Assembly: GCA_003480725.1 (NCBI GenBank)
Contig: QUJQ01000002.1
Location: forward strand, 440,754-504,753
Direction: 5' to 3'
From: Clostridiaceae bacterium AM27-36LB
Lineage (GTDB): Bacteria; Bacillota; Clostridia; Lachnospirales; Lachnospiraceae
DNA length: 64,000 bases
Shown: positions 1 through 64,000 of the stretch, piece after piece
Layout: every line of letters begins with the position of its first letter
Numbering within the stretch: position 1 is the stretch's first letter
The notes under the pieces: generated by a model
Seen by the model: the letters and a program-made list of their open reading frames with translations, nothing else
Told to the model about the DNA's origin: nothing
Databases searched by the model: none
Translations under genes and position numbers: made by a program

Positions 1-495
1 CATATTCAGTTCTACACCTGGAACATTTACTCCTTTATGATTTGAAATAAATCCTCCATTTTTCACACGACAAACAATATCTGATTCATCAATACGCACT
101 ACTTCCATGCCGATCAGTCCATCGTCGATCAGAATAGAATCTCCCGGTTCCACGTCTTTGTACAATTCTTTATATGTGATCGTGACTTTCTTCTCGGTTC
201 CCAGCATCTCTTCAGTGGTCAGCGTGAACTCCTGGTCCGGCTTTAATTCCAGTTTTCCTCCTTCTACATCACCGATCCGGATCTCCGGTCCCTTTGTATC
301 AAGAAGTGCTGCCACCGGAAGATTCAGCTCTTTCCGAAGTTTCTTTATCATATCCAGTCTTGCTTTCTGCTCCTCGTGAGTTCCATGGGAGAAATTCATT
401 CTGGCTACATTCATGCCATTTTTCATCAGATTTCTTAATACTTCCTCTTTATCTGTAGATGGTCCTAATGTACATACAATTTTGGTTCTTCTCAT
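1..495 (-). CDS. pyk: Pyruvate kinase, N-terminal part (cut by window edge)
   Basis: Pyruvate kinase makes pyruvate and ATP from phosphoenolpyruvate and ADP, the last step of glycolysis, in the cytoplasm. The reading frame is open from the ATG at 495 to the window edge (165 codons, no stop). It starts MRRTKIVCTLGPSTD and continues with GMNVARMNFSHGTHEEQ and LLDTKGPEIRIG, the family's conserved N-terminal barrel motifs with substrate- and cation-binding residues. The start is supported by AGGAAAGG about seven bases upstream. The C-terminal part lies outside the window. A candidate promoter sits about 120 bases upstream, so pyk may be transcribed independently of guaB. Identification is secure. 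Confidence 0.96.
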   Translation of the reverse strand, partial: MRRTKIVCTLGPSTDKEEVLRNLMKNGMNVARMNFSHGTHEEQKARLDMIKKLRKELNLPVAALLDTKGPEIRIGDVEGGKLELKPDQEFTLTTEEMLGTEKKVTITYKELYKDVEPGDSILIDDGLIGMEVVRIDESDIVCRVKNGGFISNHKGVNVPGVELNM

Positions 496-616
496 TCTTT
501 ATATCCTTTCCTGCGTATAGTATTCTTTGGTTATGACAGACCTATTCATCAGGTTTTACTTTTTTTACAGTATCCACTTATCGCCAGACAGACAAAGGCT
601 GTCTGCCCATGTTTCT

Positions 617-645
617 AATTTACCATCTGTTCTTCCCTTTTGCAA
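617..645 (-). promoter_or_regulatory. Candidate promoter for pyk
   Basis: On the minus strand a TTGCAA -35 (640-645) and a TAAATT -10 (617-622) are separated by 17 bases in the guaB-pyk gap. The predicted leader of about 115 bases would begin with a hairpin (CAGACAG/CTGTCTG, 584-604). This is a sequence match only. Confidence 0.45.
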
Positions 646-710
646 CTAAAAAGGAAGTTAAGATCATGAAAAGAATTTATGAGCTGACAGCCTTTTGTCT
701 ATCAATCACT

Positions 711-2204
<1,494 letters not shown>

Positions 2205-2273
2205 TTATTATTTTCTCTTATATATAAACAACTATTTAGTAGAAAAAATAATGTTTAAATTGATATTGAATCT

Positions 2274-2302
2274 AGTCTATCAGAAGCATGCCTCTCTGTC
2301 AA
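2274..2302 (-). promoter_or_regulatory. Candidate promoter for guaB
   Basis: TTGACA (minus strand, 2297-2302) and TAGACT (2274-2279) are separated by 17 bases, between the groEL terminator and guaB. The predicted leader is about 100 bases and AT-rich, with no obvious structured element. Confidence 0.55.
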
Positions 2303-2312
2303 TGCCCTTTTC

Positions 2313-2349
2313 AAAAAAAGGACATTGTCTTTTGACAATGTCCTTTTTC
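2313..2349 (-). terminator. Intrinsic terminator after groL
   Basis: A perfect 15-bp stem (2315-2329 with 2334-2348) with a four-base loop is followed on the minus strand by a run of seven T. It lies 27 bases past the groL stop. The symmetric A and T flanks would also allow termination in the opposite direction, but no plus-strand gene is nearby. Confidence 0.92.
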
Positions 2350-2375
2350 TATTCACACAGATGCTGATGTATTCC

Positions 2376-4025
<1,650 letters not shown>

Positions 4026-4034
4026 TCAAATATT

Positions 4035-4319
4035 TTATTCAACAATTGCGAGAATGTCGCTCTGTTTTACGATGATGTATTCTTCGTCATCCAGCTTTAC
4101 TTCATTTCCTGCATACTTGGAATAGATTACCTGATCGCCTACCTTTACCTGCATGGTAACTTCTTTACCATCTACCATTCCACCAGGTCCGACTGCGATA
4201 ACCTCAGCATTTTCCGGTCTTTCCTGTGCTTTTGCTGCAAGAATGATTCCGGATTTGGTAGTTTCTTCTTTTGCACTCTGTTTTAATACGACTCTGTCGC
4301 CTAAAGGTACTAACTTCAT
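4035..4319 (-). CDS. groES: 10-kDa chaperonin GroES
   Basis: Heptameric co-chaperonin that caps GroEL and releases folded substrate. From the ATG at 4319 the protein is 94 residues ([14 protein letters not shown] to [10 protein letters not shown]), the family's usual size. It contains the mobile-loop region [20 protein letters not shown]. An in-frame extension of 15 codons upstream is disfavoured because AGGAGGAATTATC lies directly before the chosen ATG. It is the first gene of groES-groL, with a CIRCE element 34 bases upstream. Confidence 0.97.
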
Positions 4320-4353
4320 GATAATTCCTCCTGATCGATGTTCTTTCAATTTA

Positions 4354-4380
4354 TTAGCACTCACTTTTATCGAGTGCTAA
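4354..4380 (-). promoter_or_regulatory. CIRCE operator (HrcA site) of groES-groL
   Basis: TTAGCACTC, nine bases, GAGTGCTAA: an exact match to the CIRCE consensus. It lies just downstream of a promoter and upstream of the groES ribosome binding site, the standard position for HrcA repression. Confidence 0.96.
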
Positions 4381-4389
4381 CCTTTAGTC

Positions 4390-4421
4390 ATTATATTAGT
4401 ATGCTTATCCGAAAATGTCAA
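4390..4421 (-). promoter_or_regulatory. Promoter of groES-groL
   Basis: A perfect -35 TTGACA (minus strand, 4416-4421) is followed after 17 bases by TAATAT (4393-4398). A TATAAT overlapping it (4390-4395) has a 20-base spacer. Transcription would start at or within the CIRCE element. Confidence 0.7.
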
Positions 4422-4446
4422 TGGGGAAATGAAACTTTCTAAAATT

Positions 4447-5241
4447 TTAATATTTTCTGGCAATCCCTTTTTTTTCCTCAATCTGACGGAGTTCATCAAA
4501 TACCGCATCGTTGATCACCTTGATGTTGGTTCCCTTCATTCCAGAAGAACGGGACTCGATCACACCTGCACTCTCAAATTTTCTCAGAGCATTGACGATC
4601 ACAGATCTGGTGATACCTGCCTTGTCTGCAATACGGCTTGCCACCAGTGTACACTCCGTTCCCTTCATCTCACCAAAGATCAGAAGAATTGCTTCCAGCT
4701 CAGTCACAGACAGAGTACCGATCGCAGACTGTACGATCTGACGTTTACGGATCTCTTCTGCATTCTCCTCATGAACGGATCTCATCATCTCCAGTCCGAC
4801 TACAGTAGTTCCATACTCACTTAAGATAATATCATCAATTTCATAATCTTTTTCATATTTATAGAGGAACAAAGTTCCCAGTCTCTCACCGGCAATATCA
4901 ATAGGTGCTACCAATGCCTGATATTTTCTGATATTTTCAAATTCAAATCCAAGAGTCTGAAGATTTACATTCTCCTTGGTGGAAAGGATACCCAGCAGAC
5001 GCTCATTGAGCAGCGGATCGATCAGCCCACCCACACGGTCAACGATCAGTTCATGGATCTCATCCACACCATGATACTGGCTGATGCCCAGAACTTTTCC
5101 TTTTTTACTGATCACAAGCACATTAGATTCCAGAATATCTGACAGCACACTGCAGATATCATTAAATACTACTTTGCTGGAATTATTATTATGCAGAAGT
5201 TTATTAATTTTTCTTGTTTTGTCTAATAATTGTACGCTCAT
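4447..5241 (-). CDS. codY: GTP- and branched-chain-amino-acid-sensing global repressor CodY
   Basis: CodY is the low-GC Gram-positive nutrient regulator; it binds DNA when isoleucine/leucine/valine and GTP are plentiful. From MSVQLLDKTRKINKLL the protein is 264 residues, close to the family's 259-265. An N-terminal GAF ligand-binding domain is followed by a C-terminal winged helix-turn-helix (ASRIADKAGITRSVIVNALR, then SAGVIESRSSGMKGT). A 29-codon upstream extension in frame is not family-like and is rejected; GGGAGAGAGAAGAAAG precedes the chosen ATG. It lies 112 bases after topA, with its own promoter and tandem CodY-like boxes suggesting autoregulation. ilvE in this window is a plausible target pathway, but no box was found at it. 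Confidence 0.96.
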   Translation of the reverse strand: MSVQLLDKTRKINKLLHNNNSSKVVFNDICSVLSDILESNVLVISKKGKVLGISQYHGVDEIHELIVDRVGGLIDPLLNERLLGILSTKENVNLQTLGFEFENIRKYQALVAPIDIAGERLGTLFLYKYEKDYEIDDIILSEYGTTVVGLEMMRSVHEENAEEIRKRQIVQSAIGTLSVTELEAILLIFGEMKGTECTLVASRIADKAGITRSVIVNALRKFESAGVIESRSSGMKGTNIKVINDAVFDELRQIEEKKGIARKY

Positions 5242-5264
5242 CTTTCTTCTCTCTCCCATAACGT

Positions 5265-5297
5265 AAAAAAGTGCAGTCACTCCCGCAACCGCACTTT
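5265..5297 (-). terminator. Terminator-like hairpin between topA and codY
   Basis: AAAGTGCGGT pairs with ACTGCACTTT (5268-5277 with 5288-5297, one G.T pair) and is followed by six T on the minus strand. It lies just after the predicted codY -10 and before the codY start. It could stop topA readthrough or, with its first bases missing, form in the codY leader. Confidence 0.6.
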
Positions 5298-5299
5298 CG

Positions 5300-5328
5300 A
5301 TACTAGCACATATTTTCTGAAATTTCAA
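5300..5328 (-). promoter_or_regulatory. Candidate promoter of codY
   Basis: TTGAAA (minus strand, 5323-5328) and TAGTAT (5300-5305) are 17 bases apart. The -35 lies inside the first CodY-like box, which fits autorepression. Confidence 0.5.
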
Positions 5329-5353
5329 TAAAATTCTGAAATTTCTGACATTT
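5311..5353. promoter_or_regulatory. Tandem CodY-box-like sites upstream of codY
   Basis: Three matches to AATTTTCWGAAAATT: 5311-5325 (13 of 15), 5330-5344 (12 of 15) and 5339-5353 (12 of 15). The last two overlap by six bases, an arrangement known for CodY sites. They cover the -35 of the predicted codY promoter, so codY is probably autoregulated. Binding is inferred. Confidence 0.6.
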
Positions 5354-7366
5354 TTAATCTTTCACAGCTTCACCTGCTGTTTCCGTCTGTTCCTTCGGTG
5401 CCTCCGGCCGTTTCCATGACACAAAATCGCAGTCCGGATAGCCTTCACAGCTATAGAATTTCCGTCCCTTGGAAGATCTGCGAAGAACGATCTCTTTTCC
5501 GCATTTCGGACATTTCACACCGATCTTCTCCAGATAAGGCTTGGTGTTGCGGCATTCCGGGAATCCCGGGCAGGCAAGGAATTTACCATGAGGACCATAT
5601 TTCACTACCATGTTGCGTCCGCAAAGTTCGCAGACCTCATCAGACACCTCATCTTCGATCTTCACTTTCTGAAGATCTTCTTCTGCCTTTTCCACTGCTT
5701 CTTCCAGATCTGGATAGAAATTGCTGACAACTGTCTTCCAGTTGACTACACCCTCTTCCACTTTATCAAGCAAGGACTCCACATTGGCTGTGAAATCAGA
5801 CTCCACAATACTTGGGAATGCCTGTTTCATAATATGATTTACCACTTCCCCAAGCTCAGTCAGATACAGATTTCTTCCTTCTTTTGCCACATAACGACGG
5901 GCAATAATCGTACTGATGGTCGGTGCATAAGTACTGGGGCGTCCAATGCCAAGTTCTTCCAGCGTCTTAACCAATGCAGCCTCTGTATAATGGGCAGGCG
6001 GCTGTGTGAAATGCTGTTTGTCCTCAAATTCCAGAAGCTGAAGCTCTGAATCTGGTCCCAGTTCTTTCAGAAGAGACGGGTTATCACTCTTCTCTTCATC
6101 CTGCACATAAACAGACATAAATCCATCAAATGCAACGACAGACGCAGATACAGTAAAACGATAACCTGCTCCATCGATCTTCACACTGGTAGTATGGTAC
6201 TTTGCATCTGCCATACAGCTTGCAGCAAACCGCTTCCAGATCAGCTGGTAGAGACGAAACTGATCTCTGGACAGAGATTCTTTCACTTTCACCGGCAGTC
6301 TGCGGATGTCTGTAGGGCGGATCGCCTCATGCGCATCCTGGATCTTACGGTCCGGCGCTTTCTTAGTCTCACCATGACGCAGATAATTCTCGCCATAAGT
6401 CTCACCAATATAGGAAACTGCCTGTGCAGCAGCTTCATCAGATACACGGGTGGAATCCGTACGCAGATACGTGATCACACCAACCGTTCCCTGTCCCTCA
6501 ATATCGATTCCTTCGTAAAGCTGCTGAGCCAGCCGCATGGTCTTTGATGTAGAAAAATTCAGCACCTTGGAAGCTTCCTGCTGCAGAGTACTGGTAGTAA
6601 ACGGAAGCGGTGCTTTCTTAGTACGTTCTCCTTTTTTCACATCTGTCACAGAAAATGCTGCATCCTTCAGAGCAGCCAGCACCTGATCCATCTCTTCTCT
6701 GGAGTGAATCTCCATCTTTTCTTTGGTAGTTCCATAAAATTTTGCCGTCACCGGCTTCTTCTCACCAGTCACCTTAAACTGTGCGTCCAGGCTCCAATAC
6801 TCTTCCGGTACAAATGCATTGATCTCTTCTTCCCGGTCTGCAATGATCCGGAGCGCTGCAGACTGTACACGACCTGCACTTAAGCCTCTCTTAACCTTTG
6901 CCCACAGAAGCGGACTGATCCGATAACCCACCATACGATCCACCATCCGGCGCGCCTGCTGCGCATCCACCAGATCCATATCAATCTGACGGGCATGCTT
7001 TAAAGATTCCTTCACAGCTGTCTTTGTGATCTCATTGAAGGTGATCCTGTACATTTTTTTATCTTCCAGTCCCAGTGCTTTTGAAAGATGCCAGGAAATA
7101 GCTTCTCCCTCGCGGTCAGGGTCAGTTGCCAGATATACTTTATCTGCCTTCTTGGCTTCCTTGCGAAGCTTTGCCAGGATCTCTCCTTTTCCACGAATGG
7201 TTATATACTTGGGTTCATAATCATGATCTACATCGATTCCAAACTGACTTTTAGGGAAATCCCTCACATGTCCGTTGGACGCCATGACTTCATAATTGGC
7301 TCCCAGAAACTTTTTAATTGTCTTCACCTTTGCCGGTGACTCCACGATTACTAAATACTTCGCCAT
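5354..7366 (-). CDS. topA: DNA topoisomerase I (type IA)
   Basis: Relaxes negatively supercoiled DNA by single-strand passage. The 670 residues begin with the TOPRIM domain (MAKYLVIVESPAKVKTIKKF, and DPDREGEAI near residue 83). The catalytic tyrosine is at about residue 300 in GVITYLRTDST. The C-terminus carries two four-cysteine topoisomerase zinc fingers (CELCGRN...CPGFPEC and CPKCGKE...CEGYPDC). The ATG at 7366 lies inside the end of dprA, a 53-base overlap in a different frame, with GAGGATC as the ribosome binding site. The comM-dprA-topA order points to one transcript. Confidence 0.97.
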   Translation of the reverse strand: MAKYLVIVESPAKVKTIKKFLGANYEVMASNGHVRDFPKSQFGIDVDHDYEPKYITIRGKGEILAKLRKEAKKADKVYLATDPDREGEAISWHLSKALGLEDKKMYRITFNEITKTAVKESLKHARQIDMDLVDAQQARRMVDRMVGYRISPLLWAKVKRGLSAGRVQSAALRIIADREEEINAFVPEEYWSLDAQFKVTGEKKPVTAKFYGTTKEKMEIHSREEMDQVLAALKDAAFSVTDVKKGERTKKAPLPFTTSTLQQEASKVLNFSTSKTMRLAQQLYEGIDIEGQGTVGVITYLRTDSTRVSDEAAAQAVSYIGETYGENYLRHGETKKAPDRKIQDAHEAIRPTDIRRLPVKVKESLSRDQFRLYQLIWKRFAASCMADAKYHTTSVKIDGAGYRFTVSASVVAFDGFMSVYVQDEEKSDNPSLLKELGPDSELQLLEFEDKQHFTQPPAHYTEAALVKTLEELGIGRPSTYAPTISTIIARRYVAKEGRNLYLTELGEVVNHIMKQAFPSIVESDFTANVESLLDKVEEGVVNWKTVVSNFYPDLEEAVEKAEEDLQKVKIEDEVSDEVCELCGRNMVVKYGPHGKFLACPGFPECRNTKPYLEKIGVKCPKCGKEIVLRRSSKGRKFYSCEGYPDCDFVSWKRPEAPKEQTETAGEAVKD

Positions 7367-8273
7367 CGATGATCCTCGAATCCGTCCTTACATATTCATT
7401 CTTGCGGATCTCCCTGATATGTCCTCCAAGCTGCAAAAGCACCAGTGTCTGAAGTACCTTTGTTGTGGGAAATCCTGTCTTTTTCACCAGTTCATCCAAT
7501 GATACCGGTTGTAAACGTATCCAACTATACACGATATTTTCATCCTTTGCAAGTAAAACTTTCCCGTTCTTGCTATTTTTACACCTTCCATTTTTTGTCA
7601 TATGCAGTGCTTCCAGCAATGTCTCCGGACTGTCTGCTAATCCCGCTCCCTGCTTTAAAAGGTTTAAACATCCCCGGCTCAGTTCATCCGTGATCCGCCC
7701 GGGAACCACATAGACATCCTTTCCCTGTTCCAACGCCTGGTCGGCTGTAATCAAAGATCCGCTTTTTTCTCTGGCTTCCACCACCAGAACCAGATCTGCA
7801 AGGCCGCTGATGATCCGATTTCTTGCCGGAAAAAATCCTGCCAGAGGGGGACGCCCGGGTTCCTGTTCTGAAATAATTCCACCTCGCTTTTCCTGAAGGA
7901 TCCACTCATACAACTTACGATTTCCTGCAGGATAACACACATCCACACCACATCCCATCACTGCATAGGTCTCACCTCCACCTTCCAATGCTCCGGTGTG
8001 GGCTGCTGTATCAATTCCCCACGCAAGACCGCTGATGATCTGTATTCCATTGGCGGCCAGTTCTGCCGAAAACTGTCTGGCAATATTATCCCCGTAGGAT
8101 GTAGATCTTCTGGCTCCCACCACCGCTACCGACGGACGTGATGGATCCGGAAGCCCTCCAAGTACATACAGTGTCTTCGGCATTCCTTTATAGGGTCTTA
8201 ACTTTTCAGGGTACTCTATGTCTTCTTGTTGAATCCATTGTATGCTGTTTCTTCTATTATATATGTCTCTCAT
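7314..8273 (-). CDS. dprA: DNA processing protein DprA (Smf)
   Basis: DprA protects incoming single-stranded DNA and loads RecA during transformation. The 319-residue protein has the Rossmann-like DNA-binding domain with VAVVGARRSTSYGD, GLAWGIDTAAHTGAL and FPARNRIISGLAD, followed by a C-terminal winged-helix-like segment (LDELVKKTGFPTTKVLQ). It starts by an ATGA overlap with the upstream comM stop and its end overlaps topA by 53 bases. Two competence-type genes side by side fit a family gene order; whether this organism is transformable is unknown. Confidence 0.95.
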   Translation of the reverse strand: MRDIYNRRNSIQWIQQEDIEYPEKLRPYKGMPKTLYVLGGLPDPSRPSVAVVGARRSTSYGDNIARQFSAELAANGIQIISGLAWGIDTAAHTGALEGGGETYAVMGCGVDVCYPAGNRKLYEWILQEKRGGIISEQEPGRPPLAGFFPARNRIISGLADLVLVVEAREKSGSLITADQALEQGKDVYVVPGRITDELSRGCLNLLKQGAGLADSPETLLEALHMTKNGRCKNSKNGKVLLAKDENIVYSWIRLQPVSLDELVKKTGFPTTKVLQTLVLLQLGGHIREIRKNEYVRTDSRIIDGEVFSNRGVTGKGEDN

Positions 8274-9811
8274 CCAAAAGGTTCCTCCCAGATATTATGA
8301 TCCATGGTTCGATACCCGACAGCCTCAAGAAGATGAGGTGTTCGGATCTCCTTGCTTCCTTCCAGATCCGCAATCGTTCTGGCCACCCGGATGATTCTGT
8401 AATATCCTCTGGCACTGAGTCTCAGAGATTCAAATGCCTGCTCCATAATGCCGGTTTCTTCCGTTCCCAGAGGACATAGATTCTGGATTACACGGGTCGT
8501 CAACTGAGAATTAAACTGAATCCCCACCTTCTGGTATCGTTCCTGCTGACGTCGGTGTGCCGCCAGCACCCGACTTCGAATCGCCTCTGAACTTTCATTT
8601 TCTCTTTTTCCAGTCAGTTCTCCATATTCTACCGGTGAGATTTCTGTGCAGATATCGATTCGATCCAGAAGCGGGCCAGAGATCCGCTTCAGATAGCGGC
8701 TGATATCTCCCGGCAGGCAATTGCAGCGGGTGCGATCCGGATAAAAGCCACATTTACAAGGATTCATTGCAGCCACCAATTGAAAATGCGCCGGAAAAGT
8801 ATATTTCCCATCTGCCCGGCTGATGGTGATTACACCATCTTCCATAGGCTGCCGAAGTGTCTCCAGCACATTTCGATGAAATTCTGGCAGTTCATCTAAA
8901 AACAACACACCTCTGGTTGCAAGGCTTAGTTCTCCCGGCAGAATATGCCGTCCGCCTCCTGCCAAAGCAGATACTGAGACTGTATGATGAGGGGCACGAA
9001 AGGGTCTGACTCCCACCAGCCCCTGTTCTCCGGTCATCAGACCACAGGCACTGTACACTCTGGACACCTCCAGACTTTCCTCCAGCGAAAGACTGGGCAA
9101 AATCGTAGGTATCCTCCTTGCGATCATGGTCTTGCCTGCCCCCGGACTCCCCACCATCAGAAAATTGTGCATCCCTGCAGCAGCGATCTCTGCTGCCCGC
9201 CGCACCGCTTCTTGACCATTTATCTCCCGGAAATCTTCCGAAAATTGCTTGTTTTGTGTGATTGGTATCCGGGGTTTTGATAAATTGACTGCAGGCGCTT
9301 TATTTTTCAGCAGACAATCAATCAGTTCTTCCACCGAATGAATGCCCCAGACCTCCATTCCAGCCACGGCCTGTCCTTCTCCTATGTTGTCCGCAGGAAT
9401 CAGACACCTTCTTACACCTCGCTCTGATGCCAGCAAAACCGTCTGCAGAATCCCCGGAACCGGACGGACCGCTCCGTTCAGCCCCACTTCGCCTACGATC
9501 ATGCTATCCTCAGAACACTCCTGCGGCAGAACTCCCAGTGCAGTCAGCAATGCAGCTGCCACAGGAAGATCAAACCTGGTCCCTTCTTTTCTCAGATTGG
9601 CAGGCGACAGGTTAACTGTCACTCTACGCGGCGGAAAGCTGATGCCTGTATTCCGAAGAGCTGTTCGGACCCGGTCTGCTGCTTCTCTCACTTCTGGTGA
9701 CAAGTCACCCACCATGCAAAACTGAGGCAGTCCATCACAGATATCTGCTTCCACCTGCACTGGATATGCCTCGATTCCCAGCACTGCTGCTGATAATATG
9801 GTACTGAACAT
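8270..9811 (-). CDS. comM: YifB/ComM family AAA+ ATPase (Mg-chelatase-like)
   Basis: Members of this family act as AAA+ helicases; ComM promotes branch migration during natural transformation. The 513 residues comprise an N-terminal Lon-protease-like fold (MFSTILSAAVLGIEAYPVQVE), a Walker A at 221-228 (GSPGAGKT), a Walker B region (GVLFLDELPEF) and a C-terminal Mg-chelatase-type domain, with a cysteine-rich insert (CKCGFYPDRTRCNC). AGAAAGGAAAAT precedes the ATG. It heads the comM-dprA-topA cluster, each gene overlapping the next. Confidence 0.94.
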   Translation of the reverse strand: MFSTILSAAVLGIEAYPVQVEADICDGLPQFCMVGDLSPEVREAADRVRTALRNTGISFPPRRVTVNLSPANLRKEGTRFDLPVAAALLTALGVLPQECSEDSMIVGEVGLNGAVRPVPGILQTVLLASERGVRRCLIPADNIGEGQAVAGMEVWGIHSVEELIDCLLKNKAPAVNLSKPRIPITQNKQFSEDFREINGQEAVRRAAEIAAAGMHNFLMVGSPGAGKTMIARRIPTILPSLSLEESLEVSRVYSACGLMTGEQGLVGVRPFRAPHHTVSVSALAGGGRHILPGELSLATRGVLFLDELPEFHRNVLETLRQPMEDGVITISRADGKYTFPAHFQLVAAMNPCKCGFYPDRTRCNCLPGDISRYLKRISGPLLDRIDICTEISPVEYGELTGKRENESSEAIRSRVLAAHRRQQERYQKVGIQFNSQLTTRVIQNLCPLGTEETGIMEQAFESLRLSARGYYRIIRVARTIADLEGSKEIRTPHLLEAVGYRTMDHNIWEEPFG

Positions 9812-9876
9812 ATTTTCCTTTCTGGATCTTGTATTTGGAACTGGCTGCGATATGCATTCAGATTTTAGACCATTTC

Positions 9877-9905
9877 AGTATAACATAATTTTTTTCAGAG
9901 CTCAA
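9877..9905 (-). promoter_or_regulatory. Candidate promoter of comM-dprA-topA
   Basis: TTGAGC (minus strand, 9900-9905) and TATACT (9877-9882) are 17 bases apart. The -35 overlaps the stop of the upstream sigma factor gene. Confidence 0.45.
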
Positions 9906-10525
9906 TCCTGAAAATGCTCCCGCAGGCGCTGCAGAGCATTTTTCTCAATTCTGCTGATATAAGATCTGGAGATTCCCAATTCTTCTGCAATCTCCCGCTG
10001 GGTATATTCCTTTCCCTGGTAGAGACCATAACGCATGATCAGCACCTGTCTTTCCCGGGGAGTGAGCACACGATCCAATAAGGTATAGATCTTCCTGGTA
10101 TCATCTTTCAGTTCGATCACATCCAACGCTTCCGGATCCTGGCTCTCCATAATATCCAGCAGTCGGATCTCATTTCCTTCCTTATCTGTACCGATGGGCT
10201 CATAATAGGAGGATTCTCTGGATATTTTCTTTCGGACCCGGAGATACATAAGGATCTCATTTTCCACACAACGGGCTGCATAGGTTGCCAGCTTACTGGC
10301 TTTTTCCTGATCAAAGGTATCTACTGCCTTAATAAGCCCAACAGCTCCGATGGAGACCAGTTCCTCCATATCTGCTTCCATCATCTGATACTTTTTTGCA
10401 ATGTGTGCCACCAGACGCAGATTGTACTCGATGAGCACCTGTCGTGCCTTTTTATCTCCATTCTGAAGCCGTTTAAGATACTGCTTCTCTTCTTCCGCCG
10501 TAAGTGGTTTCGGAAAAGTTTTCAA
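9902..10525 (-). CDS. sigK: Sporulation sigma factor, sigma-K type
   Basis: A sigma-70 family factor resembling mother-cell sigma-K: it begins KTFPKPLTAEEEKQYL, then has region 2 (RLVAHIAKKYQ, ELVSIGAVGLIKAVDTFD) and region 4 (LTPRERQVLIMRYGL, REIAEELGISRSYISRIE). The frame is open back to a GTG at 10591, but that has no ribosome binding site. A TTG at 10525 follows GAGGTG by seven to eight bases and would give 207 residues starting exactly at the conserved block, so it is preferred. Either way there is no full-length membrane pro-sequence as in Bacillus pro-sigma-K. The function in late sporulation is family inference. Confidence 0.85.
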   Translation of the reverse strand: MKTFPKPLTAEEEKQYLKRLQNGDKKARQVLIEYNLRLVAHIAKKYQMMEADMEELVSIGAVGLIKAVDTFDQEKASKLATYAARCVENEILMYLRVRKKISRESSYYEPIGTDKEGNEIRLLDIMESQDPEALDVIELKDDTRKIYTLLDRVLTPRERQVLIMRYGLYQGKEYTQREIAEELGISRSYISRIEKNALQRLREHFQD

Positions 10526-10608
10526 AAAAAGACACCTCAGTGCGGATTTAATACATCTTATGTAAAAATCCACACGAAAGTGCCTTTCCACTTTTTCTTA
10601 ATTTGTCT

Positions 10609-11832
10609 TTATTCGCTTCTTCTGAGCAGATCCATTTCATCAGGAATATCCCGCAGCTTCACTTTCAATGCCTGTCTGGCATGCGGAGCACTCTCCTGCT
10701 CATTTCCTTCCAGATCCCAGATGCCTTCTACCACAGTCTCAATGTTGCGGCCATCCGGCTTCATGATCTCAATGATCTCGCCCACAGAAAATTTATTTTT
10801 CTGCTCCAGATCAAAGACACCATTTTCATCTGCTTTTCCGGTAATTCCCAGATAAACATAATCCTTTTCATAGGTATTGCTGTCATAGATCTGCGCAGTA
10901 TCATCTGGCTTTCCATAGAAAAATCCGGTGGTAAATCTTCGATAAGTGCAGCCTGTGATCTGCTGCTTGTACCATGGAAGATTTTTTTCATAAACCTCTC
11001 TTCCCTGAGCCAGATCATCCAGTGCCTTGCGGTAAGTTCTTGCCACCGTTGCCACATAAAGTGCAGTCTTCATACGACCCTCGATCTTCAGGCTATCCAC
11101 ACCTGCTTCCACCAGATCCGGCAGATGATCGATCATGCACAGATCTTTGGAATTAAAGATGTAAGTTCCTCTCTCATTTTCATAAACCGGCATATATTCT
11201 CCCGGTCTGGTCTCCTCTACAACGGAATATTTCCAACGGCAGGGATGGGTACAAGCTCCCTGATTGGCATCTCTTCCGGTGAAGAAATTGCTGAGCAGAC
11301 ATCTCCCAGAATAAGAGATGCACATGGCGCCGTGGACAAATGTCTCAATCTCCAGGCTGTCCGGAATATGATCTCTGATCTGACGGATCTCTTCCAGTGA
11401 CAATTCTCTTCCCGTCACTACACGAGCCGCACCCTGTTCCTGCCAGAACAGAAATGTCATATAATTTACATTATTTGCCTGGGTTGAAATATGAATGTCG
11501 ATCTCCGGGCATACTTCCTTTGCAATCATGAACATCCCCGGATCTGAAATGATCAGTGCATCCGGTCCGATTGCTTTTAATTCTTTGAAATATTCTCTTG
11601 CTGCATCAAGATCCCGGTTATGTGCCAGAATATTAGCTGTCACATAAACCTTTACTCCATGCTCATGGGCAAACTGAATTCCCTCCGCCATGTCCTCCAT
11701 GGAGAAATTCTTTGCTTTGGCACGAAGACCAAAGGCTTCTCCGCCGACATAGACTGCATCAGCTCCAAATGTGACCGCAACCTTCAGCACTTCCAGGCTG
11801 CTGGCCGGAATCAATAATTCCGGAAGTCTCAT
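10609..11832 (-). CDS. trhP: U32-family tRNA uridine-34 hydroxylation protein TrhP
   Basis: Peptidase-U32 family protein of 407 residues. Motifs are MRLPELLIPASSLEVLKVAV, FVHGAMCISYSGRCL and the cysteine pair ACTHPCRW, typical of members now assigned to prephenate-dependent 5-hydroxylation of wobble uridine in tRNA (TrhP; YrrN/YrrO in Bacillus) rather than to proteolysis. Its start overlaps the stop of trmR by ATGA. TrmR methylates the hydroxyl that TrhP installs, so the pair would make 5-methoxyuridine-34. This placement mirrors yrrL-yrrM-yrrN-yrrO. Family is certain; the exact function rests on context. Confidence 0.88.
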   Translation of the reverse strand: MRLPELLIPASSLEVLKVAVTFGADAVYVGGEAFGLRAKAKNFSMEDMAEGIQFAHEHGVKVYVTANILAHNRDLDAAREYFKELKAIGPDALIISDPGMFMIAKEVCPEIDIHISTQANNVNYMTFLFWQEQGAARVVTGRELSLEEIRQIRDHIPDSLEIETFVHGAMCISYSGRCLLSNFFTGRDANQGACTHPCRWKYSVVEETRPGEYMPVYENERGTYIFNSKDLCMIDHLPDLVEAGVDSLKIEGRMKTALYVATVARTYRKALDDLAQGREVYEKNLPWYKQQITGCTYRRFTTGFFYGKPDDTAQIYDSNTYEKDYVYLGITGKADENGVFDLEQKNKFSVGEIIEIMKPDGRNIETVVEGIWDLEGNEQESAPHARQALKVKLRDIPDEMDLLRRSE

Positions 11833-12491
11833 AATTGTTCCTCTTTTCTATCTTTCACAGAAACTGCCACTCCATCTCCAACCGGAAGAATGGAAGTTGT
11901 CAGTTCCTGATTGTGAGTCAGTTCGTACAGGTATTCTCTCATCCGGGCATGGATTGTCCGGTTTCTTCTCTCCACTGCAAAACGGGACTGGATCAGATCA
12001 CCATCCTGCAGTACATTGTCAGACACCAGATATCCATCCTGCTCCAGCAGACGCATCAGTTCCGGAAAGTAGTGGATATACTGCGCCTTTGCTGCATCCA
12101 CAAAGATAAAATCATAAGGACCATCAAGAGTCTTGATGATCTCCATGGCATCTCCCTCCAGCAATGTAATCTGATCACATTTACCAGCTCTTTCAAAATT
12201 ATGCTTTGCAACAGGAATGCGCTTTTCATAATTCTCAATGGTCGTCACATGGCAGTCAGATGGTGCATATTCGCACATAAGCAGTGCTGAAAATCCAACA
12301 GCAGTTCCCAGTTCCAGAATCCGCCGGGGTCTCTTCTGCTTTAACAGAAGTTTCAAAAGGCTCTGGGTCTCCACCCGAATGATCGGTACATAGTCCCGCA
12401 GTGCTTCCTGCTCAATGGTATCCAGAAGTTCTGTATTCCCTGTATACAATGACCGGATGTAAGAAGCAGTTCTGTTCTCCTCAAGGATCAT
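11829..12491 (-). CDS. trmR: tRNA 5-hydroxyuridine methyltransferase TrmR (O-methyltransferase)
   Basis: SAM-dependent O-methyltransferase of 220 residues. The Rossmann motif ILELGTAVGFSALLM binds SAM and YDFIFVDAAKAQYI is the family's metal-binding catalytic segment. Its neighbours are an MltG-like gene (ATGA overlap) and trhP (ATGA overlap). This equals the Bacillus yrrL-yrrM-yrrN order, in which YrrM/TrmR converts 5-hydroxyuridine-34 to 5-methoxyuridine. By sequence alone it could be called a catechol-type methyltransferase; the context favours TrmR. Confidence 0.88.
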   Translation of the reverse strand: MILEENRTASYIRSLYTGNTELLDTIEQEALRDYVPIIRVETQSLLKLLLKQKRPRRILELGTAVGFSALLMCEYAPSDCHVTTIENYEKRIPVAKHNFERAGKCDQITLLEGDAMEIIKTLDGPYDFIFVDAAKAQYIHYFPELMRLLEQDGYLVSDNVLQDGDLIQSRFAVERRNRTIHARMREYLYELTHNQELTTSILPVGDGVAVSVKDRKEEQL

Positions 12492-12859
12492 GATTCTTCA
12501 TCCTCCTCGATCTTCTCTTCTCCGGCAAGGATCTTCATGATCCGTCTGGGTGTCATGGATGTATTCAGTTCGTAGGTTCCCGGCTTAAGTTTATCATCGT
12601 AACCCGTCAGCTTCAACTGAATCTGGAATGTTCTGCTGTCCGTGATCAGACCACGGCTCTCCAACAGCTTTGCGATCTCCTTGTTGCCCATATCCGAAGT
12701 CACGGAAACTTTCACATCCCGTCCCGGTTCCGGATCCACCGCTGCATCTGAAACGACATGATAAGCAAAATCATATGCTGTCTGTCCGACGCGCCAGATT
12801 GCAGCGATCACCAGCAAGACGATCGCCAGACGTAAAAGACCTATACCCACTGACATCAT
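12488..12859 (-). CDS. Short MltG/YceG-like membrane protein without catalytic domain
   Basis: A 123-residue protein from the first ATG: one transmembrane helix (LLRLAIVLLVIAAIWRVG), then a LysM-like segment (SVTSDMGNKEIAKLLESRG to LKPGTYELNTSMTPRRIM) resembling the N-terminal part of the lytic transglycosylase MltG. The large catalytic domain is absent, so it probably cannot cleave peptidoglycan. The frame continues 26 codons upstream to a CTG at 12937, preceded by GGAGGTG at six bases; that start would add a Lys/Arg-rich cytoplasmic tail as in true MltG and give 149 residues. The ATG at 12859 has only a weak site. It ends in an ATGA overlap with trmR. Confidence 0.75.
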   Translation of the reverse strand: MMSVGIGLLRLAIVLLVIAAIWRVGQTAYDFAYHVVSDAAVDPEPGRDVKVSVTSDMGNKEIAKLLESRGLITDSRTFQIQLKLTGYDDKLKPGTYELNTSMTPRRIMKILAGEEKIEEDEES

Positions 12860-12940
12860 CAGACTTTCCGTACTGCTCTTTTTACTTTTTTTCTTCTGTC
12901 CTTTGCCGCTGCGGCGGCTGTTCTGCTTTCCGGTCAGAGT

Positions 12941-14605
12941 TTACACCTCCATAATAATCGGAAGAATCATCGGATTTCTCTTGGTCTTCTTACGGATATA
13001 ATCTCCCAGAGAATCCTTCATAATATTCTTCATCTTACCCCAGTCTGTGATTCCACGATCCAGACATTTCTCCACAGCATCGTAGACAACAGCTCTTGCC
13101 TGCTCCATCAGATCCTCAGATTCTCTTACATAGACAAATCCGCGGGACACAATATCCGGTCCACTGAGCAGCTGATTGCTGTGTTTTTCCAGGGTCAGTA
13201 CAATGATCATAATACCGTCCTCAGCCAGATGCTGACGGTCGCGCATAACGATATTTCCTACATCTCCCACACCAAGTCCATCTACAAAGATTGCTCCTGT
13301 GTGTACTTTATCTACTACTTTTGCAGAATTATCGTCCATCTCAATCACATCTCCGGAATGGAGGACGAAAATATTTTCCTTATCGATACCCATCTGACTG
13401 GCAATACCTGCCTGGGCTTTCAGATGACGGTATTCACCATGAACCGGAATTGCATATTTCGGATGTACCAGTGAATAGATCAGCTTGATCTCCTCCTGGC
13501 AGGCATGTCCGGATACATGCGCATCCTGGAAAATAACATTGGCACCTTTTGCTGACAGTTCATTGATTACGCGGGAAACTGCCTTTTCATTTCCCGGAAT
13601 CGGATTGGAACTGAAGATAACCGTATCTCCCGGCATAATATGCACTTTCCGGTGCAGATTCTGTGCCATACGAGACAGGGCTGCCATTGACTCTCCCTGA
13701 CTTCCGGTAGTGATCAGTACAGTGGACTCCGGCGGATAATTGCCAAGCTGCTCAATATCAATCAATGTATTATCCGGAATCTGGATATATCCCAGTTCCG
13801 CTGCTGTGGTGATCACATTGACCATGCTCCGGCCTTCCACAACAACTTTTTTATTATTCTTATAAGCAGCATTGATGATCTGCTGCACACGGTCAACATT
13901 GGACGCAAAGGTCGCAACGATAATTCTGGAGTTCACATGTTCTGCAAACAGTGCATCCATGGTACGCCCTACAGTCTTTTCAGACATGGTAACGCCCGGA
14001 CGCTCTGCGTTGGTACTGTCACACATGAGCGCAAGAACACCCTTTTTACCAATCTCACCAAATCTCTGCAGATCGATACTGTCACCGAATACCGGTGTAT
14101 AATCTACCTTAAAGTCACCGGTGTGTACTACAATACCTGCCGGTGAATAGATAGCAAGTGCAGATGCATCTGCAATGCTGTGATTAGTCTTGATAAATTC
14201 CACACGGAACTGCCCCAGATTGATGGACTGTCCATGACGTACCACTTTTCTTCTGGTGGTGCGAAGCATATTGTGCTCCTTTAACTTACCTTCGATCAGC
14301 GCAATCGTCAGCTTCGTGGAATAGACCGGCACGTTAATATCCTTCAGAATATAAGGAAGTGCACCAATATGATCCTCATGCCCATGAGTGATCACAAAAC
14401 CTTTCACTTTATCAATATTCTGCTTCAGATAAGTCACGTCAGGTATCACCAGGTCGATTCCCAGCATATCGTCCTCCGGGAATGCCAGACCGCAGTCCAC
14501 AACAACTATACTGTCTTCAAATTCGAAGGCAGTTATATTCATTCCGATCTGTTCCAGGCCGCCCAGCGGAATGATACGCAATTTTGAGTTGTTCACATTT
14601 TTCAA
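12941..14605 (-). CDS. rnjA: Ribonuclease J
   Basis: Metallo-beta-lactamase-fold endo/5'-exoribonuclease central to RNA decay and maturation in Firmicutes. The 554 residues include the zinc motif THGHEDHIGALPY, the beta-CASP region (CDSTNAERPG, GRSMVNVITTA) and ALSRMAQNLHRKV, plus a C-terminal dimer domain. The start is a TTG at 14605, nine bases after GGAGG. Its stop TAA lies within the ribosome binding sequence of the next gene's possible CTG start. It sits inside the ireB-ruvX-DUF1292-rnjA-mltG-trmR run. Confidence 0.95.
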   Translation of the reverse strand: MKNVNNSKLRIIPLGGLEQIGMNITAFEFEDSIVVVDCGLAFPEDDMLGIDLVIPDVTYLKQNIDKVKGFVITHGHEDHIGALPYILKDINVPVYSTKLTIALIEGKLKEHNMLRTTRRKVVRHGQSINLGQFRVEFIKTNHSIADASALAIYSPAGIVVHTGDFKVDYTPVFGDSIDLQRFGEIGKKGVLALMCDSTNAERPGVTMSEKTVGRTMDALFAEHVNSRIIVATFASNVDRVQQIINAAYKNNKKVVVEGRSMVNVITTAAELGYIQIPDNTLIDIEQLGNYPPESTVLITTGSQGESMAALSRMAQNLHRKVHIMPGDTVIFSSNPIPGNEKAVSRVINELSAKGANVIFQDAHVSGHACQEEIKLIYSLVHPKYAIPVHGEYRHLKAQAGIASQMGIDKENIFVLHSGDVIEMDDNSAKVVDKVHTGAIFVDGLGVGDVGNIVMRDRQHLAEDGIMIIVLTLEKHSNQLLSGPDIVSRGFVYVRESEDLMEQARAVVYDAVEKCLDRGITDWGKMKNIMKDSLGDYIRKKTKRNPMILPIIMEV

Positions 14606-14636
14606 AAAATTTAACCTCCTGTTTTATTCATAGTAT

Positions 14637-14894
14637 TTATCGTTCGATGTCCACATCGTCCAAAAGCTGTTCAAACACAGCTAATAGTCCTTCCTGTTCC
14701 TGTTCATCCTCTACGATCTCATAGAGACTCTCACGTTCTTCGTCACCGGCAACATCACGAAGGATCAGGCATTCTCCATCCTCATCCTCAGAATCTGCTA
14801 CCAGCAGATAGTTCACTCCGCCTACGCGGGTCTGTTCTAATACATAAAATTCTTCGGTTGTTCCGTCTTCCCCCTGAAAGGTCAGTTTTTCCAT
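14637..14894 (-). CDS. DUF1292 family protein (YrzB-like)
   Basis: An 85-residue very acidic protein (MEKLTFQGEDGTTEEFYVLE, then many Glu/Asp) of the DUF1292 family, whose function is not established. The ATG follows the ruvX stop directly (TAAATG), so translation is coupled. The ireB-ruvX-DUF1292 order is widely conserved in Firmicutes. Confidence 0.88.
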   Translation of the reverse strand: MEKLTFQGEDGTTEEFYVLEQTRVGGVNYLLVADSEDEDGECLILRDVAGDEERESLYEIVEDEQEQEGLLAVFEQLLDDVDIER

Positions 14895-15326
14895 TTATTC
14901 ACTCCTGTTTTTTCGATAATCCAGATATCCCTGCAAAATCATGGATGCAGCGATCTGATCCACATACTCTTTCCGATGCTCTCTTCGCACACCGCTTTCC
15001 ATCAGCACCTGCTCTGCAGCTACTGTTGTCAGACGTTCATCCCACATGACAACAGGCAGACCTGTCCGCTTCTTCAGCATCTCTGCGAATTCCAGCGATT
15101 TCTCAGCCCTGTCCCCTGTGGTATTATTCATATTCTTTGGAAAGCCGAGTACAATCTCTTCTACCTCGTATTCCAGACACAATTCCTGGATCCTGGCCAG
15201 CGTACGGCGCAGCTTGTTCTCCTGCTCCCGGCAGATTGTCTCGATGTTCTGTGCGGTAAGAAGAAGCGCATCACTGACAGCGACTCCAACTGTTTTGGAG
15301 CCGTAATCAAGACCCATTATTCTCAT
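14895..15326 (-). CDS. ruvX: Holliday-junction-resolvase-like nuclease RuvX (YqgF)
   Basis: RNase H-fold protein of 143 residues. [19 protein letters not shown] carries the first catalytic Asp, and [14 protein letters not shown] and VMWDERLTT are the other conserved blocks. The family is implicated in pre-16S rRNA 5'-end processing and possibly in Holliday junction resolution. It lies six bases after ireB and directly abuts the DUF1292 gene. Confidence 0.94.
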
Positions 15327-15332
15327 CCGCTC

Positions 15333-15602
15333 TTATTCCTTTACTGTTTTCTCCACATATACCCGCAAAAGCTCTTCTACAAGCTCATCCCGCTCTACCT
15401 TCATAATGAGACTTCTTGCGCCTTTGTGGCTGGTGATGTAGGTCGGATCTCCCGACATAATATACCCTACGATCTGATTGACCGGATCATAGCCCTTCTC
15501 TGTCATAGCCTGATATACTAACTGAAGAACTTCTGACACCCTGATCTCCTGATCGGACTGTATCTTGAAATATTGTGTATTATCCAGTTTTTTCATCATC
15601 AC
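15333..15602 (-). CDS. ireB: IreB family regulatory phosphoprotein (DUF965)
   Basis: Small cytoplasmic protein of 89 residues with the diagnostic NQIVGYIMSGDPTYITSH. In Enterococcus IreB is a substrate of the PASTA kinase IreK and affects cephalosporin resistance. AAGGATG lies before three consecutive ATG codons, so the exact start is ambiguous by one or two residues. First gene of the ireB-ruvX-DUF1292 run. Confidence 0.92.
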   Translation of the reverse strand: MMMKKLDNTQYFKIQSDQEIRVSEVLQLVYQAMTEKGYDPVNQIVGYIMSGDPTYITSHKGARSLIMKVERDELVEELLRVYVEKTVKE

Positions 15603-15628
15603 ACATCCTTAACGTGTAGTCTAACAAT

Positions 15629-15657
15629 ATCTTACTATAATCCTCTTATAAATTCAA
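15629..15657 (-). promoter_or_regulatory. Candidate promoter of ireB operon
   Basis: TTGAAT (minus strand, 15652-15657) and TAAGAT (15629-15634) are 17 bases apart, overlapping the mtaB stop region. Moderate match only. Confidence 0.35.
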
Positions 15658-16959
15658 CCGCAACTTTCCCTGCATCATCTCCGGGTCACGGAATCCATCT
15701 ACGAAAACCTGCACTGTCTGATTCGTCAAAGATTCGTCCTGAGGCACTGCAACCTTCACATATTCCCTGGTATGTCCCACCTGCCAGCATATGCCGTCAA
15801 TCTCCTGTGCCTCTTCCATCAACACTTCCACGGTTGTTCCGATCAGACGGTTTCTGTAATTTTTACTGTTTTCCCGATGTAATTCAAGAAGTTTTTCACT
15901 GCGTTTTGTCTTGATCTGCTCTGGAATCTGATCCGGCATGCGGTCTGCTCTGGTACCTTTTCTCCGGGAATATTTGAACACATGAGTTTCATAAAACCGG
16001 ATCTTCTTAATAAACTCCACAGTAGTCTCAAATTCCTCTTCCGTCTCTCCCGGGAATCCAACGATCACATCGGTGGTTAATGCCGGTTCGTCAAAGTAAG
16101 CCCGCAGTCTGTCGCAGCAGGCGAGAAACTCTTCCGTATCATATTTTCGGTTCATACGCTTCAAAGTCTCGTCACATCCACTCTGCATGGACAGATGAAA
16201 ATGCGGACAGAGTTCTTTCACAGATGCCAGCCCTTCCACAAATTCTTCAGTCATGATCCGCGGTTCCAGCGAGCCCAGACGAATCCGTTCGATTCCATCT
16301 ATCGCCGCGATCCGTCGGATCACATCCAGCAGATTTTCATTTTCCAGATCTACCCCGTAAGAATCCAGATGAATACCAGTCAGGACGATTTCTTTATAAC
16401 CACCCACTGCCAGACGTTTTGCCTCTGCTTCAATATCTTCGATCTTCCGGCTTCTTACCCGTCCTCTTGTATACGGAATAATACAATAGGTACAGAACTG
16501 ATTGCATCCATCCTGGATCTTCATATATGCACGGGTATGCTCTGCTGTGTGGGACAAGCTCAGTTCCTCATATGTGTGTTCTCTTGTCAGATCATGGATA
16601 TGGGAAGCATCATGTTCTTCCTCCCATGCCTTTAAGATCTCTGGCAGATTGGCTTTTTCATTATTTCCGATCAGAATATCCACCGAGCTGTCCTGCAGCA
16701 GTTCCCGCCCTGCCGCCTGCACATAACAACCAGCCGCGATCACTACCGCATCCGGATTCATCTTTCTGGCACGATGAAGCATCTGTCTGGATTTCCGATC
16801 TGCAATATTAGTCACGCTGCAGGTATTGATCAGATAGACATCCGCCTTTTCACCAAATGCCACGATCTCATAGCCATGCTTTTCCAGAATTTCCTGCATC
16901 GCTTCTGTTTCATATGCATTTACCTTGCAGCCAAGATTGTGCAGTGCCGCTTTTTTCAT
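15646..16959 (-). CDS. mtaB: tRNA t6A37 methylthiotransferase MtaB
   Basis: Radical-SAM enzyme that adds a methylthio group to N6-threonylcarbamoyl-adenosine 37 of tRNA. The 437 residues contain the UPF0004 N-terminal domain (ALHNLGCKVNAYETEAM with its cluster cysteines), the radical-SAM motif GCNQFCTYCIIPYTRGR and a C-terminal TRAM domain. The N-terminal pattern NxxGCKVNxYE separates MtaB from MiaB and RimO. AGGAGGAATACT precedes the ATG. It is divergent from the HPr-like gene. Confidence 0.95.
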   Translation of the reverse strand: MKKAALHNLGCKVNAYETEAMQEILEKHGYEIVAFGEKADVYLINTCSVTNIADRKSRQMLHRARKMNPDAVVIAAGCYVQAAGRELLQDSSVDILIGNNEKANLPEILKAWEEEHDASHIHDLTREHTYEELSLSHTAEHTRAYMKIQDGCNQFCTYCIIPYTRGRVRSRKIEDIEAEAKRLAVGGYKEIVLTGIHLDSYGVDLENENLLDVIRRIAAIDGIERIRLGSLEPRIMTEEFVEGLASVKELCPHFHLSMQSGCDETLKRMNRKYDTEEFLACCDRLRAYFDEPALTTDVIVGFPGETEEEFETTVEFIKKIRFYETHVFKYSRRKGTRADRMPDQIPEQIKTKRSEKLLELHRENSKNYRNRLIGTTVEVLMEEAQEIDGICWQVGHTREYVKVAVPQDESLTNQTVQVFVDGFRDPEMMQGKLRLNL

Positions 16960-17002
16960 AGTATTCCTCCTGCATGGCTCTTCATTTTTTCACAACTTCT
17001 CA

Positions 17003-17031
17003 TTGACTTTCTTGTTCCAAGTATTTAATAT
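17003..17031 (+). promoter_or_regulatory. Candidate promoter of the HPr-like gene
   Basis: TTGACT (17003-17008) and TAATAT (17026-17031) have a 17-base spacer, about 39 bases before the ATG. Confidence 0.55.
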
Positions 17032-17069
17032 GGTAGTATATGATAATAAACAAGGAGGAGAAATGTATC

Positions 17070-17303
17070 ATGAAGACCGTTCATATTTCTTTAAATTCAA
17101 TTGATAAAGTAAAAGCTTTTGTAAATGACATCACCAAATTTGATAATGATTTCGATCTGGTATCTGGTCGCTATGTCATTGATGCGAAATCTATCATGGG
17201 TATCTTCAGTCTGGATCTTTCCAAGCCGATTGAGCTGAATATTCACTCCGAGGGCAATGTAGATGAGATCCTTAGTGTCCTGCAGCCGTATATTGTAGAC
17301 TAA
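17070..17303 (+). CDS. HPr-family protein lacking the phosphorylatable histidine
   Basis: A 77-residue protein with the HPr fold pattern. The block AKSIMGIFSLDLSK around Ser41 matches HPr/Crh around regulatory Ser46 (KSIMG). The segment normally reading GxHARPA reads NSIDKVKA, so the position aligning with catalytic His15 is Ser and PEP-dependent phosphotransfer is impossible. This resembles the logic of Bacillus Crh, which also lacks His15 but keeps Ser46. A regulatory role through HPr kinase is therefore possible but is inference. AAGGAGG lies upstream of the ATG. The gene is monocistronic, with its own promoter and a shared terminator. Confidence 0.85.
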   Translation: MKTVHISLNSIDKVKAFVNDITKFDNDFDLVSGRYVIDAKSIMGIFSLDLSKPIELNIHSEGNVDEILSVLQPYIVD

Positions 17304-17324
17304 TTACATAGGTCTGATGGAATC

Positions 17325-17362
17325 AGCGCGAGATGTGAATCCACATCCCGCGCTTCTTTTTT
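17325..17362 (+). terminator. Bidirectional terminator between HPr-like gene and thiI
   Basis: AGCGCG-A-GATGTG pairs with CACATC-C-CGCGCT (17325-17337 with 17342-17354), with a four-base loop, followed by TTCTTTTTT. It serves the plus-strand HPr-like gene. The convergent thiI ends in the T-run and could use the same stem. Confidence 0.9.
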
Positions 17363-18539
17363 ATTTGATCTCAATAATTTCCTCGGTTGCAAATGCCCGT
17401 TCCATCATATGATCGATTTCTTCCTGCAGAAGAATCTCAGACTTACGGATCAGATCCACTCTCGGCTTGGTTACTGGATGTTTTGCCACAAAAGTGGTAC
17501 AACAGTCTTCATATGGAAGAATAGAAGTCTCATATGTATTGATCTTCTTTGAAATCGTTACAATATCTTCCTTGTCAAATGCAATCAGCGGACGGAATAC
17601 CGGAAGGGTACATACATCGTTGGTTGCCGCAAGACTCTGTACAGTCTGACTTGCCACCTGACCGATACTCTCACCGGTAATCAGTGCCAGACAGCCGGTA
17701 TCAATTGCCAGCTTCTGTGCGATCCGCATCATATAACGGCGCATAATGATCGTCAGCTCATCATGCGGACACTTTTCATAAATGTACATCTGGATATCAG
17801 TAAAGTTGATCACATGCAGGCGGATCGGTCCTGTGTATCTGGAGACCAGACGGGCAAGATCTACCACCTTCTGTTTTGCACGCTCACTGGTATATGGCGG
17901 TGCATGAAAATATACCGCATCAATATATACACCACGCTTTGCAACCATATAGCCTGCTACCGGGCTGTCGATTCCACCGGACAGCAGCAGCATGGAACGG
18001 CCATTGGTTCCCAGCGGCATTCCTCCAGGTCCTGGGATCACCTCTGAATAAATACCAATATTATGGCGAAGCTCCACATGCAGGATCACATCCGGGTGAT
18101 GTACATCCACTTTCATGTTCGGAAACTGATCCAGGATCCGTCCACCAAGCTCTGCGTTCACTTCCATGGATTCCATCGGAAAACGCTTATTGACACGACG
18201 GGTCATAACTTTGAATGTCATGGTTTTATCACCATACATTTTCTGCATATAATCCAGCACAGTTTCAGAAAGTGCCTCAAACCCGTGATCTTCTGTCAGA
18301 ACCACCGGACAGATTCCCACAATACCGAAGACTCTCTTCAACGCTTCAATGGTCTCATCATAGTCAAAGCTTCCTTCTGCCTCCACATAGATACGACCCT
18401 GTTCTCTGATAATATGAAATGTACCGTCAGTCTCCGCAAGTACTTCTTTCATGCGGTCCACCAGTGCATTTTCAAATACGTAACGGTTCTTGCCTTTTAC
18501 GCCGATCTCACCGTATTTAATTAAAAAAGCCTGAAACAT
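17361..18539 (-). CDS. thiI: tRNA 4-thiouridine synthase ThiI
   Basis: Adenylates uridine-8 of tRNA and inserts sulfur; in many bacteria it also feeds thiamine thiazole synthesis. The 392 residues hold an N-terminal ferredoxin-like/THUMP region, the PP-loop motif LLLSGGIDSPVAGYM and the closing domain. The rhodanese domain of the E. coli enzyme is absent, as in Bacillus, where a dedicated desulfurase supplies sulfur. The next gene upstream is such a NifS-type desulfurase, 24 bases away, matching the nifZ-thiI pair. Confidence 0.95.
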   Translation of the reverse strand: MFQAFLIKYGEIGVKGKNRYVFENALVDRMKEVLAETDGTFHIIREQGRIYVEAEGSFDYDETIEALKRVFGIVGICPVVLTEDHGFEALSETVLDYMQKMYGDKTMTFKVMTRRVNKRFPMESMEVNAELGGRILDQFPNMKVDVHHPDVILHVELRHNIGIYSEVIPGPGGMPLGTNGRSMLLLSGGIDSPVAGYMVAKRGVYIDAVYFHAPPYTSERAKQKVVDLARLVSRYTGPIRLHVINFTDIQMYIYEKCPHDELTIIMRRYMMRIAQKLAIDTGCLALITGESIGQVASQTVQSLAATNDVCTLPVFRPLIAFDKEDIVTISKKINTYETSILPYEDCCTTFVAKHPVTKPRVDLIRKSEILLQEEIDHMMERAFATEEIIEIK

Positions 18540-18563
18540 TTATTTTTCCTTTCTCTTGTTGGA

Positions 18564-19718
18564 TCACCGGCGTACAAACCGGCGAAGAACCGGCAGAAGC
18601 TCTGAAAGTTCCTGCAGGCAGTAATCGATTTCTTCCTCTGTTGTATCAAAACAAAAACTGAACCGCAGCGTACTTCCCAGCAGTTCTTTGGGAAGATGCA
18701 TACTGGATAAAGTGTGGCTTACTGCAGGTTTATTAGATGAGCAGGCAGAGCCTGCAGACACATAGATTCCCTTATCTTCCAGCGCATGCAGTAGCACCTC
18801 GCTGCGCACTCCTGCAAAACTGACACTGACGATCTGCGGCGCACTGTCTCTTCCGGTGCGTCCGTTGACTCTCGTATCTGGCAGCTTCTTCACACCTTCC
18901 ACAAAATGGTCTTTCAATGCGTACAGGCGGTCGATCTTCTCATCCAGGTTTTCGTAACAGCACTTGGCAGCCACTGCCATTCCTGCATCTCCCGGCACAT
19001 TTTCCGTACCGGAACGCATACCGTTCTGCTGACCGCCGCCAAACAGAATGGGACGGATCTTCACCCGCTTATTTACATATAAAAGTCCCACACCTTTCGG
19101 TCCATGGATCTTATGACCGCTGACTGACAACAGATCAATTCCCTGTCGATTCGGATAAATATGATATTTTCCATAAGCCTGGATCGCATCCACATGAAAC
19201 AGGATCGCAGGATTCTTTTCCCTGATGATCTTTCCAATCTCTTCAATGGGCTGCACAGCTCCCACTTCATTGTTCACATACATGCAGGATACCAGAATCG
19301 TCTCTTCGCAGATAGCTTCCTTCAAGGCATCCAGCGATACCCTGCCATCTTCATCCACCGGAAGATATGTCACACGGAACCCCTGCTCTTCCAGATATTT
19401 CATGGTGTTTAATACAGATGCATGCTCCACCGATGTAGTGATCAGATGATTACCTGCTCTGCGGTTCGCCATGGCACATCCGATCAATGCCAGGTTATTA
19501 GATTCTGTTCCTCCAGAGGTGAAGTAGATTTCTTTCTCATTCACCTTCAGATTTGAAGCAAAAAATGCTTTTGCCTCTTTGATATATTTTTCTGCTTCTA
19601 CTCCACGCATATGCATAGAAGAAGGATTTCCATAATCTTCCCTCATAATATGCACCATCTTGTCCGTCACTTCTTCAAGACATCTGGTAGTCGCCGAGTT
19701 ATCAAGATATGCTTCCAT
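18564..19718 (-). CDS. nifZ: Cysteine desulfurase, NifS/NifZ type
   Basis: PLP enzyme that takes sulfur from cysteine as an enzyme persulfide. The 384 residues start MEAYLDNSATTRC. The PLP lysine is K203 in SGHKIHGPKG, and the catalytic cysteine is C326 in SAGSACSSNKP. The loop is of the long NifS-like type. Lying directly before rhodanese-less thiI, it is probably the dedicated sulfur donor for tRNA 4-thiouridine. A general Fe-S role cannot be excluded. Confidence 0.92.
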   Translation of the reverse strand: MEAYLDNSATTRCLEEVTDKMVHIMREDYGNPSSMHMRGVEAEKYIKEAKAFFASNLKVNEKEIYFTSGGTESNNLALIGCAMANRRAGNHLITTSVEHASVLNTMKYLEEQGFRVTYLPVDEDGRVSLDALKEAICEETILVSCMYVNNEVGAVQPIEEIGKIIREKNPAILFHVDAIQAYGKYHIYPNRQGIDLLSVSGHKIHGPKGVGLLYVNKRVKIRPILFGGGQQNGMRSGTENVPGDAGMAVAAKCCYENLDEKIDRLYALKDHFVEGVKKLPDTRVNGRTGRDSAPQIVSVSFAGVRSEVLLHALEDKGIYVSAGSACSSNKPAVSHTLSSMHLPKELLGSTLRFSFCFDTTEEEIDYCLQELSELLPVLRRFVRR

Positions 19719-19724
19719 CTTACA

Positions 19725-20495
19725 TTACTCCTCCAGCTGGAACATGAGCACCGAAAGGATACAAAGACCCGCTGTCTCTGTACGCAAAATGCGTTTCCCC
19801 AGGGTCACCGGTGCAAATCCCGCCTCCATACTCTGCTCTACTTCTGCTTTTTCAAGACCACCCTCCGGTCCGATCATAATACCTATGGACTGTCCCGGCA
19901 GAATGGTCTTCAATCTATTTCTTGTCCGCTCCATAGGAGTCTCTTCCGTGCCGGACAACAGTTCATCTGCACACTCATAGGGAATCAGTTTCACATCCAG
20001 TTCTTCGGAAAGCTTCATAGCCTCCCTGTAGCTGACCGGCAGTTTCACCTCTGGAACGACTGCCCTGCCGGACTGTTTGGCCGCGCTCTCCGCAATGGCC
20101 TGCCAGCGTTTCACCTTACTTTGCGCTTTCTTCTCATCCAGCCTGACTACGCAGCGTTTCGATGCCACCGGAACGATCCTTGATGCTCCAAGCTCAACGG
20201 CCTTCTGAATGATCAGTTCCATCTTATCCCCTTTGGGCAGACACTGGAACAAGGTAATCTCCGAACGCAGCTCCGAACTTACCCGACTCTTCTCCAGAAT
20301 CTTTACCTTTACTGTCTCTGGCAGAAACTCCTGCGCACTGCACCGGTATTCAGAACCAAATCCATCACTGACCGTCAGTTCCTCTCCCTGCTTCATGCGC
20401 AGCACATTTTCAATATGATTCACATCTCCGCCCAGGATCTCAATATATTCCTGCTCTTCATGAATCTGAAAAGGTTCTACAAAAAAATGATACAT
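19725..20495 (-). CDS. rsmE: 16S rRNA m3U1498 methyltransferase RsmE
   Basis: SPOUT-class methyltransferase of 256 residues. The N-terminal PUA-like domain (MYHFFVEPFQ) is followed by the knot region with IGPEGGLEKAEVE and LGKRILRTETAGL. Six bases separate its stop from the nifZ start, and it follows prmA by 11 bases. The prmA-rsmE pairing is common in Firmicutes. Confidence 0.95.
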   Translation of the reverse strand: MYHFFVEPFQIHEEQEYIEILGGDVNHIENVLRMKQGEELTVSDGFGSEYRCSAQEFLPETVKVKILEKSRVSSELRSEITLFQCLPKGDKMELIIQKAVELGASRIVPVASKRCVVRLDEKKAQSKVKRWQAIAESAAKQSGRAVVPEVKLPVSYREAMKLSEELDVKLIPYECADELLSGTEETPMERTRNRLKTILPGQSIGIMIGPEGGLEKAEVEQSMEAGFAPVTLGKRILRTETAGLCILSVLMFQLEE

Positions 20496-20506
20496 ACTTC
20501 CATTCC

Positions 20507-21463
20507 TTAATTCTTACGGGCTGTTACAGATACCCACTCACCCTGGTGGGTCACTTCCAGCACTTCCAGTCCTGCTGCTTTCACGGCTTCCACAACGACC
20601 GTTTCCTTGTCATCTATAATACCGGAAGTAATGTAGATACCGCCTTTTTTCAACTGATGGATCACTACTGGTGTCAGCGGCAGCAATACCTCTGCCAGAA
20701 TATTGGCAGTGACAATATCATATGCCTCTTCTCCTGCCTCACTCTGCACCTTCGGATCATCAATGATATTTCCAAGAATCACATCATACTGATCTTCCTT
20801 CAGACCATTGACTTCCATATTCTCTTTCACTGCTGTCACTGCACATGGATCAAGATCTGTTCCCAGTGCATAACCTGCTCCCAGCTTCAAGGCTGCGATC
20901 GACAGAATTCCACTTCCGGTTCCCACATCCAGGATCCTGTCTCCGTCTTTCAGGTATTTACGGATCTGACGGATGCAGAGCTGTGTAGTCTCATGCATAC
21001 CGGTGCCAAATGCAGTTCCCGGATCGATCTGGATCAGAAGTTTATCTTTGTCTTCCTCTTTCAGTTCCTCCCATGACGGTTTGATCAGAATGTCATCCAC
21101 ATAGAACTGATGAAAATACTGCTTCCAGTTGTTGATCCAATCCTTATCCTCCGTCTGAGAAGCCTCAATCGTGGCTGCTCCCACATCCACACCCCAGCTG
21201 CGGATCTCATCCAGCCCTCTCTGGACAGCTGCCAGCATCTCTACATTGTCCTGATCCGGCTCCAGATAAAAGCTGATCTTCGCAACTCCATCATCTGCCG
21301 GTCCTTCCGGAAGAATATCCACGAACATCTGGGATTTATCTTTCTCAGAAAGTGGAATCTTATCCTCAATCTCGATGCCTTCGATTCCCACATCCATCAT
21401 CATGCTGCTGATCAGATCTTCTGCCTCGGTCGTTGTTGTCAACGTATATTTATTCCATTTCAT
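20507..21463 (-). CDS. prmA: Ribosomal protein L11 methyltransferase
   Basis: Trimethylates ribosomal protein L11. The 318 residues show the substrate-binding N-terminal domain (MKWNKYTLTTTTEAEDLI) and a SAM-binding core with GTGMHETTQLCI, LDVGTGSGILSIAALKLG and the NPPY-equivalent TANILAEVLL. AGGAGGAATAACC lies before the ATG. First gene of prmA-rsmE-nifZ-thiI. Confidence 0.95.
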   Translation of the reverse strand: MKWNKYTLTTTTEAEDLISSMMMDVGIEGIEIEDKIPLSEKDKSQMFVDILPEGPADDGVAKISFYLEPDQDNVEMLAAVQRGLDEIRSWGVDVGAATIEASQTEDKDWINNWKQYFHQFYVDDILIKPSWEELKEEDKDKLLIQIDPGTAFGTGMHETTQLCIRQIRKYLKDGDRILDVGTGSGILSIAALKLGAGYALGTDLDPCAVTAVKENMEVNGLKEDQYDVILGNIIDDPKVQSEAGEEAYDIVTANILAEVLLPLTPVVIHQLKKGGIYITSGIIDDKETVVVEAVKAAGLEVLEVTHQGEWVSVTARKN

Positions 21464-21521
21464 GGTTATTCCTCCTGTTTTCTGTATCTATCCCGACTTT
21501 ATATCATAACACAGACTCTGC

Positions 21522-22181
21522 TTAATGTGCAAGAATATAATCGGTCAATTCCTTCATGCTGTGTACCACACCAATCGCACCGGCTGCCTCCAGCTCACCT
21601 TCCGGCGCAAATCCCATGGCATTTCCCAGACACGGAATGTGAAATACAGCCGCTCCTTCCACATCGTGTTTCCGGTCTCCAACCATAAGGACCTTATCCA
21701 TCTCTTCTTCTGACAAATTCAGTCTGTGAAGCAGTTCCTCTATAACCTTGTATTTTACACAACGGCTCTCGTCCAGACTTCCTCCGCAGATATAATCAAA
21801 GCATCCATCAATGCCAAATGCTTGCAGCGTCGTCAGAACATGAACTTCCGGCTTGGAAGATGCCGTACACAAGATCCTGCCGTCTTCATGAAGCGCATCC
21901 AGCATCTCTCTCACTCCCGGAAACAACTTATTCTGATGAATACCATACTTGTCAAAATACTCCCTGTAATAAATAGTTCCCTGTCTTGCCTCATCCAACG
22001 TAAATCCATAAAACTCAGGGAAAGACTCTGTCAGAGGCGGTCCGATAAACCGCTCCAGTTTTTTCAGATCCGGTTCTTCTATCCCCATTTTGGAAAGTGC
22101 GTACTGCACTCCTTTGGTAATGCCTTCTCTGGAATCCCACAAAGTTCCATCCAGATCAAAAAATATGTACTTGTATTTCAT
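21522..22181 (-). CDS. HAD-family phosphatase (phosphoglycolate phosphatase-like)
   Basis: HAD-superfamily hydrolase of 219 residues: motif I FFDLDGTLWDS, motif II TASSKPE, motif III lysine near VKYKVIEELL and motif IV MVGDRKHDVEGA. The four-helix cap places it in the phosphoglycolate phosphatase-like class; the physiological substrate cannot be read from the sequence. It follows the LysR gene by three bases, so the two are co-transcribed and the regulator may govern it. Confidence 0.85.
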   Translation of the reverse strand: MKYKYIFFDLDGTLWDSREGITKGVQYALSKMGIEEPDLKKLERFIGPPLTESFPEFYGFTLDEARQGTIYYREYFDKYGIHQNKLFPGVREMLDALHEDGRILCTASSKPEVHVLTTLQAFGIDGCFDYICGGSLDESRCVKYKVIEELLHRLNLSEEEMDKVLMVGDRKHDVEGAAVFHIPCLGNAMGFAPEGELEAAGAIGVVHSMKELTDYILAH

Positions 22182-22184
22182 AAT

Positions 22185-23072
22185 CTATTGCTCCTCCTCT
22201 GCTTTCTTCTGAAAGCTCTCTAAAATATAACTCTGCATCTTCTGAACTGCCGGTGCCAGTACATCAGACCTCACATAGGCCAGTACAATGGTTCTCTTTT
22301 CCTCTACTTCCAGTGGGATTACATCTACAGGAAACGGAATATTCCGGATCACCAGCTCCGGCATAAGGCAGACGCCAAAACCACCCATGACCAGTGATAC
22401 TGCGGACATATCATCTGCAATGTAGCTTCCGCCCCCACCTGGCAGATCATACTTGTTCATCACATGATTCACATCTGCGTCACAGCCTTCTCTCTGAGTT
22501 ACAAAACGCTGCTTTTTCAGTTCCTCAATGGTAATATATCCTTCATTCTCAGTCTTGAAGCCCTGCGGTGCCACACAGATGATCTTGTCCTGATAGATAG
22601 GCGTACAGGGCAGATCTCCTGCACTGGTGGATGAAAGAAATCCCAGATCTACGATTCCATCCTTCAACCACTGATACACATCATCATAACTTCCCTGATA
22701 AATATCAATTCGAATATTCGGATAATCCTTTTCAAAACCTCTGAGCAGACTTGGCATCCATTCTACACAGGCACTGTTGAAGGTACCGATCCGGACAACA
22801 CCCTTTTCCATACCGCCAATCTGTGCCACCGCCTGCTGGAGATACTCCTCACTGTTCTGCACATTCTTAATATAGGGAAACAATTCCTTTCCATAATTAG
22901 TCAGATACACACCCTGCTTGCTTCGGATAAACAACGCTGATCCCAATTCCGCCTCCATGGAAGCCACCGCATGGCTGATGGCTGACGGTGTCAGATTCAG
23001 AACCTGTGCAGCCTTCTGAAAGCTTTCCTGTTCTACCACTGCCAGAAATACCTGATAGGCTAATAAAGTCAT
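22185..23072 (-). CDS. LysR-family transcriptional regulator
   Basis: LysR-type regulator of 295 residues from MTLLAYQVFLAVVEQESFQK. The helix-turn-helix reads QKAAQVLNLTPSAISHAVAS; the remainder is a periplasmic-binding-protein-like effector domain (GVVRIGTFNSACVEWMPSLL). A 13-codon upstream extension lacks a ribosome binding site, whereas AAGGAG precedes the chosen ATG. No target is evident apart from the co-transcribed HAD gene downstream. Confidence 0.9.
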   Translation of the reverse strand: MTLLAYQVFLAVVEQESFQKAAQVLNLTPSAISHAVASMEAELGSALFIRSKQGVYLTNYGKELFPYIKNVQNSEEYLQQAVAQIGGMEKGVVRIGTFNSACVEWMPSLLRGFEKDYPNIRIDIYQGSYDDVYQWLKDGIVDLGFLSSTSAGDLPCTPIYQDKIICVAPQGFKTENEGYITIEELKKQRFVTQREGCDADVNHVMNKYDLPGGGGSYIADDMSAVSLVMGGFGVCLMPELVIRNIPFPVDVIPLEVEEKRTIVLAYVRSDVLAPAVQKMQSYILESFQKKAEEEQ

Positions 23073-23213
23073 ATCTTTCTCTTCTCCTTGAATATTTTTC
23101 ATTTCAAACATGAAAAAAATGAATTTTACTTATCTATAAAACTATACTATTATATACTCGTAAAGTCAATATCAGGAGAAAATCCTTTTGTTGTATAAAA
23201 TGTGTTTGCGATG

Positions 23214-23244
23214 AAAAATGGAAGGCTATATGCCTTCCATTTTT
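23214..23244 (-). terminator. Intrinsic terminator after the 23.3-kb gene
   Basis: A perfect 13-bp stem (23214-23226 with 23232-23244) with a TATAT loop ends in five T on the minus strand. It lies 32 bases past the stop of the gene at 23276 and closes the vanY-metA transcript. Confidence 0.88.
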
Positions 23245-23275
23245 CAATTTAAATGTACAAAAGGTACTTCTCATA

Positions 23276-23557
23276 TCAGCTCTCCATGATCAGTTTTCTT
23301 CCATCCCCAAGAAGCCACTCATAGATTTCATCCAGTCCTTCTTCTGAAAACGCAAAATCTTTACTGATCTTCTGTTCGTCCGGCGTATGCTTCCATGCAT
23401 ATGGCTCCGGCCAGACGGTTACACGCAGATAATCCCGCGTCTCTTCTTCCTCTCCCACCGTCACTTTGCCGATCCAGAACCGGATTCCCCGGTCTGAACC
23501 AGTAAATGCCTCTTTTTTATAAAAAGGCAGGTGAAATAAGTCGATTCGATCCATCAT
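23276..23557 (-). CDS. Hypothetical protein, 93 residues
   Basis: Not recognised. The protein is soluble and acidic, rich in Trp and Tyr (RFWIGKVTVGEEEE, TVWPEPYAWKHTPDEQK), with no signal peptide or membrane helix. AAGGAG precedes two adjacent ATG codons. It lies 78 bases after metA and before a strong terminator, so it is probably the last gene of that transcript. Confidence 0.7.
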   Translation of the reverse strand: MMDRIDLFHLPFYKKEAFTGSDRGIRFWIGKVTVGEEEETRDYLRVTVWPEPYAWKHTPDEQKISKDFAFSEEGLDEIYEWLLGDGRKLIMES

Positions 23558-23635
23558 AATGATTCTCCTTTAAATGTCACTGTGACCCATCCATCCTCCG
23601 CATTAAGTTCTGGCTCGTTTGTATGTATATTTTGT

Positions 23636-24553
23636 TTACTTATCATCCTCCCAGATATACGGAGTCAGCTGATATACGTAATAATTTAACCAGTTGGTGT
23701 ACAGGGTATTTGCATGGGCACGCCACTGCAGAGCCGGGCGCCTGGAATCATCGTCATCCGGGAAATAATTTTTCGGCAGATCAATAGACAGTCCCTTCGC
23801 TTTATCACGCTCATACTCCTTCTGAAGAGTGATCCGATCATATTCCGGGTGCCCCATGACGAAGATTTTCTTTCCGCCTTCTGCCATACACAGAAATACA
23901 CCTGCTTCCTCTGATTCCGCCATGATCTTCAGATCCTCGCATGCTGCAATGTCTTCTCTCGGGATCGCAGTATGGCGGGAATGCGGTGCTACAAAATAAT
24001 CGTCAAATCCTCTGACCAGCGGTTCTTTCCGATTCATCACCTTATGTGTATAAAGTCCGAACAGTTTCTTTGGCAACAACTCTTTCTCCAGACCATAGTA
24101 ATAATGAAGTGCCGCCTGTGCTCCCCAGCAGATATATAGTGTAGATGTCACATGCGACTCACACCAGGCAAATATCTCCCGAAGTTCCGTCCAGTAATCC
24201 ACCTCTTCAAACTTTATCTGTTCCACCGGCGCACCGGTGATGATCAGACCGTCAAATCTCTTTTTACGAACTTCTTCAAAAGTCTGATAAAACTTGTTCA
24301 GATGACTCTTGTCTGTATTTTTAGATTCATGATTGCTTACTGTAATAAATGTCACATCCACCTGTAATGGTGTATTGGAAAAACTTCTGAGAAGCTGAAG
24401 CTCTGTATCCTCCTTCAGTGGCATCAGATTCAGGATTCCCACTTTCAGTGGTCGAATCTCCTGGCTGAGTGCACGGCTCTCATCCATAACGAAAATATTT
24501 TCTTTTTCCAGTATTTCTTTTGCCGGCAAATCATTCTGTATTCTGATTGGCAT
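23636..24553 (-). CDS. metA: Homoserine O-acetyltransferase MetA
   Basis: Activates homoserine in methionine synthesis. The 305 residues contain the catalytic cysteine C142 in [11 protein letters not shown] and the histidine in MGHPEYD. The acyl-donor-determining position 111 is Glu ([16 protein letters not shown]), the residue associated with acetyl-CoA use, whereas Gly there gives succinyl-CoA use as in E. coli. The enzyme is therefore likely an acetyltransferase despite the MetA/HTS family name. No SAM riboswitch was seen upstream. Confidence 0.93.
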
Positions 24554-24570
24554 ATATCTTCTCTCCTCGT

Positions 24571-24813
24571 CTATTCATCAATCTTCACAGTCACGGTCCA
24601 ATAACTCTCACTGGCCTCGATCTTTGTGACCACGCCTTCCAGCCTGTTCAGTTTTTTCTTTGTGTTATTGGACATGGCAATGGCATCACGGATCGTATAA
24701 TAATACATGACACCTGCCATAGTGTTGGCTGCGTCTTCCTTTAATCGTACCTGATCACCGACCTGTATTAATCCAGCCCGCTCCATACGAAATTCCATCT
24801 CTCTGGTCATCAT
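24571..24813 (-). CDS. Hypothetical protein, up to 80 residues
   Basis: Not recognised. The N-terminal two thirds carry [17 protein letters not shown] and the C-terminus [17 protein letters not shown], suggesting a small beta-rich domain. From the first ATG (GGGGGTGGC upstream) the gene overlaps the end of the carboxypeptidase gene by 59 bases; an internal ATG at 24786 would shorten the overlap to 32 but lacks a binding site. It lies 17 bases before metA. Confidence 0.6.
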
Positions 24814-25741
24814 ATGCCACCCCCAAAAATTCTTCCAGGCACAGATCCTGCTCTGTCATCAGCTGTGCCGCCGGGATCCCCACATACCGCAGATGCCATG
24901 GTTCGGAAATAATACCCGTAATCGCAGACTTATCCTTGTGATAACGGATCACATAGCCATACTCCCAGGCATGCTTTTCTGTCCACTGGTATTCCTTGGT
25001 ATTCCGAATTCCTTCGTCCAGATTTTTGTAACTGCCTGTCACAAAGTCAAGAGTCAGTCCCAGCTGATGTTCGCTGGTTCCCGGTACAGCAACGACCGTT
25101 CCGGCTTCTTTGACAGCCTTTTCATGACTGTAACCTTCCTGTTCCAGACGTTCAATTTTATTTTTAAATAAATATACCTGTTTCATATATGTACGATATG
25201 CAGAAGTCAGATTCATCCGCATACCAACACTTTTCGCATCTTTCATCATCTGTGTGATTTCTTTTGCAGATCTGCGCTCCAGCTGATGACCATGGCCCAC
25301 ACTGACCAGATCAATATCCAGTTCATCCTTCAGAATATACTCTTTGTTCAGAAGGCTTAAATATCCATTGATGATCGCGTCCTTTGCCCCTGGCGCATGG
25401 GAGTTTTCAATATCCTTTTTCAATTCTTCTGTCAATACTACCGTCTGCTTCTTCGGTGCAGCCGGCTGTGTTGTGGTCGTTATATCTGTCGTTGCATTGG
25501 GGGCGGATGCTGCGTTTGGATCCGCCGGTTGTGTGACCGCATTGGGATCCGTGGGCTGTGCCGCTGCATTCGGATCTGCTGTAACTGCTGGATCAGTCGG
25601 CTGAGCAGCCGCAGCTGGATCAACAGCCTCCGTTGCAGATACATTCAGCACATCTGCAGTCACAAGTCCTGTACCAAGCATAAGCGCCGTTCCCAACAAG
25701 AACGCCGCTTTCTGACAAGTTCTATCAATCATAAAGCTCAT
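24755..25741 (-). CDS. Exported D-alanyl-D-alanine carboxypeptidase (VanY/M15B)
   Basis: Zinc peptidase that trims the terminal D-Ala of peptidoglycan stem peptides. The 328 residues begin with a signal peptide (KAAFLLGTALMLGTGLVTA), then an Ala/Pro/Thr/Asp-rich linker of about 60 residues built on repeated TDPNA-like units. The M15 domain carries zinc ligands in GTSEHQLGLTLDF and EPWHLRYVG and the conserved TSAYRTY. The linker probably spans part of the wall. AGGATG lies before the ATG. It heads a transcript with the 24.6-kb gene and metA, an unrelated combination. Confidence 0.9.
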   Translation of the reverse strand: MSFMIDRTCQKAAFLLGTALMLGTGLVTADVLNVSATEAVDPAAAAQPTDPAVTADPNAAAQPTDPNAVTQPADPNAASAPNATTDITTTTQPAAPKKQTVVLTEELKKDIENSHAPGAKDAIINGYLSLLNKEYILKDELDIDLVSVGHGHQLERRSAKEITQMMKDAKSVGMRMNLTSAYRTYMKQVYLFKNKIERLEQEGYSHEKAVKEAGTVVAVPGTSEHQLGLTLDFVTGSYKNLDEGIRNTKEYQWTEKHAWEYGYVIRYHKDKSAITGIISEPWHLRYVGIPAAQLMTEQDLCLEEFLGVAYDDQRDGISYGAGWINTGR

Positions 25742-25799
25742 TTTTTCTCATCCTGTCCGTATACTGTAATTCTCTTCTTCTCCTCAAGTTTCTGCGGTA

Positions 25800-26501
25800 T
25801 CAGCAGCAGAGCATTCCGCCCCGTCCACCGAAGCAACACAAATTGCATAACATGTTCGCCAGACAAAGTCTGCAGCAGAAATCATTTCCCATAACACTCA
25901 TACCGCCGTATGGGGTGCTCATCTGATCATACCATCCGCTTCCGCCTTCCAGCTGCTGTACAAGTGCCCGGTACTCCATATTTCCCGGCTGCATGGAAGC
26001 TGCCCGCTTGGCGTGATCCAATGCCACTACATTGTTGCCAAGTCCATTGTTGGCAATCGCACTTAAATAATACCATCTGGCAGTCTTCTGTCCCATGCCG
26101 GAAAGCACATTCAGTGCTTCATTATACTTGCCTGCCCGTATGTAGTTCATCGCGGCATTCAGATGCATGGTATATTCATCATTCTGGCCTGCACTGGAAG
26201 CTCCTCCGTAACCGCCGAATCCACCGGCATTTCCATAGCCTCCAAATCCGCCATAGCCTCCGGCGTTTCCGTATCCGCCGTAGCCATTGGTACTGCCATA
26301 TCCGCTGTATCCCTGTTCCTTCTCCTTCATGATCTGATCATAGGCTGCCTGAACCTGCTTGAACTTCTCTTCCGCCTGAGCAGCATTGGGATTATTCACA
26401 TTGGCATCTGGATGGTATTTCCGACTCAGTGTCCGATATGCTTTTTTTATCTCATCATCCGATGCGTTCCGGGACACCCCCAGAACTTCATATGGATCCA
26501 T
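25800..26501 (-). CDS. J-domain protein with Gly-rich linker, TPR region and Cys-rich tail
   Basis: The N-terminus is a complete J domain ([23 protein letters not shown] in RKYHPDANV) that would stimulate DnaK ATPase. A Gly/Tyr-rich stretch of about 40 residues follows, then a helical TPR-like region ([20 protein letters not shown]) and a C-terminal tail with eight cysteines ([20 protein letters not shown]). Three successive ATG codons exist; the third is best spaced from AAAAGGA. It directly follows the DUF5685 gene. No DnaJ-type zinc finger is present. Client and role are unknown. Confidence 0.85.
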
Positions 26502-26503
26502 CA

Positions 26504-27343
26504 TCATTCCTTTTTATCTGTACCCTTTCTACTGCAGCGAATCTGACCATATCGGCTCCAGACTCCTGCATACAATATATTCCGAAGAATTTCCACCTCT
26601 TCCACAATAGGAAGCTGTTCAAACACACGGGAAGTCTCCGCCATCATCATCTTCAGGATCTGCTGGCAGTTCTCCTCAAAAGATTCCTGCCCGTATAACT
26701 CTGCCAGAGGATTGTATCGATTCTGTTTCAGATCCTCTTCAACATCCTCATAGGCATCCATCAGATAAATAAACTTTCCAAAATAAAAGCCCATCTTTCT
26801 TAACTTCTCCGCCCATTCATCTTCGCGGCATACAAACAATTCTGCCATAATCCTGCCGAAAAATCCAGCACTTTTATCAATATCACAAATGTTTTTCTTT
26901 TCCAGCTCACGAAGTGCCTTCAAATTGTCCGCTGTCATCTGTGCCTTTTCGCCATAAAGCTTCCTGATCTGCTTCATCTTTGGCATAAGCATCCAGGAAA
27001 AGATTCTTGCCCATAGCTTCTTCTCATCCTGCCAGTCATCCAGACATTTATAAAAGGTAAGAAGCACATTCATATCAGCCGCATAGTCAAAATACTGATT
27101 CTGCCGAAAATGATGCCGGTTTACCGGATGCGCAATGCAGCGTTCACAGCCAGTAATGGTCTCCGGCTCATAAAGTCCTGTCAGCAAGAGTGCCAGAAAT
27201 GTCATATCATAGCTCAAAGTCATCTGCCCGATTCGTCCATGACGCTTCTTCAAACTTCTGCACAGACCACAGTAGCTTGCTTTGTAGGTCTCATATTCCC
27301 GGACCTTCAGTTCCGGTTTGTGTACAATAATATATCCGAACAT
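26504..27343 (-). CDS. DUF5685 family protein
   Basis: A 279-residue, largely helical protein matching the DUF5685 type, of unknown function. The N-terminal cysteines YCGLCRS and GCERC could bind metal. Two acidic stretches, [10 protein letters not shown] and [18 protein letters not shown], sit in helices at about residues 101 and 195 and recall the aspartate-rich motifs of all-alpha isoprenoid synthases; that resemblance is by eye only. It lies between a membrane zinc-ribbon gene (six bases upstream) and a J-domain gene (stop and start nearly overlapping), indicating one functional unit. Confidence 0.82.
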
Positions 27344-27349
27344 AGGCGC

Positions 27350-27745
27350 TTAGCTTCTCTTCTGAAACTCAAAGTGACATTTCGGGCAGCGTACCATAAT
27401 CTTTCCTTTTCCTTTTGGAATCCGGATCTTCTGTTTACATTTTGGGCAAGTGTAAATATGATGATACTTTCTCTCCTGCCAGAGCTTTTTCTGCTGATCC
27501 AGCCGATAACGGAATCTTGCAGTCAGCTGCAGATATTTCTGATTTTCCGCATATCTTGCGCTGTGATTTTTTGACAGCATCCGGAAAATATCCAGGATCA
27601 GAAGTGCATAGATGACCAGATTCAGCATCGGATTTTTCAAAAAGTTGTTGATGAGCATCAAAACAATTGCCAGAAAAAAGATAAATCGGTATAACTGATC
27701 CACACCATATCTTCCTTGCATAAAACGATAAAATTTCTCTCTCAT
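27350..27745 (-). CDS. Membrane protein with C-terminal zinc ribbon
   Basis: 131 residues: one or two transmembrane helices at about 18-52 (LYRFIFFLAIVLMLINNFL, LNLVIYALLILDIFRML), a basic helical segment, then a rubredoxin-like zinc ribbon with two CPKC knuckles (YTCPKCKQKIRIP and VRCPKCHFEF). AAAGGGGAAATTTT precedes the ATG. First gene of the three-gene cluster with DUF5685 and the J-domain protein. The ribbon would face the cytoplasm if the two helices form a hairpin. Confidence 0.85.
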   Translation of the reverse strand: MREKFYRFMQGRYGVDQLYRFIFFLAIVLMLINNFLKNPMLNLVIYALLILDIFRMLSKNHSARYAENQKYLQLTARFRYRLDQQKKLWQERKYHHIYTCPKCKQKIRIPKGKGKIMVRCPKCHFEFQKRS

Positions 27746-27758
27746 AAAATTTCCCCTT

Positions 27759-27827
27759 TATTTTCACATAATGTATTCTATTTACATTAAATCTATGAAC
27801 CTATTGTAAACGAACCCTGTGAAAATA
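27759..27827. promoter_or_regulatory. Inverted repeats around the promoter of the zinc ribbon/DUF5685/J cluster
   Basis: TATTTTCACA (27759-27768) is exactly inverted as TGTGAAAATA (27818-27827). Nested inside are TTTACA (27781-27786) and TGTAAA (27805-27810). A candidate minus-strand promoter TTGTAT-16-TACAAT overlaps the right arm. This could be an operator; the regulator is unknown. Confidence 0.4.
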
Positions 27828-27894
27828 CAATGAAATTTTTCTTAAAATTCATATAACCATTCAGAGCCATGCAAATGTTCAAAAAATACGGGAA

Positions 27895-28728
27895 TCAGAG
27901 CCATGCTTTAAGTGCTTCCATCTGTGCACAGGCATCTTTATATCCCAGGTCATAGACCGCTTTCACTTTTTCCGGATTTTTCTCCATGCGACCGATCTGC
28001 GGGTCACGGCTTGGACGGATCACGAAAATCTCTCCTGACTTCTCCATCTCCTCAATCTGATCCATCGTTTCGTTATAAACCTTATAACGCTCCTCCATGG
28101 CCTTTACAAATGCCGGATATTTCCGATATATCCATTTTGCCGGACCAATAGAAGATTTCTTCTTCCGATAACCAGCAGGTCTGGTCAGCACCACGATATT
28201 TTTCTCATAGCCCATCTGCTGAAATGCCCTGATCGGCACACTGTCCGCCACACCTCCATCCAGCAGCTTCATACCTCCTACTTCCACGATCTGCGAAACC
28301 ATCGGCATCGAAGCAGACGCACGCATATAATCGATTTCATCCATCGTGTCCAGCAGAATATATTCCGGTTTCCCTGTCTCCACATTAGTACAACCCACAT
28401 AAAAATCCATGGGCGATTCTGCAAATGCTTTTCGGTCGAATACATCCAGACGATCTGGAAGTTCATGATAACTGAACTCCGTCTCTACCAGATTTCCTGT
28501 CTTCAACAATGAGCGAAAGCTCATAAACCGGGGATTCTTCATATATTTCAGATAGTAGCGGATGCTTCTTCCATGCTGTCCAGACACATAAGAGCATCCA
28601 TGTACCGCACCTGCAGAGACTCCGATGACACCGTCCACCGTGATATTCTGCTCCTGAAATGCATCCAGCACACCAGCGGTATAGATTCCCCGCATGGCTC
28701 CGCCTTCCAATACAAGTCCTTTTTTCAT
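27895..28728 (-). CDS. Patatin-like phospholipase
   Basis: Lipid acyl hydrolase with a Ser-Asp dyad. From MKKGLVLEGGAMRGIYTAGV the protein has 277 residues. The oxyanion loop GGAMRG, the nucleophile motif GVSAG and the aspartate motif DGGVADS are all present, and no signal peptide is seen, so it is cytoplasmic. The chosen ATG lies six bases after GGAAAGGGA; two longer in-frame starts have no proper site. The substrate is not known; bacterial relatives include RssA/YjjU types. Confidence 0.9.
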   Translation of the reverse strand: MKKGLVLEGGAMRGIYTAGVLDAFQEQNITVDGVIGVSAGAVHGCSYVSGQHGRSIRYYLKYMKNPRFMSFRSLLKTGNLVETEFSYHELPDRLDVFDRKAFAESPMDFYVGCTNVETGKPEYILLDTMDEIDYMRASASMPMVSQIVEVGGMKLLDGGVADSVPIRAFQQMGYEKNIVVLTRPAGYRKKKSSIGPAKWIYRKYPAFVKAMEERYKVYNETMDQIEEMEKSGEIFVIRPSRDPQIGRMEKNPEKVKAVYDLGYKDACAQMEALKAWL

Positions 28729-28824
28729 GTTCATTCCCTTTCCGTCAAATCTATCCATAGATACGAAAGGGGACAGCACCGGAAAACGGCCTGTCCCTTA
28801 TCATCATTCTGTGATCTTATGATC

Positions 28825-29850
28825 TTACAGGATCTCTTTGATCCATCCTTCCGGAGCTTTGATACGACCCATCTGGATACCAGTCAGGGTATCATACAGC
28901 TTCTTGGTGATCGGTCCCATCTCTTCCATACCACTCGGCAGACAGATCTCGGTATCATGATCTACAATCTTTCCAACCGGGGAAATAACTGCTGCGGTTC
29001 CGCACAGACCAGCCTCTGCGAAATCTTTCAGCTCGTCTTTTGCAATCCTGCGCTCTTCCACTTCCAGTCCCAGGTACTCTTTTGCAACATACATCAGAGA
29101 ACGACGGGTTACAGACGGAAGAATACTGTTGGACTTCGGAGTTACTACCTTGCCATCCTTGGTCACAAAAATGAAATTAGCTCCACCAGTCTCCTCAACA
29201 TAGGTTCTGGTAGCCGGATCAAGATACATATTCTCATCGAATCCCTTATTGTGAGCATCTACAATGTTGTAAAGGCTCATTGCATAGTTAAGACCGGCTT
29301 TGATATCTCCGGTTCCATGAGGTGCTGCACGGTCCACATCAGATACACGGATGGTGATCGGCTTTGCACCGCCCTTGAAGTACGGTCCAACCGGTGTTAC
29401 GAAGATACGGAACTGATACTCAGTTGCCGGTTTTACACCGATAACCGGATTGATTCCAAACATATACGGACGAATATACAACGTAGCTCCACTGCCATAA
29501 GGTGGAACATAAGCTGCATTTGCTTTTACTACATCAACAACAGCCTGCACGAAACGATCCTCCGGAAATACCGGCATCTGAAGTCTTTTTGCAGAATCTG
29601 CCATACGTTTTGCATTCAGGTCCGGGCGGAAGGTCACGATTCTTCCATCCTCAGTTGTATAGGCTTTGATTCCCTCAAAACAGGTCTGTGCATACTGAAG
29701 TACACATGCGCACTCGCTCATGGTAATCATCGGATCATCACTTAAGGTTCCCTCATCCCATGCTCCATCTTTATAGTTGGCAACAAATCTCTTATCGGTC
29801 GGCATATAGCCAAAGCCTAAGCTACCCCAGTCAATGTTTTTCTTTTCCAT
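28825..29850 (-). CDS. ilvE: Branched-chain amino acid aminotransferase
   Basis: PLP enzyme that makes leucine, isoleucine and valine from their keto acids. The 341 residues belong to the class IV aminotransferases (BCAT type II): FEGIKAYTTEDG, YIRPYMFG, the PLP lysine K184 in GTGDIKAGLNYA, and EETGGANFIFV. The ATG at 29850 follows AGGAAG by nine bases; the adjacent GTG is less likely. It has a strong promoter of its own. No T-box or CodY box was recognised upstream. Confidence 0.95.
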   Translation of the reverse strand: MEKKNIDWGSLGFGYMPTDKRFVANYKDGAWDEGTLSDDPMITMSECACVLQYAQTCFEGIKAYTTEDGRIVTFRPDLNAKRMADSAKRLQMPVFPEDRFVQAVVDVVKANAAYVPPYGSGATLYIRPYMFGINPVIGVKPATEYQFRIFVTPVGPYFKGGAKPITIRVSDVDRAAPHGTGDIKAGLNYAMSLYNIVDAHNKGFDENMYLDPATRTYVEETGGANFIFVTKDGKVVTPKSNSILPSVTRRSLMYVAKEYLGLEVEERRIAKDELKDFAEAGLCGTAAVISPVGKIVDHDTEICLPSGMEEMGPITKKLYDTLTGIQMGRIKAPEGWIKEIL

Positions 29851-29910
29851 CACATTTTACTTCCTTTCCTATGTGTATAGACCATGTCTGCGATGACTTT
29901 ATCTTGCTTT

Positions 29911-29939
29911 ATGATACGCTTTTCACACTGTAGTGTCAA
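29911..29939 (-). promoter_or_regulatory. Promoter of ilvE
   Basis: A perfect TTGACA (minus strand, 29934-29939) and TATCAT (29911-29916) have a 17-base spacer. It lies inside the apparent 3' end of the preceding small reading frame. Confidence 0.7.
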
Positions 29940-30213
29940 GAAGTAAGTGGAGATAAAGTGAATCTGATGTTGGACAATTTCCACACGCCACCTCTATCGA
30001 CAACCATACAAAAAGTGGCAGACTATCTTGTTTTCCATAAGATAATCTGCCGCTTCTGCGATCTTCCTGTTTTAACTTGTTACGGTTGTAGGCTTTCCCG
30101 TTTGGAACAGTTCTGGTCACCGGATTGAACGTTCCCCAGGTTCCTCTCTGTTTTGCATAAAACTCTTTTTGCTTTTTCTTCGACTGCTTGTCGATGGGAA
30201 TAAATTTGTCCAT
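29923..30213 (-). CDS. Small basic hypothetical protein with possibly spurious C-terminal extension
   Basis: From the ATG at 30213 (GGAGGAAAATACA upstream) 96 residues are open. The first half, MDKFIPIDKQSKKKQKEFYA then RGTWGTFNPVTRTVPNGKAY, is Lys-rich and looks like a small conserved Firmicute protein with a NPVTR core. The second half (SLPLFVWLSIEVACGNC onward) reads through a terminator-like hairpin at 30010-30055 and into the ilvE promoter. That suggests the original stop was lost or a frameshift occurred; in another frame the sequence stops shortly after the hairpin. Function unknown. Confidence 0.6.
   Translation of the reverse strand: MDKFIPIDKQSKKKQKEFYAKQRGTWGTFNPVTRTVPNGKAYNRNKLKQEDRRSGRLSYGKQDSLPLFVWLSIEVACGNCPTSDSLYLHLLLDTTV
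30010..30055 (-). terminator. Terminator-like hairpin inside the 29.9-kb reading frame
   Basis: Three stem blocks (AAG, GGCAGA, TATCTT, each with its complement, 30013-30029 with 30039-30055) separated by two single mismatches are followed by five T on the minus strand. It lies in the 3' half of the small open frame. Confidence 0.7.
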
Positions 30214-30384
30214 TGTATTTTCCTCCATATAAAATGTGATGATTGTGGTTCTCTTAGTATATTCTCTTGCTTGATGAAAAACAATAGTTTCCGCAAACAT
30301 ATTCTCTTATTACATCCTTGTCTCATTCATCGTGGTCATGTTATCATAATTACAGAAATCTTGTTCCATTTGAGGTATTTACAG

Positions 30385-30777
30385 ATGAAAAAATTGGGTT
30401 ATATCTTGATTGCTTTTGTTTTTATATTCGCAATGCTGTTTCTTTCATTTTCAGACACAGCTTCCACTTCAGAGCCAGCGCAAGAAATCAGTGAATCGCA
30501 AAACGTAGAAATCATGTATGGCACTATCGAAAACACGCTGCCAGACCCGGAGCTAAATGATTCCACGTATAACAGCGTGTATCTTCACACAAATACAACA
30601 GACTACGACTGTGGCATGACGTTGGCTGAACTCAATGAAAAATTCGGTTCAGATCTGTCATATGGCAATTATGTGTCTGTAACTGCGGAGATTTCTACTG
30701 AAGAGATCTATCCACAACGGATCGTATTGTACTCTGTCATAAAACTTCAGACGCTCCCGTCCGCGACCAATGATTGA
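30385..30777 (+). CDS. Small membrane-anchored protein, paralog A of a three-member family
   Basis: 130 residues: an N-terminal hydrophobic helix (YILIAFVFIFAMLFLSF), then an exported domain with GTIENTLPDPELNDS, MTLAELNEKFGSDLSYGNYV and EEIYPQRIVLYSV. The domain aligns by eye with the two following genes on the opposite strand, sharing TL.E.N.KF/Y...YG and a final IxP..I...SV. TGAGGT lies eight bases before the ATG. A short beta-rich, possibly OB-like fold is a guess. Function unknown. Confidence 0.75.
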   Translation: MKKLGYILIAFVFIFAMLFLSFSDTASTSEPAQEISESQNVEIMYGTIENTLPDPELNDSTYNSVYLHTNTTDYDCGMTLAELNEKFGSDLSYGNYVSVTAEISTEEIYPQRIVLYSVIKLQTLPSATND

Positions 30778-30798
30778 ATTGCTGGCCAGCCAGAAAAT

Positions 30799-31170
30799 CT
30801 ACAACCACTCCGGCACCTTTAGAATAAAAATAGGCTTAAAATATGCCGGACATATCAATCTCCAATCCTGCCAATGATACAGGATTACTCTGTCCCCAAA
30901 TTCATACTTGCCCGAAAACTTTTCATTGAATTCCTGTAAGGTATATCCAAGGTAAGCAACATTTCTTCCTGGTGTTTTGCCTTCTTCTGCAAGATCAATA
31001 TAAACATTTTCATACCTTGCATCTGAATACTCCGTGTCATTTGTCAGAACCCCAAATGCAAATGATGTTTTTACTACCAGAAAAAATATAATTGGAACTG
31101 CCACAATCAAAAAATCAATTATAAAAAGTGTTTTTAATCTTTTTCTGTATCTCTGCTCTTCTTTCCTCAT
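30799..31170 (-). CDS. Small membrane-anchored protein, paralog B
   Basis: 123 residues: a basic N-terminus (MRKEEQRYRKRLK), one helix (LFIIDFLIVAVPIIFFLVV) and an exported domain with YTLQEFNEKFSGKYEFGDRV, matching paralogs A and C at the TLxEFNEK...FGD core. The C-terminus is more diverged (CPAYFKPIFILKVPEWL). AGGAG precedes the ATG by seven bases. It converges on paralog A and follows paralog C on the same strand with a 90-base gap. Function unknown. Confidence 0.72.
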   Translation of the reverse strand: MRKEEQRYRKRLKTLFIIDFLIVAVPIIFFLVVKTSFAFGVLTNDTEYSDARYENVYIDLAEEGKTPGRNVAYLGYTLQEFNEKFSGKYEFGDRVILYHWQDWRLICPAYFKPIFILKVPEWL

Positions 31171-31260
31171 GCTCGTTCTCCTGTCAAAATATCCAATTTA
31201 CCGATTTGAAATATTTTATCTGAGAAACGTATACAAGTTGTATGACAGGCTTCCAATCCT

Positions 31261-31632
31261 TCAATCTGTACTTACCGAAAGAATCGTTATCTCTGCTGGA
31301 AAAATTTCATAAGTAAACACTTCACACTCTGCGGTTATACTATCACCATAATCAAGGTTCAAGTCATACTTCTGGTTGATCTCATCCAATGTTTCTCCAC
31401 CAGGAGAATAATAATCATATTCACCACATTTGATTGAAAAAAATCTCTGTGAAACATTCGCATAATCTGATGATACAATTCCAGTCAGAGTTTCCAGGCG
31501 GGCATTATCATCTATCGCTGGTGTCTTATCGTGTCTGATATTCACTCTTGTCATGAATATCATAAATACCAGAATCATAATAATAAAAATTATCGTACAA
31601 ATCTGACTTGTGTATTTACGGATTATTTTCAT
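31261..31632 (-). CDS. Small membrane-anchored protein, paralog C
   Basis: 123 residues: an N-terminal helix (ICTIIFIIMILVFMIFM), then a domain with LETLTGIVSSDYANV, ETLDEINQKYDLNLDYGDSI and YEIFPAEITILSV. It is the closest relative of paralog A by eye. It begins 46 bases after the first Rpn gene and is probably on the same transcript, so it may be the downstream partner of that gene. Function unknown. Confidence 0.72.
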   Translation of the reverse strand: MKIIRKYTSQICTIIFIIMILVFMIFMTRVNIRHDKTPAIDDNARLETLTGIVSSDYANVSQRFFSIKCGEYDYYSPGGETLDEINQKYDLNLDYGDSITAECEVFTYEIFPAEITILSVSTD

Positions 31633-31678
31633 ATTCCAAAAGCCCTCACTAAAATTTCAACTCCAAAGCAACTATACT

Positions 31679-32701
31679 TTATTTCCAGTATTGCTTCATA
31701 TATTTCCCAGCATCTTCCTGGCTCAGATGACATCTCATTTCCACCTGAAACTGAGTATTATCATATGTTCCTCCCAGTTCCTGACATACTTCTATCATAT
31801 TTCTGATTCCCCATACCTTTTCCTGTGCAACACGCTCCATTCCTTGCTTAAGACCGCGTTCCATTCCCTGTTCCAGTCCACGCTCCATTCCTTCTGCAAT
31901 CATCTGATCTACGGCTCCACACATATTGATTCCTCCATCTTCATTTTGTACATTTTCTTTCAGTTCCAGCATTCGTTTGTCCAAGAAGTTCCACATTACG
32001 TCATAGGTATCTTCTTCGATATTTTCAATCTCCGGTATGGTTTTCAATACTTTCTTTAAAGTCGGTAAATTATCCCGATATTTGATTGTCAAAAACATGG
32101 TTGCAATATCTTTTGGAAATTCAAGCAGACGCTCATCCGGTGTATGACACACATCCAACACATGAATTTGATAATCAGGAATATAGTTTCTAAATTTTTT
32201 CGGGACTTCAGAAAAATCCAGCAGTCCGTGCAGATTTTTTGCTGCGTTCCATGGTTCTTCTCCCATATACAATACTAATGTGATAACCGGTATCAATCTG
32301 TCTTCTTTCTTGATCGGTGATAGTTCCACTTTCTTTTTTCCAGATTTTGCGACATTTTCTGTTTTTCTTTCAGATGCAATCCTCTGAATCTGATCTTTAT
32401 ATTCCAGCGCATCATAGTCCATCACCCTCACCGGCATAGAATAGTCTACAAATGACTGAAGTTCCGTTCCAATCATAAGAACTACTTTAACTTTCCCAAT
32501 CTCTTTAAAAACATCCCGGTAACGGCTTCTTATTCTGGCAGTTCTTCCGCTTCCGGTCTTTCCTGTGAAACGGATATTTTTCGGTTTGATCTGTGCCTCA
32601 TCAATTTCTTTTTCTCCTTGACAGATCCATCCATTGACCAGCCATGCAAAATGTCTTGCATCTTCATAATAAGCAATCATTGGTTCTTCTTTTTTTCCCA
32701 T
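31679..32701 (-). CDS. Rpn family PD-(D/E)XK nuclease/putative transposase, copy 1
   Basis: 340 residues from MGKKEEPMIAYYEDARHFAW. Members of this family (PDDEXK/Rpn, once called transposase_31) include RecA-independent recombination-promoting nucleases. The core block IGTELQSFVDYSMPVRVMDY corresponds to the family's Glu-Gln active-site strand. The C-terminus has three MERG-type repeats (GMERGLEQ, GMERGLKQ, GMERVAQ). The start is fixed by the identical leader and GGGGG site shared with copy 2. It differs from copy 2 at about 30 positions plus a 15-residue insertion. Whether it acts in defence, recombination or mobility is open. Confidence 0.88.
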   Translation of the reverse strand: MGKKEEPMIAYYEDARHFAWLVNGWICQGEKEIDEAQIKPKNIRFTGKTGSGRTARIRSRYRDVFKEIGKVKVVLMIGTELQSFVDYSMPVRVMDYDALEYKDQIQRIASERKTENVAKSGKKKVELSPIKKEDRLIPVITLVLYMGEEPWNAAKNLHGLLDFSEVPKKFRNYIPDYQIHVLDVCHTPDERLLEFPKDIATMFLTIKYRDNLPTLKKVLKTIPEIENIEEDTYDVMWNFLDKRMLELKENVQNEDGGINMCGAVDQMIAEGMERGLEQGMERGLKQGMERVAQEKVWGIRNMIEVCQELGGTYDNTQFQVEMRCHLSQEDAGKYMKQYWK

Positions 32702-32853
32702 AATCCCCCTTCGGCGATTCTGGAAAATATATAATATTGTGCCCATATTTTCAAACTCTCCAGTTCGCCTTTATTCAGTTTTTTCTTTCTGAAAACTCGG
32801 CGAATCGCCGGATATGCTTACACATAAGAATCTCAGATGTTAGTATTATTCTA
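32702..32853 (-). ncRNA. Conserved structured 5' leader of Rpn copy 1
   Basis: Between the -10 and the ATG the transcript carries four complementary segments: 1, CGGCGA (32810-32805); 2, TCGCCG (32803-32798); 3, GGCGA with CTGGA (32769-32759); 4, TCCAG with TCGCC (32724-32713), directly before the AAGGGGG ribosome site. Pairings 1:2 plus 3:4, or 2:3 plus 1:4, exclude each other. A TTCAG/CTGAA hairpin lies between 2 and 3. The same segments occur in copy 2. Regulatory function is inferred from this architecture. Confidence 0.55.
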
Positions 32854-32876
32854 TGATACTTTTAGTTGTTTGTCAA
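32848..32876 (-). promoter_or_regulatory. Promoter of Rpn copy 1
   Basis: TTGACA (minus strand, 32871-32876) and TAGAAT (32848-32853) have a 17-base spacer, about 147 bases before the ATG. Conserved in copy 2, where the -10 is TAAAAT. Confidence 0.75.
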
Positions 32877-32899
32877 TTACTTATTTAAAATTATAATGA

Positions 32900-32936
32900 G
32901 AAACAAGGAGTTGCCTCACCTCAAAGCAACTCCCTT
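32900..32936 (-). terminator. Terminator-like hairpin after the 33-kb lipoprotein gene
   Basis: AAGGAGTTGC (32905-32914) pairs with GCAACTCC and following bases (32926-32936), with an 11-base loop, just past the lipoprotein stop. The downstream tract is only moderately T-rich. Confidence 0.5.
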
Positions 32937-32941
32937 CCGCC

Positions 32942-34159
32942 TCACTTTATTTTACAATGATATTCCTGATTCCATACTTTTCCTACTTTGTCGATCCTGA
33001 CCGCCACAATCTCCGGAACCGTCTCTGCTTCGGAGTATGTAAGTGTCAGTTCCTGCCGAAGTTCTGCAAGTTCTCCATCTACGTACATCGCAGGTGGAAA
33101 TGTGCTTCCTTTCAGCGAAAATGTTGTTGGATCTCCCTGAGATTTCAATTCACCCCAGCTCGCATTGATTGATAACAACTCTGTATCTTTTTCTAGTGTT
33201 TCTGGTTCTACATAGAGGATCACTTCTGTCGAAACCTTATTTTCTCCGTCATCATCCTGACTTTCTTTTTTCCTGCGCTCGACTTTTCCAATGTGGTAGG
33301 TGTCTTTTCCAGCAAAAAAGGATACATCAACATTTTCTGTTCCATCCACCGCCGGAACAGGAATTTCCACGATTGGTCCATCTTCTCCCATATCCGCCAC
33401 CAAAGAAATACCCAGAATCTTCAGTTCATATCCGATGTCTTCTGATGCCTTCACCGTTGCCTCAAAACTACTGCTTCCTTCAATACCTGACTGCTTCCAT
33501 TGAATAAATCCATCCTTTTTCACATCTTCCGGTGTCACCGGTTCTTTCATCGGTCGTCCCATCTGCCAGATATCGTCTGAAGTTCCCCACGCATGCAGCT
33601 TGAGAGTCTCATCATCCTCCCAGGTTCCCTGAAATACCCATGTCCGCCCATTGTGTGTTACCGGTGTTCCAATCTCTTTCAGGCTGTTATACTCCGGTAC
33701 TGATGTCATATGAATCGTTGCTGTCTGATCAAACAGATTCAACATATATTGATCCTGCGGAGTAATGCTGCGATACTCCTGTTCCACAGTCAGTTGTTTC
33801 TGTTCCTCATCATAGTTGCAATAACGGGAAAGTGATGTCAGTTTACTTTTCTCCTCATCCTGTACACTCAGGAACTGATCTGCCTGCTCCCAGTCATCTG
33901 CATCTGATGAATAATCTGCAACTATTTTCACATGAAGGAATCCATCCTTCCAGACAACATATTCCATCGTGGCACTTCCATATTCCGTATCCAGTTCCTG
34001 CATCGGATTTTTCGCTTCATATAGTTCCTCCTCTGTATTGCAGATTCCCAACGCCGGATGAAACTTGAAAGAAGTTTCTGACCTTGCACAGGCGGTCATT
34101 GCCAGTAATACTCCGACCAAGACCACACCTGCTGCTATCATTTTCCTGTTATCTGCCAT
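32942..34159 (-). CDS. Putative lipoprotein of unknown function, 405 residues
   Basis: From MADNRKMIAAGVVLVGVLLA the protein has a lipoprotein signal with the lipobox LLAMTAC, then a large acidic extracytoplasmic region with no recognised domain (TWEDDETLKLHAWGTSDDIW; a duplicated-looking beta-rich pattern). The chosen ATG follows GGAGGAGTCTT; a longer frame reaches back into the Rpn gene and is rejected. It starts 20 bases after Rpn copy 2, so the two are co-transcribed. Paralog C occupies the same position after Rpn copy 1. Confidence 0.82.
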   Translation of the reverse strand: MADNRKMIAAGVVLVGVLLAMTACARSETSFKFHPALGICNTEEELYEAKNPMQELDTEYGSATMEYVVWKDGFLHVKIVADYSSDADDWEQADQFLSVQDEEKSKLTSLSRYCNYDEEQKQLTVEQEYRSITPQDQYMLNLFDQTATIHMTSVPEYNSLKEIGTPVTHNGRTWVFQGTWEDDETLKLHAWGTSDDIWQMGRPMKEPVTPEDVKKDGFIQWKQSGIEGSSSFEATVKASEDIGYELKILGISLVADMGEDGPIVEIPVPAVDGTENVDVSFFAGKDTYHIGKVERRKKESQDDDGENKVSTEVILYVEPETLEKDTELLSINASWGELKSQGDPTTFSLKGSTFPPAMYVDGELAELRQELTLTYSEAETVPEIVAVRIDKVGKVWNQEYHCKIK

Positions 34160-34179
34160 AAGACTCCTCCTCTCCGAAT

Positions 34180-35157
34180 CTATTTCCAATACTGTTTCAT
34201 ATATCTTTCCGCTTCTTCCTGACTCAGATTGTATTTCATTTCCACCTGAAACTGCACATTATCATATGATGTGCCCAGTTCCTGACATACTTCTATCAGA
34301 TTTTTTATTCCACGTTCTGTTCCCTGCGCCAGTCCACGCTCCATTCCTTCTGCAATCATCTGATCTACGGCTCCACACATATTGATTCCTCCATCTTCAT
34401 TTTGTACATTTTCTTTCAGTTCCAGCATCCGTTTATCTAAAAAGTTCCACATCACATCATAGGTATCTTCTTCGATATTTTCAATCTCCGGTATGGCTTT
34501 CAACACTTTCTTTAAAGTCGGCAAATTATCCCGGTATTTAATCGTCAGAAACATGGTTGCAATATCTTTTGGGAATTCCAGCAGACGATCATCTGGTGTG
34601 TGACACACATCCAGCACATGAATCTGATAATCAGGAATATAAGTTTTGAATCTTTCCGGGACTTCGGAAAAATCCAGCAATCCGTGCAGATTTTTTGCTG
34701 CGTTCCACGGTTCTTCTCCCATATACAGTACTAATGTGATAACCGGTATCAATCTGTCCTCTTTCTTGATCGGTGACAATGCTACTTTCTTTTTTCCAGA
34801 TTTTACGGCATTTTCTGTTTTTCTCTCAGATGCTATTTTCTGAATCTGATCTTTATATTCCAGCGCATCATAGTCCATCACCCGCACCGGCATAGAATAG
34901 TCTACAAATGACTGAAGTTCTGTTCCAATCATAAGAACTATTTTAACTTTCCCGATCTCTTTAAATACATCCCGGTAGCGGCTTCTCATTCTGGTCGTTC
35001 TTCCGCTTCCGGTCTTTCCTGTCAGACGAATATTTTTCGGTTTGATCAGTGCCTCATCGATTTCTTTTTCTCCTTGACAGATCCATCCATTGACCAGCCA
35101 TGCAAAATGTCTTGCATCTTCATAATAAGCAATCATTGGTTCTTCTTTTTTTCCCAT
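34180..35157 (-). CDS. Rpn family PD-(D/E)XK nuclease/putative transposase, copy 2
   Basis: 325 residues, near-identical to copy 1 (same MGKKEEPMIAYYEDARHFAW start, same IGTELQSFVDYSMPVRVMDY core). It has fewer MERG-type repeats at the C-terminus (GMERGLAQGTERG) and ends in the same MKQYWK. Both copies are intact, so neither is an obvious pseudogene. It is followed after 20 bases by a lipoprotein gene. The family was formerly annotated as transposase, but no terminal inverted repeats or target duplications were found. Confidence 0.88.
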   Translation of the reverse strand: MGKKEEPMIAYYEDARHFAWLVNGWICQGEKEIDEALIKPKNIRLTGKTGSGRTTRMRSRYRDVFKEIGKVKIVLMIGTELQSFVDYSMPVRVMDYDALEYKDQIQKIASERKTENAVKSGKKKVALSPIKKEDRLIPVITLVLYMGEEPWNAAKNLHGLLDFSEVPERFKTYIPDYQIHVLDVCHTPDDRLLEFPKDIATMFLTIKYRDNLPTLKKVLKAIPEIENIEEDTYDVMWNFLDKRMLELKENVQNEDGGINMCGAVDQMIAEGMERGLAQGTERGIKNLIEVCQELGTSYDNVQFQVEMKYNLSQEEAERYMKQYWK

Positions 35158-35386
35158 AATCCCCCTTCGGCGATTCTGGAAAATATTTCATAACTGCCCC
35201 TGCTTTCAGCATATCGTGATTTTATCACTCAATAATTTCGCCGTTCGTCAAGAGAGAGCAAGTTCTCTCTGACTCACTTTCGCTCATTATATCCAGCTCG
35301 CCTTTATTCAGTTTTTTCCTTCTGAAAACTCGGCGAATCGCCGGATATGCTTATGCATAAGAATCTCAGATGTTAGTTTTATTTTA
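35158..35386 (-). ncRNA. Conserved structured 5' leader of Rpn copy 2
   Basis: Same segments as copy 1: palindromic 1:2 unit at 35343-35331, segment 3 (GGCGA, G, CTGGA) at 35302-35292, segment 4 (TCCAG, AA, TCGCC) at 35180-35169 beside the ribosome site. The extra loop sequence contains two small hairpins of its own (GTGAT/ATCAC and AGAGAGA/TCTCTCT). Stems kept while the loop length changes support an RNA structure. Together with 35387-35518 this makes a 361-base gene-free stretch. Confidence 0.55.
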
Positions 35387-35409
35387 TGATACTTTTAGTT
35401 TTTTGTCAA
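35381..35409 (-). promoter_or_regulatory. Promoter of Rpn copy 2
   Basis: TTGACA (minus strand, 35404-35409) and TAAAAT (35381-35386) have a 17-base spacer, about 220 bases before the ATG. Confidence 0.75.
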
Positions 35410-35518
35410 TCAGATTTTTCAATCAATCAACCCTTGACATTTTTTTACTTCTTGTTGTTTTAACACTCATAAAACCATGCTGGTTTCTCAGTTCGGAAGA
35501 TGCTCTGCTTAATGTAAT
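35410..35518. other. Non-coding gap between MerR gene and Rpn copy 2 promoter
   Basis: AT-rich, no coding frame. It holds a small hairpin AAACCA-TGC-TGGTTT (35472-35486) followed by four T on the minus strand, a weak candidate terminator for the MATE-MerR transcript. Nothing else seen. Confidence 0.4.
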
Positions 35519-36355
35519 TTATCGATTCATCGCCGTGCAAACCGGCAACCGAATCTCAGTCACAAATTTTTCAGGATCACTGGTCATGCCGTCATCGATC
35601 AATGTGATTTCCTGAGAAAAGCCCGCCGGCATCAGATGCTTCTCCGTCAAAAAGTTAAGAAGCATTTGATAGTACCGTGGTGCTTCTTTATGTCCGCCGC
35701 GGAAGCGGATCGTTGCGCACTCCATGGAAGGCAGCAGCTCTGTCTGCCCGTCATAATGGTCTTCCTCATCCAGGATCAGGAAGACCCAGTCATATACCTC
35801 AAAACTTCCTTCTCTTAAATGTTCTTTAGAAATTCCCACACCGACTTTTCCTAAAAATACCTGTGCCTCCGACTGTCCTTTTTGCATCTGCCGGATAGCG
35901 ATTTCCAGATCCAGATAGGATCTTGGCCGCACCGGATCTCTTAAGAGAACCATACGTGCCTCCGGAAATATTTTCAACTGAATTTCTTCTAATCTGGAGC
36001 ATCTGGCATCTCGGATCTGCTCGATCCGATGATCGATCTTTCGCTCCATAATCTCCAGTTCCCGCTTTTTCTGTTGAATCAGGGCTTTCTGTTTTTCCAA
36101 TTTTTCCTCGATCACATCTGTATCCCGGTTCTGAAGAAACTCAGCGATCTGTGAAAGAGGCAGATCCAATACTCGCAGATATCGAATCGTATTGAGCACT
36201 TCAAACTGCCGGATTCCATAGTAGCGATATCCGGTGTCAGGATCCGTATATTCCGGTGCCAGCAATCCCGCCTGTTCATAATGTCGCAGGGTTCCTGCAC
36301 TGACATGGAACATCTTTGCCACATCACTGATCCAAAATAATTTTTTATCTTCCAT
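35519..36355 (-). CDS. MerR-family regulator with effector-binding domain
   Basis: 278 residues from MEDKKLFWISDVAKMFHVSA. The winged helix motif SAGTLRHYEQAGLLAPEYTD and YRYYG are MerR hallmarks. A long coiled coil (LEKQKALIQQKKRELEIMER) leads to a C-terminal GyrI/BmrR-like ligand domain (SFEVYDWVFLILDEEDHY). The start overlaps the MATE stop by 11 bases. It lies in one operon with the MATE transporter, whose promoter has the elongated spacer used by MerR activators, so a drug-sensing role is likely but inferred. Confidence 0.9.
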   Translation of the reverse strand: MEDKKLFWISDVAKMFHVSAGTLRHYEQAGLLAPEYTDPDTGYRYYGIRQFEVLNTIRYLRVLDLPLSQIAEFLQNRDTDVIEEKLEKQKALIQQKKRELEIMERKIDHRIEQIRDARCSRLEEIQLKIFPEARMVLLRDPVRPRSYLDLEIAIRQMQKGQSEAQVFLGKVGVGISKEHLREGSFEVYDWVFLILDEEDHYDGQTELLPSMECATIRFRGGHKEAPRYYQMLLNFLTEKHLMPAGFSQEITLIDDGMTSDPEKFVTEIRLPVCTAMNR

Positions 36356-37697
36356 TCCGATGTTTTCTCTCCCATCCATGCTTTTCCAGCCATACAAACA
36401 CACTCAGACAAATGATCACGGATAACAGTGATCCACAGGCCGTTGCGATTCCCATAGGAAACAAACTTGCCGGGAACAGCTTAGATGTCAGATACACGCC
36501 CGGAATCCTCACCAGCAAGATAGAGGTAATGTTGTGCAGAAAAGAAAATTCTGATCTTCCATATGCGCAGAAATACCCGCTGAAGCTGAAATGCATACCG
36601 GCAAATACGCAGTCAAAGATATAACCTCGCAGATACTGACCCCCCATCGTCTTCACCACTTCATCTGTTGTAAAAAGTCCTACTACGGGCTCTGCAATAA
36701 ACTGGATTATGATGGATACGATTATGCCAAATCCTACTGCGATCATCAATGCATAGCGAAGGGTTTCCCTGGCCCTATCATATTTTCCAGCACCAATATT
36801 CTGAGCACAGAGTGCTGACACTGTAGAGAGCATGGAAGACGGTACAAGGAATAAAAAGCTGATGATCTTCTCCACAATACCAACAGCTGCGGCCGCACTT
36901 AAACCTCTGCGATTTGCAATAATAGTAATGACAATAAACGCGATCTGGATAAACCCATCCTGCAATGCCACCGGGATACCGATCTGTAACAGCTGTCCCA
37001 TCACGGTTTTCTGCGGGCGCAGGTCACTTTTCTGTAAAGTGATGCCAGACTGCTTCTTTATGATCACAATGAGCGCCAGCACCACACTGAATGCCTGAGA
37101 CATTGTGGTACCAAGTGCTGCTCCCACCGGTCCCAGATGAAAATATCCCATAAACAGATAGTCAAGGACAATATTTACCACACAGGCTACTGCAATAAAA
37201 TACATGGGACTCTTAGAATCTCCCAGTCCGCGAAAAATGGAACTGATCACATTATAAGCAGTGATAAACGGAATCCCGATAAAGCAGATGGTCAGATATA
37301 ATTTCGTTCCATCTACTGCTTCCGCCGGAGTGGACATGACCGACACAATTGGGGATATCAACGTCACCAGCACGACTGCCAGTACGATCGCCAGACCAAG
37401 AAATAAAGTCACCGAATTTCCCACTGTCTGGGAGGCCTTTTTCTTATCACCGCCTCCGATCGCCTGCGCAATGATGACTGTTGACCCCATGGCAAGTCCT
37501 ACGATCATGACCGTGATCATATGCATAACCTGACTTCCAATGGATACTGCAGTAGTGCTTGCCACACCTTCAAACTGACCAATAATGAACAAATCTGCCA
37601 TACCATACAGAGTCTGTAAAAAATAAGACAACAGATAAGGCAGAGAAAAATACACAATATTTTCAAATACACTTCCAGATGTAAGATTTCTTTCCAT
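36345..37697 (-). CDS. MATE-family multidrug/sodium antiporter
   Basis: 450 residues and about twelve hydrophobic segments, beginning LTSGSVFENIVYFSLPYLLS. It shows the MATE pattern of two six-helix halves, with MADLFIIGQFEGV in helix 1-2 and AICAQNIGAGKYDRARETLR-type sequence (ALCAQNIGAGKYDRARE) in the second half. It exports cationic drugs or metabolites using Na+ or H+ gradients. AAGGAG lies about 14 bases before the ATG, an unusually long distance. Co-transcribed with the MerR gene. Confidence 0.93.
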   Translation of the reverse strand: MERNLTSGSVFENIVYFSLPYLLSYFLQTLYGMADLFIIGQFEGVASTTAVSIGSQVMHMITVMIVGLAMGSTVIIAQAIGGGDKKKASQTVGNSVTLFLGLAIVLAVVLVTLISPIVSVMSTPAEAVDGTKLYLTICFIGIPFITAYNVISSIFRGLGDSKSPMYFIAVACVVNIVLDYLFMGYFHLGPVGAALGTTMSQAFSVVLALIVIIKKQSGITLQKSDLRPQKTVMGQLLQIGIPVALQDGFIQIAFIVITIIANRRGLSAAAAVGIVEKIISFLFLVPSSMLSTVSALCAQNIGAGKYDRARETLRYALMIAVGFGIIVSIIIQFIAEPVVGLFTTDEVVKTMGGQYLRGYIFDCVFAGMHFSFSGYFCAYGRSEFSFLHNITSILLVRIPGVYLTSKLFPASLFPMGIATACGSLLSVIICLSVFVWLEKHGWERKHRNGR

Positions 37698-37730
37698 AAA
37701 AATACAAAAGACTCCTTTCTTCCGTTCCCG

Positions 37731-37761
37731 ATTTTAAACCCTACATCTATTATAAAGTCAA
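37731..37761 (-). promoter_or_regulatory. MerR-type promoter of the MATE operon (19-bp spacer)
   Basis: TTGACT (minus strand, 37756-37761) and TAAAAT (37731-37736) are 19 bases apart. The over-long spacer is the hallmark of MerR-activated promoters. The -35 overlaps the end of the Nudix gene. A clear dyad in the spacer was not found. Confidence 0.6.
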
Positions 37762-38313
37762 TGCTTTCTTACAGAGTTTAGAATAAATATGTTCCACAAA
37801 CCAAGGTTCCGTAGATTTTTCCCCGATCTCTTCCACCAGGATCCATGCAACCGCACTGTTTTCATCCGGCTTTTTACGTATTGGTTTCCTGGGATCTGCT
37901 TCCATAAGATAGGTAACGTTCAGATGAAGATGAGAGGACACATACATTCCACGCTTCCAGTGACCATCCACAGTCAGAATCTCCAGTGAAACCGGTGCCT
38001 CCTGTAGTGGTGTGACCTGTAAAAGCCCGCTTTCTTCCTCCACTTCCCGGATCGCCACTTTCTGAAGATTCCATTCCCCGTCCGCATGACCACCCAGCCA
38101 TGCCCAGGAGTTATAAATATTGTGGTAAGCCATGAGCACATGCTTCCGATCCGGGCTTACCACCCATGCTGATGCAGTCAGATGCGCTGTCTCATTGGCT
38201 CTGGTCACAATATCCATTCCACTTCTGATCCATTGAATCAACAATTCCCGGTCTTTCTCTTCCTGCTCATTACAGGGCTTATACGCTTCTATCTGTTTTA
38301 ACAACCGTTCCAT
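37750..38313 (-). CDS. Nudix hydrolase
   Basis: 187 residues from MERLLKQIEAYKPCNEQEEK. The Nudix box is GGHADGEWNLQKVAIREVEE followed by ESGL; one residue more than the canonical spacing lies between the first Glu and REVEEE. A preceding helical segment and LTASAWVVSPDRKHVLMAYH are typical of a Firmicute Nudix group of unknown substrate. GGGAGATACAG supports this ATG over one 14 codons upstream. It is divergent from bioY. Confidence 0.86.
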   Translation of the reverse strand: MERLLKQIEAYKPCNEQEEKDRELLIQWIRSGMDIVTRANETAHLTASAWVVSPDRKHVLMAYHNIYNSWAWLGGHADGEWNLQKVAIREVEEESGLLQVTPLQEAPVSLEILTVDGHWKRGMYVSSHLHLNVTYLMEADPRKPIRKKPDENSAVAWILVEEIGEKSTEPWFVEHIYSKLCKKALTL

Positions 38314-38444
38314 CTGTATCTCCCATCCTTCTATACCAATCAGTAAAGCCTGCATTTCATCTCATTCTTCTCTGAATATATCGCAGTCTCCCTGGCTCCG
38401 TCAAGCAACAACTTCTATCATTCTGAACACCACCGTCATTGCAT

Positions 38445-38475
38445 TTGTTAACTATATATATTTTTTAGTTGACAC
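38445..38475 (+). promoter_or_regulatory. BirA operator of the biotin operon
   Basis: TTGTTAAC, 15 bases, GTTGACAC: a match to the bifunctional BirA operator with its 15-base spacing. Its right half contains the -35 of the bioY promoter, so biotinyl-AMP-bound BirA would block RNA polymerase. Confidence 0.85.
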
Positions 38476-38497
38476 ATTATTTTTTATCTTTTATAAT
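38469..38497 (+). promoter_or_regulatory. Perfect consensus promoter of bioYBDA
   Basis: TTGACA (38469-38474), 17 bases, TATAAT (38492-38497), with both hexamers exact. Transcription would begin about 25 bases before the bioY ATG. Confidence 0.9.
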
Positions 38498-38528
38498 TGT
38501 GAACCGTAATGATTCAGGAGGTTTACAA

Positions 38529-39068
38529 ATGACAAAAACAAAATCTATCATCTATTGCGGACTGTTCACCGCCCTGATTGCAGTGGGCGCATTTATCAAG
38601 ATTCCCATTCCGGTAGTTCCCTTTACCCTGCAATATTTATTTACGATGCTGGCTGGTCTTCTGCTTGGTTCCCGCAGAGGCTCCCTGTCCGTAATCGCTT
38701 ATGTAATTCTTGGACTGGCAGGACTTCCCATCTTCAGCGAAGGCGGCGGTCTGTGGTATATCTTCAAACCAAGTTTTGGTTATCTGATCGGATTCTGTGC
38801 CGGAACTTTTTTAACCGGATATCTGGCTGAACATATGAAAAAGAAAACCGTTCTTCACTATCTTGCAGCTAACCTGGCAGGACTTCTGGTAGTCTATGCA
38901 TGCGGCATGATCTACTATTATGTAATCTGCAATTATGTAATCAACACACCAATCGGTGTATGGCCGTTGTTCCTGTACTGCTTTATCCTGGCAGTTCCAG
39001 GCGACATTGCCTTAAGCATCCTTGGCGCAATTCTGGTAAAGCGGATCAAACCAGTGCTGAAGCTGTAA
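38529..39068 (+). CDS. bioY: Biotin ECF transporter substrate-binding protein BioY
   Basis: Membrane S-component that captures biotin for an energy-coupling-factor transporter. From MTKTKSIIYCGLFTALIAVG it has 179 residues and about six helices. KIPIPVVPFTLQYLFTMLAG and GLLLGSRRGSLSVIAYVILG are BioY signatures. CAGGAGGTTTACAA precedes the ATG. The ECF ATPases and EcfT are not in the window and are presumably shared. First gene of bioY-bioB-bioD-bioA under BirA control. Confidence 0.95.
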   Translation: MTKTKSIIYCGLFTALIAVGAFIKIPIPVVPFTLQYLFTMLAGLLLGSRRGSLSVIAYVILGLAGLPIFSEGGGLWYIFKPSFGYLIGFCAGTFLTGYLAEHMKKKTVLHYLAANLAGLLVVYACGMIYYYVICNYVINTPIGVWPLFLYCFILAVPGDIALSILGAILVKRIKPVLKL

Positions 39069-39145
39069 AATAAAGACCGCCACATCCTCAACATGATTAT
39101 TCAAAATACTATTTTATATCTATGACACATAAGGAGACCAATTTT

Positions 39146-40129
39146 ATGAACGTACTGACTTTAGCCCAGGAGATCATCGACGGAAAAAGACTGACCCGCG
39201 AGGATGATCTGTCCTTCTTCCTCACCTGTGATCTTGACGATTTATGTAAAGGAGCTGATCAGATCCGTGAAGCACGGATTGGCAATAAAGTAGACCTTTG
39301 CTCCATCATCAACGGCCGCAGCGGCCGCTGTCCGGAAGACTGTAAATACTGCGCACAATCTGCCCATCATCACACTAATTGCGAAGTCTATGATTTTCTT
39401 CCGGAAGAAAAGATCGTGGAGCTGTGCAAGCTCAATGAGTCCGAAGGCGTGGATCGCTTTTCCATTGTAACTGCTGGAAAAGCACTGACAGGGAAAGAAT
39501 TCGACAAAGCGATCCATGCTTACGAGACCATGAAGAAGGAATGTAAGATCGATCTGTGCGCTTCCATGGGATTTCTCTCTGCTGATCAGCTTCATCGGCT
39601 CCACGAGGCAGGCGTGACCAGTTATCACCATAATATTGAGACTTCCCGCCGGAATTTCCCGAATATCTGTACCACACATACTTATGATATGAAGATCGAG
39701 ACTTTGAAAAAAGTCAAAGCAGAAGGTATGTGTGCCTGTTCCGGAGGTATCATCGGTATGGGCGAGACATGGGAAGATCGCCTGGATATGGCTATCAGCC
39801 TGGCAGAACTTGGAATTGATTCCATTCCCATCAATGCACTGATGCCGATTCCAGGAACCCCTCTGGAAAATCTGCCTCGTTTATCTGAGGAAGATATTTT
39901 ACGTACCATCGCATTATTCCGTTATATCAATCCCGATGCCAATATCCGTCTGGCTGCAGGCCGTGCTCTTCTGACCAACGACGGTGAAATTGCCTTCAAG
40001 TCCGGGGCTTCTGCTACCATTACCGGAAATATGCTGACAACGGTTGCCTGTGCCACCATCCGAAGTGATCGTCAGATGCTCACGGATCTTGGCCGCGATG
40101 TAACACCGGATTACTGGAAGGAGGCATAA
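39146..40129 (+). CDS. bioB: Biotin synthase
   Basis: Radical-SAM enzyme that inserts sulfur into dethiobiotin. 327 residues from MNVLTLAQEIIDGKRLTRED. The cluster-binding motif GRCPEDCKYCAQSAHH and later conserved blocks (YHHNIETSRRNFP, NALMPIPGTPLE) are complete. AAGGAG lies nine bases before the ATG. Its stop is four bases before bioD. Confidence 0.96.
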   Translation: MNVLTLAQEIIDGKRLTREDDLSFFLTCDLDDLCKGADQIREARIGNKVDLCSIINGRSGRCPEDCKYCAQSAHHHTNCEVYDFLPEEKIVELCKLNESEGVDRFSIVTAGKALTGKEFDKAIHAYETMKKECKIDLCASMGFLSADQLHRLHEAGVTSYHHNIETSRRNFPNICTTHTYDMKIETLKKVKAEGMCACSGGIIGMGETWEDRLDMAISLAELGIDSIPINALMPIPGTPLENLPRLSEEDILRTIALFRYINPDANIRLAAGRALLTNDGEIAFKSGASATITGNMLTTVACATIRSDRQMLTDLGRDVTPDYWKEA

Positions 40130-40133
40130 AGCC

Positions 40134-40829
40134 ATGAGCAAAGCGCTCTTTATTACAGGTACCGGTACAGACACCGGAAAGACCTATATTACCGGTCTGA
40201 TCACTAAAAAACTGGCAGAAGTCGGTCTACATCCGGCCTACTACAAAGCTGCCATGAGTGGAAATGACCGCAGAGCAGACGGCTCTCTGATTCCCGGAGA
40301 TGCACTCTGTGTACAGACTATGTCCGGCATCACTCAGCGACTGGAAGATATGTGTCCTTATGTATATGAGCATGCTTACTCTCCTCATCTGGCTTCCCGG
40401 CTGGAAGGACATCCGGTTCAGATGAATGTAGTAAAAAAGGGATTTGCTCAGGTCTGTAAAAACTATGATTATGTGACCGTTGAAGGCAGCGGCGGTATCC
40501 TATGCCCCATCTGCTTTGACGAAGCCAAGATCCAGCTGGAAGATGTAGTAAAAGAACTTCATCTTTCCAGCATTCTGGTCGCTGATGCAGGTCTTGGAAC
40601 CATCAACAGTGTAGTGCTGACTGTTGAATATATGAAAGCACATGATCTTCCTCTCAAGGGAATGATCTTTAATCACTGCCACCCAGGCAATGTAATGGAG
40701 GAAGACAACATTTTTATGTGTGAGCATATGACCGGTCTTCCCACTCTTGCAAGAGTCTGTGATGGCGATACTTCTCTTTCCATAGATGCTGCGACACTCA
40801 GTGAACTTTATGACGAGGTAACATTATGA
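40134..40829 (+). CDS. bioD: Dethiobiotin synthetase
   Basis: ATP-dependent ring closure of diaminopelargonic acid to dethiobiotin. The 231 residues have the P-loop GTGTDTGKTYITGL, the substrate loop YKAAMSG and VEGSGGILCPI. Its ribosome site AAGGAGG lies in the end of bioB. The stop overlaps the bioA start (ATGA). Confidence 0.95.
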   Translation: MSKALFITGTGTDTGKTYITGLITKKLAEVGLHPAYYKAAMSGNDRRADGSLIPGDALCVQTMSGITQRLEDMCPYVYEHAYSPHLASRLEGHPVQMNVVKKGFAQVCKNYDYVTVEGSGGILCPICFDEAKIQLEDVVKELHLSSILVADAGLGTINSVVLTVEYMKAHDLPLKGMIFNHCHPGNVMEEDNIFMCEHMTGLPTLARVCDGDTSLSIDAATLSELYDEVTL

Positions 40830-42013
40830 TCTGGTATCCTTACGAACAAATGAAAACCATGAAGGCTCCTTATAAAATTGTTGATGCTGATGGAGTCTAT
40901 CTCTATACTGAGGATCAGAAGCTGATTGATTCTGTCTCCTCCTGGTGGTGCATGATCCACGGATACAAACATCCGGAACTGACTGCTGCCATCAAGGAAC
41001 AGGCAGATCATTTCTGCCATGTGATGCTTGGTGGCCTGACCCATGAGCCGGTACAGAAGCTGACCCAAAAGCTGGAAAGCTTTCTGCCGGGTGACTTAAA
41101 CTACTGTTTTTACTCCGACTCCGGCAGTGTAGCTGTGGAAGTCTCCCTGAAAATGGCGCTTCAGTACAACACTAACCAGGGCAGAAAACGTCCGCTGGTA
41201 TTAGCTTTGGAACATGCCTACCACGGAGATACCTTCAAAGCTATGGAAGTAGGGGATGATGAAGATTATCATTTCGCATTTGATAAAAAAGAAGGTGTGA
41301 TCCATATTCCAACTGAGATTCCTGCACTGGAAGAGGCCTTTGCAAACTATCACGATCAGCTGAACTGCTTTATCGTAGAGCCACTGCTGCAGGGTGCCGG
41401 AGGCATGCGGATGTATGATATTTCTTTTCTCAAACGTGCCCGTGAATTATGCAGCGAATACGATGTACTTCTGATCTTTGATGAGGTTGCCACTGGATTT
41501 GGAAGAACTGGTTATCGATTTGTTGCAGACGAAGTTCTGCCGGATATTCTGGTTCTGGGGAAAGCCCTGACCGGCGGCTACCTTGGACATGCTGTAACTG
41601 TTGCCAGTCAGAAAGTCTTTGATGCCTTTTACAGTGACGATGACCGGAAAGCACTGATGCACGGCCCAACCTTTATGGGAAATCCACTGGCCTGTGCCGT
41701 TGCCTTAAAAGGAATTGAGATTTTTGAACGGGAAGATTATATGAGCAAGATCCATCGGATCACCGAGATTTCCCATCGGGAAATGGATGGTTTTACCGAT
41801 CCGAGAATCCGTGAGGTCCGCATCATGGGCGGATGCACCTGTATGGATGTCTACGATCCGTCAACACTGGAAGGATTCCAGCAGTTTGCTTACGAACGAG
41901 GCGTCTTCAGCCGTCCATTTCTGACCTGCATGTACACTATGATGCCTTACATTATCAAAGAAGAAGAATTGATTCAGATCTATGACGTTATGAAAGAATG
42001 GTTCCGGAGGTAA
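40826..42013 (+). CDS. bioA: Adenosylmethionine-8-amino-7-oxononanoate aminotransferase
   Basis: PLP enzyme that converts 8-amino-7-oxononanoate to diaminopelargonic acid, with SAM as amino donor. The 395 residues show SSWWCMIHGYKHPEL, YSDSGSVAVEVSLKMALQY, the PLP aspartate in LIFDEVATGFGRTG and the lysine in LVLGKALTGGYL. It is the last gene of the operon; its end forms the terminator stem. bioF and pimelate genes are absent from the window, so the cell may use an imported precursor or encode them elsewhere. Confidence 0.95.
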   Translation: MIWYPYEQMKTMKAPYKIVDADGVYLYTEDQKLIDSVSSWWCMIHGYKHPELTAAIKEQADHFCHVMLGGLTHEPVQKLTQKLESFLPGDLNYCFYSDSGSVAVEVSLKMALQYNTNQGRKRPLVLALEHAYHGDTFKAMEVGDDEDYHFAFDKKEGVIHIPTEIPALEEAFANYHDQLNCFIVEPLLQGAGGMRMYDISFLKRARELCSEYDVLLIFDEVATGFGRTGYRFVADEVLPDILVLGKALTGGYLGHAVTVASQKVFDAFYSDDDRKALMHGPTFMGNPLACAVALKGIEIFEREDYMSKIHRITEISHREMDGFTDPRIREVRIMGGCTCMDVYDPSTLEGFQQFAYERGVFSRPFLTCMYTMMPYIIKEEELIQIYDVMKEWFRR

Positions 42014-42030
42014 TCCCCGGAACCATTTTC
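41997..42030 (+). terminator. Bidirectional terminator between bioA and the HAD gene
   Basis: AATGGTTCCGG (41997-42007) pairs perfectly with CCGGAACCATT (42017-42027) across a nine-base loop that contains the bioA stop. It also lies just past the stop of the convergent thiamine operon. Confidence 0.82.
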
Positions 42031-42036
42031 AACTCT

Positions 42037-42726
42037 TTATTCTGCTGTTTTCCAGTCCAGGATGGACTCGTCGGTCAGCTGTTTCAACTGTTCCCAACAC
42101 TCGTTCCACATGCGATCACGTTCTTCCTGATCATCCGGCTCATGGCAATAAGTCACACTGCCGTCATAGATACCAACCACATAGAATCCAGCCTCTTTTG
42201 CCGTCTGCGCTGCATAAAGAGCATCCTCATAAACTGCTGTCTCTGACGGTTCCGCGCCCATGCGCCTGATGGATTCCAGATACACATCTGGCTGACGTTT
42301 TCCTGCTCCTACGGTCTCACAGGACAACAGGAATTCAAAATCCTCCCTGACACCCAGACGGGACAGGCATGCTTCCATCAGCGGTTCTGCAGTAGCGGAT
42401 GCCACACACATACGCACGCCTCTGTCTCTCAGCCTGGTCAGATACTCCTTTACGCCTGCCTTCAATGGGATGTCACTGCGATAATGTTCATCCATCATGG
42501 CATTCATATCATCTGCCACCTGCTCCGGCGTTCCCTGAAGTCCAAATTCACGGATAAACAAAGCTGCTGATTCCGTCATAGTCATGGGCTTGATCTTCTC
42601 CAGAATATCCTTTGGTGGATTCAGGACCCCATGAGTCTCCAGATATTCTCCTGCCAGACGTTTCCAGTATCCCATAGAATCCACCAGGGTCCCATCCATG
42701 TCAAAGATTGCGTATTTTTTATTCAT
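42037..42726 (-). CDS. HAD-family phosphatase in the thiamine operon
   Basis: 229-residue HAD hydrolase with motif I IFDMDGTLVDSM, motif II VASATAE, the lysine in GAGKRQPDVYLE and motif IV VYEDALYAAQTAKEAG; the class is beta-phosphoglucomutase-like. Its start overlaps thiE by eight bases, so it belongs to the riboswitch-controlled thiamine operon. A role on a thiamine or pyrimidine phosphate, for example as a thiamine-monophosphate phosphatase, is inference from position; a general sugar phosphatase is the alternative. Confidence 0.85.
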   Translation of the reverse strand: MNKKYAIFDMDGTLVDSMGYWKRLAGEYLETHGVLNPPKDILEKIKPMTMTESAALFIREFGLQGTPEQVADDMNAMMDEHYRSDIPLKAGVKEYLTRLRDRGVRMCVASATAEPLMEACLSRLGVREDFEFLLSCETVGAGKRQPDVYLESIRRMGAEPSETAVYEDALYAAQTAKEAGFYVVGIYDGSVTYCHEPDDQEERDRMWNECWEQLKQLTDESILDWKTAE

Positions 42727-43378
42727 GTTCCACCATTTTCTGTGCCAGCACTTTCAGCTCTCTGGTCGCCTGACCTGGATCCTTGGCTGCAAAGATGGCA
42801 GATACCACCGCTACACCGTCTACTCCGCTGCCTGCAAGCTCCATCAGATTGGATGCATTGATTCCTCCAATGGCTACCACCGGAATGCTTACAGAACTGC
42901 TGATCTCCTGCAGCTTCTCCAGCGACAGATTTCTGGCGTTTTTCTTGGTGCTTGTGCCAAATACTGCACCAACTCCAATATAGTCTGCACCGGCTTTTTC
43001 TGCTGCCTGTGCTTCTTCTACTGTTCCTGCGGAGATTCCCAGAATCTTATCCGGTCCGATCATCGCACGGATGTCGCGTCCTTTGATATCAGATTGTCCT
43101 ACATGAACACCATCTGCATCAATGTCCATGGCGATCTCTACACTGTCATTGACTACATAAGGTACTCTGTAAGAGGCACACAGCTCTTTCAGTGCCTCTG
43201 CCTCCTGTTCAAAGGTATTTTCATCCAGATCTTTTTCACGGATCTGCAGAAATGTCGCACCATTTTCCAGTACTTTTCTGCATACATCTGTCAGTCCTTC
43301 TCCATCCTTCAGCCACATACGGTCAGTGACTGCATACAGCAGCATGGAATTCTGTATCTCTTCTTTAGAAAATTTCAT
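42719..43378 (-). CDS. thiE: Thiamine-phosphate synthase
   Basis: Couples hydroxymethylpyrimidine diphosphate and thiazole phosphate to thiamine phosphate. The 219-residue TIM barrel contains LLYAVTDRMW, ATFLQIREKDLDENTF, DGVHVGQSDI, YIGVGAVFGTSTKKNA and PVVAIGGINASN, all family signatures. It overlaps thiM by 14 bases and the HAD gene by eight, indicating tight coupling. Confidence 0.96.
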   Translation of the reverse strand: MKFSKEEIQNSMLLYAVTDRMWLKDGEGLTDVCRKVLENGATFLQIREKDLDENTFEQEAEALKELCASYRVPYVVNDSVEIAMDIDADGVHVGQSDIKGRDIRAMIGPDKILGISAGTVEEAQAAEKAGADYIGVGAVFGTSTKKNARNLSLEKLQEISSSVSIPVVAIGGINASNLMELAGSGVDGVAVVSAIFAAKDPGQATRELKVLAQKMVEHE

Positions 43379-44189
43379 AACGTGCCCCTTTCGTAAGTTC
43401 CTCTTCCGTCAGATTAAAGACCGCATCGATCAAATCTGTACGGAAAGTAGCATTTCCCGTGCCATTTTTTATTCTCTTTTTCTCTGCGATCTCTCCGGCA
43501 ATTCCCATAGCCGCCATAGCCGCACAGGTTGCTGTAAATGGATCCTCTGCAGCCGCTCCTACAAATGCACCAATCATGGAAGTCAGCATACACCCGCTTC
43601 CTGTGATCCGTGACATGGTCGCGCATCCATTTCTCAAAACCATGGTTCGCTCCCCGTCGGATACCAGGTCGATCACTCCGGAAACTGCAATCACTGTTCC
43701 AAGACTTTTTGCAAGATTCTTGATCATCTCCTGGGCTTCCGGAAGATTTTCCTCTGTGATGGCATCCAGATCACTTACATCTACGCCAGCACCTGTGGTC
43801 TGCTGACCGGCCAGGTAGCGGATCTCTGATGCATTTCCCCGGATCGCGGTAAAATGAACTTCCTCCAACAGCCTCTTTGCTGCATCTCTACGAAGCTGTG
43901 TGCCACCTACTGCTACCGGATCCAGCACCACCGGAATCTTCCGTCGGTTTGCCTCTTTTCCACCGACGATCATAGAATCCGTCAATGCGATGGCTCCCAT
44001 GTTACATACCAGCGCCTGTACGCAGGACAATGCTTCTGCCACTTCATCAATATGATCTGCCATGGACGGAGTTCCGCCCGCCGCCAGGATGATATTTGCA
44101 CAGTCATTAACTGTCACAAAGTTAGTGATGCACTGCACACGCGGTTCCATTTCATGAACCTTACGCAGTACCTCTGCAAATTTGGTCAT
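43365..44189 (-). CDS. thiM: Hydroxyethylthiazole kinase
   Basis: Phosphorylates 4-methyl-5-hydroxyethylthiazole for salvage. The 274 residues include QCITNFVTVNDCANIILAAG, PVVLDPVAVGGTQLR, IRGNASEIRYLAG and the anion-hole/catalytic-cysteine region ITGSGCMLTSM. It lies between thiW and thiE, giving a complete uptake-kinase-coupling path for thiazole. Confidence 0.96.
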   Translation of the reverse strand: MTKFAEVLRKVHEMEPRVQCITNFVTVNDCANIILAAGGTPSMADHIDEVAEALSCVQALVCNMGAIALTDSMIVGGKEANRRKIPVVLDPVAVGGTQLRRDAAKRLLEEVHFTAIRGNASEIRYLAGQQTTGAGVDVSDLDAITEENLPEAQEMIKNLAKSLGTVIAVSGVIDLVSDGERTMVLRNGCATMSRITGSGCMLTSMIGAFVGAAAEDPFTATCAAMAAMGIAGEIAEKKRIKNGTGNATFRTDLIDAVFNLTEEELTKGARYEIF

Positions 44190-44200
44190 TTGTCTTCCTC

Positions 44201-44698
44201 CTATGAAAGTTCATTCTGCATGCGGTTCAGCACCCCTGTCTTCTTCAGGATCAGAACTACAACCACACCCATGGCTGCTCCCACAATAGCTGACGGTGTA
44301 TAGAACGGAATATAGTAAAACGGAGACTGAGCATCCAGTCCATAGAACATCTTCATCAGCGGATAAGAAGCACAGGCACCGATCACTCCGGTTCCAAACA
44401 CTTCACCAACAAATACCAGGTAGACATTTTTTGTTTTCCGATAAATCAATCCACCAAGAACAGGTCCAAAGATTGCCCCGGTTACCGCCTGAATGGTTCT
44501 GCCGGACATCATCCGCATGATTCCACAAAGCAAGGATGCCGCAAATCCATACCAGGGACCTACCAGAACAGCTGCCAGCACATCAACAAAATGCTGGAAA
44601 GGTGCCATAGCCGGAAAATATACAAATGTGTTCAGCACAAATGCAAGGCACGCAAGCATAGCAGTTAATGCCATTTTTTTCGTTGTAATTTTTTTCAT
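44201..44698 (-). CDS. thiW: Thiazole ECF transporter S-component ThiW
   Basis: Integral membrane protein of 165 residues from MKKITTKKMALTAMLACLAF, with about five or six helices. VDVLAAVLVGPWYGFAASLL and FGPVLGGLIYRKT match the ThiW group, predicted to import hydroxyethylthiazole with the shared ECF module. AAAGGAGTGTAGGAAC precedes the ATG. First gene after the TPP riboswitch. Transport specificity is known mainly from its association with thiM/thiE and the riboswitch. Confidence 0.93.
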   Translation of the reverse strand: MKKITTKKMALTAMLACLAFVLNTFVYFPAMAPFQHFVDVLAAVLVGPWYGFAASLLCGIMRMMSGRTIQAVTGAIFGPVLGGLIYRKTKNVYLVFVGEVFGTGVIGACASYPLMKMFYGLDAQSPFYYIPFYTPSAIVGAAMGVVVVLILKKTGVLNRMQNELS

Positions 44699-44744
44699 GT
44701 TCCTACACTCCTTTGTTGTACAGAGAAAATACTGTACTCTTTGC

Positions 44745-44776
44745 CCAAAAGAGGCACCACTCAATGCGGTGCCTCA
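44745..44776 (-). terminator. Expression-platform terminator of the TPP riboswitch
   Basis: GAGGCACC (44751-44758) pairs with GGTGCCTC (44768-44775), with four T following on the minus strand. It lies between the aptamer and the thiW ATG, so TPP binding would favour premature termination. Confidence 0.85.
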
Positions 44777-44786
44777 AAAAATCATA

Positions 44787-44875
44787 TCCACTTCCTACGT
44801 CGGCATTATCCGCATCAGGTTAAAGGGTCGAAGGTCTACCTTCCTCTCAGCCTGTCATACAAGCTCCCCTGCCTT
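44787..44875 (-). ncRNA. TPP riboswitch (THI element)
   Basis: On the minus strand the transcript shows GGGGAGC, GGCTGAGAGGAAG, GACCCTTTAACCTGATGCGG, ATAATGCCGACGTAGGAA: the conserved core of the thiamine pyrophosphate aptamer, including the CUGAGA and ACCUGAU-C/G-GAUAAUGCC regions. It lies upstream of thiW-thiM-thiE-HAD with a terminator following. Confidence 0.96.
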
Positions 44876-44889
44876 CAATTGTCCTACCT

Positions 44890-44918
44890 ATTGTAACGCT
44901 GCATTTCTTCTATTGCAA
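44890..44918 (-). promoter_or_regulatory. Promoter of the thiamine operon
   Basis: TTGCAA (minus strand, 44913-44918) and TACAAT (44890-44895) have a 17-base spacer. The start would lie about ten bases before the aptamer. Confidence 0.65.
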
Positions 44919-44925
44919 GTGTTTT

Positions 44926-45840
44926 TTAGCCCGCATAAGGAAGGTTTTCGAACAGCTCATTCTCATCCACACCATCGATCGTACCGGAATACGTCATCTG
45001 ACCTTCTGATCCATCGGGAGACAGATCAACTAGAAGATTTCCGGCAGTTCCATCCGGCAGTTCAAAATAGAAAATACCATCATCCGGTGAATATGCCTGC
45101 GGAATGATCACATCTCCTGCTTCCAGAGTCGTATTGCCGCCTTCCAGTCTGCATCGGATCGATCCCTTGACTGTCAGCTTCGGAAGCTCTCCTGATGGAT
45201 CTCCTGCAAATTCATAGATAGTATCATTGGCAGTCAGTTTGTCATCCTGTATAAAATAGGTTCTTATTCCACCATAGGTCCCAAGCACATCTACCTTGGA
45301 TTCAATTTCAAATCCTTCGGTCGGATCTGCTGGAACCTCACGCAGATGTCCATCCTGTGTGGATACCAGTGTCACTCCACTCTCATCCAGCTTCACAAGA
45401 TAAATCATTCCATAGTCATCAAAGGTAGTGGTCTCTGTCATCACATATTTCTGACCATCCAGAGATACCTCATAGACATCATTCACATAGAGACTTTCAT
45501 CCAGTTTCAGTTCCTGATCTCCATACACAGCTGTAACTGCAATAATCTCATCGTCATCCGGATATGCCTGCTCCGTCTTCAACGTAAATTCTTTGCCTGA
45601 GATTTCCGCTGCAGTATTAGCCGTCAGCTCCGTGATCATATTCTCATTGTTCTCTGCAGTTTCACCATTCTCTGTATCTACTGTATCCTGTGAAGCCTCT
45701 GCTGTGGTTTCATCTGCAGTATCTGTCACCTGTTCTTCTGCCTGCTGAGAATCTCCTGCTGTATCTTTTGCTCCACATGCCGTTAATGTCAATGCTGTTG
45801 CCATCATAAATACAGCTAAATATTTCTTCTTCATTGTCAT
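44926..45840 (-). CDS. Putative lipoprotein, 304 residues
   Basis: The N-terminus MKKKYLAVFMMATALTLTAC is a lipoprotein signal with the lipobox TLTAC, followed by an acidic, Gln/Thr/Glu-rich linker of about 50 residues, then a beta-rich domain without recognised motifs (DGQKYVMTETTTFDDYGMIY, EAGDVIIPQAYSPDDGIF). It ends eight bases before the -35 of the thiamine operon, which has its own promoter. It follows another lipoprotein gene by 26 bases and probably shares its transcript. Confidence 0.82.
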   Translation of the reverse strand: MTMKKKYLAVFMMATALTLTACGAKDTAGDSQQAEEQVTDTADETTAEASQDTVDTENGETAENNENMITELTANTAAEISGKEFTLKTEQAYPDDDEIIAVTAVYGDQELKLDESLYVNDVYEVSLDGQKYVMTETTTFDDYGMIYLVKLDESGVTLVSTQDGHLREVPADPTEGFEIESKVDVLGTYGGIRTYFIQDDKLTANDTIYEFAGDPSGELPKLTVKGSIRCRLEGGNTTLEAGDVIIPQAYSPDDGIFYFELPDGTAGNLLVDLSPDGSEGQMTYSGTIDGVDENELFENLPYAG

Positions 45841-45866
45841 CTATCTTTCTTTGTTCATATTATATG

Positions 45867-46667
45867 TTATTCCTGTACAAGTATTGTCCAATCAAGCTTT
45901 GCATAATTGTCCGTATAAGAATTGATTACAGACTGTGCCATATCTTCATCCACTGGCTCATCATTAGAAGTATCCCAGTCATCATCATATGCCATAAACC
46001 ATGGATTTTCTTCATCTGCTGCTGCATCATACATGATTGCCTGCTGAACTGTAAGCCGATCCCCTGACACTGTGTAATATAACCATCCGGAGCTCGCCGC
46101 ACCATTGGATCCCTCATTTGCGATCAGGATCTCTCCTGCTTCATCTTCCACAAGATAATAACGGTTTCTGGATTCACTTTCAAATATCTGAACAGCATTT
46201 TCATCCTTCAAAGTATACGCATCAAAAATAATCCTGTTTGCCGGTAATTCTGTATCCATTTCACCAATCAACAGCTCCGGCTGTCCATCTGCATCCAGAT
46301 CATACAGAGTATAACCGATCTGATCCTGTGCATCCATATTACAAAACTCTGACACCATAGAAGACATTCCTTCATCAAATGCTTTACTCACATCCCATTT
46401 TTCTGTAATCGTCGTCTTGTATTTATCCAGAATATTCTGGTACTCTTCGGGCATCACATAGTCTGAACCCTTGACCTCCGAATCTTTTTCGACATTCTCT
46501 GTGGATTTCTCCGCTGCTTCTGCAGATGAATCTGTATCCGTATTTTCTGTACTTTCTTCTGCCTGTGAAACTTCCGGCACATCTGCTGCATCATTTTTGT
46601 CTGAGCACGCTGTCAGCATCGCTGCTGTGATTGCCAGCATACTAAGCATAATTACTTTCTTTTTCAT
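45867..46667 (-). CDS. Putative lipoprotein, 266 residues
   Basis: From MKKKVIMLSMLAITAAMLTA the protein has a lipoprotein signal (AAMLTAC), a Glu/Ser/Thr-rich spacer and a globular domain. YTLYDLDADGQPELLIGEMD resembles the calcium-binding D-x-D-x-D-G loop seen in EF-hand or FG-GAP-type repeats. GCAGGAGGAAGTAAG supports this ATG over one 22 codons upstream. Function unknown. Its linker composition resembles that of the next lipoprotein, but the domains are not obviously alike. Confidence 0.82.
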   Translation of the reverse strand: MKKKVIMLSMLAITAAMLTACSDKNDAADVPEVSQAEESTENTDTDSSAEAAEKSTENVEKDSEVKGSDYVMPEEYQNILDKYKTTITEKWDVSKAFDEGMSSMVSEFCNMDAQDQIGYTLYDLDADGQPELLIGEMDTELPANRIIFDAYTLKDENAVQIFESESRNRYYLVEDEAGEILIANEGSNGAASSGWLYYTVSGDRLTVQQAIMYDAAADEENPWFMAYDDDWDTSNDEPVDEDMAQSVINSYTDNYAKLDWTILVQE

Positions 46668-46763
46668 CTTACTTCCTCCTGCGGATATGCTTGACATCTT
46701 CGCTTTTATCCTTGAATATGGATATTTTACCACAATCCGCAGGAAAGAAAGTTAAAGTTTTTC

Positions 46764-47738
46764 TTAATTCTGATAGCGGATCTCTGTATCCTGTAACATC
46801 GGATAGCTGACAACTTCTGTTCCGTTAAGATCTGTTGCATGCATATTCACAGCTGTGATCTGCGGATTCTCATAAGTTGTATAATAATAGATACCTTTGC
46901 TTGTATTACAGCAGGAAGTATAGATGGTGATCTCATACTTACCCTCTGCCACCTCACAGCATCCCCTCTGCTGGTCTACGGACCCTAAGATATGGAAAAA
47001 CTGGCTGACACTTGCTTTTTCTGTATCTTCAGACCGGGAATTGAGTCTGGTAAATGCCACTCTGGCAAAACGGGAAGTGGATGACAGATCTCCAGGCAGT
47101 CCCAGCGCACCCATTCCTCTGCTGTAAGTGGTAAGCGGAAGTTTATCAGAAAACAGATTTTCCGGCTGCTTCGGTGATAAATTCATATATTGATTCATCA
47201 AAAACATCTGCTGCGGAAATGGCGGATTATTTGTCAGAACCCCTGCCGGGTTATCATATACATGAAGCCCGTCTGCCATGGACTCTACCACAATGCAGCC
47301 ATCTTTATCTGCAATGATCCAGTGAAGCTGTGCCGTCGGCAGCTGTGCACTGAACGGAATTCCTGTCAGATTCATTTCCTTCAGTTTTTTCTTTGCATCT
47401 TCCACAGTTGCACATTGTGTCAGTATCCAGGGAATAAACTCATACTGTGCTACATTTTCTTTTTCATTATCTACGTCAGCATATGCAGCATTACCGACGA
47501 AATTGAGGCCTGCCATACCAAGTCCTTTTTCATTTGCTGCATCATAATACAATGGATATCCATTTGCTACATGCGCCATGCCAATGCAGGCATAATGATG
47601 CTCCATAGTACCTGCATAATGAAACTTGATCGGATAATTACGTGGAATGATCGCTATCTGTTCTCCATAAGAGAATTCATAATCCAATGTACGTCCCATA
47701 TAAAAATTTTTTGTCTGATAGGTTGCTGCTGTACACAT
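46764..47738 (-). CDS. bsh: Choloylglycine hydrolase (bile salt hydrolase family)
   Basis: Ntn-hydrolase that cleaves glycine or taurine from conjugated bile acids. The 324 residues start MCTAATYQTKNFYMGRTLDY: removal of Met exposes the nucleophile Cys2, Arg16 and Asp19 follow, then Asn79 (MAGLNFVG), Asn170-171 (VLTNNPPF) and Arg223 (SSTSRFARVAF), the expected active-site set. No signal peptide, so it is intracellular like other gut BSH enzymes. It lies three bases after the nucleotidyltransferase gene. Penicillin V acylase activity is the alternative; intestinal context favours BSH. Confidence 0.92.
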   Translation of the reverse strand: MCTAATYQTKNFYMGRTLDYEFSYGEQIAIIPRNYPIKFHYAGTMEHHYACIGMAHVANGYPLYYDAANEKGLGMAGLNFVGNAAYADVDNEKENVAQYEFIPWILTQCATVEDAKKKLKEMNLTGIPFSAQLPTAQLHWIIADKDGCIVVESMADGLHVYDNPAGVLTNNPPFPQQMFLMNQYMNLSPKQPENLFSDKLPLTTYSRGMGALGLPGDLSSTSRFARVAFTRLNSRSEDTEKASVSQFFHILGSVDQQRGCCEVAEGKYEITIYTSCCNTSKGIYYYTTYENPQITAVNMHATDLNGTEVVSYPMLQDTEIRYQN

Positions 47739-47741
47739 ATT

Positions 47742-48665
47742 CTACTCCTCCCACAAATTCTGCGGATATTTTCCTGCATCTTTCAGATCCTGCATTGCTT
47801 TCATAACGACCGGTTTATCTTCCTTATAGGTAACTCCGTGCCAGCGGTCATGGGATTTCAATACAGTTACTTCTGCCTTTCCTTCTCGGATCAGTTCATC
47901 TACCACAAATGGAAGGAAATATTCGCATTTCAGCGGATTTTTCTTCAGATTTTCATCGAGAAATACTGGAAAACGCTCTTTCAGTTCTTTTAAAATACTT
48001 GCAGAGAAGCCCCACAGATTCATGGATACCGGTGCATCTTCCGGCAGGCTGTGCCAGGTCACACCATCATCCTCTGTATATGCCGGTCCTTCTGCATGAC
48101 GCTCGATTCTGGTTCTCTCTGTAATGGCAGTCAGCTTATGATGCGCATCCGTCTCACAGACACCACGTGCCACGTGACCATTCTCGGTCAGTGTATTTTT
48201 CAGAAGATATCCTACCATTGCATACTGGTATTTATCCCCATCCTCAGTATTTACCAGGAAATCATGGATCAGCCGAAATGCCTCCTGTCCATAATAGTCA
48301 TCTGCATTGATCACCGCAAATGGACCATCTACAACCGGCAGGCAGGACAATACAGCATGTCCGGTTCCCCATGGTTTCACACGTCCTTCCGGAACTTCAT
48401 AACCATCCGGAATGTTGTGAAGATCCTGGAACACATATTCCACCGGGATCCGCTTCTCCATACGATTGCCGATGCTCTCACGAAAATCTGCTTCGTTTTC
48501 TTTTTTAATGATAAATATTACTTTTCCAAATCCAGCCTGTACTGCATCATAGATGGAATAATCCATGATAATATGTCCTTGTGGATCAATGGGATCGATC
48601 TGTTTTAATCCACCGTAGCGGCTTCCCATTCCAGCTGCCATAATTACCAAAGTTGGTTTTGTCAT
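47742..48665 (-). CDS. Nucleotidyltransferase family protein (sugar-1-phosphate type)
   Basis: 307 residues from MTKPTLVIMAAGMGSRYGGL, the nucleotide-binding signature of the NTP_transferase family, with GTGHAVLSCLPVVDGPFAVI and the metal-binding NADDYYGQEAF. It probably makes an NDP-sugar or NDP-polyol from a phosphate precursor; the exact substrate is unknown. GGAGGACGAAACG precedes the ATG; an upstream TTG lies inside that site and is rejected. Co-transcribed with bsh. Confidence 0.86.
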   Translation of the reverse strand: MTKPTLVIMAAGMGSRYGGLKQIDPIDPQGHIIMDYSIYDAVQAGFGKVIFIIKKENEADFRESIGNRMEKRIPVEYVFQDLHNIPDGYEVPEGRVKPWGTGHAVLSCLPVVDGPFAVINADDYYGQEAFRLIHDFLVNTEDGDKYQYAMVGYLLKNTLTENGHVARGVCETDAHHKLTAITERTRIERHAEGPAYTEDDGVTWHSLPEDAPVSMNLWGFSASILKELKERFPVFLDENLKKNPLKCEYFLPFVVDELIREGKAEVTVLKSHDRWHGVTYKEDKPVVMKAMQDLKDAGKYPQNLWEE

Positions 48666-48732
48666 CGTTTCGTCCTCCAAAAAAGAAATTCTATCTACCA
48701 GATATCATACCCATATCTTTCTTTTTATGCAA

Positions 48733-48771
48733 GAAAAAAAGAAGGATATGCCCGAAAGCATATCCTTCTTG
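48733..48771 (-). terminator. Intrinsic terminator after nifJ
   Basis: A perfect 13-bp stem (48739-48751 with 48758-48770), loop CCGAAA, with seven T following on the minus strand. It lies 11 bases after the nifJ stop. Confidence 0.93.
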
Positions 48772-48781
48772 CTAATACAGA

Positions 48782-51700
48782 TTATTCTGCGTCTCCGCCG
48801 TACAGAGTTTTGAGTTTGTTCAGGTAAGCATATCTTGCCTTGTACTCGCTCTCGGATCTGGTAAACAGTTCTTCTGCTCTCTGCGGATTTGCTCTCTTCA
48901 GAGAGTTGTAACGAACCTCGCCATCCAAGAATGCCTGGAAGTCGCCAGTCGGAGTCTTGGAATCCAGTGCAAATGCATCCTTGCCCTCTGCTGCCAGAGC
49001 CGGGTTGAAACGGAAGCAATGCCAGTAACCAGCCTCAACAGCCAGCTGCTCCTCGGTCTGAGCTTTGCTCATACCTTTCTTGATACCATGGTTGATACAC
49101 GGAGCGTAAGCGATAATCAGGGACGGTCCCGGATATGCTTCTGCCTCTGCGATTGCTTTTACGCACTGATTGAAATCAGCACCCATGGAGATCTGTGCTA
49201 CATATACATAACCATAGCTCATAGCGATAGAAGCCAGGTCTTTCTTCTTGGTCTCTTTACCACCAGCTGCGAACTGTGCTACTGCACCAGTCGGGGTAGC
49301 CTTAGAAGACTGTCCACCTGTGTTGGAGTAAACCTCAGTATCGAATACCATTACGTTGATGTCTTTGCCGGAAGCAAGTACGTGGTCAACGCCGCCGAAT
49401 CCGATATCGTAAGCCCATCCGTCACCACCGAAGATCCACTGGGATTTCTTAGCGAGGAAGTCTTTCTGTGCAAGGATCTCTTTGCCCTTGTCACATCCGC
49501 AAGCTTCCAGAGCAGCTACCAGCTTATCGGTTGCAGTGCCATTGGTAGCACCTACTCCATAAGTATCAAGCCATTCCTGAGCTGTAGCTTTTACATCTGC
49601 GTTCTGACCGTTAGCAACGATATCCTCAATTTTCTCTTTCAGTCCGCCACGGATAGCGTTCTGAGCGAGCAGCATACCGTAACCAAACTCAGCTGCATCC
49701 TCGAACAGGGAGTTGGACCATGCCGGACCATGTCCCTTCTCGTTTACAGTGTAAGGAGTGGACGGTGAGGAGTTACCCCAGATAGAGGAGCATCCTGTTG
49801 CGTTTGCGATATACATTCTGTCACCAAACAGCTGGGTGATCAGTTTAGCGTACGGGGTCTCACCACAGCCTGCGCATGCGCCTGAGAACTCAAGCAGCGG
49901 AGTCTTGAACTGAGATCCTTTTACGGTAGCCTCTTTGAATTTTGCGATAACGTCTGCTTTCTCCGGAAGAGTTACAGCGTAATCGAATGCGCTCTGGCAA
50001 GCTGCATTTGCTTCCATATTCTGCATATCGAGAGCTTTTGCACCCTTCTTGCCCGGGCACACGTTTGCACAGGAGCCGCATCCGGTACAGTCAAGTGCGG
50101 ATACAACGATTGCAAACTTCTTATCAGCCATACCAGTCATAGCCAGTGTCTGCATATCAGCCGGTGCAGCAGCAGCCTCAGCCTCGGTCATAGCAACCGG
50201 ACGGATTGCAGCGTGCGGGCAGACATAAGAACATCTGTTACACTGGATACAGTTTTCCGGATTCCATACCGGGATATTAACTGCGATACCACGTTTCTCG
50301 TATGCAGAAGTACCGGACGGAGTAGTTCCATCTACATAATCTTTGAATGCAGATACCGGCAGAGTGTTACCTTCCTGTGCAGATACTTTAGCCTGGATGT
50401 TGTTAACGAAGTCAACAGCAGCCTGTCTTCCGCTCTCTGCATGAGTAGTAACAAGTCCTTCATCAGCTGCAGTTTTCCAGCTTTCCGGAACTTTAACCTC
50501 TACAACCTGTTTTGCACCTTCATCGATAGCAGCCCAGTTCTTAGCAACGACATCATCACCCTTACGTCCGTAAGTAGCCTTTGCAGCAGCTTTCATAAGA
50601 TCGATAGCCTGCTCCTCCGGAATGATTGCAGCCAGCTTAAAGAATGCGGACTGAAGAATGGTATTGATACGTGTCGGTCCCATACCGGTCTCGATACCGA
50701 TCTTAACACCATCGATTACATAGAATTTAATATTGTGGTTAGCGATGAATGCTTTCACCTGTCCCGGAAGATGTTTCTCAAGTCCTTCCATATCCCACGG
50801 GCAGTTCAGCAGGAATGTACCACCGTCAACCAGCTCCTGTACCATGTTGTACTTACGTACATAGGACGGATTATGACAGGCAACAAAGTTAGCCTTGTGG
50901 ATCAGGTATGTAGATTTGATCGGTTTCTTACCAAAACGAAGGTGAGACATGGTCACACCACCGGATTTCTTGGAGTCATAATCAAAATATGCCTGAGCGT
51001 ACATATCAGTGTTATCACCGATGATCTTGATGGAGTTCTTGTTAGCTCCAACAGTACCGTCAGCACCCAGTCCCCAGAACTTGCAGTTGATGGTTCCTTC
51101 CGGAGTGGTTACCAGCGGAGCACCGGTCTCAAGAGACAGATGTGTAACATCGTCTACGATACCGATAGTAAATTTAGCCTTCTCAGTGTTGTTGTATACA
51201 GCAACGATCTGAGCCGGAGTAGTATCTTTGGATCCCAGTCCGTAACGGCCTGTGAATACCGGAGTATCATTGAATTTGGTTCCTTTAAGAGCTGCAACAA
51301 CATCAAGGTACAGCGGCTCGCCAAGAGCACCTGGCTCTTTGGTTCTGTCAAGTACGGTGATCAGTTTAGCAGTTTTCGGAATAGTCTCTACCAGTGCATC
51401 TGCGCAGAACGGTCTGTAAAGACGAACTTTAACAACACCGACTTTCTCGCCTGCAGCACGCAGATAATCAATTGTCTCCTCTATGGTATCACATACAGAT
51501 CCCATAGCGATGATAACTTTCTCAGCATCCGGAGCTCCGTAGTAGTTGAACAGCTTGTAATCGGTACCGATCTTAGCGTTAACTTTGTCCATGTACTCCT
51601 GAACGATTGCCGGAAGAGCATCGTAGTACGGGTTGCATGCCTCACGAGCCTGGAAGAAGATATCCGGGTTCTGAGCAGAACCTCTCTGACACGGATGATT

Positions 51701-52330
51701 CGGATTCAGAGCATCTTTTCTGTATGCTTCGATTGCATCCATATCTACCATATCTTTCAGATCTTCGTAATCCCACTGCTCGATCTTCTGGATCTCATGA
51801 GAAGTACGGAATCCGTCGAAGAAGTTGATGAACGGAAGACGTCCTTTGATTGCTGCACAGTGAGCAACCGGAGTCAGGTCCATAACCTCCTGTACGCTGG
51901 ACTCGCAGAGCATTGCTACACCAGTCTGACGACAGGCATATACATCGGAGTGATCTCCAAAGATAGACAGTGCATGGCTTGCCAGTGCACGAGCAGATAC
52001 GTTGAATACACCCGGAAGTCTCTCACCTGCTACTTTGTACAGGTTCGGGATCATCAGAAGAAGTCCCTGAGAAGCGGTAAAGGTGGTTGTCAGAGCACCA
52101 GCTGCCAGAGATCCGTGTACAGCACCTGCTGCACCAGCCTCGGACTGCATCTCGGTTACCTGTACGGTATGTCCGAAGATGTTGGTTCTTCCCTGAGTTG
52201 CCCATTCATCAGTAGCTTCTGCCATAACAGATGACGGGGTGATCGGATAGATAGCAGCTACGTCAGAGTATGCATAAGATACATGAGCAGCAGCATGGTT
52301 TCCATCCATGGTTTTCATTTTTCTAGCCAT
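48782..52330 (-). CDS. nifJ: Pyruvate:ferredoxin (flavodoxin) oxidoreductase
   Basis: Single-chain PFOR of 1182 residues that oxidises pyruvate to acetyl-CoA and CO2 while reducing ferredoxin, the central step of clostridial fermentation. The pyruvate-binding domain carries YPITPSSVMAE near residue 29. The two 4Fe-4S clusters are bound by CIQCNRCSYVCP (C694 onward) and CTGCGSCANVCPG. The proximal-cluster motif is GACAGCGETPY. The TPP domain contains GDGWAYDIGFGG and VYSNTGGQSSKATPTG. AAGGAGGAATAATAAAA precedes the ATG. It is monocistronic, with its own promoter and a strong terminator. Confidence 0.98.
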   Translation of the reverse strand: MARKMKTMDGNHAAAHVSYAYSDVAAIYPITPSSVMAEATDEWATQGRTNIFGHTVQVTEMQSEAGAAGAVHGSLAAGALTTTFTASQGLLLMIPNLYKVAGERLPGVFNVSARALASHALSIFGDHSDVYACRQTGVAMLCESSVQEVMDLTPVAHCAAIKGRLPFINFFDGFRTSHEIQKIEQWDYEDLKDMVDMDAIEAYRKDALNPNHPCQRGSAQNPDIFFQAREACNPYYDALPAIVQEYMDKVNAKIGTDYKLFNYYGAPDAEKVIIAMGSVCDTIEETIDYLRAAGEKVGVVKVRLYRPFCADALVETIPKTAKLITVLDRTKEPGALGEPLYLDVVAALKGTKFNDTPVFTGRYGLGSKDTTPAQIVAVYNNTEKAKFTIGIVDDVTHLSLETGAPLVTTPEGTINCKFWGLGADGTVGANKNSIKIIGDNTDMYAQAYFDYDSKKSGGVTMSHLRFGKKPIKSTYLIHKANFVACHNPSYVRKYNMVQELVDGGTFLLNCPWDMEGLEKHLPGQVKAFIANHNIKFYVIDGVKIGIETGMGPTRINTILQSAFFKLAAIIPEEQAIDLMKAAAKATYGRKGDDVVAKNWAAIDEGAKQVVEVKVPESWKTAADEGLVTTHAESGRQAAVDFVNNIQAKVSAQEGNTLPVSAFKDYVDGTTPSGTSAYEKRGIAVNIPVWNPENCIQCNRCSYVCPHAAIRPVAMTEAEAAAAPADMQTLAMTGMADKKFAIVVSALDCTGCGSCANVCPGKKGAKALDMQNMEANAACQSAFDYAVTLPEKADVIAKFKEATVKGSQFKTPLLEFSGACAGCGETPYAKLITQLFGDRMYIANATGCSSIWGNSSPSTPYTVNEKGHGPAWSNSLFEDAAEFGYGMLLAQNAIRGGLKEKIEDIVANGQNADVKATAQEWLDTYGVGATNGTATDKLVAALEACGCDKGKEILAQKDFLAKKSQWIFGGDGWAYDIGFGGVDHVLASGKDINVMVFDTEVYSNTGGQSSKATPTGAVAQFAAGGKETKKKDLASIAMSYGYVYVAQISMGADFNQCVKAIAEAEAYPGPSLIIAYAPCINHGIKKGMSKAQTEEQLAVEAGYWHCFRFNPALAAEGKDAFALDSKTPTGDFQAFLDGEVRYNSLKRANPQRAEELFTRSESEYKARYAYLNKLKTLYGGDAE

Positions 52331-52406
52331 TTTTATTATTCCTCCTTATCAGAATCAATAAGACTCTTTATTCTATTGTAAAAATAGCTCTTATCATACG
52401 TAGTTC

Positions 52407-52435
52407 ATTTTATCACAACTGCACAGACTTGTCCA
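52407..52435 (-). promoter_or_regulatory. Candidate promoter of nifJ
   Basis: TGGACA (minus strand, 52430-52435) and TAAAAT (52407-52412), preceded by TGTGA, have a 17-base spacer. Two further TTGACA sequences lie just upstream without good -10 partners. Confidence 0.55.
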
Positions 52436-52473
52436 TTTTTCTGTCAATTTTTTTTGATGATTTTTGTCAAATA

Positions 52474-53649
52474 TTATAAGTCTTCCAGATTTTCCTTCAG
52501 CTTATCCATAAATCCTTTTTTCTTCGGCTTTCCGGCTTCTGGCTTCTGATTCAGAGTATTTCCGTTTTCTTTATCGTATTCCTTCAGTGCTTCTTTTGCC
52601 GCATGACTTAAATTAGTCGGAACCTCAACGACCAGAGTCACATAATGATCACCGCGCACGCCCTTGTTTCTGAGAGACGGCATACCTTTTCCTCTGAGCC
52701 GTACTCTGGTATCGGTCTGGGTTCCTGCCTTCACATCGTACTCTACTTCTCCGTCCACTGTCTTGATACGAATGGTTCCTCCAAGTGCTGCCACCGGAAA
52801 ACTGATCGGTACAGTAGAAAAAATATCCACATCCTGACGCTGGAAGATTGGATGTCGGCTCACCTGAACTTCCACCAGCAGATCGCCTCTCGGTCCTCCA
52901 TTGACACCTGGTTCTCCTTTTCCACGGATACGGATGCTCTGTCCATTATCAATTCCCGCCGGAACAGATACGGAAATCTTTTTCTTGCTCGCAATATATC
53001 CGGTTCCATAGCAATCCGGGCATTTGTCCTTGATGATCTTACCGGTTCCATTACAGTCCGGGCATGGGCGGACATTCTGTACCATACCAAACAGAGACTG
53101 CTGGGTATATACCACCTGACCTTTTCCTCCACATTTCGGACAGGTCTGCGGTGTAGTTCCCGGTTTTGCTCCGGTACCATGACACTTTTCACACTCATCT
53201 TTCAGTGTCAACTCCAGCTCCTTCTCGCAGCCGGTCACTGCTTCTTCAAATGTAATGCGCACAGCGGCACGTAAATCTGCACCTCTCATAGGTCCATTGC
53301 TGTTTCTGCGGCTTCTTCCACCTCCGAAAATATCTCCGAAAATATCTCCGAAAATATCTCCCATATCAGCTCCGTTAAAATCAAATCCGCCAAATCCGCC
53401 GGCTCCGCCACCGCCCTGTTCAAAGGCTGCATGACCAAACTGATCGTATTTTTTACGTTTTTCTGCATCACTTAAGACAGCATATGCTTCTGAAGCCTCT
53501 TTGAACTTCTGTTCAGCTACCTTGTCTCCTGGATTCATATCCGGATGATACTTCTTTGCCAGTTTTCTGTAGGCACTCTTGATCGTTCCTTCGTCTGCAT
53601 TCCGGTCTACGCCAAGGACTTCATAATAATCTCTCTTCGTCTCTGCCAT
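52474..53649 (-). CDS. dnaJ: Chaperone DnaJ (Hsp40)
   Basis: Co-chaperone that delivers clients to DnaK. 391 residues from [20 protein letters not shown]. The J domain has HPD (KKYHPDMNP), then a Gly/Phe region with a repeated GDIF unit, then four zinc-binding CxxCxGxG repeats ([32 protein letters not shown]) and the C-terminal client domain. AAAGGG precedes the ATG; a 17-codon extension is not family-like. Last gene of hrcA-grpE-dnaK-dnaJ, 196 bases after dnaK. That gap holds a small hairpin (53792-53810) and no gene. Confidence 0.97.
53323..53358. repeat. Three tandem 12-base repeats in dnaJ
   Basis: TCCGAAAATATC occurs three times in a row (53323, 53335, 53347), encoding repeated GDIF in the Gly/Phe region. 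In-frame slippage would change the copy number without breaking the gene. Confidence 0.9.
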
Positions 53650-53845
53650 AATCTTACCCTTTCGAATCTGCAAAAGCTTTTTTTGCACACGAACACCCAC
53701 GAGCAGGACAACACCTTGTGCGGTGCTGCATTCTGCCCGCGGGTATTTGTCACGCGGCTGCTTTCACAGCATATTTCTTATTTCTCATTTTATGGCAGAT
53801 GACCTGCCATTGATCAGCATTTGCATTTGCTTCTGCCGACTTATT

Positions 53846-55813
<1,968 letters not shown>

Positions 55814-55827
55814 TCATTGCTTACACG

Positions 55828-56454
55828 TTAGTTTGCAACTTTTACCATACTGTGCCGAAGCACGGTATCTTTATATTTATAACCTTTCTGGAATTCTTCT
55901 GCGACAATGTTCTCGCCCAGCCCCTCATCTTCTGCATGCATCACTGCATTATGAAGATTCGGATCAAATTCCTGGCCCACCGCTTCGATGGGGGTTACAC
56001 CCAGATCTGAAAGTACGGTGATCAGCTGCTTGTAGATCATCTCCATGCCGCTTGCCACCGGACCACCTTTCTGATCTTCCGGAATGCTTTTCAAACCTCT
56101 CTCGAAATTATCGATCACCGGAAGGATCTTTTCGATCACATCCTTTGCACCGACTGCATACATCTGAGATTTCTCTTTGTCAGTACGGTTCCGGAAGTTC
56201 TCGAACTCTGCCAGCTGACGCTTCAGTTTGTCAGTCAGCTCTGCGATCTGCTCATCCTTTTTATCTTTTTTCTCCTTCTTCTTACCGAAGAAACCTTTTT
56301 TATCAGTTCCGGCATCCTCTTCTGCTGTCTCAGGTTCTGTCTGTGCTTCTTCCTGATCTGCCGTCTCAGAAATATCTTCTGCCTTGGTATCCTCTACCAC
56401 GATTTCTTCCTCCTGAGTTACCGGTTCCTGTTCCATTGTCTTGCTTTCTTCCAC
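55828..56454 (-). CDS. grpE: Nucleotide exchange factor GrpE
   Basis: Drives ADP release from DnaK. 208 residues: a long acidic, disordered N-terminus, a Lys-rich patch (FFGKKKEKKDKKDEQIAELT), a coiled coil (FENFRNRTDKEKSQ) and the C-terminal beta domain (ALHN-type sequence NLHNAVMHAEDEG, GYKYKDTVLRHSMVKVAN). The start is a GTG at 56454, seven bases after GGCGG; the next ATG, six codons in, is the alternative. It lies between hrcA and dnaK. Confidence 0.96.
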   Translation of the reverse strand: MEESKTMEQEPVTQEEEIVVEDTKAEDISETADQEEAQTEPETAEEDAGTDKKGFFGKKKEKKDKKDEQIAELTDKLKRQLAEFENFRNRTDKEKSQMYAVGAKDVIEKILPVIDNFERGLKSIPEDQKGGPVASGMEMIYKQLITVLSDLGVTPIEAVGQEFDPNLHNAVMHAEDEGLGENIVAEEFQKGYKYKDTVLRHSMVKVAN

Positions 56455-56469
56455 AGTTGTTCCGCCTTT

Positions 56470-57492
56470 CTATTTATGAAAAACATCGTCCAGCTGATCC
56501 ATAAGAGTCTTCAGCGTTCCCATAACGTTCTCATAATCCATTCGTTTGGGACCGATGATACCTACCGTTCCCTGAAGTCCATTCCCCAGTTCATATGTGG
56601 CAGTTACCACACTGCAGTTCTTCATGCTCTGTACTGGTGATTCACTTCCTATATACACCTGAATGCCTTTTTCCTCATTGCTGAGTGTCTCATTGACCAG
56701 ATCCACCAGATTCTGTTTTTCTTCCAGAGTCTGAATGATCTCACTTGCTTTTCCGTTCTCGCTCAATTCCGGATAACGGAAAATATTGGTGGCTCCTCCA
56801 GTGTAGATCTCCATTCCTTCATCAGAATGGATTGCCTCGGCCACTGCATCCACCACATCTCCGATGATATTACTATGGATGCCCGCCTGCTCTTTCATAC
56901 TGGAAATCATCTGAAGATTGATCTCTTCGATGGTTTTTCCATTTAACATAGTATTCAGCAGGATATTCAGCTTCAGGATCGTCTCATCATTGAGATCTTC
57001 ACAGATGGGGATCAGTTTGTTTCTGATCACATTTCCCTCTGCAACAATCACTGCCAGGATCTGATGATCATCTACCTTGGACAACTGAATGAATTTCAGT
57101 TTGTTCTGATGATATTGTGGTGTGGAGATCATGGTCGCATAATTGGTATTGTTTGCCAGTACTTTGACCACCTGCTTCAGCACCTTTTCCAGTCGGTCTG
57201 TCCGCTGGAACATCAATTCCTTTAGATCTGCAACTTCTTGATTCTTTTCCTGCATCAGGTTATCCACATACAGCCGGTATCCTTTATCAGAAGGAATCCT
57301 TCCTGCGGAAGTATGGGGTTGAATGATATAACCCATCTCTTCCAGATCCGACATCTCATTGCGGATAGTAGCAGAGGAAAGCTTCAGATCCGAATACTTC
57401 GATATGGTTCTTGATCCTACCGGTTCTCCAGTCTCCATGTAGTTCTGAATGATCGCATGTAAGATTTTTTTCTTTCTCTCATCCAGTTCCAT
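56470..57492 (-). CDS. hrcA: Heat-inducible transcription repressor HrcA
   Basis: Binds CIRCE to repress chaperone operons and is kept active by GroEL. The 340 residues begin MELDERKKKILHAIIQNYME with the winged helix (SKYSDLKLSSATIRNEMSDL, then GYIIQPHTSAGRIPSDKGYR). The remainder is the GAF-like dimer domain, ending GPKRMDYENVMGTLKTL. First gene of its operon, with a CIRCE 25 bases upstream, so it is autoregulated. It is also the presumed repressor of groES-groL in this window. Confidence 0.97.
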   Translation of the reverse strand: MELDERKKKILHAIIQNYMETGEPVGSRTISKYSDLKLSSATIRNEMSDLEEMGYIIQPHTSAGRIPSDKGYRLYVDNLMQEKNQEVADLKELMFQRTDRLEKVLKQVVKVLANNTNYATMISTPQYHQNKLKFIQLSKVDDHQILAVIVAEGNVIRNKLIPICEDLNDETILKLNILLNTMLNGKTIEEINLQMISSMKEQAGIHSNIIGDVVDAVAEAIHSDEGMEIYTGGATNIFRYPELSENGKASEIIQTLEEKQNLVDLVNETLSNEEKGIQVYIGSESPVQSMKNCSVVTATYELGNGLQGTVGIIGPKRMDYENVMGTLKTLMDQLDDVFHK

Positions 57493-57516
57493 GGTCTCAA
57501 CTCCTTTCTCTGCTTG

Positions 57517-57543
57517 TTAGCACTCGTTTAATTGGAGTGCTAA
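57517..57543 (-). promoter_or_regulatory. CIRCE operator of hrcA-grpE-dnaK-dnaJ
   Basis: TTAGCACTC, nine bases, GAGTGCTAA: an exact consensus match, just upstream of the hrcA ribosome site. Confidence 0.96.
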
Positions 57544-57558
57544 CATTTCCTGTAACTT

Positions 57559-57587
57559 AAGATATCACTACCCATATCTTTTGTCAA
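57559..57587 (-). promoter_or_regulatory. Promoter of the hrcA operon
   Basis: TTGACA (minus strand, 57582-57587), 17 bases, TATCTT (57559-57564), directly upstream of CIRCE. Confidence 0.75.
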
Positions 57588-57635
57588 GCATATTTAAATT
57601 TTTTTTGTGGAGTTTTTGTGAACAATTTCAAGTAC

Positions 57636-57671
57636 ATAAAAACCGCCGGTTCATTTCCGAGCCGACGGTTC
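57636..57671 (-). terminator. Terminator after the TPR lipoprotein gene
   Basis: AACCGTCGG pairs with CCGGCGGTT (57641-57649 with 57662-57670, one G.T pair) and is followed by five T on the minus strand, 20 bases past the stop at 57690. Confidence 0.8.
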
Positions 57672-57689
57672 CATTCCATATAAAATATT

Positions 57690-58541
57690 TTATCTGCTTT
57701 TCAAAAACTCATACTCTCTGGCTGCATCCGCATCATCGGGATAGCTTTCCAGATAGCTTTCCATCTTTGCTTTTGCCGTAGGAAAATCAGATTTTCGCTC
57801 ATAGACAGCTATCTCACTGGACAGAAGACTGCGAAGACTTCCCTGATCTCCCATGGCAATTCCCTGCTCCAGCGTTGCCAGCGCATCATCATATTTTTCC
57901 TGAGAGATCTGATAGGATGCCACACGTTCATACGCATCCTGATGCGATGGAGACTCGCCACTTAAATAGTTCTGATACAGACTTACCGCATAATCCTGAT
58001 TGCCGCTGTCCCAGTAAAGCTCTGCCTGCCAGTACATGCCTTCCTGATCACCATTTTTCACCGCCTCCTCCAGGCAGCTCTTCGCATTGGTGTAATCCTT
58101 CATATAATAATAGAGGCGTCCCTTCATGATCAGATCCTTTTTAGAAGTCCGGTTCAGTGCCTCTGTAAAATCTGCATTAGCTGCCTCCTGATTCTCAGCG
58201 TCCCGATAGAGCAGTCCACGGGTCAGATAAATCTCTGCAGATTTCTTCACATCCAGAATCGCACTGCAGGTATCAATCGCCTGATCCAGATTTCCCTGAT
58301 GGTACTCTGCTGTTGCTTTATAAGCCGCAATATCCAACTCCAGACTGCCTACTTGCATATCAGAAAGCTTCAGTGCCTGATCAAAAGACTGAACTGCACT
58401 GTTGTAATCTCCACTCTGCGCCTGCGCAATTCCCTGTGTGCGAAGGGATTGCTGCTGTTCTTTTCTGTTTTCGCTGTTGCCACATCCGCACATCATCACT
58501 GCACATCCCACAACAACCAGCCATTTTACTGCTTTGTTCAT
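57690..58541 (-). CDS. TPR-repeat lipoprotein
   Basis: 283 residues from MNKAVKWLVVVGCAVMMCGC, with a short signal and lipobox MMCGC, then tandem tetratricopeptide repeats (GIAQAQSGDYNSAVQSFDQA, ATAEYHQGNLDQAIDTCSAI and others up to the C-terminus). It probably scaffolds protein contacts at the membrane's outer face. GAGGGGGAAAAGC precedes the ATG, which overlaps the stop of the glycosyltransferase gene by ATGA. It is the last gene of the surface polysaccharide run. Confidence 0.86.
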   Translation of the reverse strand: MNKAVKWLVVVGCAVMMCGCGNSENRKEQQQSLRTQGIAQAQSGDYNSAVQSFDQALKLSDMQVGSLELDIAAYKATAEYHQGNLDQAIDTCSAILDVKKSAEIYLTRGLLYRDAENQEAANADFTEALNRTSKKDLIMKGRLYYYMKDYTNAKSCLEEAVKNGDQEGMYWQAELYWDSGNQDYAVSLYQNYLSGESPSHQDAYERVASYQISQEKYDDALATLEQGIAMGDQGSLRSLLSSEIAVYERKSDFPTAKAKMESYLESYPDDADAAREYEFLKSR

Positions 58542-59458
58542 GCTTTTCCCCCTCGCCAGAATGATGGACTCATCGTACATCTTAAGATCAGCCACATAGG
58601 CAGACTTCTGTATTGCTGTCCCATCTTATATCCCAAGAACTTTCCTGCACTCTGGGTCACCACCTGGATCATCAGCCACGGTTTCCCTATCTTTATACAA
58701 TAAGAAAGACTTTTTTTCACCAGTTTGACTCCTTCGGACTCCGAACGGATGCCTCCGAACACCTCTGGATACATAGTCTGGGACACTGCCAGATCAAAAT
58801 TCCGGTGAAATTGTTGAAATGCAGAGTAGTTATGGGAATGAATCACCTTTGCTTTCGCGCAATACGCAATCTTTCCACCTTGTTTGATCATTGTTCCAGC
58901 CAGGATCATATCCTCGTTAAAGATCGTGTGTTTCACAAATCCACCAAGCTCCAGATATTTTTCCCTTCGCCAGGCCGCACACACATTAGAGCAGAAAAAA
59001 GTCTTGATCCCAAGTCTGTCCAGATCTTCTTTTGTCTTCACCATGCTCTGCTCCGGATAGTTAAAGCTTCTGGTGTATTTTTCCACCTCTCTGCAATCCT
59101 CGTTCGGAAGCTGTCTTGCATAGGCTGCCCAGACTCCCGGATCATCAAAAGGCTTCACCAGCTCTTCTATCAATGTCTCGTCCGCCGGCATGGCATCCTG
59201 TGTCATGCAGACCACCAGATCTGCTGTCGACATGCGGACTCCCCGGTCTCTGGTCCCACCATGATCAAATTCTTCTTTTGCCAGATGATATACTTCGACC
59301 CGATCCCAGATTCCAGTCAGTTCTGTTGGAAAATGTTTTTCTTCCGTATTCATAAGAATGACCCGATGGATCGGATAATTCTGTGTTTTTAATCGTTTCA
59401 GGAGCTCTGTAAGCTTCCCGTCCGGTCGATACACCGGAATCAGTACATCTACTTCCAT
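58538..59458 (-). CDS. Glycosyltransferase family 2 (rhamnosyltransferase-like)
   Basis: 306 residues: an N-terminal GT-A core (MEVDVLIPVYRPDGKLTELL), an acidic metal site region (VVCMTQDAMPAD), FDHGGTRDRG typical of rhamnosyltransferases, and AAWRREKYLELGGF with the acceptor-domain acidic pair NEDMIL. The C-terminus is hydrophobic. It sits with other cell-surface polysaccharide genes. Donor and acceptor are unknown. Confidence 0.88.
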   Translation of the reverse strand: MEVDVLIPVYRPDGKLTELLKRLKTQNYPIHRVILMNTEEKHFPTELTGIWDRVEVYHLAKEEFDHGGTRDRGVRMSTADLVVCMTQDAMPADETLIEELVKPFDDPGVWAAYARQLPNEDCREVEKYTRSFNYPEQSMVKTKEDLDRLGIKTFFCSNVCAAWRREKYLELGGFVKHTIFNEDMILAGTMIKQGGKIAYCAKAKVIHSHNYSAFQQFHRNFDLAVSQTMYPEVFGGIRSESEGVKLVKKSLSYCIKIGKPWLMIQVVTQSAGKFLGYKMGQQYRSLPMWLILRCTMSPSFWRGGKA

Positions 59459-59491
59459 ACTTACTCCACTTAAAAATAGTTTTATACAGAG

Positions 59492-59522
59492 AAAGCGAGG
59501 TAAGATAACACTCCCTCGCTTT
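59492..59522 (-). terminator. Hairpin after the LCP gene
   Basis: AAAGCGAGG (59492-59500) pairs with CCTCGCTTT (59514-59522). The following minus-strand sequence is only partly T-rich, so this may be a weak terminator or an RNA-stability stem. Confidence 0.45.
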
Positions 59523-59538
59523 GCATTCTGCCTAATCC

Positions 59539-60672
59539 TTAATATCCAGTATCTGCAGTGATCTGCTCAGAGATCTTCTGCACCTCGCTGGAAGGTGTAT
59601 AATCATAATTCTCATAGAGGAACTCATGAAGCTGACGTACATTCTCTGCCAGATTCACAGGAATAACACAGGAACCTCTTCCACTGATCGTACCTGTCTC
59701 TCTGTCAAACGGGAATCCAGCTGTATCTGCAATATCATATCCGATCATCTGCGGAGCCATTTCCAGAAGCTCTTTGTTGGAATAATTGGTCGCAATCTTC
59801 GGGAACACAGCATTGATGATATCGTTGATCTTACTAATCTCCATAGTCTTTGCCTTACGGACAAGCTCCTGGATCACTTCTCTCTGACGCTCGGTACGCT
59901 TGAAATCATCTCCTGCTGTGTAACGGATACGGCAGTAGGAAGTCGCCTGTACACCGTCCAGAGTCTGAAGACCTGTATGAGTCAGCGGTTTAGACGATAC
60001 ACCCGTTACCTTAGAAGTCTCTACCATATAGTTATTCAGATGATCGATCTCTGCCTCATCAACATCAATGTCTATGCCGCCCAACAGATCAACTGCATCT
60101 GTCATTGCTGCAAAGTCTACACTGATGTATTTTTCAATGGTCAGATCCAGATTCTTATTCAGCATCTTGATTGCCTGCTCCGGACCACCTGTAGAATATG
60201 CTGAGTTCGCTTTATTGAACTTTCCAGTGGTCATATCCAGATAAGTATCACGGAATACAGATGCCAGACGAACTTCTCCAGTATCATTGTTGATACTTGC
60301 AATAATAATCGTATCGCTTCGGTTTCCTTTACCAAGCTGACCGGACTCACGGGTATCCAGACCAAACAGTGCGACCGTCGTATAACCTGACATGGTTGCT
60401 ACAGTGTCTTCTTCTATCCCCTCATTCACAGAGGTGTCTCCCTCACCCATATCCGGATGCTGAAGCTGATCCAATTTGCTTACAACATAGAATCCAATCA
60501 ACACCACAAGAATCAGAAGAACCTCAACTGCAATGATCATTCCTCTTTTCTTTTTCTTCTTTGTACTTCTCTTTTTACCGCCTTTTCTTCTGGTAGAAGG
60601 TGTGCCGGAAGCAGAACTGTGATGTGCAGCACTTTTTCTGGAGGTCGGTTTTTTCATCGTTTCTTTTGCCAT
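59539..60672 (-). CDS. LCP (LytR-CpsA-Psr) family protein
   Basis: Membrane-anchored phosphotransferase that links teichoic acid or capsule from undecaprenyl carriers to peptidoglycan. 377 residues: a very basic cytoplasmic tail (KKRSTKKKKKRG), one helix (MIIAVEVLLILVVLIGFYVV), then the LCP domain with LFGLDTRESGQLGKGNRSDT, FRDTYLDM and YCRIRYTAGDDFKRTERQRE, the Arg/Asp set binding the pyrophosphate lipid. Its neighbours are a priming sugar transferase and glycosyltransferases, so it is the likely attachment enzyme for that polymer. Confidence 0.93.
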   Translation of the reverse strand: MAKETMKKPTSRKSAAHHSSASGTPSTRRKGGKKRSTKKKKKRGMIIAVEVLLILVVLIGFYVVSKLDQLQHPDMGEGDTSVNEGIEEDTVATMSGYTTVALFGLDTRESGQLGKGNRSDTIIIASINNDTGEVRLASVFRDTYLDMTTGKFNKANSAYSTGGPEQAIKMLNKNLDLTIEKYISVDFAAMTDAVDLLGGIDIDVDEAEIDHLNNYMVETSKVTGVSSKPLTHTGLQTLDGVQATSYCRIRYTAGDDFKRTERQREVIQELVRKAKTMEISKINDIINAVFPKIATNYSNKELLEMAPQMIGYDIADTAGFPFDRETGTISGRGSCVIPVNLAENVRQLHEFLYENYDYTPSSEVQKISEQITADTGY

Positions 60673-60693
60673 AAGTCATCCTTTCTACGCCTG

Positions 60694-62103
60694 TTAATAA
60701 GCATTCTTATTTACAAAGCCCTTAAAAAAGGTCAGGAACAGGATCTTGATATCCAGCCCCATGGTCCAGTTTTCAATGTAATACAGGTCGTATTCAATAC
60801 GTTTTTTAATTGATGTATCTCCCCGGTACCCATTTACCTGCGCCCATCCAGTCAGGCCCGGCCGAACCTGATGTTTTACCATGTAGCGAGGAATCTCTTC
60901 CCGGAATTTTTCCACGAAGAAGGGGCGCTCCGGTCTTGGTCCCACAAGGCTCATATCACCTTTGAGAATATTGAACAGCTGCGGAAGCTCATCAATGCTT
61001 GTCTTGCGGATGACCTTTCCCACCTTTGTCACGCGGGGATCATCTCTGACAGTCCATGCACGCTTTTCGCTCTTAGCAGACTGTACTTCCATAGAACGGA
61101 ACTTATACATCTGAAAAGTCTGGTTATGGAGTCCAACTCGCTCCTGTTTGTATATCAACGGCCCTTTGGATGTTGTCTTTACCAAAACAGCCGTAACCAG
61201 CATAACCGGTGAAAAAATAATAATGGCAACGATTGCCCCAACAATGTCCATAGCCCGCTTGCAGATCATATTAAAGCTGTTGGTCAGCGGTACATGACGA
61301 ATATTGACTACCGGCAGACCTAAGAGGTCTTCTGTATAAGGTCTTGTCGGTATAATATCATTATAGTCCGGTACAAACTTTGTATGCACACCGGATTTCT
61401 CGCAGATCGCTACGATCCGTTTCAATTTATAATATTCCCGAAGTGCCAGCGTCAGTGCGATCTCATCCAGACGATTATTTTCCAGGATTTTTTCCAACTC
61501 ATCCGTGGATCCAAGCACTGCAATGCCTTTATAGGTATATCCCGGCTCTTTATTATCATCCAGGATTCCACTGATTTTATACCCCCATTGAGGATTTGCA
61601 AGAATCCGATCAATAAATGCTTCTGCAGCTCCACTGTATCCTACAAAGATCAAATGACGAAGGTTGAATCCTTTGCGCCGGATCTTTCTCAGACACCAGC
61701 GGATCAGATTTCTCGCAATAATCTCCAGCACAATGTTGATCACATAAAAATATGCCAGCATCCAGCGGGAATAATATTTAATCGGCTCGATTACATCTCG
61801 CAGCGGGAAAAATGCTGCCATGACGATCAAAATGCCGATGGTATTGGCTTTTACAATGTTGCCGCCTTCCAGCCTTCTTCCCTGCACTCTTTTGGATGTG
61901 TAGAGATTGCATGCCAGATACAGCATCAGGTACAGCGGTATAATACCAATAAGTGCCACACAATACTGTGCCAGTGTCAGTCCCCTTTGATCCTTCAGGA
62001 TCAGAAACTTGTAGATCCAGGCCAATACATATGCGATACAGATCACCACTGCATCAATCACAACATGAAGACGGTTGAAATACCGTTGATTGTCTTTAAT
62101 CAA
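60694..62103 (-). CDS. Undecaprenyl-phosphate sugar phosphotransferase (WcaJ/WbaP type)
   Basis: Polyprenyl glycosylphosphotransferase that starts polysaccharide synthesis by moving a sugar-1-phosphate onto undecaprenyl phosphate. 469 residues: four or five N-terminal helices, a CoA-binding-like Rossmann domain ([18 protein letters not shown]), one further helix ([19 protein letters not shown]) and the catalytic C-terminus with [26 protein letters not shown] and [12 protein letters not shown]. It follows the GT gene by 20 bases. Confidence 0.94.
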
Positions 62104-62123
62104 GAGTCCTCATCCTTTTCCCC

Positions 62124-63098
62124 TCAATTTCCCCTTCTGCCCGGCAGAAAAAGAAGTATATTTTTCCAAAGTTCAACTTGAATTGCCACATAAGCGGGCA
62201 AATTCTTCCATAAAAAACGAACTTTCCGGTCCTTGTGCTTCCTGCACAGCTCAAAACCTCTTGCAAGCCCCTCCCGGTAATCTTTTCCAAGTCCCTTTTT
62301 CACAAAAAACAGATATTTTATCAGAAATCCCACCAGCAAAAACGGCATATTCAAAAGCATCTGTGCCAGCGGCATATTCTTGTAGATCATATACAGGTTA
62401 TTTCCTGCTGAATGAAGCACCTTAAACCGATTATATCTGGAACCGCTGGTGGCACTTCCTACATGAAACACCTCTGCATCCGGTTCGTACCAGCTCTTCC
62501 ATCCATGGATTCTTGCTCTCCAGCACAGATCCATATCTTCCAGATAGGCAAAATGAGCTTCATCAAAACCACCGATCAAACGCACCATCTCAGTCTGATA
62601 GATGGCCGCTCCTCCGCAGGCGGAGAAAATCTGATCAGCGGTCTCATATTCTTGTTTTGGACGCCCTTTTCCTCTGGCAATTCCCCAGCCAAGTGCACAG
62701 TAAAAATCGCCTGCATCATCCAGAAGATCTCTCTTCGTGTACATCAACATGCGTGCACTGCAGGAAAATCGGTTCCTGTCTTCCTTTATAGATGCTACCA
62801 GACTGGCAGCGAACAAAGACCGGACTTCTGTATCATTGTTCAACAATATGACATATGGGCTTTTTGCCCTGTTGATACCTTCGTTGACTGCCCGACAGAA
62901 TCCATAGTTCTGATCCAGGCAGACCAGTTCACATTGTGGATAGTTGGAAGAGATGAACTCCTGACTTCCATCCACAGAACCATTATCTATAATGATCACA
63001 TCCATCTGAACCCCTGTCTGTGCAAGTACAGAGTCCAGACAGGTTTTCAGAAATGCGATCCCGTTATAATTCGGAATCACAATTGTTACGTCTGACAT
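62124..63098 (-). CDS. Glycosyltransferase family 2
   Basis: 324 residues: the GT-A domain MSDVTIVIPNYNGIAFLKTC, VIIIDNGSVDGS, the DxD-like LLNNDTEVR, and CGGAAIYQTEMVRLIGGFDE with ED in YLEDMDLCWRARIHGW, the pattern of rhamnosyl-type family 2 enzymes. The C-terminal hydrophobic helices (LLNMPFLLVGFLIKYLFFV) suggest membrane association. It lies 14 bases after another glycosyltransferase gene. Sugar specificity unknown. Confidence 0.9.
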   Translation of the reverse strand: MSDVTIVIPNYNGIAFLKTCLDSVLAQTGVQMDVIIIDNGSVDGSQEFISSNYPQCELVCLDQNYGFCRAVNEGINRAKSPYVILLNNDTEVRSLFAASLVASIKEDRNRFSCSARMLMYTKRDLLDDAGDFYCALGWGIARGKGRPKQEYETADQIFSACGGAAIYQTEMVRLIGGFDEAHFAYLEDMDLCWRARIHGWKSWYEPDAEVFHVGSATSGSRYNRFKVLHSAGNNLYMIYKNMPLAQMLLNMPFLLVGFLIKYLFFVKKGLGKDYREGLARGFELCRKHKDRKVRFLWKNLPAYVAIQVELWKNILLFLPGRRGN

Positions 63099-63112
63099 GC
63101 GTAAACTTCTCC

Positions 63113-64000
63113 CTAAGGATATTCCCGGATTCGATAATCGCTGCTTTCAAGCGACAGATTCGCGTTATAATATCCATCCGGTTGTTCCAGCAGTGCTTTC
63201 CACTTTTTGCGGAAAACAGTTGCTGTCCGCTGCGCTTTTTTCTTCTGTAGGGTTCTGCCCTGGCAGAGCAGGATCACACCTGGATCATAGACATTGTTTA
63301 ATCCAAGCTGTTCCAGTTTCAGACACAGATCCACATCCTTATATCGGTCTTCTACTTCCTCTGAAAATCCTCCAGCCTGAAGAAAGGATGTTCTTCTGAC
63401 CATCATTGCTTTTCCAGATACTGCATGGAAGTTTTGCTGCAAAACCGCTTTATGAAAATATCCTGTGTATCCGAACTTTAATCCTTCAAAAGCATCTCCT
63501 GCAAGACCATTCAGATCCAGGATCTTAGCCCCGGCCACCAGTCTGCCGCTGTTATCATAGACGCGGCCACCCACAGCTCCCACATAAGGCCGCTGTGCAT
63601 TTCCCAGAAATGTTTCCAAAAAGCCTCTGGAAACCTTCTCTATCTGTCTGTCCAGAAACAACAGATAGTCGCTGTCCATCTTCTCAGCCAATCTGGAAAA
63701 TGTTACAAAATTATTACGCGCACTAGTACAATATACTACTTTTATGGGTATTTGTCTATGTTCTTTTATAAAATTCAGAATTCCTTTATTTTTCTCCGGA
63801 CCATTCCAGAGTACCAGAATCTCGAAGTTTCCATAAGAGCGATGACGGCTGACCGCCCGTATGATCCGGCGAAGGTCCTTCAAGGATGTTACATTCATCA
63901 GCACAATACTGACTTTTGCATTACCATGTACCCGATAATTCACCCGGTAAAATCCCGGATTGTCCATGGGTTCTACGACTGCATCCTCACCCATTCGTTT
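63113..64000 (-). CDS. Glycosyltransferase family 2, C-terminal part (cut by window edge)
   Basis: The frame is open to the right edge. The segment AVVEPMDNPGFYRVNYRVHG followed by KVSIVLMNVTSLKDL is typical of the link before a second family-2 domain in a longer protein, so the internal ATG at 63994 is probably not the real start. The GT domain has LLFLDRQIEKVSRGF, GAVGGRVYDNSGRL, KAMMVRRTSFLQAGGF and YKDVDLCLKLEQLG. A multi-domain glycosyltransferase is likely; the N-terminal part is outside the window. Confidence 0.85.
   Translation of the reverse strand, partial: KRMGEDAVVEPMDNPGFYRVNYRVHGNAKVSIVLMNVTSLKDLRRIIRAVSRHRSYGNFEILVLWNGPEKNKGILNFIKEHRQIPIKVVYCTSARNNFVTFSRLAEKMDSDYLLFLDRQIEKVSRGFLETFLGNAQRPYVGAVGGRVYDNSGRLVAGAKILDLNGLAGDAFEGLKFGYTGYFHKAVLQQNFHAVSGKAMMVRRTSFLQAGGFSEEVEDRYKDVDLCLKLEQLGLNNVYDPGVILLCQGRTLQKKKAQRTATVFRKKWKALLEQPDGYYNANLSLESSDYRIREYP

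Follow-up and report, generated by a model that had tools for sequence, protein, structure and literature searches.

The stretch of 64,000 nucleotides analysed here (the window) carries two Rpn genes on its minus strand, 2.5 kb apart, whose products matched PF04754 (Rpn / Transposase_31) with 34.2 and 34.4 bits against a cut-off of 21. Between the two copies lies a lipoprotein-like gene (LAMTAC; 32942-34159, minus strand) without a Pfam match, and the neighborhood further includes two similar 123-aa membrane-anchored products with no Pfam or NCBIfam match (30799-31170 and 31261-31632, minus strand) and an ordinary TPP riboswitch (44775-44880, minus strand; 67 bits). Residues D63, E80 and Q82 of the window Rpn are conserved in at least 90% of 61 aligned sequences and, judged from the sequence, are the counterparts of the active-site residues D63, E82 and Q84 of RpnA (excerpts of PMC5350276), which make up a PD-(D/E)XK active site. 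An AlphaFold model of the protein reached a mean pLDDT of 87.3, with weak fold matches in a structure search. As E. coli Rpn proteins are described as toxins with an intragenically encoded antitoxin, and one plasmid-encoded Rpn as giving protection from certain phages (excerpts of PMC10327210), the window proteins may, by analogy, behave as toxins as well.

Table 1. Rpn genes and the elements of their leaders in the window, with sequences read on the minus strand.
Feature	Position	Strand	Sequence, basis or pairing
Rpn copy 1, 340 aa, PF04754	31679..32701	-	Pfam match
Start ATG of Rpn copy 1	32701	-	read from sequence
Segment 5, Shine-Dalgarno, copy 1	32705..32711	-	AAGGGGG; read from sequence
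Segment 4, copy 1 leader	32713..32727	-	TTTTCCAG + AATCGCC; putative partner 3, or ribosome site plus first codons
Segment 3, copy 1 leader	32759..32769	-	GGCGA 32769-32765 + CTGGA 32763-32759; putative partner 2 or 4
Inner hairpin, copy 1 leader	32774..32793	-	TTCAG 32793-32789 / CTGAA 32778-32774
Segment 2, copy 1 leader	32798..32803	-	TCGCCG; may form hairpin 1:2 or helix 2:3
Segment 1, copy 1 leader	32805..32810	-	CGGCGA
Predicted promoter of Rpn copy 1, sigma-70-type	32848..32876	-	TTGACA 32876-32871, 17-nt spacer, TAGAAT 32853-32848; 11/12 matches
Rpn copy 2, 325 aa, PF04754	34180..35157	-	Pfam match
Segment 5, Shine-Dalgarno, copy 2	35161..35167	-	AAGGGGG; read from sequence
Segment 4, copy 2 leader	35169..35180	-	TCCAG + TCGCC
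Segment 3, copy 2 leader	35292..35302	-	GGCGA + CTGGA
Segments 1 + 2, copy 2 leader	35331..35343	-	leader alignment with copy 1
Predicted promoter of Rpn copy 2	35381..35409	-	TTGACA, 17 nt, TAAAAT

The leader of Rpn copy 1 had been singled out in an original prediction for four mutually complementary segments behind a consensus promoter, and these are present as described (11 of 12 promoter positions match) and recur in the copy 2 leader from 35343 to 35169. The segment 4 core of copy 1 (TCCAG 32724-32720 plus TCGCC 32717-32713, minus strand) does sit immediately ahead of AAGGGGG, at 32713 versus 32711, and the TTCAG/CTGAA hairpin proposed between segments 2 and 3 is there too. Relative to copy 1, the copy 2 leader has a 77-column insert splitting segments 3 and 4; the inserted region (35181-35291, minus strand) holds hairpins of its own and a second GGCGAA-like stretch. 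Between segments 3 and 4 of copy 1 (32746, minus strand) lies an ATG that has a Shine-Dalgarno-like motif and is in frame with the gene; it would add 15 residues to the protein, and translation from it would pass through segment 4; the copy 2 leader also has a start between segments 3 and 4, but out of frame.

Both leaders are predicted to be more stable than their dinucleotide shuffles (z -2.96 for copy 1 and -3.07 for copy 2). Segment 4 is also complementary to the ribosome site (AATCGCC..GGGGGATT) and, through TTTTCC versus GGAAAA, to the first codons, and with those codons included the minimum-energy fold of both copies joins helix 2:3 to a segment 4 lying on the ribosome site and first codons. 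This closed state and the open one were calculated at -34.3 and -29.8 kcal/mol, respectively, in copy 1, and at -60.6 and -48.7 kcal/mol in copy 2. The competing 1:4 pair of the original prediction does appear when copy 1 is folded without its first codons, as part of a three-way junction with 2:3 and an open ribosome site, but is absent from the minimum once they are included; the competing layout in general is kept in related leaders, but there the recurrent pair is 4:5, so that the unit is one of five segments. When a chain score for 2:3 + 3:4 + 4:5 was compared with shuffles in which the spacer was randomized and the hairpin and ribosome site held fixed, copy 1 was matched by 1 of 100 shuffles and copy 2 by 29 of 100, so that copy 2 by itself proves little. 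The unpaired probability of the ribosome site stayed flat (0.48-0.54) in both copies under in silico truncation.

To compare these leaders with those of relatives, we searched by protein. Near matches of the window region were absent from the plasmids and phages searched, and relatives of the Rpn protein were absent from viral contigs, with one found in genome contigs. Rpn matches occurred in 36 of 392 genomes of that relative's order (E <= 1e-20) and, at E <= 1e-30, in 46 of 397 genomes from the family to which the closest genome by groEL belongs; from the names of protein matches we infer this family to be Lachnospiraceae. Leaders were gathered from 119 partly overlapping loci plus the two window copies; filtering dropped 4 of 123 for having no start, 27 of 121 as short or with a weak start and then 26 as redundant, which left 68 non-redundant leaders to set against 71 control leaders on 20 stretches taken from these same genomes.

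These leaders of Rpn relatives, which we call class A, repeat the layout in other sequence: segment 3 is rich in purines, segment 4 is anti-Shine-Dalgarno and segment 5 is the Shine-Dalgarno itself; because segment 4 is complementary to both 3 and 5, pairs 3:4 and 4:5 are mutually exclusive. The combined 3:4 + 4:5 score was matched by at most 1 of 100 shuffles in 28 of 68 Rpn leaders versus 4 of 71 controls (Fisher 3.5e-7; the other 40 Rpn leaders fail this threshold), and by none in 18 of 68 versus 1 of 71. The control set is conservative, since one of its stretches (L143) contains a leader of the second class described below, ahead of a YKD-type nuclease. For the full 2:3 + 3:4 + 4:5 chain, scored in 43 leaders with redundant ones kept and some with a misplaced start (L122-L125), 16 stood at 0 of 100 shuffles and 5, window copy 1 included, at 1 of 100; a clean case is L106, with GGTTCTGCCA, TGGCAGAGGG, AATCCTCTGC and ACAGGAGGAT. 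Many Rpn leaders also contain a small GGC..TTC..GCC hairpin: in its general form (GGY..TTC..RCC, last 200 nt) it is found in 19 of 68 versus 2 of 71 controls (Fisher 2.2e-5), and when read antisense in 3 of 68 and 2 of 71.

Among relatives with a full leader, the nearest is L002, whose protein is 54% identical to the window Rpn. In segment 2 it carries CGGTATATCACCG in place of the window's CGGCGATTCGCCG, with one compensatory pair changing from C-G to T-A. Its segments 3, 4 and 5 read GGCGGGG, CCCCGC and GGGGGC, its chain score was matched by 10 of 100 shuffles, and GC-rich hairpin units are repeated between its segment 3 and ribosome site. Tests of native against exchanged partners gave a modest signal for 3:4 with chimeras (p 0.003 in Rpn leaders and 0.10 in controls) and a weak one in a class-A partner swap from which 8 leaders had been left out by name (p 0.016, n 26; reversed 0.76; copy 1 alone 0.26). 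Taken by itself, the window leader, a class-A variant, is moderately supported. Four proteins of the set (P0026, P0051, P0061 and P0070) are shortened or fused Rpn variants, in two of which (P0061 and P0070) the leader is translated into the frame, and this suggests decay and recombination of the copies.

A second and stronger class (class B) emerged from a pattern for segments 3, 4 and 5 reading GCAGGAG, CTCCTGC and AGGAG, which had 64 matches in 45 of the 397 genomes versus 7 for the reversed pattern. We examined 50 of the 64 places and set 10 aside by eye as coding or chance; the remaining 40, in 29 genomes, have a common leader made up of segment 1, a variable small hairpin and segments 2, 3, 4 and 5. 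Segment 1 is AAAGCATA-like (AGCATA-like) and was found in 33 of the 40 leaders, in three of them far upstream; segment 2 is TTTCAGAAAATCTATGCTTTT, and segments 2 and 3 are strongly conserved. In 22 of the 40, a -10-like hexamer ends 5-8 nt ahead of segment 1. Class-B transcripts are predicted to begin with segment 1 itself.

Open frames of at least 80 aa follow 34 of the 40 class-B leaders; we assign 17 of them to a 'YKDxxFR' group, 7 to a PF12784/TIGR01784-like group and 5 to Rpn of the window type, with 5 others, among them a transglutaminase-like lipoprotein. Pfam matches are to PF12784 in 7 and PF04754 in 3 of the 34, and TIGR01784 is matched in 8. Profiles built from these same proteins, and thus partly circular, placed nuclease-like genes downstream at 31 of the 50 examined places. 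Between the YKD group and the profile of the window Rpn, hhalign gave an alignment (probability 92.9, E 3.6e-7) that brings the E-x-Q motif into register, and D59, E72 and Q74 are invariant in 40 of 40 of its database relatives; the PF12784-like group gave no alignment with that profile. A search with the L147 protein scored 7992 candidates, 6696 of them at E <= 0.001, and 118 of the 120 proteins listed lack a Pfam domain; this YKDxxFR group has an apparent D..ExQ active site. Class-B-like leaders were also seen ahead of a transglutaminase-like lipoprotein (L167) and of a coiled-coil frame (L200), where they are possibly remnants after loss of the nuclease gene, and at L157 a group II intron match (1856-1938) starts shortly after a broken YKD-type frame.

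To ask whether the segments of class B change together, we used 31 non-redundant leaders, with correction for kinship limited to near-duplicate removal. Native duplexes were better than duplexes with swapped partners for 2:3 (p 6.9e-7) and for 1:2 (p 4e-4); neither the unproposed 1:3 duplex (p 0.71) nor a control pairing segment 2 with segment 1 in reverse (p 0.25) was. With the invariant core of 2:3 removed the signal persisted (p 8e-5; reversed segment 2 against 3, p 0.49; 32 leaders). On alignment A6, 2:3 pairing stood at 76.6% versus 73.1% in shuffles (0 of 500), double-change cells at 32 versus 18.8 (0 of 500; a +1 slide gives 30) and the covariation score at 0.194 versus 0.156 (1 of 500; slid versions at most 0.128), such that three of five pair measures by column exceed the shuffles and the other two do not (257 and 400 of 500). 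The constancy of 3:4 and 4:5 is built into class B, because its members were picked by the 3-4-5 pattern, and RNAalifold on A6 yields 3:4 only, without covariation. The original prediction had made its case depend on homologous leaders keeping the complementary pairs; across the chain and swap tests the layout is kept while the sequences change.

Truncation in silico of 25 of the 31 class-B leaders (L162, L170, L179 and L193-L195 left out) revealed an ordered response. The mean unpaired probability of the Shine-Dalgarno, predicted at 0.05 in the full-length leaders versus about 0.5 in the window copies, stayed at 0.05 after removal of the first 12 nt, rose to 0.50 after removal of segments 1-2 and was 0.06 after removal of segments 1-3, with 6 of the 25 still below 0.1 in the second step. 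As modelled, this pattern reads as a relay in which 2 would restrain 3, 3 would restrain 4 and 4 would cover 5. Four class-A leaders were truncated in the same manner, and L114 responds; L106, L012 and L009 do not. Among six leaders folded, the closed state is the predicted minimum in five and within 1 kcal/mol of it in the sixth (L012); the open state is less stable than the closed one by 4.5 to 12 kcal/mol (4.5 to 9.4 in L106, L114, L012 and L153).

We then evaluated how far the leader spreads. The covariance model R1 recovers seven Rpn leaders from the protein set, including four that its own alignment already contained (L008, L057, L060 and L043 as L176), plus one in a control stretch. A class-level search of 391 genomes under strict filters gave 37 matches in 32 genomes, 34 of which were examined: all five in one genome (G111) precede YKD-type nucleases, and none of the other 29 precedes a nuclease by three profiles, with L200 leader-like. 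With G111 alone supplying matches before nucleases among the 34, the class-B leader seems confined to the family.

Rfam 15 had no match over the leader at the gathering threshold in the window, in 39 protein-found loci or in 20 class-B loci, in line with the original prediction, which knew of no named leader for this family, and lax thresholds added just weak matches under gathering scores. Elsewhere in the searched loci, Rfam recovered TPP, two cobalamin, one tRNA, one T-box and one group II intron. We likewise found no such leader in the portions of the open-licence literature searched, term look-ups in PMC11109978, PMC2864571 and PMC6429828 included.

Of the attenuator or riboswitch layout proposed originally, a switch-like leader before a nuclease-type gene is supported and the attenuator is not. 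For transcription attenuation, 0 of 40 class-B leaders have TTTTT in the 14 nt that follow segment 4, and a scan found no terminator-like site inside either window leader. For a leader peptide, a Shine-Dalgarno-like start with at least 6 codons is present in only 6 of 31 class-B leaders, and these are mutually unlike; starts within segment 2 open frames of varying length, with 7 of 31 lacking one, and each window copy has one Shine-Dalgarno-like start with at least 6 codons, between segments 3 and 4. A -1 frameshift (AAAAAAG after the start) was judged by eye, and no frame is kept, as the protein variants P0002 and P0004 run through the leader in frames of their own.

In erm-type translational attenuators, pairs 1:2/3:4 alternate with 2:3, and the same alternation is found here, without a conserved leader peptide and with five segments, so that 1:2/3:4 would leave the ribosome site free, not closed. 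Translational riboswitches are built on sequestor and anti-sequestor platforms, to which segments 3, 4 and 5 correspond as anti-sequestor, sequestor and Shine-Dalgarno; unlike them, the leader has no large conserved unpaired, aptamer-like core that we could see and no Rfam match. Type I toxins are small hydrophobic proteins, whereas the product here is a 340-aa PF04754 protein. The H. pylori aapA3 mRNA and the timP mRNA form mutually exclusive hairpins with the Shine-Dalgarno sequestered; antisense or small RNA antitoxins hold them in check, and activation of aapA3 is by 3' truncation (excerpts of PMC6733600 and PMC11228461). As in those mRNAs, access to the Shine-Dalgarno of a toxin-type gene would depend on which of the exclusive helices forms, and sequestration of the Shine-Dalgarno in the full-length leader is predicted across the 25 class-B leaders; the differences are the large product and the placement of the segments in a 5' leader, with the antitoxin RNA side covered here by a promoter scan. 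The leader may function like type I toxin mRNAs and translational riboswitch platforms, and we claim membership of neither. Rpn toxin-antitoxin genes with an intragenic RpnS belong to the same protein family as the window Rpn and are controlled by that internal antitoxin, with no leader RNA described in the excerpts of PMC10327210, where RpnL to RpnS ratios are said to depend on the mode of gene expression and additional regulation is suggested.

At the sequence level, a chain of complementary alternatives ending at the ribosome site recurs before many Rpn-type nuclease genes in this genome and more than two dozen related bacteria, which is wider than first noted, and we consider it probable that this chain makes the Rpn leaders a translational latch whose default state is closed. 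The resting fold, as predicted, would pair segment 2 with 3 and leave 4 to cover the Shine-Dalgarno; were segment 2 occupied, by segment 1 or another partner, 3 could capture 4, which would free the ribosome site. RNA from the predicted promoter would presumably take up both folds, with opening raising translation, and the purpose of such a latch is probably to hold down the level of a toxic nuclease as long as no signal calls for it.

Other explanations deserve weighing against this latch. A trans-acting antisense or small RNA, or an RNA-binding protein, might occupy segment 2 or 3 and make the self-pairing secondary, as the exposed hairpin with its frequent TTC loop and the control of type I toxin mRNAs by such partners (excerpts of PMC6733600) would fit; we regard this as unlikely, given that in the promoter scan the strongest plus-strand promoter-like site near the leader (32870-32897) is directed away from it. 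Rather doubtful is a static lid, in which hairpin 4:5 alone keeps translation constitutively low and segments 1, 2 and 3 have no switching role: the low energy of the closed fold and the insensitivity of the window ribosome sites to truncation speak for it, but in class B 2:3 and 1:2 covary and 1:3 does not, and the 3:4 + 4:5 chain is enriched over controls. An orphan metabolite or ion riboswitch, with a ligand at the hairpin and segments 1-2 setting the 3-4-5 platform, shares the layout and could account for the conservation of class-B segments 2 and 3; it is improbable in view of loops and linkers that vary in sequence, family-matched downstream genes that are of nuclease type rather than of a metabolic pathway, and the silence of Rfam over the leaders. 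Chance complementarity, from a GC-rich patch within an AT-rich leader, is very improbable: copy 2 does fall inside its shuffle range, but copy 1 was matched by 1 of 100 shuffles, and 18 of 68 relatives versus 1 of 71 controls by none. A DNA-level element, with repeats serving rpn duplication or recombination, is highly implausible even though the window copies are direct repeats taking in part of the leader and rpn arrays elsewhere apparently arose by tandem duplication (excerpts of PMC10327210), as the hairpin loop is strand-specific, the segments are tied in placement to the -10 box and ribosome site, and pairing is conserved in swap tests.

The translational latch bears on a question about Rpn proteins themselves, since how their nuclease activity is released is an open question for their discoverers (excerpts of PMC10327210). 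More speculatively, and with a low likelihood in our estimation, the leaders could amount to a family-wide, previously undescribed RNA relay guarding several PD-(D/E)XK toxin-like nuclease groups, in which the class-B latch could read the state of the 5' end of the mRNA or a partner at segment 2 and so free nuclease synthesis on attack, for instance by phage. The class-B motif marks a very large group of nuclease-like proteins, and a conserved leader governing translation would make the question of Rpn release accessible to testing.
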